NCBI GenBank assembly: GCA_017468935.1
Contig: JAFUHJ010000017.1
Location: 1-54,579 of the forward strand
DNA from: Candidatus Methanomethylophilaceae archaeon
Lineage (GTDB): Archaea; Thermoplasmatota; Thermoplasmata; Methanomassiliicoccales; Methanomethylophilaceae
Reading direction: 5' to 3'
DNA length: 54,579 bases
Shown one piece after another: positions 1-54,579 of the stretch (its first letter is position 1; each line of letters begins with the position of its first letter). The position numbers and the translations under genes were made by a program. Below the pieces are notes generated by a model that ran no database searches, was not told the DNA's origin, and saw nothing but the letters and a program-made list of their open reading frames with translations.

Positions 1-132
1 GATGATCATGCTTATCTGAACCCCATTGGTCTTCAGGCCAGTATGTAATCGATCAATCCGATGTTCTAACCGGATTCCAAGAGGATTTGAACCGTCGGAC
101 AGGATTAATAGGAGAATCCCGTAACCAGATTC

Positions 133-816
133 ATGGCCGACCTACACGACCGCTGGGTAGCGGAGAGGAGGAACGAGCATTACTACAAGCTCGCGAAGAA
201 GCTGAACTACCGTTCCAGGGCATCCTTCAAGCTCATTCAGATCGATGAGAGGTTCGGCATTTTCAAAGAGGGGGATTCCGTAGTGGACCTCGGAGCCTGT
301 CCCGGAGGATGGTGTCAGGTCGCTCAGGAGAGGACATGGCCGAACGGTCACGTCATCGGTGTCGATCTGAGGTACATCAAGCCGATGGACGGTGTGGAGT
401 TCATCATCGGGGATATCACCGAGGATTCCACGATGAGGGAGCTCCTCAACAGGTTCCACGGGAAGGCCGATGTCATTCTCTCTGATATGGCGCCCAACAT
501 CGCGGGACACTATTCCACCGACCACGCGAGATCCATCAATCTCTGCATGTTCGCGGTGAACGTCTGCGACCGTATCCTGAAGAAGGAAGGCAAACTGGTC
601 ATGAAGGTGTTCATGGGCGATATGTTCGATTCGTTGAAGGATGAGTTGGAGAAGCGTTTCCAATCGGTCAAGGTACATTCCCCTGATGCATCAAGGCCCA
701 CGTCCTCGGAGGTCTACGTGATCTGCCAGGGATTCTACGGCAAGACCGTGAAGCTCAAGGACGTATCGGAGAAGGAGAAGAAGCCCGAGTTCACCGTCAA
801 GGGCGGATTCATATGA
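133..816 (+). CDS. rlmE: RlmE/FtsJ-type rRNA ribose 2'-O-methyltransferase
   Basis: 227-aa SAM-dependent methyltransferase of the FtsJ/RrmJ family, which methylates a ribose 2'-OH in the peptidyl-transferase region of 23S rRNA. The SAM-binding loop DLGACPGGW lies at residues 52-60. The family K-D-K-E tetrad can be placed at K33 (SFKL), D118 (DMAPN), K158 (MKVF) and E192. Length is normal for an archaeal RlmE. The ATG is preceded by a purine-rich GGAGAA segment about 12 nt upstream. The stop overlaps the start of the next gene by 4 nt (ATGA), so the two are probably translationally coupled. Confidence 0.93.
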   Translation: MADLHDRWVAERRNEHYYKLAKKLNYRSRASFKLIQIDERFGIFKEGDSVVDLGACPGGWCQVAQERTWPNGHVIGVDLRYIKPMDGVEFIIGDITEDSTMRELLNRFHGKADVILSDMAPNIAGHYSTDHARSINLCMFAVNVCDRILKKEGKLVMKVFMGDMFDSLKDELEKRFQSVKVHSPDASRPTSSEVYVICQGFYGKTVKLKDVSEKEKKPEFTVKGGFI

Positions 817-1439
817 GGCCGACGAAGATAGTCTGCGTCGGATGGAACTACAGGTCCCACATCAAGGAGCTGAAGTCTAAGCTTCCAGAAGAGCCCACGA
901 TATTCTTCAAACCCGTGAGTTGTCTGATCGGGAACGGGGATGAGATCATCATCCCGAAAGGGGTCACGAATGTGCAGCATGAGGTGGAGCTGGCACTTAT
1001 CTACGGGAAGGAATGCAAGCATGTGTCCGAATCGGATGCGATGGGATACATCTCCCATGTCGCGGTGTTCAACGACGTTTCAGCAAGGGACCTTCAGTGG
1101 AAGGCCCGCGACGAGGGGAATACCTGGGATCTTGCGAAGGGAATGGACACCTTCGGCCCAATGTCCGAGCCGATTCCGAAGGAGTCGGCAGGTGACCTTC
1201 AGAACCTCGAATTGGAGCTGACGGTCAACGATGAGGTCAGACAGAAGGGGAATACCGCTAACATGATCTTCACGCTGCCTTGGTTGGTATCCTATGTGTC
1301 GAGATACATCACCATGTGCGAGGGGGACATCCTCATCACCGGCACGCCGGAGGGCGTCTCGGAGATCAGACCTGGGGATACCGTAGTGGCAAGGATACAG
1401 AACATCGGTACGTTGACCAACAAGGTCAGGTCCGAATGA
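813..1439 (+). CDS. Fumarylacetoacetate hydrolase (FAH) family protein
   Basis: 208-aa single-domain FAH-superfamily protein. Members cleave or decarboxylate 2-oxo/1,3-diketo acids using a divalent metal held by acidic residues. Visible family signatures are HEVELAL, NDVSARDLQ, KGMDTFGPMSE and the C-terminal TGTPEGV loop. The substrate cannot be deduced; acylpyruvase, oxaloacetate decarboxylase and 2-hydroxyhepta-2,4-diene-1,7-dioate isomerase share this fold. It starts inside the rlmE stop (ATGA overlap), so it is cotranscribed. A hairpin follows the gene. Confidence 0.85.
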   Translation: MRPTKIVCVGWNYRSHIKELKSKLPEEPTIFFKPVSCLIGNGDEIIIPKGVTNVQHEVELALIYGKECKHVSESDAMGYISHVAVFNDVSARDLQWKARDEGNTWDLAKGMDTFGPMSEPIPKESAGDLQNLELELTVNDEVRQKGNTANMIFTLPWLVSYVSRYITMCEGDILITGTPEGVSEIRPGDTVVARIQNIGTLTNKVRSE

Positions 1440-1466
1440 TTGTGATAATCGGATGGAAGAGGTTTG

Positions 1467-1482
1467 ATCCCCTTTCGGGGAT
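1467..1482. terminator. Hairpin between convergent genes
   Basis: Perfect 6-bp GC-rich hairpin ATCCCC-TTTC-GGGGAT followed by TTGAGTTT. It sits between the FAH gene and the converging zinc-ribbon gene and could serve both. Confidence 0.6.
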
Positions 1483-1489
1483 TTGAGTT

Positions 1490-2053
1490 TCATTCCTCTG
1501 TCTCAGTTCCCTCAGGCCAGTCGTCGAAGACGTCCTTGGAAGTAATGATCATCCATCCGACAAGGAATCCGATGATGATTCCGAAGATGGACCAGACGCA
1601 CAGGATCGCTGCTGCGAAACATGCGATGACGGCAACGATCCACTTCTTCCTGAGATAAACGCAGACCAGACTGACACAGGCACAGATACCGCTCAGCAAT
1701 GCCATCGTGGCGGCTCCGGTGATGTAGTTCTGGATGTCGTTCACGGTCATCGAGATGTGGTGCTCGGAGAGCCACTTCTGGAAACTGTCGTTCTCCCAGA
1801 TCGCATTTGCCGAGGATGATGCATCAACGAGAGCGATGATCGCCGCGATGATCACGGGGATCGCGTAGATTGCAAGGAAGAAGATGAGCCAGTTCCTTCT
1901 GGACTGGATCAGGATACCCCTGATCTCCTTCTCGTTCTCTTTGAATTGCTCATCGGCGGCAGAACCGCTGACGACCATTCCGCACTGAGGACAGAACTGC
2001 ATTCCGGGCTCGATGGGTTTACCGCACCCGGTACAGAACTTAGATTCGTCCAT
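1490..2053 (-). CDS. Zinc-ribbon membrane protein
   Basis: 187 aa. The N-terminus carries a double zinc-knuckle, CTGCGKPI followed by CPQCG (residues 8-25), of the zinc-ribbon type common at the N-terminus of archaeal and Gram-positive membrane proteins. After an acidic linker, four hydrophobic segments follow (about 56-76, 111-131, 134-152 and 153-172), and then an acidic tail. No catalytic motif is visible. The zinc ribbon is expected to face the cytoplasm. Function unknown. It converges on the FAH gene and is separated from the helicase gene by a short AT-rich gap holding its promoter. Confidence 0.75.
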   Translation of the reverse strand: MDESKFCTGCGKPIEPGMQFCPQCGMVVSGSAADEQFKENEKEIRGILIQSRRNWLIFFLAIYAIPVIIAAIIALVDASSSANAIWENDSFQKWLSEHHISMTVNDIQNYITGAATMALLSGICACVSLVCVYLRKKWIVAVIACFAAAILCVWSIFGIIIGFLVGWMIITSKDVFDDWPEGTETEE

Positions 2054-2126
2054 GATGCCGAAACGAACTTTGGCAGTTATAAAGACTTGTTAAAAAGACC
2101 GCATTTTCTTACTGTTTTTATATGAT

Positions 2127-4868
2127 TCAATCCCAGAATCTCTTGTTCTTGGCGAACAGGATCTCCGCGTTCATGATGTCCCTTAGGAATTCGTCCTCGT
2201 CGCTATGCAGCGTACGGAGTATCCTTCCGGCCGTTTCCGGCCCTATGCCTCTTCCTGCCAGGACTATGACTGCACGCTTCCCCTGTTCGAAAACGAGGTT
2301 CGCGTTCTTTCCCATCTTCTGCAGTTCTAGTTTCTCCTGCTTGGAAAGTGCAGGTTCTTTGAGGAGTTTGACCGTATCCCTCTCGTAGTTCTTCAGGACC
2401 GCTATCATCACTCCGCCGCATTGGGGACATTTGAACTTCTTCGGGGCATCGCCCACCCTGAACCTCGATTGGGATCCGCAGTGCATGCAGGAAGCGAACA
2501 GGACCTCGTCCTCGAGCCTCTTCTTCAGCGCCATGAGGATGGAGTGGTCGGCACGGACAGGTTGCATGAGCTCCTTGGATCTGGTTATGCCCTCGAGACC
2601 GATCTTTGATATCCTGTCAGTGGTCAGCTCTATCTCGCCGTTGGCGATCATGGAGACGACCTTCTCGGTGTTGGGGATGTCCAGATCCTCCCATAGGACC
2701 TTGTCGATTGCTTCTTTGTACGCGGGGGTGTCCTTGTGCATCTCGAACAGTCTGGAGAAGTTCATGAAGCGGTGGTCCGCCTCCTTCTCTATGATGCCGA
2801 ACTTCTTCGCCACGAAGACGAATCTCCATCTTAAGAACGAGGAATTCAGGATGGTCATCCTTGAGAGTGCCTCTATCGTACCGGGTTTGACGGAACGGAT
2901 GGTGTTCATCATCGTGTCCCTGTCCACATGCCTCGGGAGCTCGAGGATGATCCTGTACGGGTCGGTGGTCACACCGATGGATTCTCCCAGACGGGCCGTG
3001 AGCAGTGCGGAGTAGATCTTACCGAGTGTTTCGTTCACCTTGCTGCCGAAGCAGCAGTTTATGATCGCCATCCTGTCGGCAATCTCAACCGTGACCGTCT
3101 TATCTGTGGGCATCTTCGATTTCTCGTCCTGACCTGCGAAGTATTCCTTGAGGACCCTTACGCATCCCTCGTCACCAGGGTAGTCGGAGAAGTTCCTGAG
3201 CCTTCTCATCTTACCGACCTCCATGGCGATCTCGAACGGGACGGGGATATCGGATCCCACCCAGTTGGGAACGGATCCCACTTCCTTTGCCTCCTCAACG
3301 AGTATCTCGTCCTCTCTCATCTCGACTATGCGCCAGGTCCTTCCCTTTGCGATGAACATGGCGTATTCCTCTGCAAAGGATGCTACGAAACTCTCGTCCA
3401 GGGTACCGATTATCGCCCTGGTCCCGATGTCGCGTATGAGGTATGTCCTCTCGTCGGGGATCATGGAGATGTTGTCGTAGAAGTAGTTCATTCCCTTCTT
3501 GGAACGTTTGAACGTGGTGTCGTCATCGAACACCATCTTGATGCCCTTCAATTGTTCAAGGACATCCAGCATCACACCGTACTTCAGGTTCCTGAACGGA
3601 TATGCGTTGTGGATCACCTTGTAGGCAAGCTCCTTGTCCATCGGGCCCATCATGGTCATGGCTATGAGCTGATTCGCGACGACGGATAATGGGGATTCCC
3701 TTCCCTCGAAGTACTCCAGTTCCTTGGAATCGCTCCTGCGGGCCACGACCATGGCCTCGGCGACCTCGTCCGGTGCGGTGGCGATTATCTTCGCCCTGAT
3801 AGTCTCTCCGATCCTGTGACCGGCACGTCCGGCACGCTGGATCATGCGGGACACCTGTCTGGGGGAGTTGTATTGGATGACCATCTCGGTGGTACCGACG
3901 TCGATACCTAGTTCCAGGGACGAGGTACAGATCAGACATCTCACATCCCCTTTCTTGAAACGGTCCTCCATCTCCATCCTGTTCTCCTTGGACAGGGAAC
4001 CGTGATGGACCTCGATGGAGATGTCCTTGTCCCATAGGTGATAGCGTGCCGCAAGCCACTCCGCGGTCTCTCTGGTGTTGACGAAGAAAAGTGTCGAATT
4101 GCCGTCATCGACTATCTGTCTGGCTCTTTTCATGACACCTAGGATATCGGGGTCGCTCTGCAGTCTGTCGAGGAGTTCGGGATCCTGACAGGGTGCCGGG
4201 CTCTCGACCTTGATGTCGAAGTCCCTGTGGGTGTCGTGTTTCCTTACAACGACTTCCCTGTTGTTGCCCGCAAGGAATCTGGCGACATGATCGATATTAC
4301 CGACGGTAGCGGACAGTCCGATCCTCTGATAATTCCCTGCCAGGAGGACCAGCCTCTCCAAGGCCACGCTCATCTGGGCCCCCCTCTCCGTATTGGACAG
4401 TTCGTGGATCTCGTCGATGATGACCCATTCCACGTTCTTCATGTGCTGGACCAGCTTTTTGCCGGTGAACATGACCTGCAGGGTCTCAGGTGTGGTGATG
4501 AGGATGTCCGGAGGATGTTGTGATTGGTAGTTCCTCTCGGCCTGGGATGTGTCCCCGTGCCTGACCCCGACCCTGATGTCGAGGGCATTACCGTAGTCCT
4601 CCATCCTCTTCAGCATGTCCCTGTTCAGTGCTCTCAGCGGTGTGATGTAGATGCATCTGATCCCGGGTTTGCCCTTGGAGCGCATGATCATCTCGAGGAT
4701 GGGCAGTATCGCCGCCTCGGTCTTCCCGATACCGGTCGGTGCAACCAGCAGAAGGTTCTCCCCTCTGATGATCCTGGGGATGGAATCCGCCTGCGGAGGA
4801 GTGGGTTCCCTGATGCCTTTCGTCTCAAGGACGCGTATGATGTCAGGGCAAAGTTCGGGGAACGGCAT
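2127..4868 (-). CDS. lhr: Lhr-type ATP-dependent DNA/RNA helicase (superfamily 2)
   Basis: 913-aa SF2 helicase of the 'large helicase-related' family, implicated in archaeal DNA repair and recombination. Walker A APTGIGKT lies at 43-50 and the DEIH box at 152-155. Motif III SAT is followed by the C-terminal RecA domain with QRAGRAGHR. Downstream are the winged-helix and Lhr-core regions, then a four-cysteine zinc motif near the C-terminus (CMHCG and CPQCGG). The length and domain order fit archaeal Lhr. The ATG at 4868 leads directly into a conserved N-terminal segment (CPDIIRVLETKGI). The gene stands alone downstream of hdrD. Confidence 0.92.
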   Translation of the reverse strand: MPFPELCPDIIRVLETKGIREPTPPQADSIPRIIRGENLLLVAPTGIGKTEAAILPILEMIMRSKGKPGIRCIYITPLRALNRDMLKRMEDYGNALDIRVGVRHGDTSQAERNYQSQHPPDILITTPETLQVMFTGKKLVQHMKNVEWVIIDEIHELSNTERGAQMSVALERLVLLAGNYQRIGLSATVGNIDHVARFLAGNNREVVVRKHDTHRDFDIKVESPAPCQDPELLDRLQSDPDILGVMKRARQIVDDGNSTLFFVNTRETAEWLAARYHLWDKDISIEVHHGSLSKENRMEMEDRFKKGDVRCLICTSSLELGIDVGTTEMVIQYNSPRQVSRMIQRAGRAGHRIGETIRAKIIATAPDEVAEAMVVARRSDSKELEYFEGRESPLSVVANQLIAMTMMGPMDKELAYKVIHNAYPFRNLKYGVMLDVLEQLKGIKMVFDDDTTFKRSKKGMNYFYDNISMIPDERTYLIRDIGTRAIIGTLDESFVASFAEEYAMFIAKGRTWRIVEMREDEILVEEAKEVGSVPNWVGSDIPVPFEIAMEVGKMRRLRNFSDYPGDEGCVRVLKEYFAGQDEKSKMPTDKTVTVEIADRMAIINCCFGSKVNETLGKIYSALLTARLGESIGVTTDPYRIILELPRHVDRDTMMNTIRSVKPGTIEALSRMTILNSSFLRWRFVFVAKKFGIIEKEADHRFMNFSRLFEMHKDTPAYKEAIDKVLWEDLDIPNTEKVVSMIANGEIELTTDRISKIGLEGITRSKELMQPVRADHSILMALKKRLEDEVLFASCMHCGSQSRFRVGDAPKKFKCPQCGGVMIAVLKNYERDTVKLLKEPALSKQEKLELQKMGKNANLVFEQGKRAVIVLAGRGIGPETAGRILRTLHSDEDEFLRDIMNAEILFAKNKRFWD

Positions 4869-4884
4869 GAAAAGAAGATAATTG

Positions 4885-4900
4885 GGGGGCTGATGCCCCC
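4885..4900 (-). terminator. Terminator hairpin after hdrD
   Basis: Six-base-pair GGGGGC/GCCCCC hairpin with loop TGAT. On the minus strand it is followed by AATTATCTTCTTTT, just past the hdrD stop. Confidence 0.65.
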
Positions 4901-4916
4901 GGTATGATTTGTTGTT

Positions 4917-6137
4917 TCAGGCCTTTTCGGCCGCGGGCTCGGCGGCCTTGGGGGCGGTTACCTCAAGGAGGACCTGCGACAAATCCATGACCTTGATGTT
5001 GGAACCGATCTTCTTTGCCGCCTGTGTGAGGTTCAGGACACAGAAGGGACAGCAGCTGATGAGTATCTCAGCTCCGGTCTCCTCGGCGTCGTGGATCCTC
5101 TCGATACCGATGTTGAGTGCGAAGTCGGGGTATGTGGACTTGTATCCTCCTCCGGCACCGCAGCACCTGGAGTTCTCCCTGGACCTCTCCATCTCGACGA
5201 ACTCGATGCCCTTGATCTTCTTGATGACGTTCCTGGGAGCGTCGTAGACACCGGAGTGCCTTCCAAGGTGGCAGGGGTCGTGGTATGTGACCTTGTGTTT
5301 GAATTCGTTGTTGAGGGGCAGCTTCCTGTCGTTGATGAGCTGCTCGACGTACTGCGAGAAGTGGTAGACGTTCTGTCCGGCCTTCGCGTAGAACCTTCCG
5401 AAATCGCAGGAAACGGTCTTGTAGCATCCGGAACAGGTCATGACCATGTCCTTCGCTCCCATGCCGTCCGCCTTCTCGACGTTATGCTGTGCACAGGCCG
5501 TGGATTCCTTCTCGTTTCCGGTCCTTATGAGGGGTGAAGAACAGCACCACTCGTCGGGTCCCAGACAGTTCATCTTGATTCCTGCGCGGTCGAGCACCCT
5601 GACTCCGGCCTGTGCGATGTGCTGCATCCTGTAGGATCCGGTACATCCGGCGAAGAAGATGACGTTCGCGGGGACGTGCCTCTCGACCTCCTCGGGCCAC
5701 CATGCATCCCTCTTCGAGTCGGGCTCGTTGTAGGGATTGTGGTTCTTGTGGATGCTCTTTCCCATAGCGACCGCTGCGGGCATGGGTCCGATTCCGATCT
5801 CCACCATCCACTTCCTCATGGTCTCCCAAAGGTCCACGAGACGGATCTTGGCGTGGCAGACGACCTCACAGTTTCCGCATCCCGTACACTTGTACATGGC
5901 GTCGACGAATTCGGGGCTGAGCTCGACAGGCCTTCCGAGGACCTTGTCCATCGCTCCTGTTCCCTTGAGGTCGATCTGCTTGAGGTAGTAGATCTTTCCC
6001 CTGGGGGTGACGGAGTCCCAAGGTGTCTGGGCGTGTGCTTCGCAGACGTCGATACAGTATCCGCACTGTACGCACTGTGTGAGTTCCTGTGCGATCTGCG
6101 GCATGTTGCGGATTTTCAAACCTAATAGTTCCGGCAT
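4917..6137 (-). CDS. hdrD: CoB-CoM heterodisulfide reductase subunit D-type protein (HdrD)
   Basis: About 406-aa iron-sulfur protein. The N-terminal ferredoxin-like domain holds two CxxCxxCxxxC clusters (CVQCGYCIDVC and CTGCGNCEVVC). Two CCG domains follow (CCSSPL with CSGCY; CCGAGGG with CCPFC), which in HdrD/HdrB ligate the non-cubane 4Fe-4S cluster that reduces the CoM-S-S-CoB disulfide, the terminal step of methanogenesis. No membrane cytochrome subunit HdrE lies next to it, as is known for Methanomassiliicoccales, where HdrD is proposed to work with an Fpo-like complex. I chose the ATG at 6137 because GAGG sits 7 nt upstream; in-frame starts at 6143 and 6182 are possible. A related glycolate-oxidase-type CCG protein cannot be fully excluded. 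Confidence 0.87.
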   Translation of the reverse strand: MPELLGLKIRNMPQIAQELTQCVQCGYCIDVCEAHAQTPWDSVTPRGKIYYLKQIDLKGTGAMDKVLGRPVELSPEFVDAMYKCTGCGNCEVVCHAKIRLVDLWETMRKWMVEIGIGPMPAAVAMGKSIHKNHNPYNEPDSKRDAWWPEEVERHVPANVIFFAGCTGSYRMQHIAQAGVRVLDRAGIKMNCLGPDEWCCSSPLIRTGNEKESTACAQHNVEKADGMGAKDMVMTCSGCYKTVSCDFGRFYAKAGQNVYHFSQYVEQLINDRKLPLNNEFKHKVTYHDPCHLGRHSGVYDAPRNVIKKIKGIEFVEMERSRENSRCCGAGGGYKSTYPDFALNIGIERIHDAEETGAEILISCCPFCVLNLTQAAKKIGSNIKVMDLSQVLLEVTAPKAAEPAAEKA

Positions 6138-6267
6138 GTTCATTCCTCTTGGAGCGGGGGTGCTCCGGATGTAATGCTGCATCGACTTGTTCTCTTTATT
6201 TAAGCGTTATAGGGGTAGGATGATTCTTTTCTTTGATATGGACATCTCGGAATGAGAATAAATGAGA

Positions 6268-6273
6268 TTTATA
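6268..6273 (+). promoter_or_regulatory. TATA box of the downstream regulator gene
   Basis: TTTATA centred about 25 nt before the GTG start at 6296, the usual archaeal TATA-to-start-site distance. The transcript is likely leaderless or nearly so. Confidence 0.5.
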
Positions 6274-6295
6274 CGACCACGTCCATAGAGGTATC

Positions 6296-7465
6296 GTGAA
6301 GAGCGTCTACGACGATTGGACGGGGAACGTGATCCAGGAGGCCGACCTCCGCAGTTTCGATCCCGAGGCGGTGAGAGCGGTCAGGGCGACCTATGTGTCC
6401 GAACATCCGGAGGACAGGGATACAGTAGCAGCCATGGACGATGGGGAGTTCCTGTCCAAAGTGGGCATCCTGAAGAGGGGCAAGGTGACAGTAGCCGCCA
6501 TGATCCTGCTAGGGAAGGTATCGGAGAAGATCCTGCCCCCGTCGATATGTGTCAGATGGAGACTTCTTGACATCGACGGTTCCGTTGTCGAATCCCGTAC
6601 CATCGGGGGATCCATGGTGTTGGCGATAAGGAAAGTCGTATCGATCATCAGTAATTCCACCGTGAGGATTGACGACGGCGGTGAACAGGTGTTCGTCAGT
6701 ACTTACCGTGTCGCATCCCTGACCGAGGCGATGTTCAACGCTCTTCAGCACCAGGATTACACCATGGGCGGTACCATAGACGTGATCGAGAGGGAGAACG
6801 AGTCGGTGACCGTCGTCAGCAAGGGATCGTTCCCGGACGTGCAGCCGGAATCCTTCGTGAAGGGTCAGAACCAGACCATGGCATCCAGGAACTCGTATCT
6901 GATCAAGGTGATGACTGAGATAGGATTGGTGACCAACTCCGCAGCTGGGATACGCAACCTGTATATGTCCCAGATGCACAAGCATTTCCCTCTTCCGCGT
7001 TACAATGTCACCGACGACTCGGTATCGGTAACGTTCCCGGGAAGGAGAGAGGGATCGGTCGCTCGCGCTCTTGATATCCGCAGGGACATCGATGTGCAGG
7101 ACATCCTGGATCTGGACAGATTGGACTCGGGAAGATACCTATCGGATAAGAGGATGGAATCCTTGATCTCCAGAGGTTTGGTCACTGTCTATGACGGGGT
7201 ACCATGCATAAACCTGGACTACACGGATCCGTCGTCACGTTTCAGCAAGGGTTCCGATTATGATGCCGTCATACAGCTTCTCAGTGAGAACGGGTCAGTA
7301 ACACGTTCGGATGTGGTGGGAATACTGAAGCTCCGTGACAGGAAGGGCCTCACCGATGAGCAGCTCGCGGTGAAAGCGACCAATCTCCTTCAGAACATGA
7401 GGAAGGACGGAAAGATCGTCAAGACCGATGGCAGCACCAGATCAGCCAGATATGTCCTGTGCTGA
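6296..7465 (+). CDS. Putative ATP-binding transcriptional regulator (COG2865-like)
   Basis: 389 aa beginning with GTG; GAGGT lies just upstream. The N-terminal half (FLSKVGILKRGKVTVAAMILLG and following) resembles the DNA-binding/AlbA_2-associated part of COG2865 regulators. The middle (LTEAMFNALQHQDYTMGG) matches the HATPase-like N-box region of that family. The C-terminus has a winged-helix-like segment (GSVTRSDVVGILKLRDRKGLTDEQ). These proteins are predicted regulators with unknown signals. The 3' end overlaps the converging transporter gene by 24 nt. Confidence 0.7.
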   Translation: MKSVYDDWTGNVIQEADLRSFDPEAVRAVRATYVSEHPEDRDTVAAMDDGEFLSKVGILKRGKVTVAAMILLGKVSEKILPPSICVRWRLLDIDGSVVESRTIGGSMVLAIRKVVSIISNSTVRIDDGGEQVFVSTYRVASLTEAMFNALQHQDYTMGGTIDVIERENESVTVVSKGSFPDVQPESFVKGQNQTMASRNSYLIKVMTEIGLVTNSAAGIRNLYMSQMHKHFPLPRYNVTDDSVSVTFPGRREGSVARALDIRRDIDVQDILDLDRLDSGRYLSDKRMESLISRGLVTVYDGVPCINLDYTDPSSRFSKGSDYDAVIQLLSENGSVTRSDVVGILKLRDRKGLTDEQLAVKATNLLQNMRKDGKIVKTDGSTRSARYVLC

Positions 7466-8329
7466 TTCTTTCGATTTTGAATTCAGGAATATGACCGATC
7501 CAAGTATCAGGATTATTCCCAGAATGTTCGTCCATCCGAACTCGTCACCCACTATTATGCTCACGATCGTCGCCACCATGGGCTCCACGAACGCGATAAT
7601 CGATGCCTTCCCTGCATCCATGCCGTTCAGTCCCGCTGTGTAGAGATAGTAAGGCAGGACAGTGCATAACATCCCAAGCCCGATCGCCAGCAGGAGTATG
7701 TCCATATCACCCATACTGGATATGACGTAAGGTACATCGGTGAACGGTATCAGGCTTATCGTGGCCACGAGGAAGGTGTAGAAGAGTGTTGTCAGAAGAC
7801 TGTATTTCCTCAGTGCGAATTTCCCGAAGATCGAATACAGTGAGTAGCCGAATCCGGCAAGGATGCCGTACAGGATACCGATGTTGACATCGCCGAATCC
7901 GAGTCCGGAGGTGAATATGCATCCGATGAAGGCCAGGATAAGTGCCAGTACTTTGTTCTTCGTCAGTTTTTCCTTGAACAGGACCATACTCATTATCATG
8001 ACGAAGCACGGGGCCATATACAGCAGCACCGATGCCGTGGAGAGCGAGACCATTTGCTGCGTTGTGAAGTACATGTAGTTGAAGAACACGATGCTGAATA
8101 GACCCATTCCTATGAACATCCATATGTCTCTGGGGTCTATCTTGAAAAGCTTCCTGTCAATGAACAGGACGACAATGGTCACGGCGATCAGGGTCACCGC
8201 GCATCTTACAAGAACGATCTGCAGAGCCGAAAGTCCAGACTCGTAGAGTGGGCGCGTGAACAGACCTATGATCCCCCAGAGGGATGCCCCCATCACCACG
8301 TAAAATGCAGGTCCTAGGTCCGAGCGCAT
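7442..8329 (-). CDS. EamA/DMT-superfamily transporter
   Basis: 295-aa integral membrane protein with about ten hydrophobic helices in two repeated EamA halves of five. Typical signatures are LWGIIGLFTRPLYESGLS at the start and the repeat VEPMVATIVSIIVGDEFGWTN near the end. DMT carriers export metabolites or amino acids; the substrate cannot be inferred. It is a paralogue of the transporter at 43084-44064, with which it shares IGLFTR in helix 1 and SAL-I after it. Its coding end overlaps the regulator gene on the other strand. Confidence 0.88.
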   Translation of the reverse strand: MRSDLGPAFYVVMGASLWGIIGLFTRPLYESGLSALQIVLVRCAVTLIAVTIVVLFIDRKLFKIDPRDIWMFIGMGLFSIVFFNYMYFTTQQMVSLSTASVLLYMAPCFVMIMSMVLFKEKLTKNKVLALILAFIGCIFTSGLGFGDVNIGILYGILAGFGYSLYSIFGKFALRKYSLLTTLFYTFLVATISLIPFTDVPYVISSMGDMDILLLAIGLGMLCTVLPYYLYTAGLNGMDAGKASIIAFVEPMVATIVSIIVGDEFGWTNILGIILILGSVIFLNSKSKESAQDISG

Positions 8330-8441
8330 GATACCGGTCGGTAATTACGGTCTCATCTAGATAACATCGACTCCGAAAAACATCGGTATGCGTCCATGAT
8401 CCGGGAATCTATGTTATATCCCGTGAGAGGATTCCCTGAAC

Positions 8442-9446
8442 ATGGAATACGGAGGGTTTCGCGGATTCTACAAGGGGATATTGGACTTCATCATGTCCAA
8501 CATCTCATACGTCATGGGTACCATCATGATCCTCTATGCGATCTTCAGCATACTCCTGGATATGAGGACTATGAGCCCGGGATTCACCGTAGCCGTGAAC
8601 ATAGTACCACTCCTATTCGGCATACTGATCCTGCTGGACGCACATCACAGTCTGTTCTTCACCGTCGGAATGTACGCTGTCGCCATCGGATTCTCCAGAT
8701 TCGTAAGGTATCTTCCGATGGAGTTCAGGGGAAGCCCGATCTCGTCCCTATTGGGCCTCATACTCCTGTACATGGCAGCGAACCTCATCTATCATGGAAT
8801 CAGATTCCTTCGCGGGAACTCCAGGGCAATAACATGGGTCATCATAGGTTCCCTATTCTTCGTGCTGTTCCAGACATTCGTACTTATCGCTATATTCTCC
8901 GATCAGGATTCGCTGGTCCAGAGTGAAGACATCGGGCAGGCGATAATAACCATGTTCATGCTGCTGACGTATATCGCACTGGTATCTTCGACACAGGTAC
9001 GCAGATCGACCAACATGGAGCGTCTGAACTCGATATTGATCGGATTCAGGCTTACCACCGGTACCGGTTCCGACTTTTCGCTAGACAGGGGCTCCGTAGA
9101 GGTACTCAAGGACTTCTTCAATGGGGCTCTGGACGAATCGATGATGACGATATCCGACGAAGGGCCTGTGTACCGCGGAACGGTCATACATTTCAAGGAT
9201 AGGTTCCAGGACGGTACGCTGTTCCTGCAGAGATGGGAGGGCCCTGACGGTCCGGTGTATCTGACAATGTCGGAGCACGAGGACGGTTCCGTTCTAGGGG
9301 TCGATACCAGACGCATCGATGATGTCTCCGAATCCGGGGATCTCCTGATCATAAGGTATTCTGATTCCAGGACCGGGGTCTTCAGGATAAGGGCGGCCAG
9401 AGAGGATGACGGTCCGATCGTTAAGGGAACAGAGGGGGCAGCCTGA
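8442..9446 (+). CDS. Paralogous membrane protein 1: TM domain plus C-terminal soluble domain
   Basis: 334 aa, no known family assigned. About six hydrophobic helices in residues 12-190 resemble the HdeD/DUF308 type of repeated short helices. A soluble C-terminal domain of about 130 residues follows, with the pattern GPVYRGTV...LFLQRWEGPDGPVYLTM. The same C-terminal pattern occurs in the proteins starting at 11726 and 12715, so they are paralogues. A TATA-like GTTATATCC and a GAGAGGA purine tract precede the ATG. It is followed 2 nt later by the next paralogue, so the two are cotranscribed. Function unknown. Confidence 0.75.
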   Translation: MEYGGFRGFYKGILDFIMSNISYVMGTIMILYAIFSILLDMRTMSPGFTVAVNIVPLLFGILILLDAHHSLFFTVGMYAVAIGFSRFVRYLPMEFRGSPISSLLGLILLYMAANLIYHGIRFLRGNSRAITWVIIGSLFFVLFQTFVLIAIFSDQDSLVQSEDIGQAIITMFMLLTYIALVSSTQVRRSTNMERLNSILIGFRLTTGTGSDFSLDRGSVEVLKDFFNGALDESMMTISDEGPVYRGTVIHFKDRFQDGTLFLQRWEGPDGPVYLTMSEHEDGSVLGVDTRRIDDVSESGDLLIIRYSDSRTGVFRIRAAREDDGPIVKGTEGAA

Positions 9447-9448
9447 CA

Positions 9449-10462
9449 ATGTCCAGATACAGCAAGGCCGTGACCTCCATACTCGTATTCTACCTGAGCG
9501 GACTGGGCATATGGTTCCTGGACGCTTTGATGGCCGGCCCGCTGTCGTTACAGGTAATCATACCGCTGGTCATCGCTGTCATCGGCACAGTGTCCACCAT
9601 ACAGTCCATGAGGGGAGGTATGAGGGATATGCTGTCGTCAGAGGCATTCTTCTTCGGGATATACCTCCTGTCTAGGGGTATCATAATCATGATCACTCAA
9701 CGCGATCTCGGTTTCTTTGCATACGGGATGGTACTGATCATCATGGGCCCGCTCATGATCCTCTTCGCATCGAGTCTGTGGGCAGGTTTCGATTACAACA
9801 ATTTCCGTATCAGGAATATATGTTACGCAGTGATGGCCATAGCCGGGACGAAACTGTTCCTGACATTCCTGTTCGCTTTCAATCATGACGGTATAATCTA
9901 CATGCTTATGGATTTCCTGACCATCATAGTCGCACTCAACATAGTCATATTCTCCATGGACAGGTCCGTATCCCAATCCAGTCTCATGCAGTCCATCAGG
10001 GAGAGCACCGACAGTATGTCCGCGCTACTGTACAATGTGAACGACGCTTACATACTCGGGTCAGGGTGCCAGGAGGTACAGCATCTGATCGATTCGGATC
10101 AGGACGGGCAGGTAAGGCTGAAGCTTCTCAGCAACCAGATCAGGAACAGGATGCTCATATTCACAAAGACCGATGGCAAGCTCCGGGCAGATCTCCATGC
10201 CACCGATTACGTCCATGCCAACCCCCTGTACATGATGGATGTCAGGGATGTGGTGATCGGAGAGAGGTATCTCACCGTCTATTCTCACGAGGGCAGGTGG
10301 TTCAGGCTGTTGATCTACGAGAATCTCCAAGAGGACTATACCAAGGCAAAGATATTCGGCCAGGTGATCGATTTCGACCTGTACCTACGCAGATATTCGT
10401 ACCACAGGTTGCTGAAGAAGAACATCCGCGAACAGGAAGATGAGCGGAAGGAACAGGAATGA
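9449..10462 (+). CDS. Paralogous membrane protein 2 (divergent C-terminus)
   Basis: 337 aa. The N-terminal 180 residues hold about six helices in the same layout as the gene just upstream, ending in a highly hydrophobic segment near 150-170. The C-terminal domain (LIDSDQDGQVRLKLLSNQIRN and onward) is more diverged and ends in a charged helix rich in K, R and E. It begins 2 nt after the preceding stop, so it is the second gene of a transcript. A short TCCCG/CGGGA hairpin follows at about 10470. Function unknown. Confidence 0.72.
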   Translation: MSRYSKAVTSILVFYLSGLGIWFLDALMAGPLSLQVIIPLVIAVIGTVSTIQSMRGGMRDMLSSEAFFFGIYLLSRGIIIMITQRDLGFFAYGMVLIIMGPLMILFASSLWAGFDYNNFRIRNICYAVMAIAGTKLFLTFLFAFNHDGIIYMLMDFLTIIVALNIVIFSMDRSVSQSSLMQSIRESTDSMSALLYNVNDAYILGSGCQEVQHLIDSDQDGQVRLKLLSNQIRNRMLIFTKTDGKLRADLHATDYVHANPLYMMDVRDVVIGERYLTVYSHEGRWFRLLIYENLQEDYTKAKIFGQVIDFDLYLRRYSYHRLLKKNIREQEDERKEQE

Positions 10463-10540
10463 GATCCCGCTCGGGAAAGTCATTTCAACATCTCCTGCGA
10501 TATGCTCCATCATTCGGACAATCGTCCCCGAGGCGATCAA

Positions 10541-11653
10541 ATGACAATCACTGAGAACATCGGAAAGCTCGGATTCGGTCTCATGCGTCTTCCCCGGAAG
10601 GATGGGAAGATAGATGTCGAACAGGTCAAGGAGATGGTCGATCTCTTCTTGGAGTCCGGCTTCAATTACTTCGACACCGCGTGGGCGTATCCCGGAAGCG
10701 AGGAGGCCATCAGGGAGGCGCTTGTGGAGAGATATCCCCGTGACAGTTATTACCTGGCCACCAAGGATGCGGCGTGGAGGGTCGGAACGAAGGAGGAGGC
10801 CGAAAAGCAGTTTGAGACCTCCTTGGAGAGATTGGGCACCGATTACATCGATTTCTATCTCCTTCACAACCTGGGGAACGACAGGACCGAACCTTTTGAG
10901 AAATGGGATCTCTGGAACTATTTCCTCGAGAAGAAGAAGGAAGGGAAGATTAGGCACTTGGGATTCTCTTTCCATTCAACGGTAGATGAGCTCGAACCGA
11001 TCCTGAGAGCGCACCCCGAGGCGGAGTTCATACAGCTCCAGATCAATTATGCGGATTGGGAGAGCAACGCCATCCAGTCCAGGAAGGTATACGAGCTGTC
11101 GAGGAAGTACGGGAAACCCGTGATCGTCATGGAACCTGTGAAGGGAGGCCTTCTCGCAAAGCCTCCGGAGAAGGTGGAGAAGGTATTCAAGGATAAAGAG
11201 CCAGACAGCAGCTGTGCTTCATGGGCTCTACGGTTCTGCGCGGATCTCGAAGGTGTGATGACGGTCCTGTCGGGAATGTCGGATGTGGAACAGATGAAGG
11301 ACAACATTTCCCATATGCGGGGATTCGTCAACCTCACACCTCAGCAGAGGGATACCATAAAGAAGGCATCGGAGGTGCTGTCCACCTACCCGATAATCCC
11401 TTGCACCTCATGCGATTACTGTGCGAAGGTATGTCCTCTAGATATAGGGATATCCGGAACGTTCCAGGCGGTCAACCAGATGGCCTTGTACGGGAACAAG
11501 GAGTTCTCCACAGGTCAGTTGAATTGGCTTGTAGGTATGCACGGGAAGAAGTATGCGAAGGATTGCATAAAGTGTGGCAAATGCGAGAAGGTCTGTCCCC
11601 AGCACATCCTCATCCGCGATGAACTGGAGAAGAGCATAAAGATCTTCGAGTGA
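10541..11653 (+). CDS. Aldo/keto reductase with C-terminal 4Fe-4S ferredoxin domain
   Basis: About 370 aa. A TIM-barrel aldo/keto reductase (GFGLMRLP start, FDTAWAYP holding the catalytic Asp and Tyr, ATKDA holding the Lys, LLHNLG holding the His) is followed by a two-cluster ferredoxin tail (CTSCDYCAKVCP and CIKCGKCEKVCP). This architecture is common in anaerobes; the physiological substrate is unknown. The ATG at 10541 is preferred over the upstream in-frame ATG at 10502 because GAGG lies 7 nt before it. It separates the two pairs of paralogous membrane proteins. Confidence 0.9.
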   Translation: MTITENIGKLGFGLMRLPRKDGKIDVEQVKEMVDLFLESGFNYFDTAWAYPGSEEAIREALVERYPRDSYYLATKDAAWRVGTKEEAEKQFETSLERLGTDYIDFYLLHNLGNDRTEPFEKWDLWNYFLEKKKEGKIRHLGFSFHSTVDELEPILRAHPEAEFIQLQINYADWESNAIQSRKVYELSRKYGKPVIVMEPVKGGLLAKPPEKVEKVFKDKEPDSSCASWALRFCADLEGVMTVLSGMSDVEQMKDNISHMRGFVNLTPQQRDTIKKASEVLSTYPIIPCTSCDYCAKVCPLDIGISGTFQAVNQMALYGNKEFSTGQLNWLVGMHGKKYAKDCIKCGKCEKVCPQHILIRDELEKSIKIFE

Positions 11654-11725
11654 ACAGCGATGCGGCATACCGCATCGCCTGTGTCCCTTTTACGAATAAA
11701 TACGAAGAATGCGGTTCATCGACCA

Positions 11726-12718
11726 ATGTCAACACACGAGACCGCACAGGCAGTCATTGCCGTGGCCAAGAACAGGTTATCGTTCATCCTCGCAGGTATC
11801 ATCATCATTTCCGGTCTGATCGATGTTGCGAACATGACCGTGATCGGTAATTCGGACAGCGTATTGACCGATAGCTTGGTTGTAATCGTAAAGATAGGAA
11901 TGGGTATTTTCATCATATTCGACCCGAAAAGGAATCTGATGAGGTCGGTGGGATTCTACGCGTTATCCCTGGGTATCGCAAGGATAATCTCCTCTCTGCC
12001 CATGTTGGGAAGTTCTTCGGATTTCATCTTCATAATAGCCATCATCATGATAGTGATGGGTGTGAACCTGGTCTATTCGGGTTATAGCTATCTTCAAGAT
12101 GTGTCGAGGGGTCGTTTCGGAATGATCTTCGGTTCTGCCGCTCTTGCCTTGATCATGGCATCGGCCATCGTATCGTCCGTGGCCTTGGGTGATCAGTTGG
12201 AGACGGAGACCACCGATCTGATTATCTACACAGTGTATCTCTTCCAGTATCTCCTGATCCTCGTGATTATGGACAGCGATGATTTCAGATTCAGTTCCTG
12301 GGAGGAGAAGTCCGTAAGGAAGATGGACGACGTGCGTGTCACGTACACCCTGACTCCCGGAATGCATATACCTAGGAAGGACGCCAAGGTCATCAAGCAC
12401 ATGTTCGATGACAGGTCCTCATGGTCCAAGGTGGATGACGGCGGTCCAGTAGAATGCGAGGCTAGACTCCGCATGGAAGAGGATAAGGTCACATCCGTCA
12501 TGATAATGCAGAAATGGAAGGATTCGGACAGGATCTATTTCACGATATCCAACAACGACGACGGTACCATCCTCCAGGCCAACAGGTTCTATGTGACGGA
12601 TGCAATCGCCGATGATACGGATGACGACAGGTTCATGAACGTCCGTCTGTACGCTGACGGTGCGATGCTCTCCAACATATCGGTGATGTCCGCAGAGGCA
12701 GAGGAGGTGTCCGCATGA
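11726..12718 (+). CDS. Paralogous membrane protein 3
   Basis: About 330 aa. Helices at roughly 20-180 are in the same arrangement as the proteins at 8442 and 9449. A soluble domain follows with GGPVECEARL...MIMQKWKDSDRIYFTISN, clearly homologous to the C-terminus of the next gene (GPVERETT...LLQKWKDDDRLHLTVRN). The ATG at 11726 is chosen over 11660 because the extra residues are polar and unlike the paralogues. The stop overlaps the next start by 4 nt. Function unknown. Confidence 0.75.
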   Translation: MSTHETAQAVIAVAKNRLSFILAGIIIISGLIDVANMTVIGNSDSVLTDSLVVIVKIGMGIFIIFDPKRNLMRSVGFYALSLGIARIISSLPMLGSSSDFIFIIAIIMIVMGVNLVYSGYSYLQDVSRGRFGMIFGSAALALIMASAIVSSVALGDQLETETTDLIIYTVYLFQYLLILVIMDSDDFRFSSWEEKSVRKMDDVRVTYTLTPGMHIPRKDAKVIKHMFDDRSSWSKVDDGGPVECEARLRMEEDKVTSVMIMQKWKDSDRIYFTISNNDDGTILQANRFYVTDAIADDTDDDRFMNVRLYADGAMLSNISVMSAEAEEVSA

Positions 12719-13716
12719 AGGCGATGCAGAAGAGCGAACTCTACATATCGACGATCGGAGTGCTGCTAATCATCAATCAGCTTTTCGTACTGGGATTCGC
12801 GATAGCAGGAAACCCGATCAATGTGGGAGGGATCCTCTCGATCATCGTGGGCATCCTCGGAGGACTCGTCGCCATAGTCTACTTCAGGGAGAAGAAGATG
12901 ATCGGTGTGGCCTTCTGTCTGTTCCTGATAGGTCTCACCATCATATTGGCGGATATCGAAAGGGCATTCTCGACCGATGAGTCGGACAACTTCGTCGCAT
13001 CATTACTGTATGTGGTCACTGGAGTGGTGCTCGTGTACCATTCCGCATCGTTGGCGATCGGTCTGAAGACGGGAAGTGCGAAGAGCATCTTGTGCTTGGC
13101 CGTCATCAGCATCCTCGAGTTGTACCTGTTCCTGTCAGTGGTCCGCAGAGGCGACGACCTCACAGCCTTCGACTGGACGAACCTCATCATGGCCATAGAG
13201 CACGGAGCGTTCATCGTCATCCTCACCAGGCCGGAGATGATGATCTCACCGTTCCTCAAGAGGCTCAGGACCAATTCTGACGTGCTATATGACGCCATGG
13301 TCTCGGATCCCGAGGTCTATGTGGATAGGAAGGATGTCGAAAGGCTGACCGATATCAGCGACGGTCCCGAGTGGACACATCTGGACAACGGACCGGTAGA
13401 GCGCGAGACCACCGTCGGTCTTCACAGCCGTTGGACAGCGACAGAGATGCTCCTCCAGAAATGGAAGGATGACGACAGGCTGCATCTGACCGTTCGCAAC
13501 AAGGGGACCGACTCCTACAACATCGTGATGTCGATGGTAGTGGACCAGACGGTCCTGTCCAAGAATGACGACGGTAAGGTGACGAAGATCAGGTTCTACG
13601 GTCAGGAAGGCGTGTTCGCCGATGTCATCGTGGTCTCTGACGACGAGCTCACCAAGGGATACATAGACATCATCAAATCGAAGATGGCCGCCGCCAAGGC
13701 GAAGAAACAGAGCTGA
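12715..13716 (+). CDS. Paralogous membrane protein 4
   Basis: 333 aa with about six helices (residues 10-185) and a C-terminal soluble domain sharing LLQKWKDDDRLHLTV with its upstream neighbour. It ends in a lysine/alanine-rich tail (KSKMAAAKAKKQS). The ATGA overlap with the preceding gene indicates coupled translation, perhaps a heteromeric pair. A strong terminator hairpin follows. Function unknown. Confidence 0.75.
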   Translation: MKAMQKSELYISTIGVLLIINQLFVLGFAIAGNPINVGGILSIIVGILGGLVAIVYFREKKMIGVAFCLFLIGLTIILADIERAFSTDESDNFVASLLYVVTGVVLVYHSASLAIGLKTGSAKSILCLAVISILELYLFLSVVRRGDDLTAFDWTNLIMAIEHGAFIVILTRPEMMISPFLKRLRTNSDVLYDAMVSDPEVYVDRKDVERLTDISDGPEWTHLDNGPVERETTVGLHSRWTATEMLLQKWKDDDRLHLTVRNKGTDSYNIVMSMVVDQTVLSKNDDGKVTKIRFYGQEGVFADVIVVSDDELTKGYIDIIKSKMAAAKAKKQS

Positions 13717-13726
13717 TCAAACAAAT

Positions 13727-13757
13727 TGGACGGGCCGGGAGGATCCGGCCCATGTCC
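13727..13757 (+). terminator. Terminator hairpin after the paralogue cluster
   Basis: Stem GGGCCGG/CCGGCCC (extended by GGAC/GTCC around a small bulge) followed by ATTCTTTTA. The rest of the gap to 13994 shows no ORF or structure I can name, apart from AT-rich promoter-like sequence near 13962-13982. Confidence 0.75.
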
Positions 13758-13994
13758 ATTCTTTTACGTAGGGTAACTCCTGAATAATCCGTAATACACT
13801 TTCAGGCCGAAGAAGTTCGGACCAGGGATGATCAGAGACACCTTCAAGATCGTCCTTAAGAACAATGATGTCTAGTGACCAGTCCATTCAGGATAGGGCG
13901 TTCAGGATCTTTTTCTCTTTTCCATATCGTCAGCGGTTATTCCGGAGGTAGGTGAGATTGGTTAAATCACGTTAAATATCCATATCGGGTTAAC

Positions 13995-14957
13995 ATGCTC
14001 ATGGATAATCGGACATCCGCCGTTCTCATAGCCGTATTCGGGATATTGGCGATCTCCTCGTTATGCGTCGCAGGATACGCATTGTTCCAATTGAACGAAA
14101 TGCAGGATTCATCTGACATCGGAACGGATGTATTCGATTCCGATGCGTACTACAAGCGTGTCCAGGACTATGCCGCACAGATAAGGGAGAAGACGGACGT
14201 GGTCCCTGAGGTCGCCATCGTTCTCGGAAGCGGTCTCGGTTCGTTCGTCGAAGGAATGGATGTCCACACGACCATCCCGTATTCTTCATTGGAAGGATTC
14301 CCTGTATCGACTGCTCCCGGGCATCAAGGGAACTTCGTTCTCGGTACCATGGCGGGCAAGGAGATCATCGTCATGCAGGGCAGGGTCCATTATTACGAGG
14401 GGTATCCGTCTACCGAGGTAGTGCTCCCGCTGAGGGTGATGCATGAGCTCGGCGCGAAGACCCTGATCCTCACCAATGCCGTCGGGACGATCAACACCGA
14501 TTACGAGCCCGGTACGTTCATGGTTGTCGAGGACCACATATGTCTTGCCCCGTCCCCTCTCATCGGTCCGAACATCGATCAGCTCGGAGAGAGGTTCATC
14601 CCGATGAACGGAGCTTACGATTCATTGCTCAGAGAGAAGCTGAAGGGTATCGCGGTGGAGCACGGAATCACTTTGAACAAGGGCAGATTCATCCAGACTG
14701 TCGGCCCACAGTTCGAGACCCCGGCGGAGATCGAGGCATACAGGATCCTGGGATGCGACACCGTCGGTATGAGTTCGGCAATCGAGGCCATAGCCGCCCA
14801 TCATTGTTCCATGAGGGTGTGCGACATCAACTGCATAACCAACTATGCTCCCGGAATAGGCGGGGCCATACCTTCGAGCGAAGAGGTACAGGAAATGAGC
14901 AAGAAGATGGCCAAGGACCTCATAGTCCTGTTGGATGATCTCATACCTATGATATGA
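13995..14957 (+). CDS. Purine nucleoside phosphorylase with N-terminal membrane anchor
   Basis: 320 aa. Residues 8-32 form one strongly hydrophobic segment, then an acidic linker, then a complete class I (trimeric) PNP domain from about residue 50. The motifs are VLGSGLGSFVE (phosphate loop), PGHQGNF, GRVHYYEGY, NAVGTIN, VGMSSAIEA and ITNYAPG with the base-binding Asn. PNPs cleave purine (deoxy)ribonucleosides with phosphate. Family members are normally soluble and lack such a segment, so this one is either tethered or exported. Upstream TTAAATATCC is a plausible TATA element. The TetR gene follows 7 nt after the stop. Confidence 0.87.
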   Translation: MLMDNRTSAVLIAVFGILAISSLCVAGYALFQLNEMQDSSDIGTDVFDSDAYYKRVQDYAAQIREKTDVVPEVAIVLGSGLGSFVEGMDVHTTIPYSSLEGFPVSTAPGHQGNFVLGTMAGKEIIVMQGRVHYYEGYPSTEVVLPLRVMHELGAKTLILTNAVGTINTDYEPGTFMVVEDHICLAPSPLIGPNIDQLGERFIPMNGAYDSLLREKLKGIAVEHGITLNKGRFIQTVGPQFETPAEIEAYRILGCDTVGMSSAIEAIAAHHCSMRVCDINCITNYAPGIGGAIPSSEEVQEMSKKMAKDLIVLLDDLIPMI

Positions 14958-14964
14958 TCAGGTG

Positions 14965-15486
14965 ATGTCCACGGAAGACGTCGATACCCGTTTGAAGCAA
15001 TCGTTCATACGTCTGTATTCGTCGGAGCACAAGGTGTTCGTGTCCGCCCTTTGCAAGGACGCCGGTATCTCGAGGAACACCTTCTACGAGCATTACGCGA
15101 GTATGGATTCCCTGGTATCCGATATCCGTCGCGAAATACTGAGTGACCTTATGGATTATACCGGTCAATACATAGACCCGGAGAGTGACGGATTCGATCT
15201 GGATAGATATATCGATTCGGGATTGGAGTACATCTCCGCCCATATGGAAGAGTTCAGGGCTTTCATCGTAGACAATCACGACGAAGACTTCAGCAGGATG
15301 TGGAGCCACCGCATATCGTCCAATCTCAGGAAACTCCCGGGTTGCAGGCAGGACCCGGTCATGGCGGAGATGCTCTCGTATGCATTGGTGGGGGCCCTGA
15401 GCTATGCCGTGAGGATGGGGCTGTCGCAGAACATGACATCGGCGAAGGCATTCTTCAAGAACGCATTGGGCGGTCTGAAGGGATGA
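14965..15486 (+). CDS. TetR/AcrR-family transcriptional regulator
   Basis: About 173 aa. The N-terminal helix-turn-helix is typical of TetR (VSALCKDAGISRNTFYEHYASMDSLV, residues ~26-51), followed by an all-helical ligand-binding region without recognisable specificity. It begins just after the nucleoside phosphorylase stop and is probably cotranscribed with it. A GTG three bases earlier is an alternative start. Regulated genes are unknown; the phosphorylase or the downstream hydrolase are the obvious candidates. Confidence 0.83.
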   Translation: MSTEDVDTRLKQSFIRLYSSEHKVFVSALCKDAGISRNTFYEHYASMDSLVSDIRREILSDLMDYTGQYIDPESDGFDLDRYIDSGLEYISAHMEEFRAFIVDNHDEDFSRMWSHRISSNLRKLPGCRQDPVMAEMLSYALVGALSYAVRMGLSQNMTSAKAFFKNALGGLKG

Positions 15487-15553
15487 TTACAGTTTCCGTG
15501 AAAGTGTAATGCAACCTTCTTAAACGATGGGAAGGACTACGATCCCGATAAAA

Positions 15554-16399
15554 ATGACCGGAATAAAGATACACGTATTCCATACAGGTGAGGTCTGCGT
15601 AGCACCCGATCTCCCGTTCGGCGGAGATGAGTGCAACATAATCAAGGCCTCGGGATTATTCACGAAGAGGGAGGATCGTCTCTGGCTTCCCGTTTCGGCA
15701 TATCTGATCGAACATCCCGAACACGGGAGGATCCTCGTGGACACCGGTTGGGAGAGGGCGATGAGCCCCAACGGGGAGTACGACAGGAAGGCCCAGATCG
15801 AGAGTCTGGGATCCCCGATCCTCTACAAGGTAAACCAGGGACAGATCCCTCTGGGGATGACCATCGACGAACAGCTTGCGAAGATGGGCATCATGCCTTC
15901 TGACATAGACCTCATCCTGCTCTCGCATCTTGATTGCGACCACGCGAACGGTCTCAGCGGAGTGAAGGATGCGAAGAGGATAATCGTCTCCGAAGAGGAG
16001 CTCGAATATGCCAAGAAGCATCATACCAGGTACCACAGCAGATGGTGGGACTGCGTCGATCTTAAGACGCACGGATGGAACGGAACGGAAGGTCCTGCAG
16101 GGAAGTCCTATGATGTTTTCGGCGACGGTTCGATCGTGCAGGTGAACATCCCCGGACACTGTCCCGGCCTCTGTGCCACCCGCATCTCCGACGGCAACGG
16201 CAAATTCGTTCTGCTGTTCTCGGACGGAGGATACGCCAAGAAGTCCTGGGAGGAGATGATCACCTCCGGTATCTCCGATGATAAGGATCTTCAGAAGAAG
16301 TCGTTGCAGTGGATTCACGATCAGAGCCTTTCACCCGACTGTGTCGAATCCCTTGCAAACCACGATCCGGACATCGAACCGCATATCATCGATCTGTGA
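15554..16399 (+). CDS. Metallo-beta-lactamase-fold hydrolase (lactonase-like)
   Basis: About 281 aa. The zinc-binding signature SHLDCDHANG (HxxxDH type), a later conserved GHCPG histidine and a downstream Asp in LFSDGGYAKK place it among MBL-fold hydrolases of the N-acyl-homoserine-lactonase-like branch (COG0491). Lactone or thioester substrates are possible, but none can be assigned. A TATA-like TTCTTAAA at about 15516 lies some 35 nt upstream of the chosen ATG at 15554; the in-frame ATG at 15527 would give 290 aa but sits too near that box. Confidence 0.85.
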   Translation: MTGIKIHVFHTGEVCVAPDLPFGGDECNIIKASGLFTKREDRLWLPVSAYLIEHPEHGRILVDTGWERAMSPNGEYDRKAQIESLGSPILYKVNQGQIPLGMTIDEQLAKMGIMPSDIDLILLSHLDCDHANGLSGVKDAKRIIVSEEELEYAKKHHTRYHSRWWDCVDLKTHGWNGTEGPAGKSYDVFGDGSIVQVNIPGHCPGLCATRISDGNGKFVLLFSDGGYAKKSWEEMITSGISDDKDLQKKSLQWIHDQSLSPDCVESLANHDPDIEPHIIDL

Positions 16400-16407
16400 T
16401 CCGTGAA

Positions 16408-16436
16408 CGGCCCGGATGCCGCAGCCGTCCGGGTCG
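16408..16436. terminator. Hairpin between convergent genes
   Basis: Nine-base-pair stem CGGCCCGGA/TCCGGGTCG between the MBL hydrolase and the converging surface-protein gene. No T-run follows on the plus strand. Confidence 0.5.
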
Positions 16437-16466
16437 GAAACCCATTCCGATCCAGGGACGGGACCA

Positions 16467-18053
16467 TCACACCTTCCTGAACAGTCTGACGATCATATAC
16501 AGGATCAGAAGACATATGGCCACACCGATGAGGTTCTCGTATGGATAGGGGCGCTCACCCAGGTCATGGATGGACAGTACGGTGAGATCGTCGGTCACCG
16601 CACCGGAAGGTATCGAATATCTTTTGGGTTTGACTATATCGACGATCTGTTGTTCCTTATCGGCGATGTTCAGCGACCCTTCCCTGAGAACTATGTCTGA
16701 AGAGAGCAGGTCGATCTCCTCCAGTGAAGTGCATCCCTGGAACGCATCCAAGGATATCTCGACCGCGGTGTATTCCGGGATGGTGACCTTCTTCAGGTCC
16801 TTGCAGTCGGCGAATGCGAACATCCCGATGTGGGTAACGCTCGAGGGCAACACGACCTCCTCGAACCCGCAGTTCTCGAATGCCGACTGATTTATCGTCG
16901 TGAGTCCGGTGCCTAGGATCACGGTCCTGAGATTGGTACAGTTCCAGAACGATAACATATCGACGAGGACGATCCTGCTCAGATCGATCTCCTCCAGTGA
17001 GGTGCAATCCGTGAAGGAACCGCTGGGGACCATCATCATCTCATCGGGGAGTTTCACCTTCTTCAGGTACTTCGTCCCGGCGAAGGCCATGTCAGCTATG
17101 GATGTGACCTTGTCGTCTATGGTGTATTCCGTGTCCTTCTTACCGGCAGGATACGTGAAAAGGGTCCTGGTATCCTTACCGATCTCGAAGAGCACATCGT
17201 TCTCGACGATGTATCTGCTGTTATTATCCGATGTTATCGTCTCTAGCTGGCCGCAGTTGCCGAATGCTCCCTCGCCGATGTAAACGGTCTTCTCTGGTAT
17301 GTTCACGCTGGTTATGGGAGTGCCTTCGAATGCACCCTCACCGATGATCTTGATGTTGTCCGGCAGGTAGAAGGTACAGATTTTGGGACAGTCCTTGAAC
17401 GCCTCGTCATCGATGATGGTCACGGTGTTGGGCAGCATGTTTATGCCGGCGATGTTGGTCATGTATTCCAGATTCTCGCATCCGTAGAACGCTCTGGCCC
17501 TTATCTCGGTGAGGCCTTCGATGTAGGTGTCCACATAGATGAGGTTGTTGCATCCTTCGAACGCCGATTCGCAGATGGTCGTGACCGTGGAGGGAATGCC
17601 GTAGGCGGCAGTCTGGTACGCCTTCGGGTATGCGATGAGCTGGCTCATATTCCTGTCGAACAGTATCCCGTTGTCGGACATCAGATTGAAGTTGGCATCA
17701 TGTACGATGAACGCATCGATGTTCTTCCCTTCCTTGATCAATCCGGGATGAGGGATGTTCCATACGTGTTCGGGGATCTTCACCCCGATGATATTGTCGC
17801 TGCTGAAGGTGCACAGGAGGTCGGTCACGATGTAGGATATGCCGTCATGCTCCACCTCGGCAGGGATCTCGACGACCTCCTCGGCATGATCGTTGTCGTA
17901 GGCTATCGCGGCAACGCGCACATCGTTGATGATCTGGAATGTGAAGAGGCCGTCGGTGAACGTTATCTCCTCGGGTTCGGTATCCGCGTCGGACATGGGT
18001 ACGGCGAGGAATGCCAGTGCTAAGACCGGGATGAGAAGGATACCGAACTTCAT
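16467..18053 (-). CDS. BspA-like leucine-rich-repeat surface protein
   Basis: About 528 aa. The signal peptide (MKFGILLIPVLALAFLAVP) begins at 18053; the upstream in-frame codons to 18314 are unrelated to the family and overlap the divergent gene region. The body is a series of LRR_5/BspA repeats with the consensus I-x-x-x-AF-x-x-C-x-x-L (CESAFEGCNNL, RARAFYGCENL, DDEAFKDCPKI, GEGAFGNCGQL, NQSAFENCGF, FAFADCKDL). A C-terminal transmembrane helix ends in RLFRKV, anchoring it with repeats outside. BspA-type proteins act in adhesion and host interaction in gut and oral microbes; a ligand cannot be inferred. Confidence 0.9.
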   Translation of the reverse strand: MKFGILLIPVLALAFLAVPMSDADTEPEEITFTDGLFTFQIINDVRVAAIAYDNDHAEEVVEIPAEVEHDGISYIVTDLLCTFSSDNIIGVKIPEHVWNIPHPGLIKEGKNIDAFIVHDANFNLMSDNGILFDRNMSQLIAYPKAYQTAAYGIPSTVTTICESAFEGCNNLIYVDTYIEGLTEIRARAFYGCENLEYMTNIAGINMLPNTVTIIDDEAFKDCPKICTFYLPDNIKIIGEGAFEGTPITSVNIPEKTVYIGEGAFGNCGQLETITSDNNSRYIVENDVLFEIGKDTRTLFTYPAGKKDTEYTIDDKVTSIADMAFAGTKYLKKVKLPDEMMMVPSGSFTDCTSLEEIDLSRIVLVDMLSFWNCTNLRTVILGTGLTTINQSAFENCGFEEVVLPSSVTHIGMFAFADCKDLKKVTIPEYTAVEISLDAFQGCTSLEEIDLLSSDIVLREGSLNIADKEQQIVDIVKPKRYSIPSGAVTDDLTVLSIHDLGERPYPYENLIGVAICLLILYMIVRLFRKV

Positions 18054-18300
18054 GCCCTTCGGTATAAGGATGAGACGATAATAAGATAGCGATAGGCTCG
18101 TTTCAGGTGTGGAAGAGATCCGGGCCGGTAATCGCGATCCATCTGAAAAGGCCGGGACTTCACCGATAGCCGATCGGTGATTCTTCTCGTAACATGCTCC
18201 CATAAGCCATGTCAGCATGTTCTGCAGTATGTCACCGTTCATCCAAGTTGTGGATAATTGGAAGATACCGATAATAACGTCCTCACGGATATCCGATACG

Positions 18301-19233
18301 ATGTCCCCCATCACAGATTACAGGGATCCTGACAACTGGGTCTATTTCGGGGAAGGCCCCGATAAGGGGGCTGACGTATTCCTCATAGCCCCCACCTCAG
18401 ATTTCACCGACGGTCGCAACATGTCCCTGGATGACGAGGAGCAGAAAGGATTCTTCAGGATATCCCTGGAGATGGAAAGAGGAATCTACGAGGATGTTGG
18501 GAATCTGTATTCCCCATATTACAGGCAGGCGACCATTCCCGCATATTTCCTGGAACCGTCGGAAAGGGATAGATGTCTTGAATTGGCATATTCCGATATC
18601 ATTGCGGCTTTCGATCATTTCCTGAGCACACGTCCTCCGGACAGGCCCCTGTTCCTGGCAGGATTCTCTCAGGGTTCCGACATGTGCTACAGGCTTCTGA
18701 AAGACCGCTTCGGGGACGTGGACCTGAGAGAGCGTCTGATAGCGGTATACGCATTGGGATGGCAGCTCACAGAGGACTTCGTGTCCGAGAATCCCTGGAT
18801 AGTTCCGGCGCAATCATCCGACGACGTCGGCGTGGTGGTGACCTTCGACTGCGAGGCACCGGGACTGAAGGGAACATTCCTGAATCCCGAAGGTACCTGG
18901 TCATACTCGATAAACCCGCTGAACTGGAAGACCGACGGTACCGTCGCGGATAGATCGCTGAACATCCGTTCCCGCATGTACGACCTCCTTGGTAATCCTA
19001 AGGAGGAGATCCCTAACCATTGCGGTTGCTACATCGAACCGGAAAGAGGCGTCCTGAAGGTCACGGACGTGGATCCTGAGGATATCGAGCAGCTGATCCC
19101 CGGGCTTCCGAAGGAATGTTTCCATGTGCAGGACTACCAGTTCTTCTTCTACAATCTGAAAAGGAATGTCATGGACAGGAAGGCGGCATACCTCGGAAAA
19201 CGGAGGATTCGATCTTGGATCAGGTCTCTTTGA
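18301..19233 (+). CDS. DUF3089-type alpha/beta hydrolase
   Basis: About 310 aa. The nucleophile elbow GFSQGS, preceded by PLFLAG, and the N-terminal KGADVFLIAPT segment match the DUF3089 alpha/beta-hydrolase family of unknown substrate. The ATG at 18301 (MSPITDYRDPDNWVYFG) is preferred over 18217, because the extra 28 residues are not family-like and would fall in promoter sequence. No signal peptide is visible, so it is cytoplasmic. It is transcribed away from the LRR surface protein. Downstream lies the start of a decayed accessory region. Confidence 0.82.
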   Translation: MSPITDYRDPDNWVYFGEGPDKGADVFLIAPTSDFTDGRNMSLDDEEQKGFFRISLEMERGIYEDVGNLYSPYYRQATIPAYFLEPSERDRCLELAYSDIIAAFDHFLSTRPPDRPLFLAGFSQGSDMCYRLLKDRFGDVDLRERLIAVYALGWQLTEDFVSENPWIVPAQSSDDVGVVVTFDCEAPGLKGTFLNPEGTWSYSINPLNWKTDGTVADRSLNIRSRMYDLLGNPKEEIPNHCGCYIEPERGVLKVTDVDPEDIEQLIPGLPKECFHVQDYQFFFYNLKRNVMDRKAAYLGKRRIRSWIRSL

Positions 19234-19317
19234 GGCCTATAGTATCAGGACTTATGCTCGGACACCGTATTCTTTCCACATAGATAGTTGCCACACTGTG
19301 GACGCAACCATAACAGG

Positions 19318-19680
19318 TTACAGCTGACGGTATTTCAGATAACCGACGAAGTTCTTCGCCGCAACCGGGAGTTTCGACCTGTCGCGCATTACCAAACAGA
19401 TATACCTGTATGCCGGCACATCCAAAGGCAGGACTGCGATCCTGTACGGTATCCTGCGGAGTATCAGTTCGGGCAGTATGCTCACTCCCAACCCATTCTC
19501 CACCATGGACATGATGGCATAGTCGTCCCAGGTGGTGAAGACAACGTTGGGGACCAATCCGTTGGATTCGAAGAGTTCCGAAATCTCTGCCTTCTCACCC
19601 TTCTCCAACAGCATGAACGGTCCTTCCGCCAATTCCGCCAATGGGATGCAGTCCCTCCCGTCGTCCATCGATGATAGAGA
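19318..19680 (-). pseudogene. C-terminal remnant of a LysR-type regulator
   Basis: About 120 codons ending in TAA encode only the second half of a LysR effector-binding domain: CIPLAELAEGPFMLLEKG, then MSMVENGLGVSILPELIL, the classic 'G-G-V-P' pocket region. No helix-turn-helix or first half of the protein is present. Homology stops near 19660-19680, exactly where an EamA fragment on the other strand begins, so both genes were cut at one junction. The annotated 5' limit is approximate. Confidence 0.72.
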
Positions 19681-19960
19681 TATCATCCCTCTCCTCATTC
19701 TCGGTCTGCTGAATACCGGTTTCGGATGTCTTCTGTACTTCACTTCCATAGGGAGGATAGAGGCCCAGACTGTTGCGATCTGCGATTATCTCGAGCCCGC
19801 ATCGGCTCTCTTTTTCGCAATGCTGTTGCTGGGAGAGACTGCGAGTATCGAAGAGATCATCGGAATGGCATTGATTGCCGCAGGGGTTATAATCGGATCA
19901 AACGTCAGGTGCCGGAGTTCTAAGCTGAAATCGAATCAACGGAGGAATGAACAGGGGTGA
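19680..19960 (+). pseudogene. C-terminal remnant of an EamA transporter
   Basis: The reading frame from about 19680 encodes the last third of a DMT/EamA carrier: LILGLLNTGFGCLLYFTSIG, then CDYLEPASALFFAMLLLGE and a last helix, ending with a basic tail and TGA. The first seven or so helices are missing. With the LysR remnant it forms a truncated divergent pair. It is probably not functional. Confidence 0.72.
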
Positions 19961-20064
19961 GTACCTGTGTTTGTATTTCTTGAATCGATAGAGGACGATA
20001 TCGGTCTGAAATACTGCATCATATCAATCGCTGATAGCATAGATTCTAGCGTGACATCCTCAAC

Positions 20065-20207
20065 ATGGAGGAAGGCAACCTCATACCGGCGGACGAGGTC
20101 TTCGAAGAGCTCAGGCAGAAGTACGGCCTATGACATACGGAGTCTTCTTTACAAAGCTCTCCAAGTGCGATCTTAACGACCGCCGCAGGCCAGGCTTTCT
20201 TGCATGA
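20065..20207 (+). pseudogene. Toxin-antitoxin relic (RelB-like tail and RelE-like head)
   Basis: Two tiny frames overlap by 4 nt (ATGA). At 20065-20133, 22 codons resemble the C-terminus of a RelB/prevent-host-death-type antitoxin (LIPADEVFEELRQKYGL). At 20130-20207, 25 codons look like the first residues of a RelE/ParE toxin (MTYGVFFTKLSKCDL) before running out of homology. This is the usual antitoxin-toxin order and overlap, so it reads as the surviving junction of a deleted module. In-frame stops lie just upstream. The family assignment rests on short matches. Confidence 0.5.
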
Positions 20208-20258
20208 TTCTGAGCCCACAACTATCATCTTTATCTAAGACAAACCATATTTATCATC

Positions 20259-20456
20259 ATGAGCAAGTCTTACGATGCCTATATGAAGCTTGACAAGCGT
20301 CCCTATGCTGGGGAGTTCGTTGGGATGTGTGACGGAGTCGTAGTAGCCCATTCCACTTCTTTAAAAGAGGTATACGAAGCGACCAAGAAGGCTTGCGGGC
20401 CTACTAAAGTGCCTTTCATTTCCCAGGTCCTTCCAGCAGATTGCATGCTTCTCTGA
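20259..20456 (+). CDS. Small DUF5678-like protein
   Basis: 65 aa. The pattern YAGEFVGMCDGVVVAHSTSLKEVYEATKKACG is that of DUF5678 proteins, small domains of unknown function found in archaea and bacteria. A TATA-like TTTATCTA at 20230 lies about 27 nt before the ATG, suggesting a leaderless transcript. The next gene starts 4 nt after the stop and encodes a retropepsin-like protease, a frequent partner of DUF5678, which supports a two-gene operon. Confidence 0.7.
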   Translation: MSKSYDAYMKLDKRPYAGEFVGMCDGVVVAHSTSLKEVYEATKKACGPTKVPFISQVLPADCMLL

Positions 20457-20460
20457 TATT

Positions 20461-20895
20461 ATGTCGATGACTTACAGGTATGTCGATACAGTCAATCCAG
20501 ACGGGACCATGCGCAAACGTCCTGCAATCCCTGTTCTATTCTCGTGTGGAGATGAGAAGGCGGAGATCATGTCCCTTATCGACAGTGGCGCAGACATGTC
20601 AGCCATTGATTTCAGATGGGCTGAGCTGCTGGGGCTTAATCTATCAGGGAAGAAGACCAAGTCTTTCGGGGTAGGGTCTGAAATCGACACTGTCATTAGT
20701 AAGGTCAGGGCAGAGGTATTCAGAGGGCATGAGCGTTATTCCTATGATATACCCATAAGGGTGCTGTTCATTGATGATTCTGAGCCATTCATCACGACCC
20801 TTATCGGAAGGAAGGGGTTCTTCGATCACTTCAAAATCACCATCGACGAATCGCAGCAGAAGGTTACCCTCAAATCCAACGGTCAATCTGATTGA
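20461..20895 (+). CDS. Retropepsin-like aspartyl protease domain protein
   Basis: 144 aa. The motif SLIDSGADMSAID at residues 38-50 is the D-S/T-G-A catalytic signature of retroviral-type aspartic proteases. The rest (IPVLFSCG, DIPIRVLFIDDS, TTLIGRKGFFDHFKI) fits the single-domain prokaryotic branch, which would work as a homodimer. No transmembrane segment or signal is visible. It is coupled to the DUF5678-like gene just upstream. The physiological substrate is unknown. Confidence 0.75.
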   Translation: MSMTYRYVDTVNPDGTMRKRPAIPVLFSCGDEKAEIMSLIDSGADMSAIDFRWAELLGLNLSGKKTKSFGVGSEIDTVISKVRAEVFRGHERYSYDIPIRVLFIDDSEPFITTLIGRKGFFDHFKITIDESQQKVTLKSNGQSD

Positions 20896-20901
20896 TTGAT
20901 C

Positions 20902-20929
20902 CGTATCCTGCCATACATGTACCGTGCTG
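20902..20929 (+). repeat. 28-nt direct repeat, copy 1
   Basis: Matches 22656-22683 at 27 of 28 positions (core CCATACATGTACCGTGCTG). It lies 6 nt after the protease stop. Here it also forms a perfect stem TGTACCGT/ACGGTACA with loop GCTGA. The two copies flank the toxin-antitoxin and zeta-kinase genes. Confidence 0.75.
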
Positions 20930-21032
20930 AACGGTACAGACATGAGATGATTGAATCATGGACTGATCATGTACCTTATTCACATCAAACATCAAGAAAT
21001 GGTTATACGGGCTGTCCAGGATAACCAACTCG

Positions 21033-21227
21033 ATGAAGGACAAAGATATCAAGTTCGATCAAAAGCTGACAGATGCTTGCTCGAGTCTTTCATTCTACAC
21101 AGACGATCCCTATTTTGTCGAACCCATGGATTTCAACACTATCTCTAAGGATTACAAGCAGCTAAAGAACGATGTCGACCGGCCCATGCATACGAGAAGA
21201 ACATTTAAACGGTGCATGGAGGTATGA
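21033..21227 (+). CDS. Hypothetical 64-aa protein
   Basis: A short acidic/basic ORF (start MKDKDIKFDQKLTDACSS) with no recognised family. In support, a TATA-like GGTTATACGG lies about 25 nt before the ATG, which would give a leaderless message. Against it, its 3' end runs over the TATA box of the next gene and it is short. It may be a relic. Confidence 0.35.
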   Translation: MKDKDIKFDQKLTDACSSLSFYTDDPYFVEPMDFNTISKDYKQLKNDVDRPMHTRRTFKRCMEV

Positions 21228-21243
21228 TACCAGAGGAATAGCA

Positions 21244-21489
21244 ATGGCAGTCATGTCCGATTCGAATCTTGCATATACCGAAGACGTAAAGTCAGGTCTT
21301 CGCGACGACGGCTATGTCCAGTTCCAGAAGGATGGGGTCAACACCATGCTTCTGATAGATGTGACTACCGGTGACAGGCTCCGCGAAATACTTCTCAACA
21401 TAGAGCTTGCCGAGGCTTTCAGAAGATCCGAAGAGGACGGGGACAACATGGATGCCTTCGAGTTCCTGGAGAGTCTCAGGAATGAATGA
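21244..21489 (+). CDS. Putative antitoxin (Phd/RelB-like)
   Basis: 81 aa, acidic, with a C-terminal leucine/acid-rich helix (AFRRSEEDGDNMDAFEFLESL) typical of antitoxin tails. A TATA-like ATTTAAAC at 21199 lies upstream at the right distance. The stop overlaps the next ORF's start by 8 nt, as in toxin-antitoxin operons. The N-terminal DNA-binding fold cannot be assigned with certainty; the call rests on size, overlap and partner. Confidence 0.55.
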   Translation: MAVMSDSNLAYTEDVKSGLRDDGYVQFQKDGVNTMLLIDVTTGDRLREILLNIELAEAFRRSEEDGDNMDAFEFLESLRNE

Positions 21490-21883
21490 TTACAGGCTTC
21501 AGGTATCCAAGGACGCCCGTATGGAGATCAGTGCGATCAAGAGGTATATCAAATACAGGCTCAAGAACGTACAGACGGCTGAGAATTACTACAAAGATAC
21601 CCGTGAGGCTTTCGAGCACATATTCGAGAACAACGTCAGGGTGTTCGCGAAGGATGCGGATTATGTGAAGGAGCTCGTTCCCGAGATCAAATCTGGCCTT
21701 TTGGATTCGGGGATGAGATGGGGAGATCTCACTTCGAAGGTGGCCATGATCGTTTCCGGTAAGGAGGTCATGGACAACATCGCTGTTTCCAGGCGGCCTA
21801 GGCGCGTCGGACCCCGGTCCAGTGCCGGCCGCTGGCCGCACGCACAAATGGTCAGACAGATGTTAGAAATCGATATATCCTAA
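21482..21883 (+). CDS. RelE/ParE-like toxin, C-terminus aberrant
   Basis: 133 aa. The first ~55 residues (YRLQVSKDARMEISAIKRYI, TAENYYKDTREAFEHIF) look like the ParE/RelE toxin N-terminus. From about residue 60 the sequence does not follow that family (KSGLLDSGMRWGDLTSKVAM) and ends in an arginine/proline-rich stretch. It may be a fused or frame-disrupted toxin. It overlaps its putative antitoxin by 8 nt and ends in TAA, unusual for this window. Confidence 0.5.
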   Translation: MNDYRLQVSKDARMEISAIKRYIKYRLKNVQTAENYYKDTREAFEHIFENNVRVFAKDADYVKELVPEIKSGLLDSGMRWGDLTSKVAMIVSGKEVMDNIAVSRRPRRVGPRSSAGRWPHAQMVRQMLEIDIS

Positions 21884-21914
21884 ATCGAACATGAAGTATC
21901 AAGGGAGTGTAATC

Positions 21915-22067
21915 TTGACTGAAGACATTTTCGAAACGGAAGCATTCATTGAGGGTGTGAAGAAGGTAGGGCCAGGTTCCGAATTCAGGTACAGATGCAT
22001 CTTCGATCCCACGCCTGTTACCAGAGATGGCAGGATTCCTCCAGCTGATCGCGATGGAACAAGTTAA
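21915..22067 (+). CDS. Small protein encoded before the zeta-like kinase (possible antitoxin)
   Basis: 50-aa ORF starting with TTG at 21915, preceded by GGAGTG at a 5-nt spacing, a good ribosome-binding arrangement. The in-frame ATG at 21891 lacks one. The product (EDIFETEAFIEGV, then FRYRCIFDPTPVTRDG) is acidic at the N-terminus and has no domain I recognise. It overlaps the kinase start by 14 nt. By position and coupling it is a candidate neutralising partner of the kinase; that is inference. Confidence 0.5.
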   Translation: MTEDIFETEAFIEGVKKVGPGSEFRYRCIFDPTPVTRDGRIPPADRDGTS

Positions 22068-22641
22068 GCGTCTATTGATAATAGCTGGACCGAATGGGTC
22101 CGGCAAATCCTCATTGGTAACATCGACGTTGTTGGACCTGGTAGAGGACAAGATTATCAATCCCGATAATTATGCGCGCGGAATAACCGATGTTGCGGAT
22201 GAGGCCGACAGGTACCGCATAGCCATGGACATGTGCAAGGTCTTGCGCGAAGATCTGCTTCAAAGAGGGGTATCCTTTGGTTTTGAAACAGTGGCATCCA
22301 GAGAGGACAAGTTGGAATTTGTCGAGAGAGCTAAATCATTGGGATATGAGATAAGATTCCTCTTCGTCACCACGGGCGACCCGGAAATATGCTGCAGGAG
22401 GATAGATCAAAGGGTGGCTGCAGGGGGACACGATGTTCCCCGCGACAAGGTCTATTCTAGATTCGAGCGCACTATGGGGTTCCTCCCTGCGTATATCAAA
22501 CTGGCTGACATGGCTAAAGTATATGACAACAGCGGCAACGGCCTTGTGAGTGTCCTTACCAAAAAGGATGGGCGCATCAGTCTGTCTGATGATGCTTTGA
22601 AATACGATTGGGTCAGGAAGTACCTATCCGAATTCCTTTGA
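22054..22641 (+). CDS. Zeta-toxin-like P-loop kinase
   Basis: About 195 aa. Walker A GPNGSGKSS at 12-20 follows LLIIA. A substrate-side acidic/aromatic segment FGFETVAS and the basic motif RVAAGGHDVP...RF are typical of the zeta-toxin/AAA_33 family. Classical zeta toxins phosphorylate UDP-N-acetylglucosamine, but many family members are uncharacterised kinases. Pseudomurein or amino-sugar precursors in an archaeon are possible targets, not shown. The ATG at 22054 is favoured because the kinase core begins 5 residues later; the 9 upstream codons are in frame. Confidence 0.78.
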   Translation: MEQVKRLLIIAGPNGSGKSSLVTSTLLDLVEDKIINPDNYARGITDVADEADRYRIAMDMCKVLREDLLQRGVSFGFETVASREDKLEFVERAKSLGYEIRFLFVTTGDPEICCRRIDQRVAAGGHDVPRDKVYSRFERTMGFLPAYIKLADMAKVYDNSGNGLVSVLTKKDGRISLSDDALKYDWVRKYLSEFL

Positions 22642-22655
22642 TTGACACACAGGCG

Positions 22656-22683
22656 CGTATCTTGCCATACATGTACCGTGCTG
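22656..22683 (+). repeat. 28-nt direct repeat, copy 2
   Basis: Second copy of the repeat at 20902-20929 with one C-to-T difference. Like copy 1 it follows a gene stop by a few nucleotides. The extended stem seen in copy 1 is broken here. Confidence 0.75.
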
Positions 22684-22777
22684 GAAGCAGGTACTGAAAA
22701 TAGAATGTTAATTCAGCTGAAGGCGGGCATGTATCTAGGTTCTCGATCATCTCCAGCAAAAATAATTGAGGAATAAA

Positions 22778-22795
22778 TGGGGCAATCCAGCCCCA
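22778..22795 (-). terminator. Terminator hairpin on the minus strand
   Basis: Stem TGGGGC/GCCCCA with a 6-nt loop. On the minus strand it is followed by TTTATTCC and an A/T-rich stretch. It lies just beyond the stop at 22802. The 22684-22777 interval shows nothing else I can name. Confidence 0.6.
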
Positions 22796-22801
22796 GTTTA
22801 A

Positions 22802-22942
22802 TCAGATTTCCATCATGATTTGGTCAAGCCATCTTCTGGCGGTCTCCCTTCCCGGACATTCAGCCATGATGTCAGCGATCTTCTTGATCCCCTTCGAAAG
22901 ACAGTACTTGTCGGGACCCTCTTCGGGATGAACTCCATGGGC
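22802..22942 (-). pseudogene. Unidentified C-terminal gene fragment
   Basis: 46 sense codons in the same frame as, and immediately after, the stop of the Ntn-hydrolase gene. The product has ordinary protein composition (CLSKGIKKIADIMAEC, ARRWLDQIMMEI), ends in TGA and is followed by a terminator. There is no usable start apart from an internal ATG. I cannot name the family. It is most simply the tail of a deleted gene; readthrough of the preceding TGA is an unlikely alternative. Confidence 0.35.
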
Positions 22943-24004
22943 TCAGGCAGCTGCGAGCTCTAGTCTGATAGGATGATCATAGTCCATCGTCTGGCCGATG
23001 CGGAGGTAGAGGGTGGCCGTCAGGTCCTCGGTGTCGTAGACGATCGACCATCTGGTGTAATGGGAAAGGTCGGGGCTATCCTGCTTGACGGATACCAGCA
23101 CGTCCTTGACCCGGTCCTCGTCCATGACGTCCGATGCGTCCAGGGCATTCCTTATGATATCGTACCTTTGTTGGCTGCTCTCGGATATGGGGACTCCAGT
23201 GCCGGGGTAGATGTAATGGTTAGTCATCAGTTCGGTGGGTGTCGCCTTGATCCTCCCGTCGATGACCTCGATCGCCCTGGAATCGCCAGATGTGTCGGTG
23301 ACGAACAGATGGTAGCATCCCTCGGCCCTCAGGCTGTAATCCTGCAGGAGCTCCACGGCCTTCTCGGCGGAGTCCGCATGGTCGAGTATGATCCTCAGGG
23401 CGCAGGTCGTGAAGATTGGCGTCTTACCCGACATGTCCATCTCACTGACGTTGTGCACCATGTTGACGCAAACGAAGACGCCCTTCTCGTTGACACCGTC
23501 CAGAGGGATGTACGGGGCCGCGTTCAGCCTGACATCGGCGGGCAGCTTGCGATAGTCCTCGTCGGTGTCCACGAACATCCTCATGTCGACGAGGCTCATG
23601 GACCGGTAGCAGCCGTCCGCATGGGTGTAGACCACCGCGGGCATGCTGTATCTGTAATCGAAGTTCCTGCCCACGAGGTACCCGGAGCCGTCGGCATCGG
23701 TCGCCTCGAAGACGGAACAGTTCCTGGGGATGACGCCGTTGATGTACCGCCCGCACGTCACGTTGTCCTTGAGATATTCGTAGAAGTCCGTCAGATCCAG
23801 ATCGGACGAGCCGTGCCTGAGGTAGTCCTCGAACCCGTAATCCCCTGTCATGTCTATGTAGGCCAGTTTGCCATCGGCATCCACCTTCACGTCGAAGATG
23901 ACGGTCTGGTCGTCGTCCGGTACAGCGGTGGACAATACCAGCGCAACGACCGCCAAGGCGATCAGGATGGCAAGGGCTATGATGCTCCTCGTTCTTGTGC
24001 TCAT
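22943..24004 (-). CDS. Secreted linear-amide C-N hydrolase (choloylglycine-hydrolase-like Ntn hydrolase)
   Basis: About 353 aa. A hydrophobic N-terminal segment (residues ~6-28) acts as signal or anchor. The catalytic-cysteine region is NCSVFEATDADGSGYLVGRN (Cys96), followed by FDY, the pattern of bile-salt hydrolase and penicillin-V-acylase family enzymes; GVNEKGVFVCVNM and AEGCYHLFVTD continue the fold. The nucleophile must normally be exposed by N-terminal cleavage; here about 95 residues precede it. ATG at 24004 is used (a GTG 6 nt upstream is in frame). The substrate could be a conjugated bile acid, acyl-lactone or peptide amide. An integrase remnant begins only about 30 nt from its start. 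Confidence 0.78.
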   Translation of the reverse strand: MSTRTRSIIALAILIALAVVALVLSTAVPDDDQTVIFDVKVDADGKLAYIDMTGDYGFEDYLRHGSSDLDLTDFYEYLKDNVTCGRYINGVIPRNCSVFEATDADGSGYLVGRNFDYRYSMPAVVYTHADGCYRSMSLVDMRMFVDTDEDYRKLPADVRLNAAPYIPLDGVNEKGVFVCVNMVHNVSEMDMSGKTPIFTTCALRIILDHADSAEKAVELLQDYSLRAEGCYHLFVTDTSGDSRAIEVIDGRIKATPTELMTNHYIYPGTGVPISESSQQRYDIIRNALDASDVMDEDRVKDVLVSVKQDSPDLSHYTRWSIVYDTEDLTATLYLRIGQTMDYDHPIRLELAAA

Positions 24005-24033
24005 GGGCACGGTATGGGCTTCAGCATAGAAAT

Positions 24034-24339
24034 CAGTACCCTCCCCTGGCGCTGTTCCCTCCTCTGATGGTCAAGTCGGGATTCGTCACGATGGAGACCA
24101 TCAACAAGAGGAAGAGGAGCGTCGAGAAGATCATCGGCGAGAGGCTCGCTCTCAAGGACGCCCGCCGCGCCTGCGGGCAGAGGATGCTCGACCGCGGGGT
24201 ACCCATCGAGAGAGTATCCTATGCAATGAGGCACGACTCGATCAAGACCACGCAGAAGTACTACGCGAACTACCGTAAGAAAGCGGTGTTGGACAACATA
24301 TACGGGGCGATTAAGGGCAAACCCGATGGTATGCCCTGA
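24034..24339 (+). pseudogene. C-terminal remnant of a tyrosine recombinase/integrase
   Basis: About 100 codons cover the end of a phage-type integrase catalytic domain: a LFPPL segment, DARRACGQRMLDRG (second Arg box), MRHDSIKTTQ (His box) and KYYANYR with the nucleophile Tyr. The N-terminal DNA-binding domain and first catalytic Arg are absent. The fragment ends 172 nt from the 3' end of a tRNA gene, the usual insertion site for such elements, and marks the border of an old integrated element. Confidence 0.75.
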
Positions 24340-24511
24340 TCCAAGTAAACGGCAATCATCGGGCGTTCGACAACTGTTGTTTGGGCTCAAGACTATAGAA
24401 TGGGCCCGCAACATAAAGATCGTCCGTCGATTGCTCATTTTTCCACTCGAAAAATCAGGCCAGTACTTTGTATGGAGCCCATGAAAGTATGCTATAAAGC
24501 ATAAAAAAAGG

Positions 24512-24585
24512 TGGGCCCTACCGGGTTCGAACCAGTGACCACTCGGTTATGAGCCGAGCGCTCTACCTGACTAAGCTAAGAGCCC
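24512..24585 (-). tRNA. tRNA with CAT anticodon (elongator Met or Ile2)
   Basis: 74 nt. The cloverleaf folds on the minus strand: acceptor GGGCTCT with AGGGCCC and A73, D-arm with TAGC...GAGC, anticodon stem CTCGG/CCGAG with loop CTCATAA, T-loop TTCGAAC. CCA is not encoded. CAT can belong to elongator Met or to an Ile2 whose C34 is modified to agmatidine; the sequence alone does not settle it. A run of T follows the 3' end as terminator. It is a likely integration site because an integrase remnant lies on its 3' side. Confidence 0.93.
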
Positions 24586-24718
24586 ATCGTCCGTCCTTAA
24601 ACGGATTATATTTAATAATGTATCGAACAGGCATGTCAGTTGCGTAGTTCCGTATCCATGGGTCTGTTTTTGACATGGGTTCGCGTGACGCTTTATACCT
24701 CCCCGACGATGCGGTACC

Positions 24719-25891
24719 ATGGATTGGAGCTACTCCGACGGAGAGAACAGGATCCCGACGAAGACACTGGTGATGTATGTCCTTTTCCTTGCTTTGGACA
24801 TCCTGATAATCATAAGCGAACTCATCATAGGCAGGGTGGACCAGCTCCTGCTGTCCGTACCTACATCAGTGTTGCTCCTCATCGCCATAATCTCCGACCG
24901 TAAGGTGGCCCACGTCCCTCCGATGCTCATCCTTCTGATGGTCTTCACGCTGCTCGTGGTCGTAATCTCCAACGAGTTCAGGGAGGAGCACGCGTACATC
25001 AGCATGTTCTCCAGTCTCCTGACAGGGGTATGTCTGATGCTGATGGGGGAGATAGTCGTCTACACGATGATGCATTCGTCCCCCGAGAGGGAACAGAACA
25101 ACAAGCGCTTCGTCTACCTCACCGGATTCTCCATTGCCATGACCGTACTTCTCCTGATGTTCGTCGCACAGGTGGCGTACTATCACTTTACGAACACATC
25201 GGGATTCGAGATCTGGGTCATCACCACTTATGTCATCTATTCCATCATCGGGGCCCTTATCACGGCCTTCCTGAGCGAGCTCGGGCTCGATTCATGGATC
25301 ATCAACAGCGGTTTCAACAGGAGAATGGAGGCCTACAACGGCGGCGCATACTCCAACGACCGTGCCAAGGAGGAGGCTCTGGCCATCATCGCCTCCGGGG
25401 AGTCCGAGAAACTGGAGTTCAAATCCACCATAACGACGAACATCCAGACCGGAGAGAACGACAAGAGGATGGAGAAGGCTGTCCTCAAGACCATAGTCGC
25501 CTTCCTGAACACCACCGGCGGTATCCTGATGATCGGTGTGGCCGATGACGGATCCATATATGGTGTGGATGAGAAGGAGTTCGACAGCAGGGACAAGATG
25601 AACCTGCACTTCACGCACATGATCTCGTCGAAGATCGGTGAGGAGTTCTTCCCGTACATCTCGTTCAGGGTGATCGACATGGAGGAAGGGAAGGCGATCA
25701 TCCGTGTCGACTGTGCCAGATCCAAGAAGCCTGTGTTCCTGAAGGATGGTAAGACGGAGGAGTTCTATGTCCGCTCCGGACCTTCGAGCGTTATGCTCAC
25801 GGGATCCAATCTCGTCAACTACGTGAAGAACAACTCCTTCAAGGACAGGCAGAGTATCATCCGCAGCGTCATCAACGAGTTCGAAGAGTGA
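24719..25891 (+). CDS. Membrane protein with C-terminal AlbA_2/Schlafen-like domain
   Basis: 390 aa. Six hydrophobic helices span residues 15-195, then a cytoplasmic AlbA_2 domain with the family pattern ESEKLEFKST...KTIVAFLNTTGGILMIGVADDGSIYGVD and the later FYVRSGPSS. AlbA_2 domains bind nucleotides or nucleic acid and occur in regulators and defence proteins; membrane-tethered forms are less common. A TATA-like TTTATAC lies about 27 nt before the ATG, so the message is probably leaderless. It is the first gene after the tRNA. Role unknown. Confidence 0.82.
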   Translation: MDWSYSDGENRIPTKTLVMYVLFLALDILIIISELIIGRVDQLLLSVPTSVLLLIAIISDRKVAHVPPMLILLMVFTLLVVVISNEFREEHAYISMFSSLLTGVCLMLMGEIVVYTMMHSSPEREQNNKRFVYLTGFSIAMTVLLLMFVAQVAYYHFTNTSGFEIWVITTYVIYSIIGALITAFLSELGLDSWIINSGFNRRMEAYNGGAYSNDRAKEEALAIIASGESEKLEFKSTITTNIQTGENDKRMEKAVLKTIVAFLNTTGGILMIGVADDGSIYGVDEKEFDSRDKMNLHFTHMISSKIGEEFFPYISFRVIDMEEGKAIIRVDCARSKKPVFLKDGKTEEFYVRSGPSSVMLTGSNLVNYVKNNSFKDRQSIIRSVINEFEE

Positions 25892-26020
25892 TTCTCTTAC
25901 TCATTCGTAATCTTGTCATCAGCTGCGCGTATGGATCCGGTTATGTGGCGGAGAATTCAGTTCCTATCAGTCCGATCGAATAGAGACGATCCATCGATGA
26001 TGAGAGATGAAGAAGAATGG

Positions 26021-26093
26021 CGCCGCCGCACGGATTTGAACCGAGGACCTTGTGATTAACAGTCACACGCTCTACCTACTGAGCTACAGCGGC
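26021..26093 (-). tRNA. tRNA-Asn (GTT)
   Basis: 73 nt on the minus strand. Acceptor GCCGCTG pairs with CGGCGGC, discriminator G73. The D-arm TAGCTCAGTAGG and anticodon stem GTGTGAC hold loop CTGTTAA (anticodon GTT). The T-arm GGTTCAAATCC has one U-U mismatch in its stem. CCA is not encoded. It is separated from the upstream membrane gene by about 130 nt without other features. Confidence 0.93.
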
Positions 26094-26151
26094 AAGGTAG
26101 TAAGGCTTGGAATGATGGGGATGTATATTAACCTATGTGATGACCCTGACA

Positions 26152-26457
26152 TCAGATCTGAGAAAGGAGCTCCTCTACCTTCGTGTAGAGCCCTTTTACG
26201 TACTCGGAAATGTTCTTCAGGAAGTCGTCGTACCTATCGGTGACCATTGCGCCGCCGGGGGTTGCAACGATGATGTTCTCCTTCTCCAGCAACTTCAGGG
26301 AGTATCTGATCTTGTGCTTCGGGATGCCTGTCATCTCTGACAGCCTTATTAGGCCGATGGGCTGATTGAACTTCACGGTCTTCAGAATCATTATGTGCCT
26401 TTCGAGGAGTTCGAATTCTTCCGAAATGGATCCGATAGGCTCTTTGTCATCCGTCAT
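26152..26457 (-). CDS. Small winged-helix transcriptional regulator
   Basis: 101 aa. A helix-turn-helix core (IGLIRLSEMTGIPKHKIRYSLKLLEKENIIVAT, residues ~34-66) with a wing (TPGGAMVTD) is followed by a C-terminal helix (DDFLKNISEYVKGLYTKVEELL) that probably dimerises. It resembles small archaeal MarR/ArsR-type regulators without a recognised ligand site. Transcribed alone on the minus strand; targets unknown. Confidence 0.75.
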   Translation of the reverse strand: MTDDKEPIGSISEEFELLERHIMILKTVKFNQPIGLIRLSEMTGIPKHKIRYSLKLLEKENIIVATPGGAMVTDRYDDFLKNISEYVKGLYTKVEELLSQI

Positions 26458-26524
26458 CTGAATACCTAATTACAACTGGAATGAATAGGAAATTGGGTTG
26501 AAAGGGGCTTGGAAAGGTACGGAA

Positions 26525-26692
26525 TCATCTTCCGTACCAGTTCTGCTTACCCCATTTGCCGTAGTTCGTCCACCATCCCTGGATGAGCGATCCACAGCAG
26601 TCGAGGGCTTTCTGCTCGCCCTCTGCACCCTTATAGACCTTGTAACAGTTGAGACACTGCCACCTGAGTTCGGGTTCTTTGGTCTGCTTCAT
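26525..26692 (-). CDS. Small Cys-rich zinc-binding-like protein
   Basis: 55 aa from the ATG at 26692. The longer frame to 26788 starts with unrelated, poorly coding residues. CLNCYKVYKG and a downstream CC pair suggest a zinc or metal site. The C-terminus is aromatic and glycine-rich (GWWTNYGKWGKQNWYGR). I do not recognise the family; similar rubredoxin/zinc-ribbon-like micro-proteins are common in methanogens. The surrounding intergenic spaces are short. Confidence 0.55.
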   Translation of the reverse strand: MKQTKEPELRWQCLNCYKVYKGAEGEQKALDCCGSLIQGWWTNYGKWGKQNWYGR

Positions 26693-26896
26693 GGTGTGTG
26701 GATTAAGAAGTCGGTTAATAAGGATTTGCTTACGGCACGAGTGGTCGGCCTTTGGATCCGAGGCCGTCAGACATGAGAGATCGGTCATAGGCAGGCCTCC
26801 TAGGTGTAATAGTATGCAAAATTGGTAAGGAACTTCGAATCAACCCTCTTTTTTATGAGTGTTTAATATATAATTCTGACGCAATATGCTGTGTCC

Positions 26897-27400
26897 ATGA
26901 ACAGAATAAAGGTCATCAACGAGCCGTCCGAGCTTGTACCCATGCTCAGGTCCGTTGACACACCTGTCAAGAGAGAGGTGTTGAAAGAGGTGACCTTGGA
27001 ATGGAGAACAGCTGACGAGATCGAGGAGAAATACGGTCGCGAAGGCAGGGATGCTATCGTCTTCTTCGAGAAGATGAAGCTGGTCGAGATGCGTTGGATC
27101 TCGACAGACGGTAACTATCCCAAGAAATCCTACCACACATACTACACCTCATTCAACATCAATGCTCAGTGGCCGGTCTATGAGATCAGCGATGTACTCA
27201 CGGCCGCCATGATGAGCGAGGATGAATACTCCGAGATCGAGGCCAAGATATTGGCAGAGGTCGGTAAGGACGGTAAGTTCTCGGGAGATATAGCCGAGAC
27301 GCTGGGTCTTTCCTCGACGATGCTCAAGAGTCTTGTCCGCAGATCGGTCAAGATGGATTACCGCGGGCACAGGATCGAGCTCATCAAAGAAGAGAAATGA
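26897..27400 (+). CDS. ArsR-like winged-helix regulator
   Basis: About 167 aa. The N-terminal helix-turn-helix (VKREVLKEVTLEWRTADEIEEKYG) and the C-terminal second helical segment (FSGDIAETLGLSSTMLKSLVRRS) fit archaeal ArsR-type regulators with two DNA-binding-like modules. A TATA-like TTTAATATATAA lies at 26863, so the ATG at 26897 is nearly leaderless; the GTG at 26891 is in frame. It overlaps aTrm56 by 4 nt. Confidence 0.75.
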   Translation: MNRIKVINEPSELVPMLRSVDTPVKREVLKEVTLEWRTADEIEEKYGREGRDAIVFFEKMKLVEMRWISTDGNYPKKSYHTYYTSFNINAQWPVYEISDVLTAAMMSEDEYSEIEAKILAEVGKDGKFSGDIAETLGLSSTMLKSLVRRSVKMDYRGHRIELIKEEK

Positions 27401-27912
27401 ACGACATCTGGATCATGAGAATAGGCCACCGTCCCGAGAGGGATAAGAGGGTGACCACCCATGTCGCATTGTCTTCTAGGGCTCTGGGGGCCAAAGGGAT
27501 CTACGTCGATACGTACGACCCGGTTCTGGAGGAGAACATCCGCAGTGTGGTCGACCGTTTCGGCGGGGACTACCAGATAAAGACCGGCGTGGGGTGGAAG
27601 GAAGCCATCAAGGACTTCCACGGGAAGATAGTCCATCTCACCATGTACGGTCAGCAGGTCGTGGATGCCATCCCGAAGATCCCGAAGGATGAGGACATAA
27701 TGATCATCGTCGGAGCATCCAAGGTTCCGTTCGAGGTCTACGAGCGTGCGGACTTCAATGTCTCGGTCGGCAATCAGCCGCATTCAGAGATAGCAGCGCT
27801 GGCTATATTCCTTGACCGTTACACCGAAGGGCAGGCGCTTTACGAGGACCGCCACGGCAAGATGACGGTCATACCCAATGAGAGGGGGAAGACAGTTGTC
27901 AATTCCGACTGA
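27397..27912 (+). CDS. trm56: tRNA (cytidine(56)-2'-O)-methyltransferase (aTrm56)
   Basis: 171-aa SPOUT-class methyltransferase specific to archaea that methylates C56 in the T-loop of tRNA. Signatures are RIGHRPERDKRVTTHVAL at the N-terminus, the SAM-knot region IIVGASKVP and VGNQPHSEIAALA. Length is typical. It starts inside the preceding regulator stop and overlaps the HD-domain gene by 17 nt, forming a three-gene unit. Confidence 0.92.
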   Translation: MNDIWIMRIGHRPERDKRVTTHVALSSRALGAKGIYVDTYDPVLEENIRSVVDRFGGDYQIKTGVGWKEAIKDFHGKIVHLTMYGQQVVDAIPKIPKDEDIMIIVGASKVPFEVYERADFNVSVGNQPHSEIAALAIFLDRYTEGQALYEDRHGKMTVIPNERGKTVVNSD

Positions 27913-28474
27913 CCGCGACTGCATACAGTACCTCATCGATGCAGGCTGCAAGAAGAGGGTCATCATACATTGTTGCACCGTTAGGGCCGTGGCGGAGGAG
28001 ATCGCTTCGAGGATAAGGCCGGCCAACATGCCCATGGTGATAGCGGGTGCGCTCCTGCATGACATCGGACGCGCCAAGGACCACAGCATCATGCATGCAT
28101 ACCTCGGATCCAAGATGGTCGAGGAGTACGGTCTGCCGTCGGAGCTCGTGGATATCGTTCGCAAGCACACCGGTGCCGGTCTGGACCAGGACGATGTGGA
28201 GGAGATGGGTCTCCCGCCCGGGGACTACATGCCAAGGACCATCGAGGAGAAGATCGTCGCCCATGCCGACAATCTTGTAAGCGACAACAGGGTCGTGGAC
28301 CATAACCATTCGGTTTCCAAGCTCATCAACAAGGGCGCCTTCCGCGGTGCGGACAGGATCGAGCTCCTGCACATGGAGCTCTCCGACCTCTACGGGGAGG
28401 ACCTCGACGTCATGCCTTCGAGGATCGGTGAATACCCCAAGCTGAAGACGGTCGACGAATTCCAATTGGACTGA
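27896..28474 (+). CDS. HD-domain phosphohydrolase family protein (TIGR00295-like)
   Basis: About 192 aa. HD-domain histidines and aspartates are visible: HCCTVRAVAEEI, ALLHDIGRAKDHS and MHAYLGSKMVEEYG, with a later HADNLVSDNR. This archaeal HD family sits next to aTrm56 in many genomes. The TTG at 27896 (product starting SIPTDRDCIQYLI) is preferred because GGGGGA lies just upstream and it matches the family N-terminus; the ATG at 27878 is the alternative. The substrate is unknown. A strong terminator follows. Confidence 0.82.
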   Translation: MSIPTDRDCIQYLIDAGCKKRVIIHCCTVRAVAEEIASRIRPANMPMVIAGALLHDIGRAKDHSIMHAYLGSKMVEEYGLPSELVDIVRKHTGAGLDQDDVEEMGLPPGDYMPRTIEEKIVAHADNLVSDNRVVDHNHSVSKLINKGAFRGADRIELLHMELSDLYGEDLDVMPSRIGEYPKLKTVDEFQLD

Positions 28475-28475
28475 T

Positions 28476-28522
28476 ACGCATCTTAGCGCGGTACTCCCGT
28501 ACCGCCAAGGTGCGTCCTTTTT
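28476..28522 (+). terminator. Strong terminator after the aTrm56/HD unit
   Basis: Long hairpin: ACGCA...CTT...GCGGTAC with GTACCGC...AAG...TGCGT, followed by CCTTTTTATT. It also separates this unit from the thioredoxin operon. Confidence 0.85.
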
Positions 28523-28554
28523 ATTGATGTAGGATATGTTCGTTCTCGATAAAC

Positions 28555-28866
28555 ATGGTCACCGAACTCACCGAGGCAACTTTTGACAAGTTCATAGAGG
28601 ACAACAAGATCGCTCTGATCGACTGCTGGGCACCCTGGTGCGGTCCCTGCAGGAGGATGGGCCCCATCATCGAGGAGCTCTCCACCGAACTCGAGGGCAA
28701 GGTCGGAGTCGCCAAGCTCAACACCGACGACAACCAGGCCATCGCCGTGAGGTTCAACATCAACGCGATCCCCACGCTCCTGATATTCAAGGACAACGTC
28801 CTTGTGGAGACCTCAGTCGGACTGAAACCCAAAGAGGCAATCCTCGACATCATCAACGGTCTGTGA
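28555..28866 (+). CDS. trxA: Thioredoxin
   Basis: 103-aa thioredoxin-fold protein with active site WAPWCGPC, and the conserved cis-proline in NAIPTLLIF. Length and motifs are standard. It supplies dithiol reducing power and is presumably recharged by the reductase encoded 4 nt downstream. Confidence 0.95.
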   Translation: MVTELTEATFDKFIEDNKIALIDCWAPWCGPCRRMGPIIEELSTELEGKVGVAKLNTDDNQAIAVRFNINAIPTLLIFKDNVLVETSVGLKPKEAILDIINGL

Positions 28867-28870
28867 GACC

Positions 28871-29749
28871 TTGGATACGGATGTCCTAATAATCGGATGC
28901 GGTCCTGCAGGCGTGCAGGCCGCCATCCACTCTTCCCGTGCAAAGGTCAAGACGACTGTCGTAGGGAAGACCATAAACAGTTCTGTCCACGGTACCGACA
29001 TCGAGAATTATTTCGGGGTCGTGAGCGAAGGGGATACGATACTGGCCGACGGTATAGCGCAGGCCAAGTCCTTCGGGGCCGAATTCATCAATCAGAACGT
29101 TGTAACATCGGCGACCCAGGACGGGTCCTTCCTGTTCACCACCGACGACGGTACGGAGATCAAGGCGAAGGCGGTAATCATCGCTACCGGGGTCTCCAGG
29201 AAGAAGCTCGCTGTCCCGGGAGAGAAGGAACTCTTCGGAAAGGGCGTCAGCTACTGTGCCGTCTGCGACTGCAACTTCTACAAGGGACGCAGGGTCGTCC
29301 TCGTAGGCAACGAATCCGAGGCCGCGGTATCTGCGAAGTTCATGACATCATACGCATCCGAGACATCCTGGGTCGCATGGGACCTCACCGCCGACGATTC
29401 GGTCGTGACGAAGGCGTTGGATGCCGGTGTGAGGCTGTACACTAACAGACCAGTATCGATAGACGGTACCGACAAGGTCGAATCGATAACATTGGTCGAC
29501 GGTACCGTGATCCCAACCGACGGTGTGTTCATAGAGCTCGGAGCGAAATCCGCCGCCGATATAGCCATGGACATAGGCGTCATGCCGGAGATGGACGACA
29601 CTATCAAGGTCGATGCGGATTGCAAGACCGAAGTGCCGGGCGTTTTCGCATGCGGGGATATCACCGGAAAGCCGTGGCAGGTGGCGAAGGCCGTGGGTCA
29701 GGGCTGTATCGCCGGTCTCAACGCTGCGGATTTCGTCAAAGGAAACTGA
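28871..29749 (+). CDS. trxB: Thioredoxin reductase-like flavoprotein
   Basis: 292 aa from a TTG start. The FAD-binding GCGPAGVQAAIHSS, redox pair CAVC at 129-132 and C-terminal FACGDITGKPWQVAKAVGQG identify low-molecular-weight thioredoxin reductase. The second dinucleotide-binding site is abnormal: the usual GxGxxA reads VGNESEAA, and the HRRxxFRA motif for NADPH phosphate is missing. Some archaeal relatives use F420H2 (deazaflavin-dependent flavin-containing thioredoxin reductase) rather than NADPH. It is coupled to the thioredoxin gene. Confidence 0.9.
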   Translation: MDTDVLIIGCGPAGVQAAIHSSRAKVKTTVVGKTINSSVHGTDIENYFGVVSEGDTILADGIAQAKSFGAEFINQNVVTSATQDGSFLFTTDDGTEIKAKAVIIATGVSRKKLAVPGEKELFGKGVSYCAVCDCNFYKGRRVVLVGNESEAAVSAKFMTSYASETSWVAWDLTADDSVVTKALDAGVRLYTNRPVSIDGTDKVESITLVDGTVIPTDGVFIELGAKSAADIAMDIGVMPEMDDTIKVDADCKTEVPGVFACGDITGKPWQVAKAVGQGCIAGLNAADFVKGN

Positions 29750-29750
29750 G

Positions 29751-30263
29751 ATGACAGTGGACGACCTCATCACGGGAATGCTCAGGGAGGAGGGCGGATT
29801 CCAGATCGCCATGCGGAACATCCTCGACGAGGAGCTCAAGATGTCCCTCAACGAGTTCTGCCATGCCACGGGCCTCTCCCAGAGCACCATGTACAAGGTC
29901 ATGGAAGGCGGAAGGGAACCCAACCTAAGGACGGCACGTCAGGTGATCAAGGCATTGAGGATCCTGAACAAGTCGGAGGACTCCCGTTTCATCGCCATCA
30001 TAGCCGCTTCCACTGCATTGGAGAACGTCCCCAAGTCCGTTATGGTCAACGGACACGAGATAAGCGTCCACGAATATCCCGTAGCAACATTGGAGGACGC
30101 CATCATCGCCGCCGTCCGTGCGGAGAGGGACGGGGCCCTCGGATTGATATGCGCACCCATCGTCGCACCCACGGTCGAGAAGATCCTCTCGATCCCAGTC
30201 TCCCGCGTGATACCCACCAGCAGCATCGGTGTAGCGATGGAGAGATTGATACAGAATCTGTGA
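29751..30263 (+). CDS. Archaeal helix-turn-helix regulator (COG1709-like)
   Basis: About 170 aa. The XRE-type helix-turn-helix (LKMSLNEFCHATGLSQSTMYKVMEGGREPNLRTARQVIK) is followed by a domain with EISVHEYPVATLEDAIIAAVRAERDG, as in the archaeal COG1709 family of predicted regulators. It begins 1 nt after the thioredoxin reductase stop, so it belongs to that operon and may respond to redox state (inference). Confidence 0.8.
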   Translation: MTVDDLITGMLREEGGFQIAMRNILDEELKMSLNEFCHATGLSQSTMYKVMEGGREPNLRTARQVIKALRILNKSEDSRFIAIIAASTALENVPKSVMVNGHEISVHEYPVATLEDAIIAAVRAERDGALGLICAPIVAPTVEKILSIPVSRVIPTSSIGVAMERLIQNL

Positions 30264-30371
30264 GATTTTCATACTATTTTGACCCTGAAAATAAAGGTGC
30301 ATAAGGGGCAGAATTAACGTGTTACCTTAACCATTAAAAACAACAATCGCTATAGGCCTTTCGGATAACAG

Positions 30372-30821
30372 ATGTTCGAACTACAGGTGGTCAGCAATAC
30401 ACCGATGAGCGGGGTGTCTGACGTTGACGTTGTCGCAGAGACGCTTCTCGTTCAGATAGGGTATCTTCCTAAGGGATACGATCCCAAGACCGGCGCGGTG
30501 ACCATCAGGGAGAGCGTTCCGTACCGTCTTTTCATGGATTACCTAATGGCATACCCAACGAAGGCCTGGACCGTCGAGGAGCTCGCCGTCCTCTTGGAGA
30601 CGACCAAGCCCACGATCTACAGGCACATCAACAAGCTGAAGTCGATGGATCTGCTCGAGGCCATGGATGTCGAGTTCAACAACCAGGTCCGTAAGGGTTA
30701 CCGCATCAGGTTCGGTGACATCGTCAAGGCCTGGAGCTTCACCGAGGCCAATGTGAACATGGCCATGGAGAACTACCGCAAGACAGTCATCCACTTCCGT
30801 GATCTGCTTTCTCAGAAGTGA
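30372..30821 (+). CDS. Helix-turn-helix transcriptional regulator
   Basis: 149 aa. The central winged-helix segment (FMDYLMAYPTKAWTVEELAVLLETTKPTIYRHINKLKSMDLLE) is typical of MarR/ArsR-type archaeal regulators. The N-terminal ~40 residues carry no known motif. The stop overlaps the GTG start of a small protein by 4 nt, starting a three-gene unit that ends in Elp3. Confidence 0.8.
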   Translation: MFELQVVSNTPMSGVSDVDVVAETLLVQIGYLPKGYDPKTGAVTIRESVPYRLFMDYLMAYPTKAWTVEELAVLLETTKPTIYRHINKLKSMDLLEAMDVEFNNQVRKGYRIRFGDIVKAWSFTEANVNMAMENYRKTVIHFRDLLSQK

Positions 30822-31072
30822 TAGGCGTGGACGGGGAGTACATCGTTTCCATCGGATCCAAGTGCCGTGTCAACCACGGTGACGAGGAACTCACAACAGG
30901 TGTTTTCAAAGGTTATTCTGCCGTGGGCGCAGAGACCATGATGGTCATCCAATTGGATGACGGGACCTTGAGGTTCATCAATCTGGCACAGATAATCTAC
31001 CTTGACCTTCTGGAGGACGCTCCCAAGAAGCAGTCCAAGAAGAAGGAACCCGGCAGCGTGTACTATGGATGA
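30818..31072 (+). CDS. Small conserved beta-rich protein
   Basis: 84 aa from GTG at 30818. The pattern is beta-strand-rich (CRVNHGDEELTTGVFKGYS, MMVIQLDDGTLRFINLAQIIYLDLL), like Sm/SH3-type small barrels found across archaea, then a lysine-rich tail (KKQSKKKE). No function is known to me. It is coupled to its neighbours by 4-nt and 8-nt overlaps. Confidence 0.65.
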   Translation: MIGVDGEYIVSIGSKCRVNHGDEELTTGVFKGYSAVGAETMMVIQLDDGTLRFINLAQIIYLDLLEDAPKKQSKKKEPGSVYYG

Positions 31073-32606
31073 GCGCATCGTTGCCTTGTCCGAGGAGATC
31101 ATCGATGCGGTCAAGACCGGGAAGGTCAGGGACCGCGACGAGCTGCAGAACCTCAAACTGAAACTGAGCAAGAAGTACAATCTAGGTCAGGTGCCCAGGA
31201 GCTCCGACATCCTTGCTAATGTAGCAGAGGAGGACCGTGAACTGCTCCTGCCGTTCCTCATCAAGAAACCCATGCGCACCATGAGCGGAGTCGCCGTCGT
31301 GGCGGTCATGTCATCGCCGTTCGACTGTCCGCACGGAAAATGCGCATATTGTCCCGGAGGGGTAGCGAACAATTCCCCGCAATCATACACGGGAAAGGAA
31401 CCTGCCGCGAGGCGTGCAGGGAGGAACGATTTCGATCCTTACAAGCAGGTATCCGATAGGATAAACCAGCTGACGGACATCGGTCACCTCACAGACAAGA
31501 TCGACCTGATCATCATGGGAGGGACGTTCACATGCAGGGATCCCGAGTATCAGGAATGGTTCGTCCGCAGATGCTTCGATGCTATGAACGGGGTGGATTC
31601 CACCACATTGGGCGAGGCGCAGGCATTGAACGAAGTCTCCGCCCACAGATGTGTCGGACTCACGGTGGAGACGCGTCCCGATGTATTCGACAACGATCAG
31701 ATAGAGAGGTCCATGAGATTGGGGGCCACAAGGGTCGAGCTCGGGGTGCAGATCCTCGATGACAATATCCTCGATAAGGTCGACCGCGGACACAGGACCG
31801 ATGCGGTCCGCGACTGCACCAAGAGGTGCAAGGACCACGGACTGAAGATATGCTATCACCTCATGCCGGGATTGCCCGGTTCATCGCCCGAACATGACCT
31901 GGAATGCTTCAGGAAGGTGTTCGACGATCCGGACTACCGTCCGGACATGCTGAAGTTCTACCCTACGCTCGTGGTAGATGGTACCAAGGTCCTGGAGTGG
32001 TGGAAGGAAGGTTCCTACAGGCCCTTGGACACTGACGAGGCGGTGGACCTCCTTTGCAGGATGAAGGAGATCGTCCCCGAATATGTGAGGATACAGCGCA
32101 TACAGAGGGATATCCCCGTTCCGCAGATCACCGCAGGTATCATGCAGAGCAACATACGCCAGCTCGTCGGCGACGAGATGGAGAGACGCGGGAGACCGTG
32201 CAGATGCATACGCTGCAGAGAGGTCGGGCACAGGGGCGTGAGGCTCGAGGATCCGGAGAAGGTCCGTCTGAAGACCACGGAATACGATGCGAGCGGCGGA
32301 AGGGAATACTTCGTCGCGCTCGAGTACGAGGATTCGCTAGTAGGCTATGTCCGCGTGAGGGTGGACTCGAACCCTGTCGCCACCATAAGGGAGCTGAAGG
32401 TCTTCGGGAAGATCGTCTCCATAGGCGATGCTGGCGAGGATTGGCAGCACAGGGGTTACGGGAAGACCCTTGTCGCTGAGGCCGAGCGCATAGCATTGGA
32501 TAACGGGAAGAACGGTATACGTGTCACCAGCGGTGTAGGTGTCAGGAAGTACTACGAATCGTTGGGATTCCGCAAGGATCTGCCGTATATGCTCAAAAGG
32601 CTCTGA
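31065..32606 (+). CDS. elp3: Elongator protein 3 (tRNA wobble-uridine modification)
   Basis: About 513 aa. The radical-SAM domain has the Elp3-type cluster motif CPHGKCAYCPGG, and the C-terminal GNAT acetyltransferase segment includes WQHRGYGKTLVAEAERIA. Archaeal Elp3 installs carboxymethyl groups at U34 of tRNAs using acetyl-CoA and SAM. ATG at 31065 (MDERIVALSEEII) is used; it overlaps the small gene upstream by 8 nt. Its stop codon abuts the convergent cdc48 stop codon with no gap. Confidence 0.94.
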   Translation: MDERIVALSEEIIDAVKTGKVRDRDELQNLKLKLSKKYNLGQVPRSSDILANVAEEDRELLLPFLIKKPMRTMSGVAVVAVMSSPFDCPHGKCAYCPGGVANNSPQSYTGKEPAARRAGRNDFDPYKQVSDRINQLTDIGHLTDKIDLIIMGGTFTCRDPEYQEWFVRRCFDAMNGVDSTTLGEAQALNEVSAHRCVGLTVETRPDVFDNDQIERSMRLGATRVELGVQILDDNILDKVDRGHRTDAVRDCTKRCKDHGLKICYHLMPGLPGSSPEHDLECFRKVFDDPDYRPDMLKFYPTLVVDGTKVLEWWKEGSYRPLDTDEAVDLLCRMKEIVPEYVRIQRIQRDIPVPQITAGIMQSNIRQLVGDEMERRGRPCRCIRCREVGHRGVRLEDPEKVRLKTTEYDASGGREYFVALEYEDSLVGYVRVRVDSNPVATIRELKVFGKIVSIGDAGEDWQHRGYGKTLVAEAERIALDNGKNGIRVTSGVGVRKYYESLGFRKDLPYMLKRL

Positions 32607-34805
32607 TCATCCGTAGAACGGTACGTTGTCCCATCCGGAACGGCGCTTGTTGAGGTCCTTTCCGAGCTTGTCGTAGTTATCGAACATGTTGGAATCCACC
32701 GAAGGCGCGACATTCTGAAGGGCGTTCTCGAAGTCATCCATGGTGACGAATTCGGCCTCCTTATCCTTGCGGTATGCGGATAATCCCGCCTCTCTGCAGA
32801 GAAGTGCCAGATCCGCTCCTACATAGCCGTCGGTCCTCGATGCGACGTATTCCAGGTCGACGCCCATCAGAGGCATCTTCCTGGTATGCACTTTGAGTAT
32901 GTTCATGCGTGCCCTCTCGTTGGGTTTGCCCACGAGGATGAGCTTGTCGAATCTTCCCGGTCTCAGGAGTGCCGGATCTATCATGTCCGGTCTGTTGGTG
33001 GCCGCCATGACCATCACGTTGTTGAGGCTCTCCACCCCGTCCATGGACGTGAGCATCTGCGCCACCACCTTCTCCCATGCGGAGCTGTCACCGCTGCCGC
33101 GTATGGGCGCTATGGAATCTATCTCGTCGAAGAATATGATGCAGGGGGCCATCTGCTTGGCCCTCTTGAAGATCTGACGGATGGCCCTTTCGCTCTCGCC
33201 GAACCATTTGCTGGCCATCTCCGGTCCGTTGACAGTAATGAAGTTAGCACCGGCCTCGTTGGCGACAGCCTTGGCGATGAGGGTCTTACCTGTGCCAGGC
33301 GGTCCGTAGAGCAGTATCCCTTTGGCGGGTTCGATACCCAATCTGTCGTACGATCTGTTGCCCTCTTCTGGTACGAAGGCCTCCTCGATGTCCTTGCGGA
33401 CGTCCTCCAAGCCTCCTACATCATCCCAGGTGACCTTGGGTATCTCCACGAGGACCTCCCTCATTCCGCTGGGCTCCACATCCGCCAGGGCATCCTTGAA
33501 ATCCGCCATGGAGACCTTCATATTCTCCAGGATCTCGTTCGGTATCGGTTTGTCTAGGTCCAGGTCCTTCATGTGGGACCTGACGCACTTCATGGCCGCT
33601 TCCCTGCATAACGCGGCGAGATCGGCACCCACGAATCCCTGTGTCATGCCTGCAAGGGCATCGAGCGACACATCGTCCGTTAGGGGCATCCCCCTCATGT
33701 GTACGTTAAGGATATCGCTGCGGGATTTACGGCCTGGTATACCTATCTCAATCTCCCTGTCGAATCTGCCGGGTCTCCTGAGCGCGGGGTCTATGGAATC
33801 CTCCCTGTTGGTGGCCGCGACGACTATGACGTTGCCCCTGTCCCCGAGTCCGTCCATGAGAGTGAGCAGCTGTGCGACCACGCGTCTCTCCACCTCTCCG
33901 GATACGGAGTCCCTGTTGGGTGCGATGGAATCGATCTCGTCCAGGAAGACTATGCTCGGGGTATTCTCGGACGCCTCCTTGAAGATCTCCCTGAGCCTCT
34001 CCTCGCTCTGACCGTAGTACTGTCCTATGATCTCGGGACCGCGGACGGAGAAGAGCTTGGCCCCGGATTCATTGGCAACGGCCTCGGCAATGAGCGTCTT
34101 ACCTGTGCCAGGAGGTCCGTATAGCAAGACTCCTTTGGGTGCACCTATGCCGAGTCTTTCGAACAGTTCGGGATGCTTTAGAGGGAGCTCTATCATCTCC
34201 CTGATCCTCTTCAGTTCGTCGTCCAATCCTCCGACGTCGTCGTATGTGATCTGTTTTCCGGAAGCTGTCTTGACCGTCTGCTTCTGGGCCGAATCCTTGA
34301 TGGTAATCTGCGTGGCCTTGGTTACTATCACGGGACCCTTCGGATTCGTCGATACCACGTTGAACGTGGATCTGTTGCCCATCAGTGCGATGTTCGGTAC
34401 GATTATGTCCGAGCCGGCAACCAGGGGCCTTCCCTGGAGCCCGTTCGAGAAGACGTCCTCGATACCGTTCCCGAAACGGATCTTCTTTCCGTCCGGGATG
34501 TTAGGTGCCAGCGTGATGGAATCCGCTTCCTTGGGGAAACATCTCCTCACCGTGACGTTCTCGTCTATCGAGACTCCCGCATTGGTCCTTGTGAGTCCGT
34601 CTATACCGATGAGTCCGTGTCCTTCCTCGTCTATAGAGCTGGGGAACACCTTGGCCACCACAGTCCTCTTGCCCACGATCTCGATCACATCGCCGATATC
34701 CACCTTGAGTTCGCGGCGGGAGGCGCTGTCGAGTCTTGCGCGTCCGTAACCTGCTTCGGTCTGGCGCTGGGGCATAGCTACTTTGAGGACTATGGAATCT
34801 GCCAT
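32607..34805 (-). CDS. cdc48: CDC48/VCP-type AAA+ ATPase
   Basis: 732 aa, with N-terminal double-psi beta-barrel and CDC48 domain 2 (to ~190), then D1 and D2 AAA domains, each with Walker A GPPGTGKT and Walker B ending [10 protein letters not shown] or [10 protein letters not shown]. The archaeal unfoldase works with the proteasome and PAN. A TATA-like ATATTTAT lies at about 34834 on the minus strand. No unusual features apart from abutting stops with elp3. Confidence 0.96.
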
Positions 34806-35030
34806 CGACCGCCATTATGCCTTTTCATAAGATAAATATGACTTCGATAGATGCTACATTCCCGATTATTTCATGTCATGAGCTCCTATCTGGGAAGAAA
34901 TATGGTGCATCGCTCAATGCGATATAATTCTGCAATGCTGTCCATCGCGATATCGAACATCATTCGGGCCCATCCCCTTACGCAGTCCTCTGTTCAGGGT
35001 CTGCCGTCCCTTCATCTCCCAGCAAATACC

Positions 35031-35038
35031 TTTATTAT
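35031..35038 (+). promoter_or_regulatory. TATA box of the purSLQ operon
   Basis: TTTATTAT, about 28 nt before the ATG at 35059. The spacing supports that ATG over the in-frame ATG at 35053 and implies a nearly leaderless message. The 34806-35030 gap holds the divergent cdc48 promoter and nothing else I can identify. Confidence 0.55.
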
Positions 35039-35058
35039 CGCACGCGAGAGGGATGGGT

Positions 35059-35298
35059 ATGGCTGTATTAGAGATCAGAATCGAGCTCAAGAAAGGCGTC
35101 GCCGATCCTGAGGGAAAGAACACTAAGAAGACATTGGAATCGCTCGGGTTCAAGGGACTCGGCGAGGTCAAGACCGTCAAGCTGTTCGAGATGGAGGTCG
35201 ATCTCCCCGCGGACGAGGCCAAGAAGGCCGGCGAGGAGATGTGCAGGAAGCTCCTGGCGAACCCCGTCATCCAGAATTACAAGGTAACGGTGAGATGA
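35059..35298 (+). CDS. purS: Phosphoribosylformylglycinamidine synthase subunit PurS
   Basis: About 79 aa. The small PurS subunit (LEIRIELKKGVADPEGKNTKKTLESLG) bridges PurL and PurQ in the three-subunit FGAM synthase of purine biosynthesis. ATG at 35059 is preferred: GAGAGGG lies 6-7 nt upstream and the TATA spacing fits. PurL starts 4 nt after its stop. Confidence 0.93.
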   Translation: MAVLEIRIELKKGVADPEGKNTKKTLESLGFKGLGEVKTVKLFEMEVDLPADEAKKAGEEMCRKLLANPVIQNYKVTVR

Positions 35299-35302
35299 TC
35301 CA

Positions 35303-37630
35303 ATGGCAGATCTGATGGTCAAGCGCGATGTCCCCTTCCCGTTGTACGACGTGAAGATCCTCGACGCCACCGACGACCAGCTGAAGCAGGTCTCGGCCGA
35401 TATGGCTCTTGGATTGTCGGTCGACGAGATGAAGGTGGTCCGCGATTATTTCAAGAAGGAGGGCAGGGACCCTACCGACGTGGAGCTCCAGTCCCTGGGA
35501 CAGGCATGGAGCGAGCACTGCTGTTACAAGAGCAGCAAACCCATCCTCAAGGAGTTCGTCTTCGGACTGGACAGGGAGGACATCCTTTCCAGGGGAGACG
35601 CAGGCGTCATGGTATTCGATGACGATTACGGATACTGTCTGAGGATCGAGAGTCACAACCACCCCTCTGCCGTGGAACCCTACGGAGGTGCCGCCACAGG
35701 TATCGGAGGTATCCTTAGGGACGTCGTGTGCATGGGGGCACAGCCTATCGGACTGGCCGATCCCCTCTGTTTCGGCCCCATAGATTACGCAGGGGAGATC
35801 CCTCCCGGGACCAAGCACCCCAGGTATCTGGTGAACGGTGTAGTGTCCGGTATCAGGGACTACGGTAACCGCTGTGGTATCCCCACGATAACGGGAGGAT
35901 TCTTCTTCGACGAGAAGTACACCGGCAACTGCCTCGTGAACGTGGCATGCCTCGGTATCGTCAAGAGGAAGGACCTGGCCAACAACTTCGCCGGAGGACC
36001 CGGCGAGGTGATGATACTCATAGGAGGACGTACCGGACGTGACGGTATCCATGGAGTCAACTTCGCATCCGCTGACCTTACAGCCACATCGGATGAGGAT
36101 TCCAGGGGGGCCGTCCAGCTGGGAGATCCCATCACCAAGGAACCCGTGATCCACGCATGCTTTGAGGTCAATGCTAAGCATCTGATCACCGGAATGAAGG
36201 ACCTCGGAGGAGGCGGACTGAGCTGTGTCGTCGGAGAGATGGCATTGGAAGCGGGCTGCGGAGCGGATGTGGACCTGGAGAAGGTCCCCCTGAAGGAGCC
36301 CGGTCTCGCACCCTGGGAGATATGGGTCTCCGAGTCGCAGGAGCGTATGATGTGCACCTGCAAGCCCGAGAACGTGGAGAAGGTCCTGGAGATCTTCGAC
36401 ATGTGGGATGTCCTCGCCACACCCATCGCCAAGACCACGGACAAGAAGCGCACGCGCCTGTTCTGGAACGGCGAGCTCATATTCGACATGGACCTGGAGT
36501 TCCTGACCGGAGGACCGGTCTACAACAGGCCCTATACCCTTCCCAAGGTCTACACCAAGGCCAACGAGAGGTTCCCCGAACTTCCCTCGGACAAGGAGGT
36601 CATCCTCAGGATGCTCTCGGATTTCAACGTGGCATCCAAGGAGTGGGCCATAAGGCAGTACGACCACGAGGTCCGTGCAAGCACAGCGATCCACCCGATG
36701 GTAGGGAAGCTGAACGAGACCGGCCCCGGGGACGCCTCGGTCCTCCTGCCCGTACCCGGAAGCAAGAGGGGATTGGCAGTGGCCATCGGATGCAACCCTT
36801 GGTTCTGCGAGGCAGACCCGTACAAGGGCGGAATGGCGGCCATCGACGAGACATGCAGGAACATAGTCGCAGTGGGTGCCATGCCCAACGCGTTCACCGA
36901 CTGTCTCAACTTCGGTAACCCCGAGATCCCGGAGAGGCTGGGAGTCTTCAGGGAGGCCGTAAGGGGACTCGGAGAGATCGCCAGGGAACTGAACATACCT
37001 ATCCCTTCGGGTAACGTCAGTCTGTACAACGAGGCGCCCGGAGGAAAGCACATCCTTCCCACACCCATGTTGCTCGGCTGCGGTATCATCGACGATGTGA
37101 CCAAAGCGGTCACTGCCGACTTCAAGAGGGCAGGAAGCTGCATCTTCATAGTCGGAAAGACCAAGGACGAGATGGGAGCATCGCTCCTGTTCAGGAAGTT
37201 CGGAGGGGTCGAGGGAGAGGTGCCCGGAGTGGACATCCCCGCTCTCAAGAGGAACATGGCCAACCTTCTGAAGGCAATGGACAAGAGGCTCGTGCTGAGC
37301 TGTCACGACTGTTCGGACGGAGGATTGGCTATCGCCGTGGCGGAGATGTGCATCTCCGGTCAGATCGGTGCTGAGCTGGACCTCTCGGGAATGGACGGCG
37401 ACCTAAGGAGGAACCTGTACTCCGAGAGCAACAGCCGCTGGATCGTCGAGGTAGACGGAAAGGATGTCACCGAGTTCACCGAGATCATGGGCGACGACGC
37501 ACAGATAATCGGTATCACCAAGGGAGATTCGCTGAAGATCAAGGACAACGGCACGGAGATACCCGTGGCGGAGATGAGGAAGGCATGGAACGACCCCATC
37601 TGGGACATCATGGGAGGTGGTTCGCAATGA
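35303..37630 (+). CDS. purL: Phosphoribosylformylglycinamidine synthase subunit PurL
   Basis: 775-aa catalytic subunit that converts FGAR to FGAM using ATP and glutamine-derived ammonia. Motifs include SLGQAWSEHCCYKSSKP, ESHNHPSAVEPYGGAATGIGG and the second-half VSLYNEAPGG. Length matches the small-type archaeal/Gram-positive PurL. It overlaps purQ by 4 nt, giving a purS-purL-purQ operon. Confidence 0.96.
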   Translation: MADLMVKRDVPFPLYDVKILDATDDQLKQVSADMALGLSVDEMKVVRDYFKKEGRDPTDVELQSLGQAWSEHCCYKSSKPILKEFVFGLDREDILSRGDAGVMVFDDDYGYCLRIESHNHPSAVEPYGGAATGIGGILRDVVCMGAQPIGLADPLCFGPIDYAGEIPPGTKHPRYLVNGVVSGIRDYGNRCGIPTITGGFFFDEKYTGNCLVNVACLGIVKRKDLANNFAGGPGEVMILIGGRTGRDGIHGVNFASADLTATSDEDSRGAVQLGDPITKEPVIHACFEVNAKHLITGMKDLGGGGLSCVVGEMALEAGCGADVDLEKVPLKEPGLAPWEIWVSESQERMMCTCKPENVEKVLEIFDMWDVLATPIAKTTDKKRTRLFWNGELIFDMDLEFLTGGPVYNRPYTLPKVYTKANERFPELPSDKEVILRMLSDFNVASKEWAIRQYDHEVRASTAIHPMVGKLNETGPGDASVLLPVPGSKRGLAVAIGCNPWFCEADPYKGGMAAIDETCRNIVAVGAMPNAFTDCLNFGNPEIPERLGVFREAVRGLGEIARELNIPIPSGNVSLYNEAPGGKHILPTPMLLGCGIIDDVTKAVTADFKRAGSCIFIVGKTKDEMGASLLFRKFGGVEGEVPGVDIPALKRNMANLLKAMDKRLVLSCHDCSDGGLAIAVAEMCISGQIGAELDLSGMDGDLRRNLYSESNSRWIVEVDGKDVTEFTEIMGDDAQIIGITKGDSLKIKDNGTEIPVAEMRKAWNDPIWDIMGGGSQ

Positions 37631-38445
37631 AGCCAGAGGATGTAAGGGTATGCGTCATCCGTATCGAGGGAACGAACTGCGAGGACGAGATGGCGAACGC
37701 ATGGAACATGGTCGGCGCCAAGGCCGAGAAGGTCCATCTCAAACAGCTTATAGGGCAGGCACCCGCGGATATGAGACGCAGCCTGGAGGACTACGATGTC
37801 CTCGCATTCCCCGGAGGATTCTCAGCAGGGGATTACGTACGCGCAGGAGCGATCTTCGCGGCTAGGATCAAGGCGGCCATCGGAAGCGATGTCAAGAAGT
37901 TCGTGGAATCGGGAAAACCTGTAATCGGTGTATGCAACGGATTCCAGATCCTGGTGGAGATGGGACTCCTTCCTGCCTTCGACGAGACCATGAGGGCCGA
38001 ACCCAACGCGGCACTGTACAACAACGTGTCCGGAAGGTTCGAGTGCCGTCCCACCATACTGAGGAACGACAACAGGGGCAAGTGCGCATTCACCAAGTGC
38101 ATTCCCGAGAAGAAGCTGCTCATGATCCCCTCCGCTCACGGAGAGGGTAACCTGATGAGCATGGACCCCGATTTCGTTCAGAAACTAGAGGACAACGACC
38201 AGATCGTGTTCAGATATGTATGTCCGGACGGAGCCGATGCGGAATATCCGTGGAATCCGAACGGATCGCCCTCGGACATCGCGGGAATATGCAACCCTGC
38301 AGGTAATGTCATGGGTATGATGCCCCACCCGGAGCGTGTCATGACCAGGTTCACTCACCCGGATTGGACCAGGGGATACGATACCGAGGAAGGGGACGGA
38401 AGATGCGTCTTCGAATCCGTGATGAAGCATCTCGAGAAATTCTGA
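37627..38445 (+). CDS. purQ: Phosphoribosylformylglycinamidine synthase subunit PurQ (glutaminase)
   Basis: 272-aa class-I glutamine amidotransferase. The nucleophile is in GVCNGFQIL, with the His-Glu pair in MMPHPERVMT; the start CVIRIEGTNCEDEMANAW is typical. It supplies ammonia to PurL. The ATGA overlap with purL shows coupling. A perfect hairpin follows, shared with the convergent riboflavin-kinase gene. Confidence 0.95.
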   Translation: MKPEDVRVCVIRIEGTNCEDEMANAWNMVGAKAEKVHLKQLIGQAPADMRRSLEDYDVLAFPGGFSAGDYVRAGAIFAARIKAAIGSDVKKFVESGKPVIGVCNGFQILVEMGLLPAFDETMRAEPNAALYNNVSGRFECRPTILRNDNRGKCAFTKCIPEKKLLMIPSAHGEGNLMSMDPDFVQKLEDNDQIVFRYVCPDGADAEYPWNPNGSPSDIAGICNPAGNVMGMMPHPERVMTRFTHPDWTRGYDTEEGDGRCVFESVMKHLEKF

Positions 38446-38455
38446 TAAATAACTT

Positions 38456-38475
38456 AGGCGGGGGAGACCCCGCCT
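38456..38475. terminator. Bidirectional terminator between purQ and ribK
   Basis: Perfect 8-bp stem AGGCGGGG/CCCCGCCT with loop GAGA. It touches the ribK stop codon on the minus strand. Confidence 0.75.
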
Positions 38476-39131
38476 CAAAGACTTACCTTCACGTCGACCC
38501 TGTCGCCGTCGCTCAGACTCAATGTCCTTCTCATGCTGCATGCGGCTATTATCTCGAGGATGTCGACATAATGGGATCTTTCCGGGACTATGATGGCACA
38601 GTCTATGTTGTGGATCTTCGCCTTGTAAGCGATCACGTTGCCGAAGCTCCTTCCTTCGGATGTGAATCCGTTTATCAGGATACCTGCCGTGCTCCTCACG
38701 ATGTCCAGTTTCCCGATCTCCTCGGGATAGATGCGGACGTTGAACGTACCCTGGAACGGGACGAATCCCAGTTTCGTCTGGAACTGCGATAGGTATCCTT
38801 CCTGGCAGATGTAGTAACCGCCCTCGCCCATGCCGCTGGAGACCTCTCCGCGGATGTTGATGTGGTCGGTGCGTTCGAATATCCTGCGGTACTCGGTATA
38901 TTCCTTCTTCATCTCTTCCATGCCCTTCGGCGTGATCTTGATGCGCTGCTTCCTGGTACCCAGATCCCTGGTGATGTACTGCTGGTCTATGAGCTCGAGG
39001 ATCCTCTTGGAAGCGGACTGCTGGCTCATCTCGAGGGCTTCCCCTAATTCCCTTGAAGAAATGGAGACGTAATCATCTAGAGCCCCCATGAGAGCTAGTT
39101 TGCGAAGAGCAAACGCATACTTCTCATCCAT
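38475..39131 (-). CDS. ribK: CTP-dependent riboflavin kinase with N-terminal helix-turn-helix
   Basis: 218 aa. The N-terminal winged helix (SSRELGEALEMSQQSASKRILELIDQQYITRDLG) is fused to the archaeal riboflavin-kinase domain (DUF120; GMGEGGYYICQEGY, LGFVPFQGTFNVRIYPEE), which makes FMN from riboflavin with CTP. The fusion is known in many archaea and may let the enzyme autoregulate flavin genes. Transcribed alone on the minus strand. Confidence 0.92.
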   Translation of the reverse strand: MDEKYAFALRKLALMGALDDYVSISSRELGEALEMSQQSASKRILELIDQQYITRDLGTRKQRIKITPKGMEEMKKEYTEYRRIFERTDHINIRGEVSSGMGEGGYYICQEGYLSQFQTKLGFVPFQGTFNVRIYPEEIGKLDIVRSTAGILINGFTSEGRSFGNVIAYKAKIHNIDCAIIVPERSHYVDILEIIAACSMRRTLSLSDGDRVDVKVSL

Positions 39132-39196
39132 GGTAGTTCGGTATTCTCAACTACCAATAAAAAAGTTGATGTATTAGTTCTAACAAAATAAGATGT

Positions 39197-39214
39197 AGGG
39201 CCCTTTCGGACCCT
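39197..39214 (-). terminator. Terminator after the two-gene membrane operon
   Basis: Stem AGGGCC/GGACCCT with a bulged A and CTTTC loop, followed on the minus strand by ACATCTTATTTTG. It lies just past the stop at 39223. Confidence 0.55.
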
Positions 39215-39222
39215 GTATAGTT

Positions 39223-39591
39223 TCAGACGACCCTGCTGTTGTCGACGTATTCTCTCGTGCTCTGCATGCTTGCAATGACGATACATACGATTCCGAGAAC
39301 GGCGCAGATCAATGTGAAGAGAACTCCCATTGCACCGAAGATCCCGGCGATGATAGGGACCGCTGTGGCGAGTGCTGAGAGCACTACGACAGTCTTTCCC
39401 TTCACCGGACTGTATGTGGAGAAGCTGCCGGCTACAGCGAAGAACATCATCGCTGCGGCCATGTCGACACCAACAAGAGCTGCGGAATCGACGGTTCCGT
39501 TCCAGGCAGCGGCCATGGAAGCGAACGCGACTATCGCACCGAGGAAGGCACAACCCATCCCCAATTTCATCGTGTTGGGCATATCGCTCAT
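39223..39591 (-). CDS. Small integral membrane protein
   Basis: 122 aa with four hydrophobic helices (about 10-29, 35-55, 67-85 and 89-110) and short loops, ending in a polar tail. No conserved motif is recognised. It overlaps the upstream DUF998-like gene by 4 nt, so the two may form a complex. Function unknown. Confidence 0.7.
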   Translation of the reverse strand: MSDMPNTMKLGMGCAFLGAIVAFASMAAAWNGTVDSAALVGVDMAAAMMFFAVAGSFSTYSPVKGKTVVVLSALATAVPIIAGIFGAMGVLFTLICAVLGIVCIVIASMQSTREYVDNSRVV

Positions 39592-40190
39592 CTTATTACC
39601 ATCCTGTTATCGGATTCCGTATTATAATGCTTGCTGAATGCAAGGGACAATCCCTGGACCATACACCAGGCGCATGTGAGAAGCACATAGACGACCTCCT
39701 CGCCCTTATAAGTGTAACCGAAAGTGGCCGCTATCACTATCAGGATCAGGATGATGTTGAATGAGAACATGAAGAATCTGTTCTTCCTGTAGTCGCTGAC
39801 CATGCTGACCATTATCGCTAGTGCGTTCAGCAGGAAGTATGTCACGGCAACGGTCAAATGGGCCCCCAAGTCTGCCTTGGTGAATACCCCTACCAGGAGC
39901 AGGAACACTCCAGAGAATCCCATCAGGACTCCCGAGGCTGCATCCAGTTTGTTGCTCATCATCACTTTGCCGAATCCGAATATCGATGTGCACAGACCGG
40001 AGACGATGCAAGTCGAATTGAACAGCAGAGCAACCGTTTCATTTTTGGATATGCCAAGGTCGGATAGAGAGTTGACATCAAAGGTCCAGTTCCCGTCTGC
40101 TAGAATGGCCACGGCGAACAGTAGCGGTGTCAGTGTTCCTCCTAATATTGCCGCAAACGAAAGGGGTGTTACCCCAGCTTTATAGGCCAT
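39588..40190 (-). CDS. DUF998-like membrane protein
   Basis: 200 aa with six hydrophobic helices. The start (AILGGTLTPLLFAVAILADGNWTFDVNSLSDLG) and GVLMGFSGVFLLLVGVFTK fit the DUF998 family, common in archaea and of unknown role. It is divergent from the GPN-loop GTPase gene with overlapping AT-rich promoters in a short gap. Confidence 0.75.
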   Translation of the reverse strand: MAYKAGVTPLSFAAILGGTLTPLLFAVAILADGNWTFDVNSLSDLGISKNETVALLFNSTCIVSGLCTSIFGFGKVMMSNKLDAASGVLMGFSGVFLLLVGVFTKADLGAHLTVAVTYFLLNALAIMVSMVSDYRKNRFFMFSFNIILILIVIAATFGYTYKGEEVVYVLLTCAWCMVQGLSLAFSKHYNTESDNRMVIR

Positions 40191-40257
40191 AATTGTTTGA
40201 TTGCGTACTTATTTTATATTGATTTCCCGTCAATGGCTACCAAGGTCGTTGATCGGT

Positions 40258-41022
40258 TTGAAGTTCTTGTTTTTCATCGGGACCGCCGGAAGCGGTAAGA
40301 GCACGTTGGTAGGGGCGTTCAAGCAATGGTGCGATGACGCCGGAGTGGACACTGTGATCGTTAACATGGATCCCGGAGCCGATGCGCTCCCGTACACCGC
40401 CGATGTGGATATCAGGGAATGGATCTCACTCGATGAGGTGATGAAGGAGTATAATCTGGGACCGAACGGTGCGCAGATCGTGGCAGCGGATCTGATGGCG
40501 GTCAACATCAAGAAGATGCAGGACGTCCTTGCAGGATACGATACCGATTATGTGCTGGTCGATACCCCCGGACAGTTGGAGCTGTTCGCTTTCAGGGAGT
40601 CCTCCAACGTACTGGTCGATTCGTTCGGAAGGGAGGATTCCATGCTCATCTATCTGTCGGATCCCTCATTGTGCAAGTCACCCAACGGTTTTGTCACGGC
40701 CATGGTTTTGGGAGCACTGGCACAGTTCAGACTCCAGCTTCCGATGATGAATCTTCTGTCCAAGGCGGACACGCTCAACGAAGAGGATGAACAGAGGATG
40801 CTCGACTGGTATTCGGTACCCGATGCACTCTACGGTGACCTTCTCGATTCGGACATGAATCCAGAGACGGTGGTCGGAATGGAATTGTTCAAGGCTATGG
40901 AGAACACCGGTGTCTTCGGCGAGATCCGTTCAGTTTCTGCAGAAACGTCAGTGGGTCTTGAGGAGATATACGCCGCGGCACAGTTATCATTCTTCGGCGG
41001 AGAGGACACTCAGAAATCCTGA
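40258..41022 (+). CDS. GPN-loop GTPase
   Basis: About 254 aa. The P-loop GTAGSGKST follows FLFFI, and the Gly-Pro-Asn insertion reads NLGPNGAQ, diagnostic of GPN-loop GTPases, which act as homodimers and in eukaryotes assist RNA polymerase assembly. Later conserved elements are DTPGQLELF and LSKADTL. Start is uncertain: TTG at 40258 (LKFLFFIG) is chosen from the family N-terminus; in-frame TTGs at 40249 and 40201 exist, and TATTTTATATTG at 40210 is the probable TATA box. Confidence 0.9.
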   Translation: MKFLFFIGTAGSGKSTLVGAFKQWCDDAGVDTVIVNMDPGADALPYTADVDIREWISLDEVMKEYNLGPNGAQIVAADLMAVNIKKMQDVLAGYDTDYVLVDTPGQLELFAFRESSNVLVDSFGREDSMLIYLSDPSLCKSPNGFVTAMVLGALAQFRLQLPMMNLLSKADTLNEEDEQRMLDWYSVPDALYGDLLDSDMNPETVVGMELFKAMENTGVFGEIRSVSAETSVGLEEIYAAAQLSFFGGEDTQKS

Positions 41023-41041
41023 TCAGATTGAAAAATAATAA

Positions 41042-41056
41042 GGGGGAAGTTCCCCC
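41042..41056. terminator. Bidirectional terminator between GPN GTPase and PAN
   Basis: GGGGGAA/TTCCCCC hairpin, with TTGAAAAATAATA on one side and TGTTTTGTC on the other, so it can serve both convergent genes. Confidence 0.75.
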
Positions 41057-41066
41057 CTGTTTTGTC

Positions 41067-42311
41067 TTACTGGAACATGTGTGCGGGAACAGGGTTGCCC
41101 TTGTTCCTGCCCGCATCCTTGATCTTATCTTTGGCAGCAGTGAAGTCCTTCTCTGTGGCCTTGTTCCTTCCGTCCCTGATGGCGAGCATTCCCGCCTCGG
41201 TGCACATGTTCTTAATCTCCGCTCCGGAGAATCCCTCGGTCATATCCGCGAGCTTCTTCGCGGATATCTTCTTGTCCACGTTCATATGACCTATGTGGAT
41301 GCTGAAGATCTGTTCCCTTGCTTCCGCGTCCGGGAGTCCGACATCGATGATACGGTCGAATCTTCCGGGTCTGAGCAGGGCATCGTCCAGGATATCGGGC
41401 CTGTTGGTGGCTCCGATGATCTTGACGTCCTTGATGGCCGTGAATCCGTCCAGTTCCGCCAGGAGCTGCATGAGGGTCCTCTGGACCTCCCTGTCCCCCG
41501 ATGTCGCCACGTCGAGCCTCTTGGCCCCGACGGAGTCGAGCTCATCGATGAATATGATGCTGGGTGCCTTCTCCTTCGCGAGATCGAACAGATCGCGGAC
41601 GAGCCTTGCTCCCTCTCCGATGTACTTCTGGACAAGTTCGGAACCCACGAGCCTGATGAATGTGGCGTTGGTGGCGTTCGCGACGGCCTTTGCCATGAGA
41701 GTCTTTCCTGTTCCGGGAGGTCCCACTAGGAGGACTCCCTTCGGAGGCTCGATACCGATCTTGGCGTACAGCTCGGGCCTGAGGAGCGGATCCTCCACGG
41801 CTTCACGGAGCTCCAGCATCTGCTGCTTGAGTCCTCCTATGTCGTCGTAGGTGATGTTGGGCTTGTCAACGACCTCTGCACCGGAGACTATGGGGTCCAC
41901 CGATGCGGGGATGACGTCCATGACCGCGAGAGTCTGCTTGTTGAGTGTGACCCTGGAACCCGGTATGAGGTCCTTGGGGTCTATGTAATCGGACAATGCC
42001 ACGACGAAATCGGGTCCGGTTGAACTCTTGACCACGACACGGTTGTTGGGAAGGATGTCCCTGAGGCTTCCTACGATCAGCGGAGGGGTCTTGAGTCTCT
42101 CCATCTCGGCCCTTATCCTTGCCAGGTCCTTCTGGAGTCTGAAGAGCTCTCCTTCCGCGTAGCGCTTCTCGTTCTCTGCGTTGCGGAGGTCCTCGACAAG
42201 CCTCACGTTCCTGTCTTCTAATGTGACGATCTTGGCCTTGAGCTCGGCCACCTCGTCGGTGAAGCTCGGATCAGTATCGTTTCTGTCAATAATCGTCTCG
42301 TCGTTGCTCAT
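41067..42311 (-). CDS. pan: Proteasome-activating nucleotidase (PAN)
   Basis: 414-aa AAA+ ATPase of the archaeal proteasome. The order is N-terminal coiled coil (EVAELKAKIVTLEDRNVRL), OB domain, then the AAA module with [18 protein letters not shown] and the GSELVQKYIGEGARLV pore region. The C-terminus ends HMFQ, close to the HbYX-type motif (hydrophobic-aromatic-any) that opens the 20S gate, with Phe instead of Tyr. Its TAA stop is one of the rare non-TGA stops here. Confidence 0.95.
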   Translation of the reverse strand: MSNDETIIDRNDTDPSFTDEVAELKAKIVTLEDRNVRLVEDLRNAENEKRYAEGELFRLQKDLARIRAEMERLKTPPLIVGSLRDILPNNRVVVKSSTGPDFVVALSDYIDPKDLIPGSRVTLNKQTLAVMDVIPASVDPIVSGAEVVDKPNITYDDIGGLKQQMLELREAVEDPLLRPELYAKIGIEPPKGVLLVGPPGTGKTLMAKAVANATNATFIRLVGSELVQKYIGEGARLVRDLFDLAKEKAPSIIFIDELDSVGAKRLDVATSGDREVQRTLMQLLAELDGFTAIKDVKIIGATNRPDILDDALLRPGRFDRIIDVGLPDAEAREQIFSIHIGHMNVDKKISAKKLADMTEGFSGAEIKNMCTEAGMLAIRDGRNKATEKDFTAAKDKIKDAGRNKGNPVPAHMFQ

Positions 42312-42408
42312 TGCCTTTCGTAATCACGGGTCATAATATAATGTTGCGCCTAACTCAGTCGACTTTCCTACCATTATCGTTATTAACAATCGCTCGCATG
42401 GGAGAACT

Positions 42409-42906
42409 ATGAGCGGAATGATCTGCGAGATGTGCGGAAAAGAGGTCCCTCTGACCAAGACGGTCGTCATCGAGGGAAGCAGGCTGAACGTGTGCCCCAA
42501 CTGCGCCAGGTTCGGAGAGGACTACAGGGCCAACCAGAGCGGTGCCCCGATATCCACCTCGGTCATCGATCAGAGGCTCGAGAAGCGCGAGAAGAGGATG
42601 AAGACCAAGGATATCTATGCCGGTACCTCCTCTGTGGAACTAGTCGATGATTACGGCGGGGTCATCAGAGAGGCCCGTGTCGCCAAGGGAATGGATCTGG
42701 AACAGTTCGCCGCATCCATCCTCGAGAAGAAGGGTACATTGGCCAAGATCGAGTCCAACTCACTGGTCCCCGACGATAAGATCATCAAGAAGATCGAGAA
42801 GGCACTCGGTATCAAACTGACCGAGACCGTCAAGACCGGTGTGACCGTCGGTGGCGGCAACGGCAACAACAAGATGACGCTCGGTAACTTCATCAAGAAG
42901 GAGTGA
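42409..42906 (+). CDS. Archaeal multiprotein-bridging-factor 1 (MBF1) type regulator
   Basis: 165 aa. The N-terminal zinc ribbon (CEMCGKEVP, CPNCARFG) is followed by a charged linker and the conserved XRE-type helix-turn-helix (AKGMDLEQFAASILEKKGTLAKIESNSLVPDDKIIKKIEKALG). This arrangement is the archaeal MBF1 family. The C-terminal tail is GGGNGNNKMTLGNFIKKE. It is divergent from PAN. The 43 nt after the gene hold a short hairpin (CATATGCAGGTGCATATG). Confidence 0.92.
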   Translation: MSGMICEMCGKEVPLTKTVVIEGSRLNVCPNCARFGEDYRANQSGAPISTSVIDQRLEKREKRMKTKDIYAGTSSVELVDDYGGVIREARVAKGMDLEQFAASILEKKGTLAKIESNSLVPDDKIIKKIEKALGIKLTETVKTGVTVGGGNGNNKMTLGNFIKKE

Positions 42907-43083
42907 ACCCTTTCAAATCCATTACCTGGCATATGCAGGTGCATATGCCGTATCCCCCTTTTTCGTAAGTGCTTTACGTTCCGAATGATTGCGGAAGCGG
43001 GTTCAGAAATTGTTTTAACGGACTTAACCATCCAAGTGTCCGTCAGGACCATTTGTATCCGGTCCTTTACTGCGGGTGATTGA

Positions 43084-44064
43084 TTGGAGGTGAATAAGAG
43101 GCATGCCCTTCTGGTTCTCGGAATGGGCAACATGATGTACGGTACCATCGGTCTGTTCACCCGTTATTTCGATGGGATCGGTTATTCGGCCCTAGATATC
43201 GCGTTCGCACGTCTTGCCATAACTGCTTTGGTTCTGCTGCCGATCCTCCTATTCTTCAACAGGGAGTTGCTGAAGGTCGGGGCCAAAGGCTTGCTGTTCT
43301 TCCTCTCGTTCGGAGTATTCAAGCTGTTGGCCGACATATTCTTCGTGTATTCCCTGGGGAACATATCGCTGGCACTGGCATCGATCCTGCAGATGATGTT
43401 CCCGTTCTACGTAATAATTCTGTCTTTGTTCATCTTCAAGGAGAGGATCGACGGAAGGAAGCTGTTTGCCGTCCTTGCAGGGTTCGTCGGGTGCACTCTG
43501 CTCACCGGCAGCACATTCGCCACCGGCAATATCGAGTCCATGGGGATAGTTGCGGCACTAATCTCCGGACTCTGCATCGCGATATACATCCTCGGAGGGA
43601 CATTCAGTTACAAGAGAGGCTATCATCCGGCGGTGTATCTGTTCTACTGTTCGTTCCTCGCGGATCTGATAGCATTGCCGTTCATCAACCACAATCTCGT
43701 GGTCGATACGATATTCCATCCCGATGTGGTCCCGTTCCTGTTCGGTCTCGGTGTCATCGCCTCCCTCATCCCGATGTTCTTCGATGCTTGGAGCGCGAAA
43801 TATCTGTCCCCGACGATCATATCCATAGTCTCCATGTTGGAGGTGGTGTCGGCAACGATCATAGGTGCCATAGCCTTCGGCGAGGTGCTGGGCCCCTTGG
43901 AGATATTCGGAATGCTGTTGGTCCTTCTGTCCATCCTCATCATCAACATCAGGATAAGCATCAACGCGAAGAGGTTCTTCGAAAGGCATCCCGAGGTCCT
44001 GGAGCAGATGCAGGAACAGTACTCGGAGGATAAGATACCGAAACTCCGCAAGAAGGATGACTGA
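43084..44064 (+). CDS. EamA/DMT-superfamily transporter
   Basis: 326 aa with about ten helices in two EamA repeats. The N-terminus (LLVLGMGNMMYGTIGLFTRYF) and second-half SIVSMLEVVSATIIGAIAFGEVLGPLEI are typical. It is a paralogue of the transporter at 7442. A GGAGGTGA stretch lies at the start region, so the exact start (TTG 43084 or GTG 43090) is uncertain. The C-terminal tail is long and charged. Substrate unknown. Confidence 0.86.
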   Translation: MEVNKRHALLVLGMGNMMYGTIGLFTRYFDGIGYSALDIAFARLAITALVLLPILLFFNRELLKVGAKGLLFFLSFGVFKLLADIFFVYSLGNISLALASILQMMFPFYVIILSLFIFKERIDGRKLFAVLAGFVGCTLLTGSTFATGNIESMGIVAALISGLCIAIYILGGTFSYKRGYHPAVYLFYCSFLADLIALPFINHNLVVDTIFHPDVVPFLFGLGVIASLIPMFFDAWSAKYLSPTIISIVSMLEVVSATIIGAIAFGEVLGPLEIFGMLLVLLSILIINIRISINAKRFFERHPEVLEQMQEQYSEDKIPKLRKKDD

Positions 44065-44068
44065 TCTA

Positions 44069-44575
44069 TCACTGCGCACCGGAGATGCTGCTGTAGACCC
44101 TCTCCACGTAGGGGGAGATATCAACGCCCTTGTCCCTGAGGACCAGTAGCGCAGCGGCGGCGATATCGATGTCCAGTCTCTTCTGGATCTTGGAGCATAT
44201 CGGTACGAAGTCCCTGGTCTGGATTCCGTTCTCCGATGCCACGCCCATGAGGATGTGGAACATGTCGGGGTCGGCCTCCTTCTTAGGGGCAGGCGCGGGC
44301 GAAGGTCCCGAATGGATCATGTCGAGGACCTCCTTGGAAGGCTTGTAGGCCAGAGGAAGGTCCACTCCGCTCAGGTCCTTGGCCGTACGGATGTACTCCC
44401 CTTTCTTCTCCATGATGCCCTTGGACAGGAGCGTCCTGAGCAGAAGTTTCGCATCCGACGGGGACATCCACTTGAGTTCTAGGGATGCGATCATGACGAA
44501 TTCCTCGGAAGTTGTCACATCCTTCCCGATGCTGCGGAAGAACGCAGCCGCGCAGACTGTCAACTCGTCGGTCAT
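44069..44575 (-). CDS. DUF2240-like archaeal protein
   Basis: About 168 aa from the ATG at 44575 (MTDELTVCAAAFFRS). The middle pattern ELKWMSPSDAKLLLRTLLSKGIMEKKGEYIRTAKDL and the later alpha-helical half (DMFHILMGVASENGI, LDIDIAAAALLVLRDKGVDIS) agree with the archaeal DUF2240 family, which looks like a winged-helix nucleic-acid protein. The in-frame ATG at 44623 would add 16 unrelated residues. Converges with the EamA gene 4 nt away. Confidence 0.7.
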   Translation of the reverse strand: MTDELTVCAAAFFRSIGKDVTTSEEFVMIASLELKWMSPSDAKLLLRTLLSKGIMEKKGEYIRTAKDLSGVDLPLAYKPSKEVLDMIHSGPSPAPAPKKEADPDMFHILMGVASENGIQTRDFVPICSKIQKRLDIDIAAAALLVLRDKGVDISPYVERVYSSISGAQ

Positions 44576-44703
44576 GCCCCGCTGATTGGCGAGTCCGTTA
44601 TTATCCTTTGCGGAGGCCGGCATGCCCGACGCCAGTTATCAAAGAAATTGGACATTCGTATAGCATCTTTTTAATGTCGGATACGACATTTCAATCTGAT
44701 ACA

Positions 44704-46293
44704 ATGAAATCTGGAAGCACAGACGGACAATACTCGTCCGTAATCAGGGTGCTCGCGGTGGTGGCCATCGCCTTCATGGCGGTGTCGGCATTCGCGTCGA
44801 TCCCCGTCGAGCAGATCGATGCCGACGGGAAGACCGTGACCGTGAACTCCTGGGACGAGTTCAAGGATGCAGTGGATGCTGCGGGGAATGGGGATACGAT
44901 CGTGCTTGGCTCCGATATCAAAGCCGATGACCATGACGATGTGGTCATAGAGGACGTTAGCGACCTGACCATCGATCTGGCAGGACACTTCTTGGACAGA
45001 GGGCCCGGCGGCCGCGGTTACGATGATAGCAGCCAGCTCAAGGTCTGCGGCGGTGCCGTTGTGACCTTCAAGAACGGTACACTCAAGGGCGGATGCGTGG
45101 ACAACGGAGGTGGTCTGTACATCAAAGAGGGCAGCAACGTCACCCTCATCGATGTGAACATCGACGACCCCTACGCTTCCGACGAGGGAGGAGGAATATT
45201 CATCAAGGATTCCACCCTGACGATGAAGGGCGGAGAGGTGACCAGATGTGATTCGGAGAACGACGGTTCATTCCTGAGGGCCACCGACTCCTCGACCGTG
45301 ACGCTGGACGGGGTGAAGATCATCGAGAACGAGTCCGGAGATGGCGACGGAACTATCGCTGCCGACGGCGGAACGATGCTGACCATAACCAACTGTGAAA
45401 TCAGCCAGAACCACAGTTCCGGCGACGGCGGAGCGATAGACCTCGACGGAGTCGGTGACGTGGTGATGACCGGATGCACCTTCTTGGCCAACCGTGCCAG
45501 CGGGAAGGGGGGCGCAATATGCACCGAGGACGGAGAAGGGACCCTCACCATCAAAGGATGCACGTTCACTAACAACAGGAGCGGGTGGGATTTCGACTGG
45601 GATGACGGCGGAGCGATATTCATCGACGGCGGCAAGGTGGTCATCGGTCTTGACGGCGACAAGGGTTGCGTGTTCACCGGCAACTACTGCTACTGCAACG
45701 GGGGCGCCGTCCGCGTATGCAGTGGCGATGTCGAGGTGAAGGGAGCCGTGTTCGAATCCAATTACACGTTCGAAGATCAAGGCAAAGGCGGAGCTTTCTA
45801 CCTCAAGGATTGCTCGGTCCTGCTCGAGGACTGCACCATCACGAAGAATAAAGGCGCGGAAGGGGTCGGAGGCATCTACATCGGCAGCGACGTCAAGATC
45901 AAGATGCAGGGCCACATGGTCGTCAAGGACAACGAGCACGGCAGCGACAGGGAGGGATTCCTGGGAGTCTCGAACGTCTACATCGAAGGCAAGAACGTCA
46001 TCGAGTGCGGTACATTCACCGACGGCACCGAGATCGGCATCGAACTCGACAAGAAGGACAGGGTGTTCACCAAGGGATACTCCGATGCCAACCCCGGAAA
46101 GGACCCGGCATCGTTCTTCAAGGCCGAGGACGGATACTACGTCGCACTGGACCCCGATTCCAAGGAGGCCAAGTTCTACAGCGGATCCAGCGGTGACATT
46201 TCCGGCGACAACAACGTGTGGGTGATCGTCGGTGTCGCTGCGGTGATCGTAGCGATAATCGCGGCCATCATCTACGTCAGATACAAGAGATGA
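44704..46293 (+). CDS. Secreted beta-helix surface protein with C-terminal anchor
   Basis: About 529 aa. The signal peptide (SVIRVLAVVAIAFMAVSAFA) is followed by a parallel beta-helix of short repeats rich in G, D, N and T, each with the G-G-A-I or G-G-G-I-x-I pattern (SDEGGGIFIKDSTLTMKGGE, GGAIDLDGVGDVVMTGCTF, GGAICTEDGEGTLTIKGCTF), like polymorphic surface proteins. A C-terminal helix (VWVIVGVAAVIVAIIAAIIY) ends in basic residues. The ATG at 44704 fits a TTTTTAA box about 30 nt upstream; the ATG at 44674 is in frame. Role in attachment is likely but unproven. Confidence 0.85.
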   Translation: MKSGSTDGQYSSVIRVLAVVAIAFMAVSAFASIPVEQIDADGKTVTVNSWDEFKDAVDAAGNGDTIVLGSDIKADDHDDVVIEDVSDLTIDLAGHFLDRGPGGRGYDDSSQLKVCGGAVVTFKNGTLKGGCVDNGGGLYIKEGSNVTLIDVNIDDPYASDEGGGIFIKDSTLTMKGGEVTRCDSENDGSFLRATDSSTVTLDGVKIIENESGDGDGTIAADGGTMLTITNCEISQNHSSGDGGAIDLDGVGDVVMTGCTFLANRASGKGGAICTEDGEGTLTIKGCTFTNNRSGWDFDWDDGGAIFIDGGKVVIGLDGDKGCVFTGNYCYCNGGAVRVCSGDVEVKGAVFESNYTFEDQGKGGAFYLKDCSVLLEDCTITKNKGAEGVGGIYIGSDVKIKMQGHMVVKDNEHGSDREGFLGVSNVYIEGKNVIECGTFTDGTEIGIELDKKDRVFTKGYSDANPGKDPASFFKAEDGYYVALDPDSKEAKFYSGSSGDISGDNNVWVIVGVAAVIVAIIAAIIYVRYKR

Positions 46294-46303
46294 GCAAACC
46301 ATA

Positions 46304-46329
46304 TCCGGGGAGGGGCACCCCTCCCCGGA
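46304..46329 (+). terminator. Strong terminator after the beta-helix gene
   Basis: Twelve-base-pair stem TCCGGGGAGGGG/CCCCTCCCCGGA with two central bases, followed by CGTTTCC. Confidence 0.85.
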
Positions 46330-46390
46330 CGTTTCCAATCCATCCCATCATATTTTTTATCGAATCAGAGCGATTCTGACCCAGATTAAA

Positions 46391-48037
46391 ATGTATCTCG
46401 ATTCCAAGATCATAGCGGCCGTGGCCATCGTCGCCGTCGTTGTCGCCGCATGTATCGCCGCTTTCGCTCTCCTATCCATGAATCATGACGACCCGACGGA
46501 TTATTCGGGCAACTGGGTCAAATACGATGTGGCCGGGGAGAACGACGAGGGCATGAGGTCCTACACCGAGAATGGCAGCATCACGATGACCTATCTCTTC
46601 CACAGCAGGGAGGACGGGAAATATCAGACCTTGGAGGCCGGGGTTATCAAACGCAATTACACCGAGATGGGGGAGAAGGCAATCATCCCCATGGCGAAGA
46701 CCATATGGGTCCCCGAGTTCGGGTCCATGGAGGAGATCGGCACTGAGACAATATCCACCGCCGCTGGCGACAAGGAGTGCACCGTGTACAAGGAGACCGT
46801 CAAGCTTGGAGACACCAGGACCTATTGGGTCGCGGACGGATGGATACCGTACAAGATCGAGCATAAGGTCAACGTCGCCGAGCAGATGGCGACGTCCAGA
46901 CTGTCGGTGACATACACTTATACAGAAAAAGGCCACACTGACAAGAAGACCGACGCCACGCTGGTCGTGGTGGAGGGCGAGGGGATCGAGGTCAGCGGCA
47001 ACGAGGGGACCTACCCTATGGGCGGGAAGGCGAAGCTGACCGCGGATTATGACGAGGAGAGGGGATTCGGCGGATGGTACGACAGGACCAACAAGCTCCT
47101 GGGCCAGGAACCCGTGTTGGAGATAACCCTGACTGCGGACTTGGAGGTGTTCGCCCGCAACGGATTGGGTTGGGACAGGGACCTGGAGCCCGGGACGGAA
47201 CTGGATCTGGAGGATATCTTCGATACCCATGCGGACGAGTTCCGTCTGACCAACGATGACACCGGTGATACCACGGTGTCCGAGGACGGCAAGTATGTCT
47301 TCGAGCCCGGTTCCTACACGATATTGGCCTATGAGGGCGGAATCCCCGAGAAGGTGTTCAGCGCCTATGTCGACGGGGCCGTCTCCCGCACGTTCTCCTG
47401 GACCTACGACGGGGAGGAGTACGAGATGACACTGGAGTTCGATTACTCGGACGTGGTCTACGCGAAGGGCCTCTACACCCCTCAGGAGAGGACCCCCGAC
47501 AGACCGGACCATGTCCGCACCAGGACCTTTGTCACCTACAGCTACGAGGACGAGCGCATGGCCCCGTACATGGGGGAACTGGTCGGGAAGCTGATCGAGC
47601 TATACAGGCTGAACCACAGCGAGGTCGACGAATACGGATACCTGGATTTCCTGGTGAGGTTCACGCAGGAGATCCAGTACCAGGCCGATGACGAGTACAC
47701 CGGGTACAACGATTACTGGAAGTTCCCGCTGGAGACCCTCTTCGACAGCGGAGGGGACTGCGAGGACACCTCGGTGCTGTTCGTCGCCATAGCGCATCAG
47801 AGCAGGGACGCGCTCGGCTTCGGTACCAGAGTCGCTATCGTCCTCATGCCGCAGCACGCATGTGCGGGCGTCATGATAGGCGGATCCGGGGATTACGACG
47901 TGAACCCCGACGGATTCATCTACGGGGAGACCACCGCCACCGGTTACGACCTGGGAGACATCCCCGGCAAGGTGAGGGATTACTTCCTCGATGCGAAGTA
48001 CTATCCGAGCGTATCCACCACGGTGGAGATCGCCTGA
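46391..48037 (+). CDS. Membrane-anchored transglutaminase-like protein
   Basis: 548 aa. An N-terminal hydrophobic helix (residues ~7-30) anchors a long extracellular region with beta-rich domains. A C-terminal transglutaminase/cysteine-protease-like core follows: SGGDCEDTS with Cys457, MPQHACAG with His489, and a later Asp/Glu in the YDVNPDG segment. This fold performs proteolysis or amide transfer; which one is unknown. A TATA-like element lies upstream. The N-terminus resembles that of the protein at 53224 (KIIAAVAIVAVVV and MILATVAVAAIVVV). Confidence 0.82.
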   Translation: MYLDSKIIAAVAIVAVVVAACIAAFALLSMNHDDPTDYSGNWVKYDVAGENDEGMRSYTENGSITMTYLFHSREDGKYQTLEAGVIKRNYTEMGEKAIIPMAKTIWVPEFGSMEEIGTETISTAAGDKECTVYKETVKLGDTRTYWVADGWIPYKIEHKVNVAEQMATSRLSVTYTYTEKGHTDKKTDATLVVVEGEGIEVSGNEGTYPMGGKAKLTADYDEERGFGGWYDRTNKLLGQEPVLEITLTADLEVFARNGLGWDRDLEPGTELDLEDIFDTHADEFRLTNDDTGDTTVSEDGKYVFEPGSYTILAYEGGIPEKVFSAYVDGAVSRTFSWTYDGEEYEMTLEFDYSDVVYAKGLYTPQERTPDRPDHVRTRTFVTYSYEDERMAPYMGELVGKLIELYRLNHSEVDEYGYLDFLVRFTQEIQYQADDEYTGYNDYWKFPLETLFDSGGDCEDTSVLFVAIAHQSRDALGFGTRVAIVLMPQHACAGVMIGGSGDYDVNPDGFIYGETTATGYDLGDIPGKVRDYFLDAKYYPSVSTTVEIA

Positions 48038-48055
48038 AGGCCGTGGGGTACAGGC

Positions 48056-48385
48056 ATGACCGACCTCGGGTTACTCTGGGTGATAGCCGCCGGGCTTATG
48101 GAACCGATATGGATGGTGTCCCTGCAGAAGTACAACGAGACCAAGAACCTCCTATGGGGCGCCGTGGTGCTCGCATTCATGTTCATAGGTCCGGCGTGCC
48201 TCTCGATGGCCACAGAAGGTACACTGCCGGTGAGCATAGCATATGCGGTATGGGTCAGCATCGGTACCGTCATGACAACGTTGGCCGGATGGCTGCTGTA
48301 CAAGGATCCCATAGACCGTTACACACTCCTCTTCATAGCGATGATAGTCGTGGGCGTTGCAGGATTCGATCTGGTGGTAGGATGA
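48056..48385 (+). CDS. SMR-family efflux subunit A
   Basis: 109-aa four-helix protein. The small-multidrug-resistance signature has the essential Glu in helix 1 (AGLMEPIWMVSLQKY) and SIAYAVWVSIGTVMTTLAGWLLYKD in helix 3-4. Paired SMRs form heterodimers. It starts 18 nt after the preceding stop and overlaps its partner by 4 nt. Substrate (guanidinium or quaternary ammonium) cannot be told. Confidence 0.85.
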   Translation: MTDLGLLWVIAAGLMEPIWMVSLQKYNETKNLLWGAVVLAFMFIGPACLSMATEGTLPVSIAYAVWVSIGTVMTTLAGWLLYKDPIDRYTLLFIAMIVVGVAGFDLVVG

Positions 48386-48732
48386 ATACGGCGTGGTATT
48401 GGGTGATCGCAGGAGGTATCGTCGAAGCGATATACACGACGTTCATGGGCCTGGCGGACGGTATGACCGATCTCGTCTATGCGGGGCTGGGATTCGGTCT
48501 TAGCATCGTAGGGACGCTGTTGCTGAACGGCGGATTAAGGCGCGGGCTTCCAATGGGGGCGAGCTATGCGGTTTGGGTAGGGGTCGGTGTCGTAGGTGCC
48601 GCCGTGGCGGATATCGTCGTATTCTCCAATGGTCTCGACGTGCTCGGATACCTGTTCCTTGCCATCACGATGGGTGGAATAGTGGGACTCAATCTCAAGA
48701 GCGACAGGCCCTCGGATAAGGTAGAATCATGA
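48382..48732 (+). CDS. SMR-family efflux subunit B
   Basis: 116-aa four-helix partner of the gene just upstream. Helix 1 carries the conserved acidic residue (AGGIVEAIYTTFMG), and GASYAVWVGVGVVGAAVADIVVF is the SMR core. ATGA overlap indicates strict coexpression, as expected for a heterodimeric (YkkCD-like) exporter. A CG-rich alternating tract and T6 run at 48739-48754 probably end the transcript. Confidence 0.85.
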   Translation: MNTAWYWVIAGGIVEAIYTTFMGLADGMTDLVYAGLGFGLSIVGTLLLNGGLRRGLPMGASYAVWVGVGVVGAAVADIVVFSNGLDVLGYLFLAITMGGIVGLNLKSDRPSDKVES

Positions 48733-48794
48733 CCTTCTCGCGCGCGCGTTTTTTGATATATGTACTAACATTAAAAATAAGGGGGCTGCAAACC

Positions 48795-48801
48795 TTTATA
48801 A
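48795..48801 (+). promoter_or_regulatory. TATA box of the rpo6-rps2 operon
   Basis: TTTATAA preceded by a purine-rich AAACC stretch. Transcription would begin around 48820, about 20 nt before the GGTGA ribosome-binding sequence that precedes ATG 48844. Confidence 0.6.
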
Positions 48802-48843
48802 TCACGACCTAACTACACGGCTCTATCCTGTATGGTGACTTAT

Positions 48844-49026
48844 ATGGAGACACACAGTAAGTACACAAGATTCGAGAAAGCAAGGATCATCGGAGCGAGG
48901 GCACTGCAGATCTCATACGGAGCGCCCGTACTCACGGACTATCCGGAGGATATGCTTGACCCGATCGATATCGCCATGCTGGAGTTCGACAAGGATCTTA
49001 TCCCGATCTCTGTCGTCAAGAACTGA
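48844..49026 (+). CDS. rpo6: RNA polymerase subunit Rpo6 (RpoK)
   Basis: 60-aa omega-like subunit of archaeal RNA polymerase ([25 protein letters not shown], then [17 protein letters not shown]). ATG at 48844 is preferred over the ATG at 48832 because GGTGA lies 5 nt before it. It is cotranscribed with ribosomal protein S2, a common archaeal arrangement. Confidence 0.94.
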
Positions 49027-49041
49027 TAAAGAGGTTTCATT

Positions 49042-49671
49042 ATGAGCGAAGAGGAAACATATGTAGCACCCGGAGTAGATCTCCTGGTGGAAGAGGACAT
49101 CTACCTGACATCCGGAGTACACATCGGTACCCAGCAGAAATCCGCGGACATGAAGGATTTCATCTACAAGGTCAGGCAGGACGGACTTTACGTTCTCGAT
49201 GTCAAGAAGACGGACGACAGGCTCAGGGACGCAGCGGCCTTCCTGGCAAGGTTCGACTCCAAGAGGATCCTCGTCGTCTCTGCAAGGCAGTATGGACAGA
49301 AGCCCGCAAGGGAATTCTCCAAGGCAATCGGAGCACCCGCATTCGCAGGCCGTTTCGTCCCCGGAACACTGACCAACCCCCTGAACCCTGCATTCATCGA
49401 GCCCGAGGTCCTTGTCGTCACAGACCCCGCAGCAGACAAGCAGGCTCTCAACGAGGCACTCAACCTGGGAATCCCGATCGTTGCACTGTGCGATGCCAAC
49501 AACGAGACCAGGAACGTCGATCTCGTCATCCCTACCAACAACAAGGGAAGGCGTGCACTCGCATGTGTCTACTGGATCCTCGCAAGGGAAGTCCTCACCA
49601 AGCGCGGTGACCTGAAGGACCCCAACGACTTCCAGCTGTCCATCGACGACTTCGAAGCCAAACTCGTCTGA
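49042..49671 (+). CDS. rps2: Small-subunit ribosomal protein uS2
   Basis: 209 aa. Archaeal/eukaryotic-type uS2, recognisable by [30 protein letters not shown]-like FVPGTLTNP and [30 protein letters not shown] lies 7 nt before the ATG. A GNRA-like UUCG hairpin terminator follows. Confidence 0.96.
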
Positions 49672-49688
49672 GTTTCTCAAACTATCAC

Positions 49689-49704
49689 GGCCCCTTCGGG
49701 GGCC
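49689..49704 (+). terminator. Terminator after rps2
   Basis: Perfect GGCCCC-TTCG-GGGGCC hairpin followed by TTCTAT. Confidence 0.8.
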
Positions 49705-49900
49705 TTCTATAATCCGATTCTGCTTGATTATTCGAAGATTCAGTGTATCCATAACTATTCAGGCATTCATCCAACTGTTATGGGAAATATGATATCAGTC
49801 ATATTAGCAGGTTCAAATAGCCAGACATCGAAAATGTCTAGATGATCTGTTTAAAAAACTGACCGAAATCCTTATTAATGGATGTAACTAACCAAAGTTA

Positions 49901-49908
49901 TTTATATT
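49901..49908 (+). promoter_or_regulatory. TATA box of the putative structured RNA
   Basis: TTTATATT preceded by AACCAAAGTTA (BRE-like). It lies about 25 nt before GGGTGCC at 49925, the proposed RNA 5' end. The region 49705-49900 otherwise holds no ORF; it is AT-rich. Confidence 0.55.
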
Positions 49909-50226
49909 CACCAAGGACAATTATGGGTGCCTAATATCTCACATACTCTACGTATCGTGTAATGGTGCGTCTGCGCCAGTAGGTCCATGTATCGTCCGTA
50001 AGGTCGGGTAGGTAACGATGGGGTTTCCGCAGTCCCGTATGGGGTGAGGTGCCTCGGCTGTCCGCGTCGTACGCGGGGTAGGTTAAAGTTCCGCATGGTG
50101 GGATCCCAGCACATGATGGTGCGTTGCCCGTATGGGTAGAGGTCGGGTCAGAGTCCCGGTGGTGGTCCGTAGTCGTAGCTCCCGGTGGATCGGGTCGCAT
50201 AGCGGTCCGGTGTAGCGTGTCGGCGT

Positions 50227-50273
50227 CAGCACATTACGTGCGCCTGCTTCGGTAGGTGTGCGGGGATAGTCCC
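50227..50273 (+). repeat. RNA module repeat, unit 3 core
   Basis: 26 nt at 50227-50252 (CAGCACATTACGTGC and onward) are identical to 50448-50473. The 47-nt unit folds as three hairpins: GCAC/GTGC, CCTGC-TTCG-GTAGG and GGG...CCC. AGTCCC begins at the same offset (41 nt) in both copies. Confidence 0.7.
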
Positions 50274-50447
50274 GTAGTCGTTCACGTTTCCATTCGCACT
50301 GATGCAGTATAGCATCAGGGCGGCGACGTAGTATAGGTTGGGCGCAAGAGCGTTCGCCTATGGTGTGATACATCAGTCCCCCTCGGGGATTGGTGGCCAA
50401 TAGGGAGTTCGGGTCGTCGTATGATGATCCGCAGCGATCGTCGTTTC

Positions 50448-50494
50448 CAGCACATTACGTGCGCCTGCTTCGGCAGGGGTGTGGGCATAGTCCC
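50448..50494 (+). repeat. RNA module repeat, unit 5 core
   Basis: Second near-identical copy. The tetraloop stem reads CCTGC-TTCG-GCAGG, so a G-U pair of unit 3 becomes G-C, which keeps the helix and supports an RNA-level role. Confidence 0.7.
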
Positions 50495-50610
50495 CTCTGG
50501 TGACGTTGATCAACATTAGCTCTTCCTCCCACCAGGGGAGGGAGGGCACCACCTCTTATCCAATCTATTGTTCGAGATGCAGATCCGTTCTTATAGATCT
50601 GTAAAATGAT

Positions 50611-50628
50611 GGAGGGGAGGGCCCCTCC
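50611..50628 (-). terminator. Terminator of the RPA operon
   Basis: Stem GGAGGGG/CCCCTCC with loop AGGG, followed on the minus strand by ATCATTTTACAG. It lies just beyond the RPA-associated gene stop. Confidence 0.7.
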
Positions 50629-50632
50629 GGAA

Positions 50633-51544
50633 TCAAATGCGTTTCAGATATCTGAGGTTGGGCTCGTAGACAAGCCCTTTGTCCATCAGTGTGTTGGAGA
50701 CCTCTTCGAGCTCGATGCTGCTTATTCCTTCTGCTTCGGCCCTCCTCTCGAGTTCTTCCCTGGGAGCACCCTTTCCGTCGGTGTCCAGCTCCTCGAGCAG
50801 GCTGAGGATCATATCCTCGAGCTGCGCGGCATTGTTGCCGGTGCCGCCGTTCTGTCCCTCGGGGATCTCGATCTCGTCAGGCTCATCAGAGTAGTCCTCG
50901 GGGAATCCGAGATCGACGTTCCTCTCCGGCAGGAGCATCCTGAGTGCGGCCTGGATGGTCTTCAGGTACAGTGTGGAATCGGGCATCTGACCGTAGTTGT
51001 CCAATGCGTATGTGATGCCGAAGGCCTCCGTGGGTGACATCCCTGCTTTGATGAGATCCTGCTCTGTGGCATCCCCCATCCCGAGCACCTTCTTGGTGGC
51101 GGTCAGTCTCTTCCATGTAGATTTGGCGGTCTCCAGGATCCATTCGTTGCGGACGGTCTCGGTGATCGGGACGATGTGCTCGGGCCTGACGGACACGAAC
51201 ACCCTCTGGTCGTCTGTGGTGTAGGTCCTTACCCTTCCCACCGCAGCCACGAAGCTGGGGATCTCGATATCCGCTATCGCGGCTGAAGCCTCGGGCTGGA
51301 ACCTTCCGACGTTGATGTAGAAGCTTCCGGAGACATCCTGTATCCTCGCCTTCCACATTGGTTCCTCGTCGCTCCCGATGTTCTCCTTCTCGGTCATGAC
51401 ACCGGCGACCAGGACCCTGTTGATCTTCGCTCCGAGGGGCGTGACGATGTAGGAAGGGGCCTTCTCTTCTGTCGCCTTTATCTCCAGCGTGGAAGAGTTC
51501 AGCTCTGTGGCGAAGACCCTCCATGCGGTCTCCCTTGCGTTCAT
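50633..51544 (-). CDS. RPA-associated OB-fold protein (COG3390-like)
   Basis: 303 aa. The N-terminal OB-fold region (REDIETAWRVFA-like RETAWRVFATELN, RVLVAGVMTEKENIGSDEEPMWKARIQDVSG) is followed by a linker and a C-terminal winged-helix-like segment (EDMILSLLEELDTDGKGAPREELERRAEAEGI). This matches the archaeal RPA-associated protein family encoded with RPA, which partners RPA in single-strand-DNA handling. It overlaps rpa by 4 nt. Confidence 0.86.
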   Translation of the reverse strand: MNARETAWRVFATELNSSTLEIKATEEKAPSYIVTPLGAKINRVLVAGVMTEKENIGSDEEPMWKARIQDVSGSFYINVGRFQPEASAAIADIEIPSFVAAVGRVRTYTTDDQRVFVSVRPEHIVPITETVRNEWILETAKSTWKRLTATKKVLGMGDATEQDLIKAGMSPTEAFGITYALDNYGQMPDSTLYLKTIQAALRMLLPERNVDLGFPEDYSDEPDEIEIPEGQNGGTGNNAAQLEDMILSLLEELDTDGKGAPREELERRAEAEGISSIELEEVSNTLMDKGLVYEPNLRYLKRI

Positions 51545-52863
51545 ATCGCCGCCTCCACTTCGTCGAGGAGTTTGTTGGCCTCGGCCTCTATGTTCACTCC
51601 CACGCTCTCTGCGCTCTTGACGATGATGCTCGGCCCGTAATCGTCGCTCATGACGTTACCGACGACCCTGATCCTCTTCATCAGGATCTTGCTGGTCATC
51701 TCCCTGCCGACGACCCCTTCGCCCTGCACAGCGGCAAGTCCGCGTGCGGCCTGGAGGGTGACGCCGGTGAGCTTCTCAGTGTCGTTCTTGTTGATGATGG
51801 CGCTGATGGCACCCGTACCGTCGTCGAGGACGACCTTGAGCCTCAGGTCCATGACACCTTCCACTGCACCGTGCGTGGTGCAAGCACCGTTCAGCATGGA
51901 ACGGTTGCACTGGGGGCATCTCCTGATTATACCGCTTCCCTGACGGACGTCCACGACGAGTCCTTCCAATGTGATGTCCAGTCCGCCTCCGATCCTCGTG
52001 ATCTCGTCGACGGTCTTCTGGTTAGCCGACGTGTCGACGACGTTCGTGACCTCATCCACACGGCTGATCTCGCATCTGTCCCCCATGTTCAGCTGGGGGA
52101 TTCCCTTCCATCCTCTGATGTAGGCGTTGCTGATGCAGACCGACTCGCCCTCCTTGAGGCCGAAGTCGCTCCATGCGGAGAACTGGATCTTTCCCGTGTC
52201 GTCGGCGATGATACCGGAGTACACCGTCTTCTGTTCCCCCCTCGCCGTGATCTCTTTGGCTTCTACCGAGACGATCTTCCCGGTCACAGTGACGTTGCCC
52301 ATTCCTTCTTTGATCTTCCCGATCTTGACCTCTGAGGAAGCGGCGCTTATCTGCCTCTCCGGCAGTTCCATCTTGACGCCGTCGGCGGGTTCGACCCTTC
52401 CGCGGTTCCCCAGATTGACCTGGACTTTGTCGTTCCAGGTCTTGCAGTAACAGTTCCTGAAGTGATAGACGGAACCCTTCGCCAATACGAGCGCTCCGGG
52501 CTCCCATACCGTGAAAGAGGCCGTTCCGGTCTCGTCTCCAAGGATTCCGGATATGATCTGCTTGGGCAGACCTTTGACTGTGATTTCCTTGTTGTCGACG
52601 AATACCACCTTAGCGGTTATGTCCACGTTCTGTTCCGTCCCGGTGAGTTCCGAGATCTTCTTTACCAGGGCATTCCCGGTAACGAAGGTGGCCGTGTCGT
52701 TCCCGCCGTACTTCCTTATGATGCCCCTCTTTGCGGCATCGATGTTCACGTGGTACTCGTTCAGATATTTGTTCAGCTCCGATGCGAGCTGTTCTTCGTC
52801 GATCTTATCTCCGAGCACCCTTTGCAGTTCTTGAATATGGGGTGTTAGTTCTTCCATTTCCAT
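51541..52863 (-). CDS. rpa: Replication factor A (single-stranded DNA-binding protein)
   Basis: 440 aa. Multiple OB folds (FVDNKEITVKGLPKQIISGILGDETG; KIVSVEAKEITARGEQKTVYSGIIADDTGKIQFSAWSDFG) are followed by a zinc-ribbon of CPQCN and CTTHG type and a final OB domain, the archaeal RPA layout. The ATG at 52863 is chosen because GGAG lies 8 nt upstream; the frame continues to 52974 through promoter sequence. TTTTATACA at 52911-52920 on the minus strand is the probable TATA box. Confidence 0.9.
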   Translation of the reverse strand: MEMEELTPHIQELQRVLGDKIDEEQLASELNKYLNEYHVNIDAAKRGIIRKYGGNDTATFVTGNALVKKISELTGTEQNVDITAKVVFVDNKEITVKGLPKQIISGILGDETGTASFTVWEPGALVLAKGSVYHFRNCYCKTWNDKVQVNLGNRGRVEPADGVKMELPERQISAASSEVKIGKIKEGMGNVTVTGKIVSVEAKEITARGEQKTVYSGIIADDTGKIQFSAWSDFGLKEGESVCISNAYIRGWKGIPQLNMGDRCEISRVDEVTNVVDTSANQKTVDEITRIGGGLDITLEGLVVDVRQGSGIIRRCPQCNRSMLNGACTTHGAVEGVMDLRLKVVLDDGTGAISAIINKNDTEKLTGVTLQAARGLAAVQGEGVVGREMTSKILMKRIRVVGNVMSDDYGPSIIVKSAESVGVNIEAEANKLLDEVEAAI

Positions 52864-52929
52864 TGTATCGACTCCTTCCTTTTGGAGGGATATCTCATCA
52901 TCGTTTCGGTTGTATAAAAGCCTATGAGG

Positions 52930-53160
52930 GAGGTGTCCGAAAGTACCCGAAAGTGCAATGAGCCAGACATGCAAAACAAAAAGTCTAGGGTTCGTATAGC
53001 CAGTTCATCTTGAGAGGGTATGTTTCGTGTGCAGGGAACTGTCTGAAAATATGTCGGCAGCCGTTTTCGGGCCTGATCTTGAAACCCTATCCCGCCATCT
53101 CGCATGTACGACGGCGCCGGGCTTTTTGTATAGGTGATTCATGGATTAGTTCCCCTTTGG
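52930..53160. other. Intergenic region, possible small transcript
   Basis: No family-like ORF. On the plus strand, GGGTATGTTTC (about 53017) can pair imperfectly with GAAACCCTATCCC (about 53080), and a GCGCCGGGCTTTTTG end near 53110-53125 resembles a terminator. This could be a small RNA of about 110 nt, or chance. Confidence 0.25.
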
Positions 53161-53163
53161 AAA

Positions 53164-53172
53164 CCTATATAG
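53164..53172 (+). promoter_or_regulatory. TATA box of the anchored surface protein gene
   Basis: CCTATATAG, about 55 nt before the ATG at 53224, so a leader of about 28 nt is expected. Confidence 0.5.
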
Positions 53173-53223
53173 GGAAACATCTGAATTTGTCCTCCAACAG
53201 GGCCTTGGGCCCAGGATGATTAG

Positions 53224-54390
53224 ATGAACAACAAAATGATTCTGGCGACAGTTGCCGTCGCTGCCATCGTTGTAGTTCTGATCGCTTCGTTCGTTGTCTA
53301 CGGAACCGATAAAGAGGATCCGAAGGAACCTACGATAGTCGATGAGTGGGATTTGGTGACCGCATATATCGGCGGTTGGAACGATGGCAAGATTATCTAC
53401 TATGAAGACACAACTGTGCACGGCGCGGTGAAGATCGAGCACTACAAGGGCGACTTCTACACCATGGGAGACGGATCGGACCGTCTGTACGGTGCGTGGG
53501 ACGGGGAGAAGCTGATCTCCGCCGAGAGCAAGTACAGTACGACGATAGTCATGCTGGATGCGAACAACTCCAATTTCCTCGAAGTCATGTATTTCGACGA
53601 ATTCGGTGCCGCGATCATTGAGGTATATGAGCGCCAAGGCTACGTCGGCGACTTCCCCGGACTTAAGGTCCCGTTCGATCTTCCCGAGGACGGTACGGTC
53701 ATGGAGTCCTACAAGAACAGGGAATACACCCCGGACGGAAATAAGGACCACGGAACCAACACACTGACGGCCAGAGGCGTGCATGGACCCATCTTCTTCT
53801 ACGATGTGCTCATGGGCGATGACTTGTACTATTTCACCTGCATCTACATAGACCACAGGATATTCATGTCCCTGGGTGTCTGTGGGGACAGCTATATCTT
53901 CGACATGACCGAGTACAGAGGAGATGTCCTGTATTGCTCGTCGAAGGATTTGGGAGCTTCCAGCACATGGGTCACGGAATACGGTGACGAATCGAAGAAG
54001 GATTATCCGGACTTCGATCTGTCCAAGCGCACATATTCGGGTACCGAGGATTTCGTGATCTTCAAGGATGGTAAGATCGTCGAACAGAAGTACGGCAACA
54101 AGATGAACATCAGGGTCATCGACCAGGAGGATCAGTGCCTTTACATCTCGGCCACGGACGAAGACGGTGACGAGAGTGCGATGTGGTCGATGGTTATCAA
54201 CGATCTGAGACCGACCTACCACTACGGATTATCCGTTCAATCCGTCATCGAATACAACGGGGTCGACTATGTCGGGCAGTACTACGGTCACTTCACTTCA
54301 GCCAAGTGCGATGAGCTCGTGGTGTACGGGACCCTGGTAAGCGAGAGCGGAAGCTACATAGTGATCTCGCAGACCTACAAAGTGAACTGA
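53224..54390 (+). CDS. Membrane-anchored extracellular protein of unknown function
   Basis: 388 aa. One N-terminal hydrophobic helix (MILATVAVAAIVVVLIASFVVY, residues 5-26) is followed by a soluble, aromatic- and acid-rich beta-type domain (repeated YFTCIYID, FVIFKDGKIVEQKYGN patterns). There is no signal-peptidase or catalytic motif I recognise. The anchor resembles that of the transglutaminase-like protein at 46391, suggesting a family of tethered surface proteins. Confidence 0.75.
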   Translation: MNNKMILATVAVAAIVVVLIASFVVYGTDKEDPKEPTIVDEWDLVTAYIGGWNDGKIIYYEDTTVHGAVKIEHYKGDFYTMGDGSDRLYGAWDGEKLISAESKYSTTIVMLDANNSNFLEVMYFDEFGAAIIEVYERQGYVGDFPGLKVPFDLPEDGTVMESYKNREYTPDGNKDHGTNTLTARGVHGPIFFYDVLMGDDLYYFTCIYIDHRIFMSLGVCGDSYIFDMTEYRGDVLYCSSKDLGASSTWVTEYGDESKKDYPDFDLSKRTYSGTEDFVIFKDGKIVEQKYGNKMNIRVIDQEDQCLYISATDEDGDESAMWSMVINDLRPTYHYGLSVQSVIEYNGVDYVGQYYGHFTSAKCDELVVYGTLVSESGSYIVISQTYKVN

Positions 54391-54455
54391 TGGTGAGCGG
54401 CCGATCCGTTCCCCGGGTCGGAGGATCACTGTAAACCGTTTAGGCCTGATCTCCT

Positions 54456-54482
54456 GGTCGCCGACATGATCGTTCGGCGACC
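54456..54482. terminator. Hairpin after the last gene
   Basis: GGTCGCCG/CGGCGACC stem with an 11-nt loop, no strong T-run next to it. The remaining bases to the window end hold only TTTAAATT at 54562, a likely TATA box for a gene beyond the window. Confidence 0.45.
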
Positions 54483-54579
54483 GGGGATCGGATTCCGACC
54501 ATCGTAAGATATCCGGACCAATCCAGATATGTGTCCGTCAGGTGTTTTTCATCACCAAATCTTTAAATTGCATATCCAC

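Follow-up and report, generated by a model that had tools for sequence, protein, structure and literature searches.

A probable family of large structured RNAs with a conserved head, a variable tail and a methyltransferase/corrinoid-type promoter box in one genus of methylotrophic archaea

The window analysed here is the whole 54,579-nucleotide stretch of contig JAFUHJ010000017.1 from a Candidatus Methanomethylophilaceae archaeon (assembly GCA_017468935.1; genome G000). Near its right end lies a predicted RNA gene flanked on the left by rps2 (TIGR01012) and on the right by convergent genes, which encode a 303-aa protein and then a replication factor A-like single-strand DNA-binding protein (RPA). 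The gene for the 303-aa protein (window 50633-51544, minus strand) adjoins RPA, matches no NCBIfam model at E<=0.001 and is conserved, lying near rps2 in relatives too. A TATA box reported in the preliminary description of this DNA was found as TTTATAT at 49901-49907. The RNA and the elements upstream of it are as follows.

49768..49775, + strand: distal inverted half-site CATCCAAC, found at a matching position upstream of all five copies (four have it exactly, the fifth as CATCCATC)
49819..49828, + strand: AGCCAGACAT box, kept upstream of four of the five copies and also of a corrinoid-protein gene in G054
49879..49888, + strand: proximal box TGGATGTAAC (consensus TTGGATRTAW), adjoining the promoter and found in all five copies
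49894..49907, + strand: archaeal promoter, a BRE-like AAAG and the TATA box TTTATAT, its position kept in all copies
49925..50553, + strand: structured RNA of about 629 nt, with a predicted 5′ end about 20-25 nt after the TATA box and a predicted 3′ end; folding z -3.2 to -4.0 versus shuffles

On the + strand, positions 49924-50552 folded at -272.8 kcal/mol, compared with -247.7 +/- 6.3 kcal/mol for dinucleotide shuffles (z -4.0; a set of 30 shuffles gave z -3.2), and the antisense was much less stable (-194.6 kcal/mol). The preliminary description had proposed an undescribed structured RNA here, and the lack of an Rfam match, the stable + strand fold and the covarying relatives described below all bear this out. 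Rfam 15 gave no match to the region at the gathering threshold; at E<=10 it returned only noise, nothing beyond 12.8 bits, in agreement with the earlier failure to recognize RNase P, SRP, 5S, tRNA or a riboswitch. No credible protein is encoded, as had been stated; the longest + strand frames are interrupted and the indels between copies in the conserved part are not divisible by three.

A BLASTN search of 102 genomes of the taxonomic family identified one relative, G060, which carries the RNA at the same place as G000 (E 6e-23, 71% over 281 nt). When 147 genomes of the order were searched with a covariance model built from these two sequences (R1), three more copies emerged, a single one in G063 at E 5e-20 and a pair in G059 at E 5e-20 and 7e-13. 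The model built from all five copies (R2) recovered each of them at E<=7e-37 and found nothing credible beyond them in 31 genomes of the genus and 400 of the class. The family thus comprises five copies in four related species, with lengths, given the predicted ends, of about 522 (G059b), 629 (G000), 766 (G059a), 832 (G063) and 1174 nt (G060). As a check, the preliminary description had named conservation and covariation in relatives, and both were found. Also supported are its suggestion of a structured RNA confined to one taxon, copies having occurred in only one genus among the genomes searched, and the presence of a separate promoter. R2 matches with E 0.002-0.6 in G198, G438, G087, G058, G079 and G053 were short and low-scoring, and the four that were inspected had no such RNA or promoter.

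Conservation is concentrated in a head of about 240-280 nt. Its layout consists of hairpins H1 and H2, a long-range helix (CCAUGU/GCAUGG) that closes a multibranch domain (H3, H4 and H5), and then a tRNA-like cloverleaf.

49937..50168, + strand: conserved head (5′ domain and cloverleaf); R1/R2 E 1e-13 to 1e-94 in four genomes, with the covariation counts given below
49964..49977, + strand: hairpin H2, GGUGC-GUCU-GCGCC; relatives substitute AGCGA/UCGCU, GUGA/UCAC and GCCU/AGGC
49985..49990, + strand: 5′ strand of the long-range helix, CCAUGU, pairing with 50093-50098; a CG pair becomes UA in one two-sided change, and further changes are one-sided
50033..50044, + strand: hairpin H4, UCCC-GUAU-GGGG, holding the first AGTCCC; two-sided changes at four of five pairs
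50061..50077, + strand: hairpin H5, with two-sided changes
50093..50098, + strand: 3′ strand of the long-range helix, GCAUGG, pairing with 49985..49990

In alignment A4, 19 of the 53 pairs of the head model change on both sides, compared with a mean of 9.0 in shuffled alignments, none of which (0/500) reached the observed count; these figures come from five sequences, and the alignment leans toward the tested structure because it was fitted to a model from two of them. Pairing was retained in 95.3% of the A4 cells, versus 84.2% after shuffling and 31-49% in slid controls. H2 was plain in an ordinary MAFFT alignment as well; MAFFT alignments A2, A6 and A8, which contained mixed strands or misaligned members, were left out. 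The folding stability of this covariation-supported head was ordinary (z +0.7 to -1.8).

The 3′ part of the head is a 68-nt four-way cloverleaf, and two further segments of the G000 copy resemble it.

50101..50168, + strand: tRNA-like cloverleaf, 68 nt; covariation (A9) and R3 match of 75 bits
50101-50104/50165-50168 and 50106-50108/50160-50162, + strand: its enclosing stem
50109-50122, + strand: its D-like arm
50126-50137, + strand: its middle arm
50144-50158, + strand: its T-arm, with T-loop UCAGAGU
50214..50288, + strand: second cloverleaf-like segment (module core 50227-50276), with an R2 local match at E 0.017 and a predicted four-way fold
50446..50501, + strand: third cloverleaf-like segment, a duplicate of the second (47 nt, 91%), with a weak covariance score (E 0.4-0.6)

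By reading, the enclosing stem is GGAU-C-CCA/UGG-UG-GUCC in G000, GCAGC-G-CCAA/UUGG-UU-GUUGC in G060, GGC-A-CCAA/UUGG-GA-GCC in G059b, GAGCAG/CUGUUC in G063 and AGCGGUGU/ACGCCGUU in G059a. The third arm ends in a T-loop-type loop (UCAGAGU, UUCGAGU, UGAGAGU or UCAAAGU), except in G059a, which has none; the form UNNRAGU is therefore present in four of the five heads, and the G060 loop reads GGUUCGAGUCC. The cloverleaf resembles tRNA in having D-like, middle and T-arms, but it differs in its 4-nt middle-arm loop, in lacking an anticodon loop and an acceptor end, and in being embedded in a longer RNA. A module model (R3) was built from four sequences, namely three head cloverleaves and a segment of the G060 tail, and it scored these same building sequences at 75-80 bits in the three heads and 62.8 bits in the tail. 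The G000 repeats at 50227 and 50447 gave weak scores only. R3 matches in other members of the genus (E at least 0.04) were taken as noise.

These results change the architecture that had been proposed for the RNA, a series of five tandem units of about 115 nt marked by AGTCCC hairpins. The five AGTCCC elements are present (starts 50031, 50152, 50268, 50375 and 50489; spacing 121, 116, 107 and 114), and none of 2000 dinucleotide shuffles matched that number (mean 0.33) for a motif that was picked after being seen. The series is not conserved, however, as the four relatives hold 0, 2, 2 and 0 copies, and only three of the five units look structurally alike (at 50101, 50214 and 50446). R3 also counters the tandem arrangement: it matched strongly at a single site in each of three heads and at one additional site in G060. 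What is repeated in the G000 copy is the cloverleaf-like segment only, and the family is organized as a conserved head and a hypervariable tail. The duplicated 26-nt core noted earlier proved to be exact and to lie inside a 47-nt repeat of 91% identity (50227-50273/50448-50494). The helix-keeping base change was likewise confirmed (GUAGG to GCAGG opposite CCUGC, a G-U to G-C change). The complementary ends are present as well, GGTGCC at 49926-49931 and GGCACC at 50545-50550, but the closing helix they were thought to form is not robust and does not occur in relatives; the end-to-end pairing probability drops to about 0.06 when flanking bases are added.

50169..50553, + strand: variable tail; folding z -5.1 and no significant similarity to other copies

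Past about 260 nt, the five copies showed no significant sequence similarity to one another (best z 2.9, G000-G060), and tail lengths range from about 300 to 910 nt. All five copies nevertheless beat shuffles in whole-length stability, and the five tails alone gave z values of -5.1, -7.2, -5.9, -3.7 and -7.8. NYAU tetraloops closed by G-C pairs numbered 14 versus 1.2 expected, and in 400 shuffle sets no tetraloop class (defined by its last two bases) attained the observed 15; the NYAU class had been noticed before testing, and loops within one RNA may be shared by duplication. The RNA may, as had been suggested for the tandem units, scaffold several copies of one ligand, with which the recurrent NYAU tetraloops are compatible.

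Upstream of all five copies, (T)TGGATRTAW is followed by BRE/TATA, and in four of the five the distal half-site lies about 115-122 bp from the proximal site. A search of 10 genomes for TTGGATRTAW-N4-12-AAANNWWTWWATA returned four of the RNA genes and nothing else (control 0), G000 being one base off this pattern (ATGGATGTAA). When the box search was relaxed, corrinoid-protein gene promoters in G054 and G058 also matched. We then scanned nearly all of G059 (1.485 Mb) with crude frame calling. Its intergenic regions contain 15 copies of TTGGATGTAT, compared with 0.47 for permuted words, and 0/300 of the latter were as high. Besides the RNA genes, the sites adjoin MtmC-MtmB, HdrA2, CobA (ATP:corrinoid adenosyltransferase), CfbC/CfbA (F430), two transporter-type binding-protein loci, one small protein and a few others.

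C5:346706, C7:6915, C1:30728, C4:91599, C7:54248, C9:44932, C7:74484: examples of TTGGATGTAT/A sites in G059 (L305-L384)

A related TTGGATGTAA adjoins a corrinoid protein-MtaA/CmuA-type operon (the MtxC/MtaA locus) in G059, where TTGGATGTAACTATAATAAATTATAAATA is laid out like the G063 RNA promoter TTGGATGTAACATTAGAAAATTATTTATA. The AGCCAGACAT box as a motif and AGCCAGAC alone were not enriched in G059. TTGGATGTAT/A is often palindromic (TTGGATGTATNNTCCAA) and looks like the target of a DNA-binding regulator, as yet undescribed, that controls methyltransferase, corrinoid, F430 and heterodisulfide-reductase genes; the loci were assigned to methyl and corrinoid metabolism by judgement from family scans, and a short motif links them. 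The MtmB frame of G059 breaks off at position 195 of the 450-position profile, which fits an in-frame UAG codon for pyrrolysine. Along with the archaeal S2 and HdrA2, this accords with the Methanomassiliicoccales named in the preliminary description. A third G059 RNA, suspected from promoter boxes at C12:147.7 kb, proved instead to be a gene for a small protein with a tRNA-like sequence after it, and R2 was negative there. At C12:147975-148190, a protein of about 70 aa (MERIDLEKAKIIAKNKGLKPGNVKG...) is preceded by two TTGGATGTA boxes and AGCCAGAC, and it is perhaps another member of the RNA-box regulon.

Taken together, the covarying conserved head, the hypervariable but stable tail, the position outside operons and the methyltransferase/corrinoid-type promoter box show, at the level of sequence, the common character of the five copies, and we are highly confident that they form a real RNA gene family. 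They have the two-sided base-pair changes expected of a structured non-coding RNA gene, together with their own promoter (box and TATA) and no open frame under selection (out-of-frame indels). That the region is merely G+C-rich and decayed, or a protein gene misread as RNA, is scarcely credible: some long minus-strand frames exist, as expected of G+C-rich sequence, but the compensatory changes, the strand-specific stability, the conserved promoter and the out-of-frame indels all speak against it. All copies known so far belong to a single genus of methylotrophic (Methanomassiliicoccales-type) archaea. Searches of the open-access literature found no RNA of such kind described for this archaeal group.

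The surroundings of the copies bear on how the RNA might act. G000 and G060 carry it at one shared place, G063 elsewhere and G059 at two further sites, and the neighbouring gene differs from copy to copy. At four of the five copies the next gene downstream runs convergently; G060 is the exception, with a different gene on the same strand that begins an estimated ~70 nt past the RNA end. A riboswitch or other cis-acting leader would lie upstream of its regulated gene on the same strand, which only the G060 arrangement favours; the convergent genes at the other four copies and the different neighbour each time therefore exclude a leader role, to which we attach a very small probability. The same-strand gene of G060 (L063:8199-9386, minus strand), directly downstream of the RNA and between it and RPA, is glycosyltransferase-like by reading and has no NCBIfam match. 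A diverged housekeeping RNA (RNase P, SRP, tRNA/tmRNA, an rRNA fragment or a guide-RNA array) is only slightly less improbable than a leader. The T-loop cloverleaf and the G060 loop GGUUCGAGUCC do recall tRNA, but none of the five copies matched Rfam, its tRNA family included, ARAGORN called no tRNA or tmRNA in any of them, and sister species lack the RNA. The genuine archaeal RNase P RNA (RF00373), likewise a large structured RNA, sits elsewhere in both G000 (only match G000:C151:276-576, 200 bits) and G060.

A structural role has two main rivals. An accessory or selfish element, that is, an RNA gene moving with its promoter between genomic hot spots like other gap genes and possibly serving in defence or conflict, would account for the different loci in G059, G063 and G000/G060 and for the hypervariable tail. 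The ileS-thiF gap, which holds the RNA in G059, measures less than 100 bp in G063 and G054 and contains two small genes in G050, so that it seems to be an insertion hot spot; the rps2-RPA gap is filled by unrelated genes in other relatives. The RNA occurs in 4 of the 31 genus genomes and is absent from the close sisters G050, G054 and G058; this patchiness indicates that it is dispensable and is as compatible with an accessory or mobile element as with a housekeeping scaffold. Against mobility, we found no transposase, terminal repeats or target duplications, distant BLASTN of phages and plasmids gave no match, and exact-pattern scans of viral contigs, part of whose loci were also checked with R2, yielded nothing credible; moreover, the promoter is that of a host metabolic regulon. 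We regard such an element as unlikely, though a serious contender. A 17-base pattern had 49 matches in genome contigs, by our estimate no more than expected by chance, and BLASTN showed no homology. The two small genes in the G050 gap (L272) resemble, by reading, a nucleotidyltransferase and HEPN pair. Equally unlikely in our judgement is a regulatory RNA within the methyltransferase regulon, working either through base pairing or through sequestration of a regulator; the shared box would then place it in a feedback circuit, and exposed NYAU loops would be pairing or protein-titration sites. The shared promoter box, the recurrent loop motif and a tail that varies like fast-evolving target sites favour it, but the size and very high stability would be unusual in a pairing RNA.

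We tentatively prefer, at rather less than even confidence, a stand-alone non-coding RNA that would be co-expressed with the methylotrophy genes and would work in trans as a structural scaffold, either of RNA or of RNP. Its transcription would accompany the induction of the methyltransferase and corrinoid genes. Its head, with the T-loop cloverleaf and the multibranch domain, would be the constant recognition or assembly part, and its tail, variable in size, would consist of hairpins, many of them capped by an NYAU tetraloop, that offer repeated binding sites to a protein or to further molecules of the same RNA. The scaffold might serve the methylotrophic or corrinoid machinery, or an accompanying stress response. 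More speculatively, and with perhaps a modest chance of being right, the family could represent an archaeal class of large-RNA assemblies, with a cloverleaf head and an NYAU-loop tail, co-made with methyltransferase and corrinoid enzymes and organizing or protecting the pathway. This would, if true, tie a large ornate RNA to a methanogenesis regulon.

To our knowledge, archaea have yielded few large structured RNAs of unknown function. OLE, ROOL and GOLLD are large ornate RNAs of bacteria and phages that are stand-alone, patchy in distribution and elaborately and stably folded (Kretsch et al. 2025, PMC12286853). The present RNA is like them in its length of several hundred nucleotides or more, its stable fold, its poorly understood function and its stems, which are kept while sequence diverges. 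It is unlike them in being archaeal, in combining a conserved head with a hypervariable tail and in having a metabolic-regulon promoter; their Rfam models gave no covariance match in any of the five copies. A covarying head and a tail that keeps its stability without its sequence lie here under a promoter box of genes for H2-dependent methylotrophic methanogenesis, a process that bears on gut methane, and this raises a testable question: is an RNA scaffold built when the methanogen turns on its methyltransferases?

G059 also contains a second repeated intergenic element, AGCCAGAC...GGTACWTTATACCC, at C8:1545, C8:3029 and C5:162758; the two C8 sites are near ATPase-like genes.
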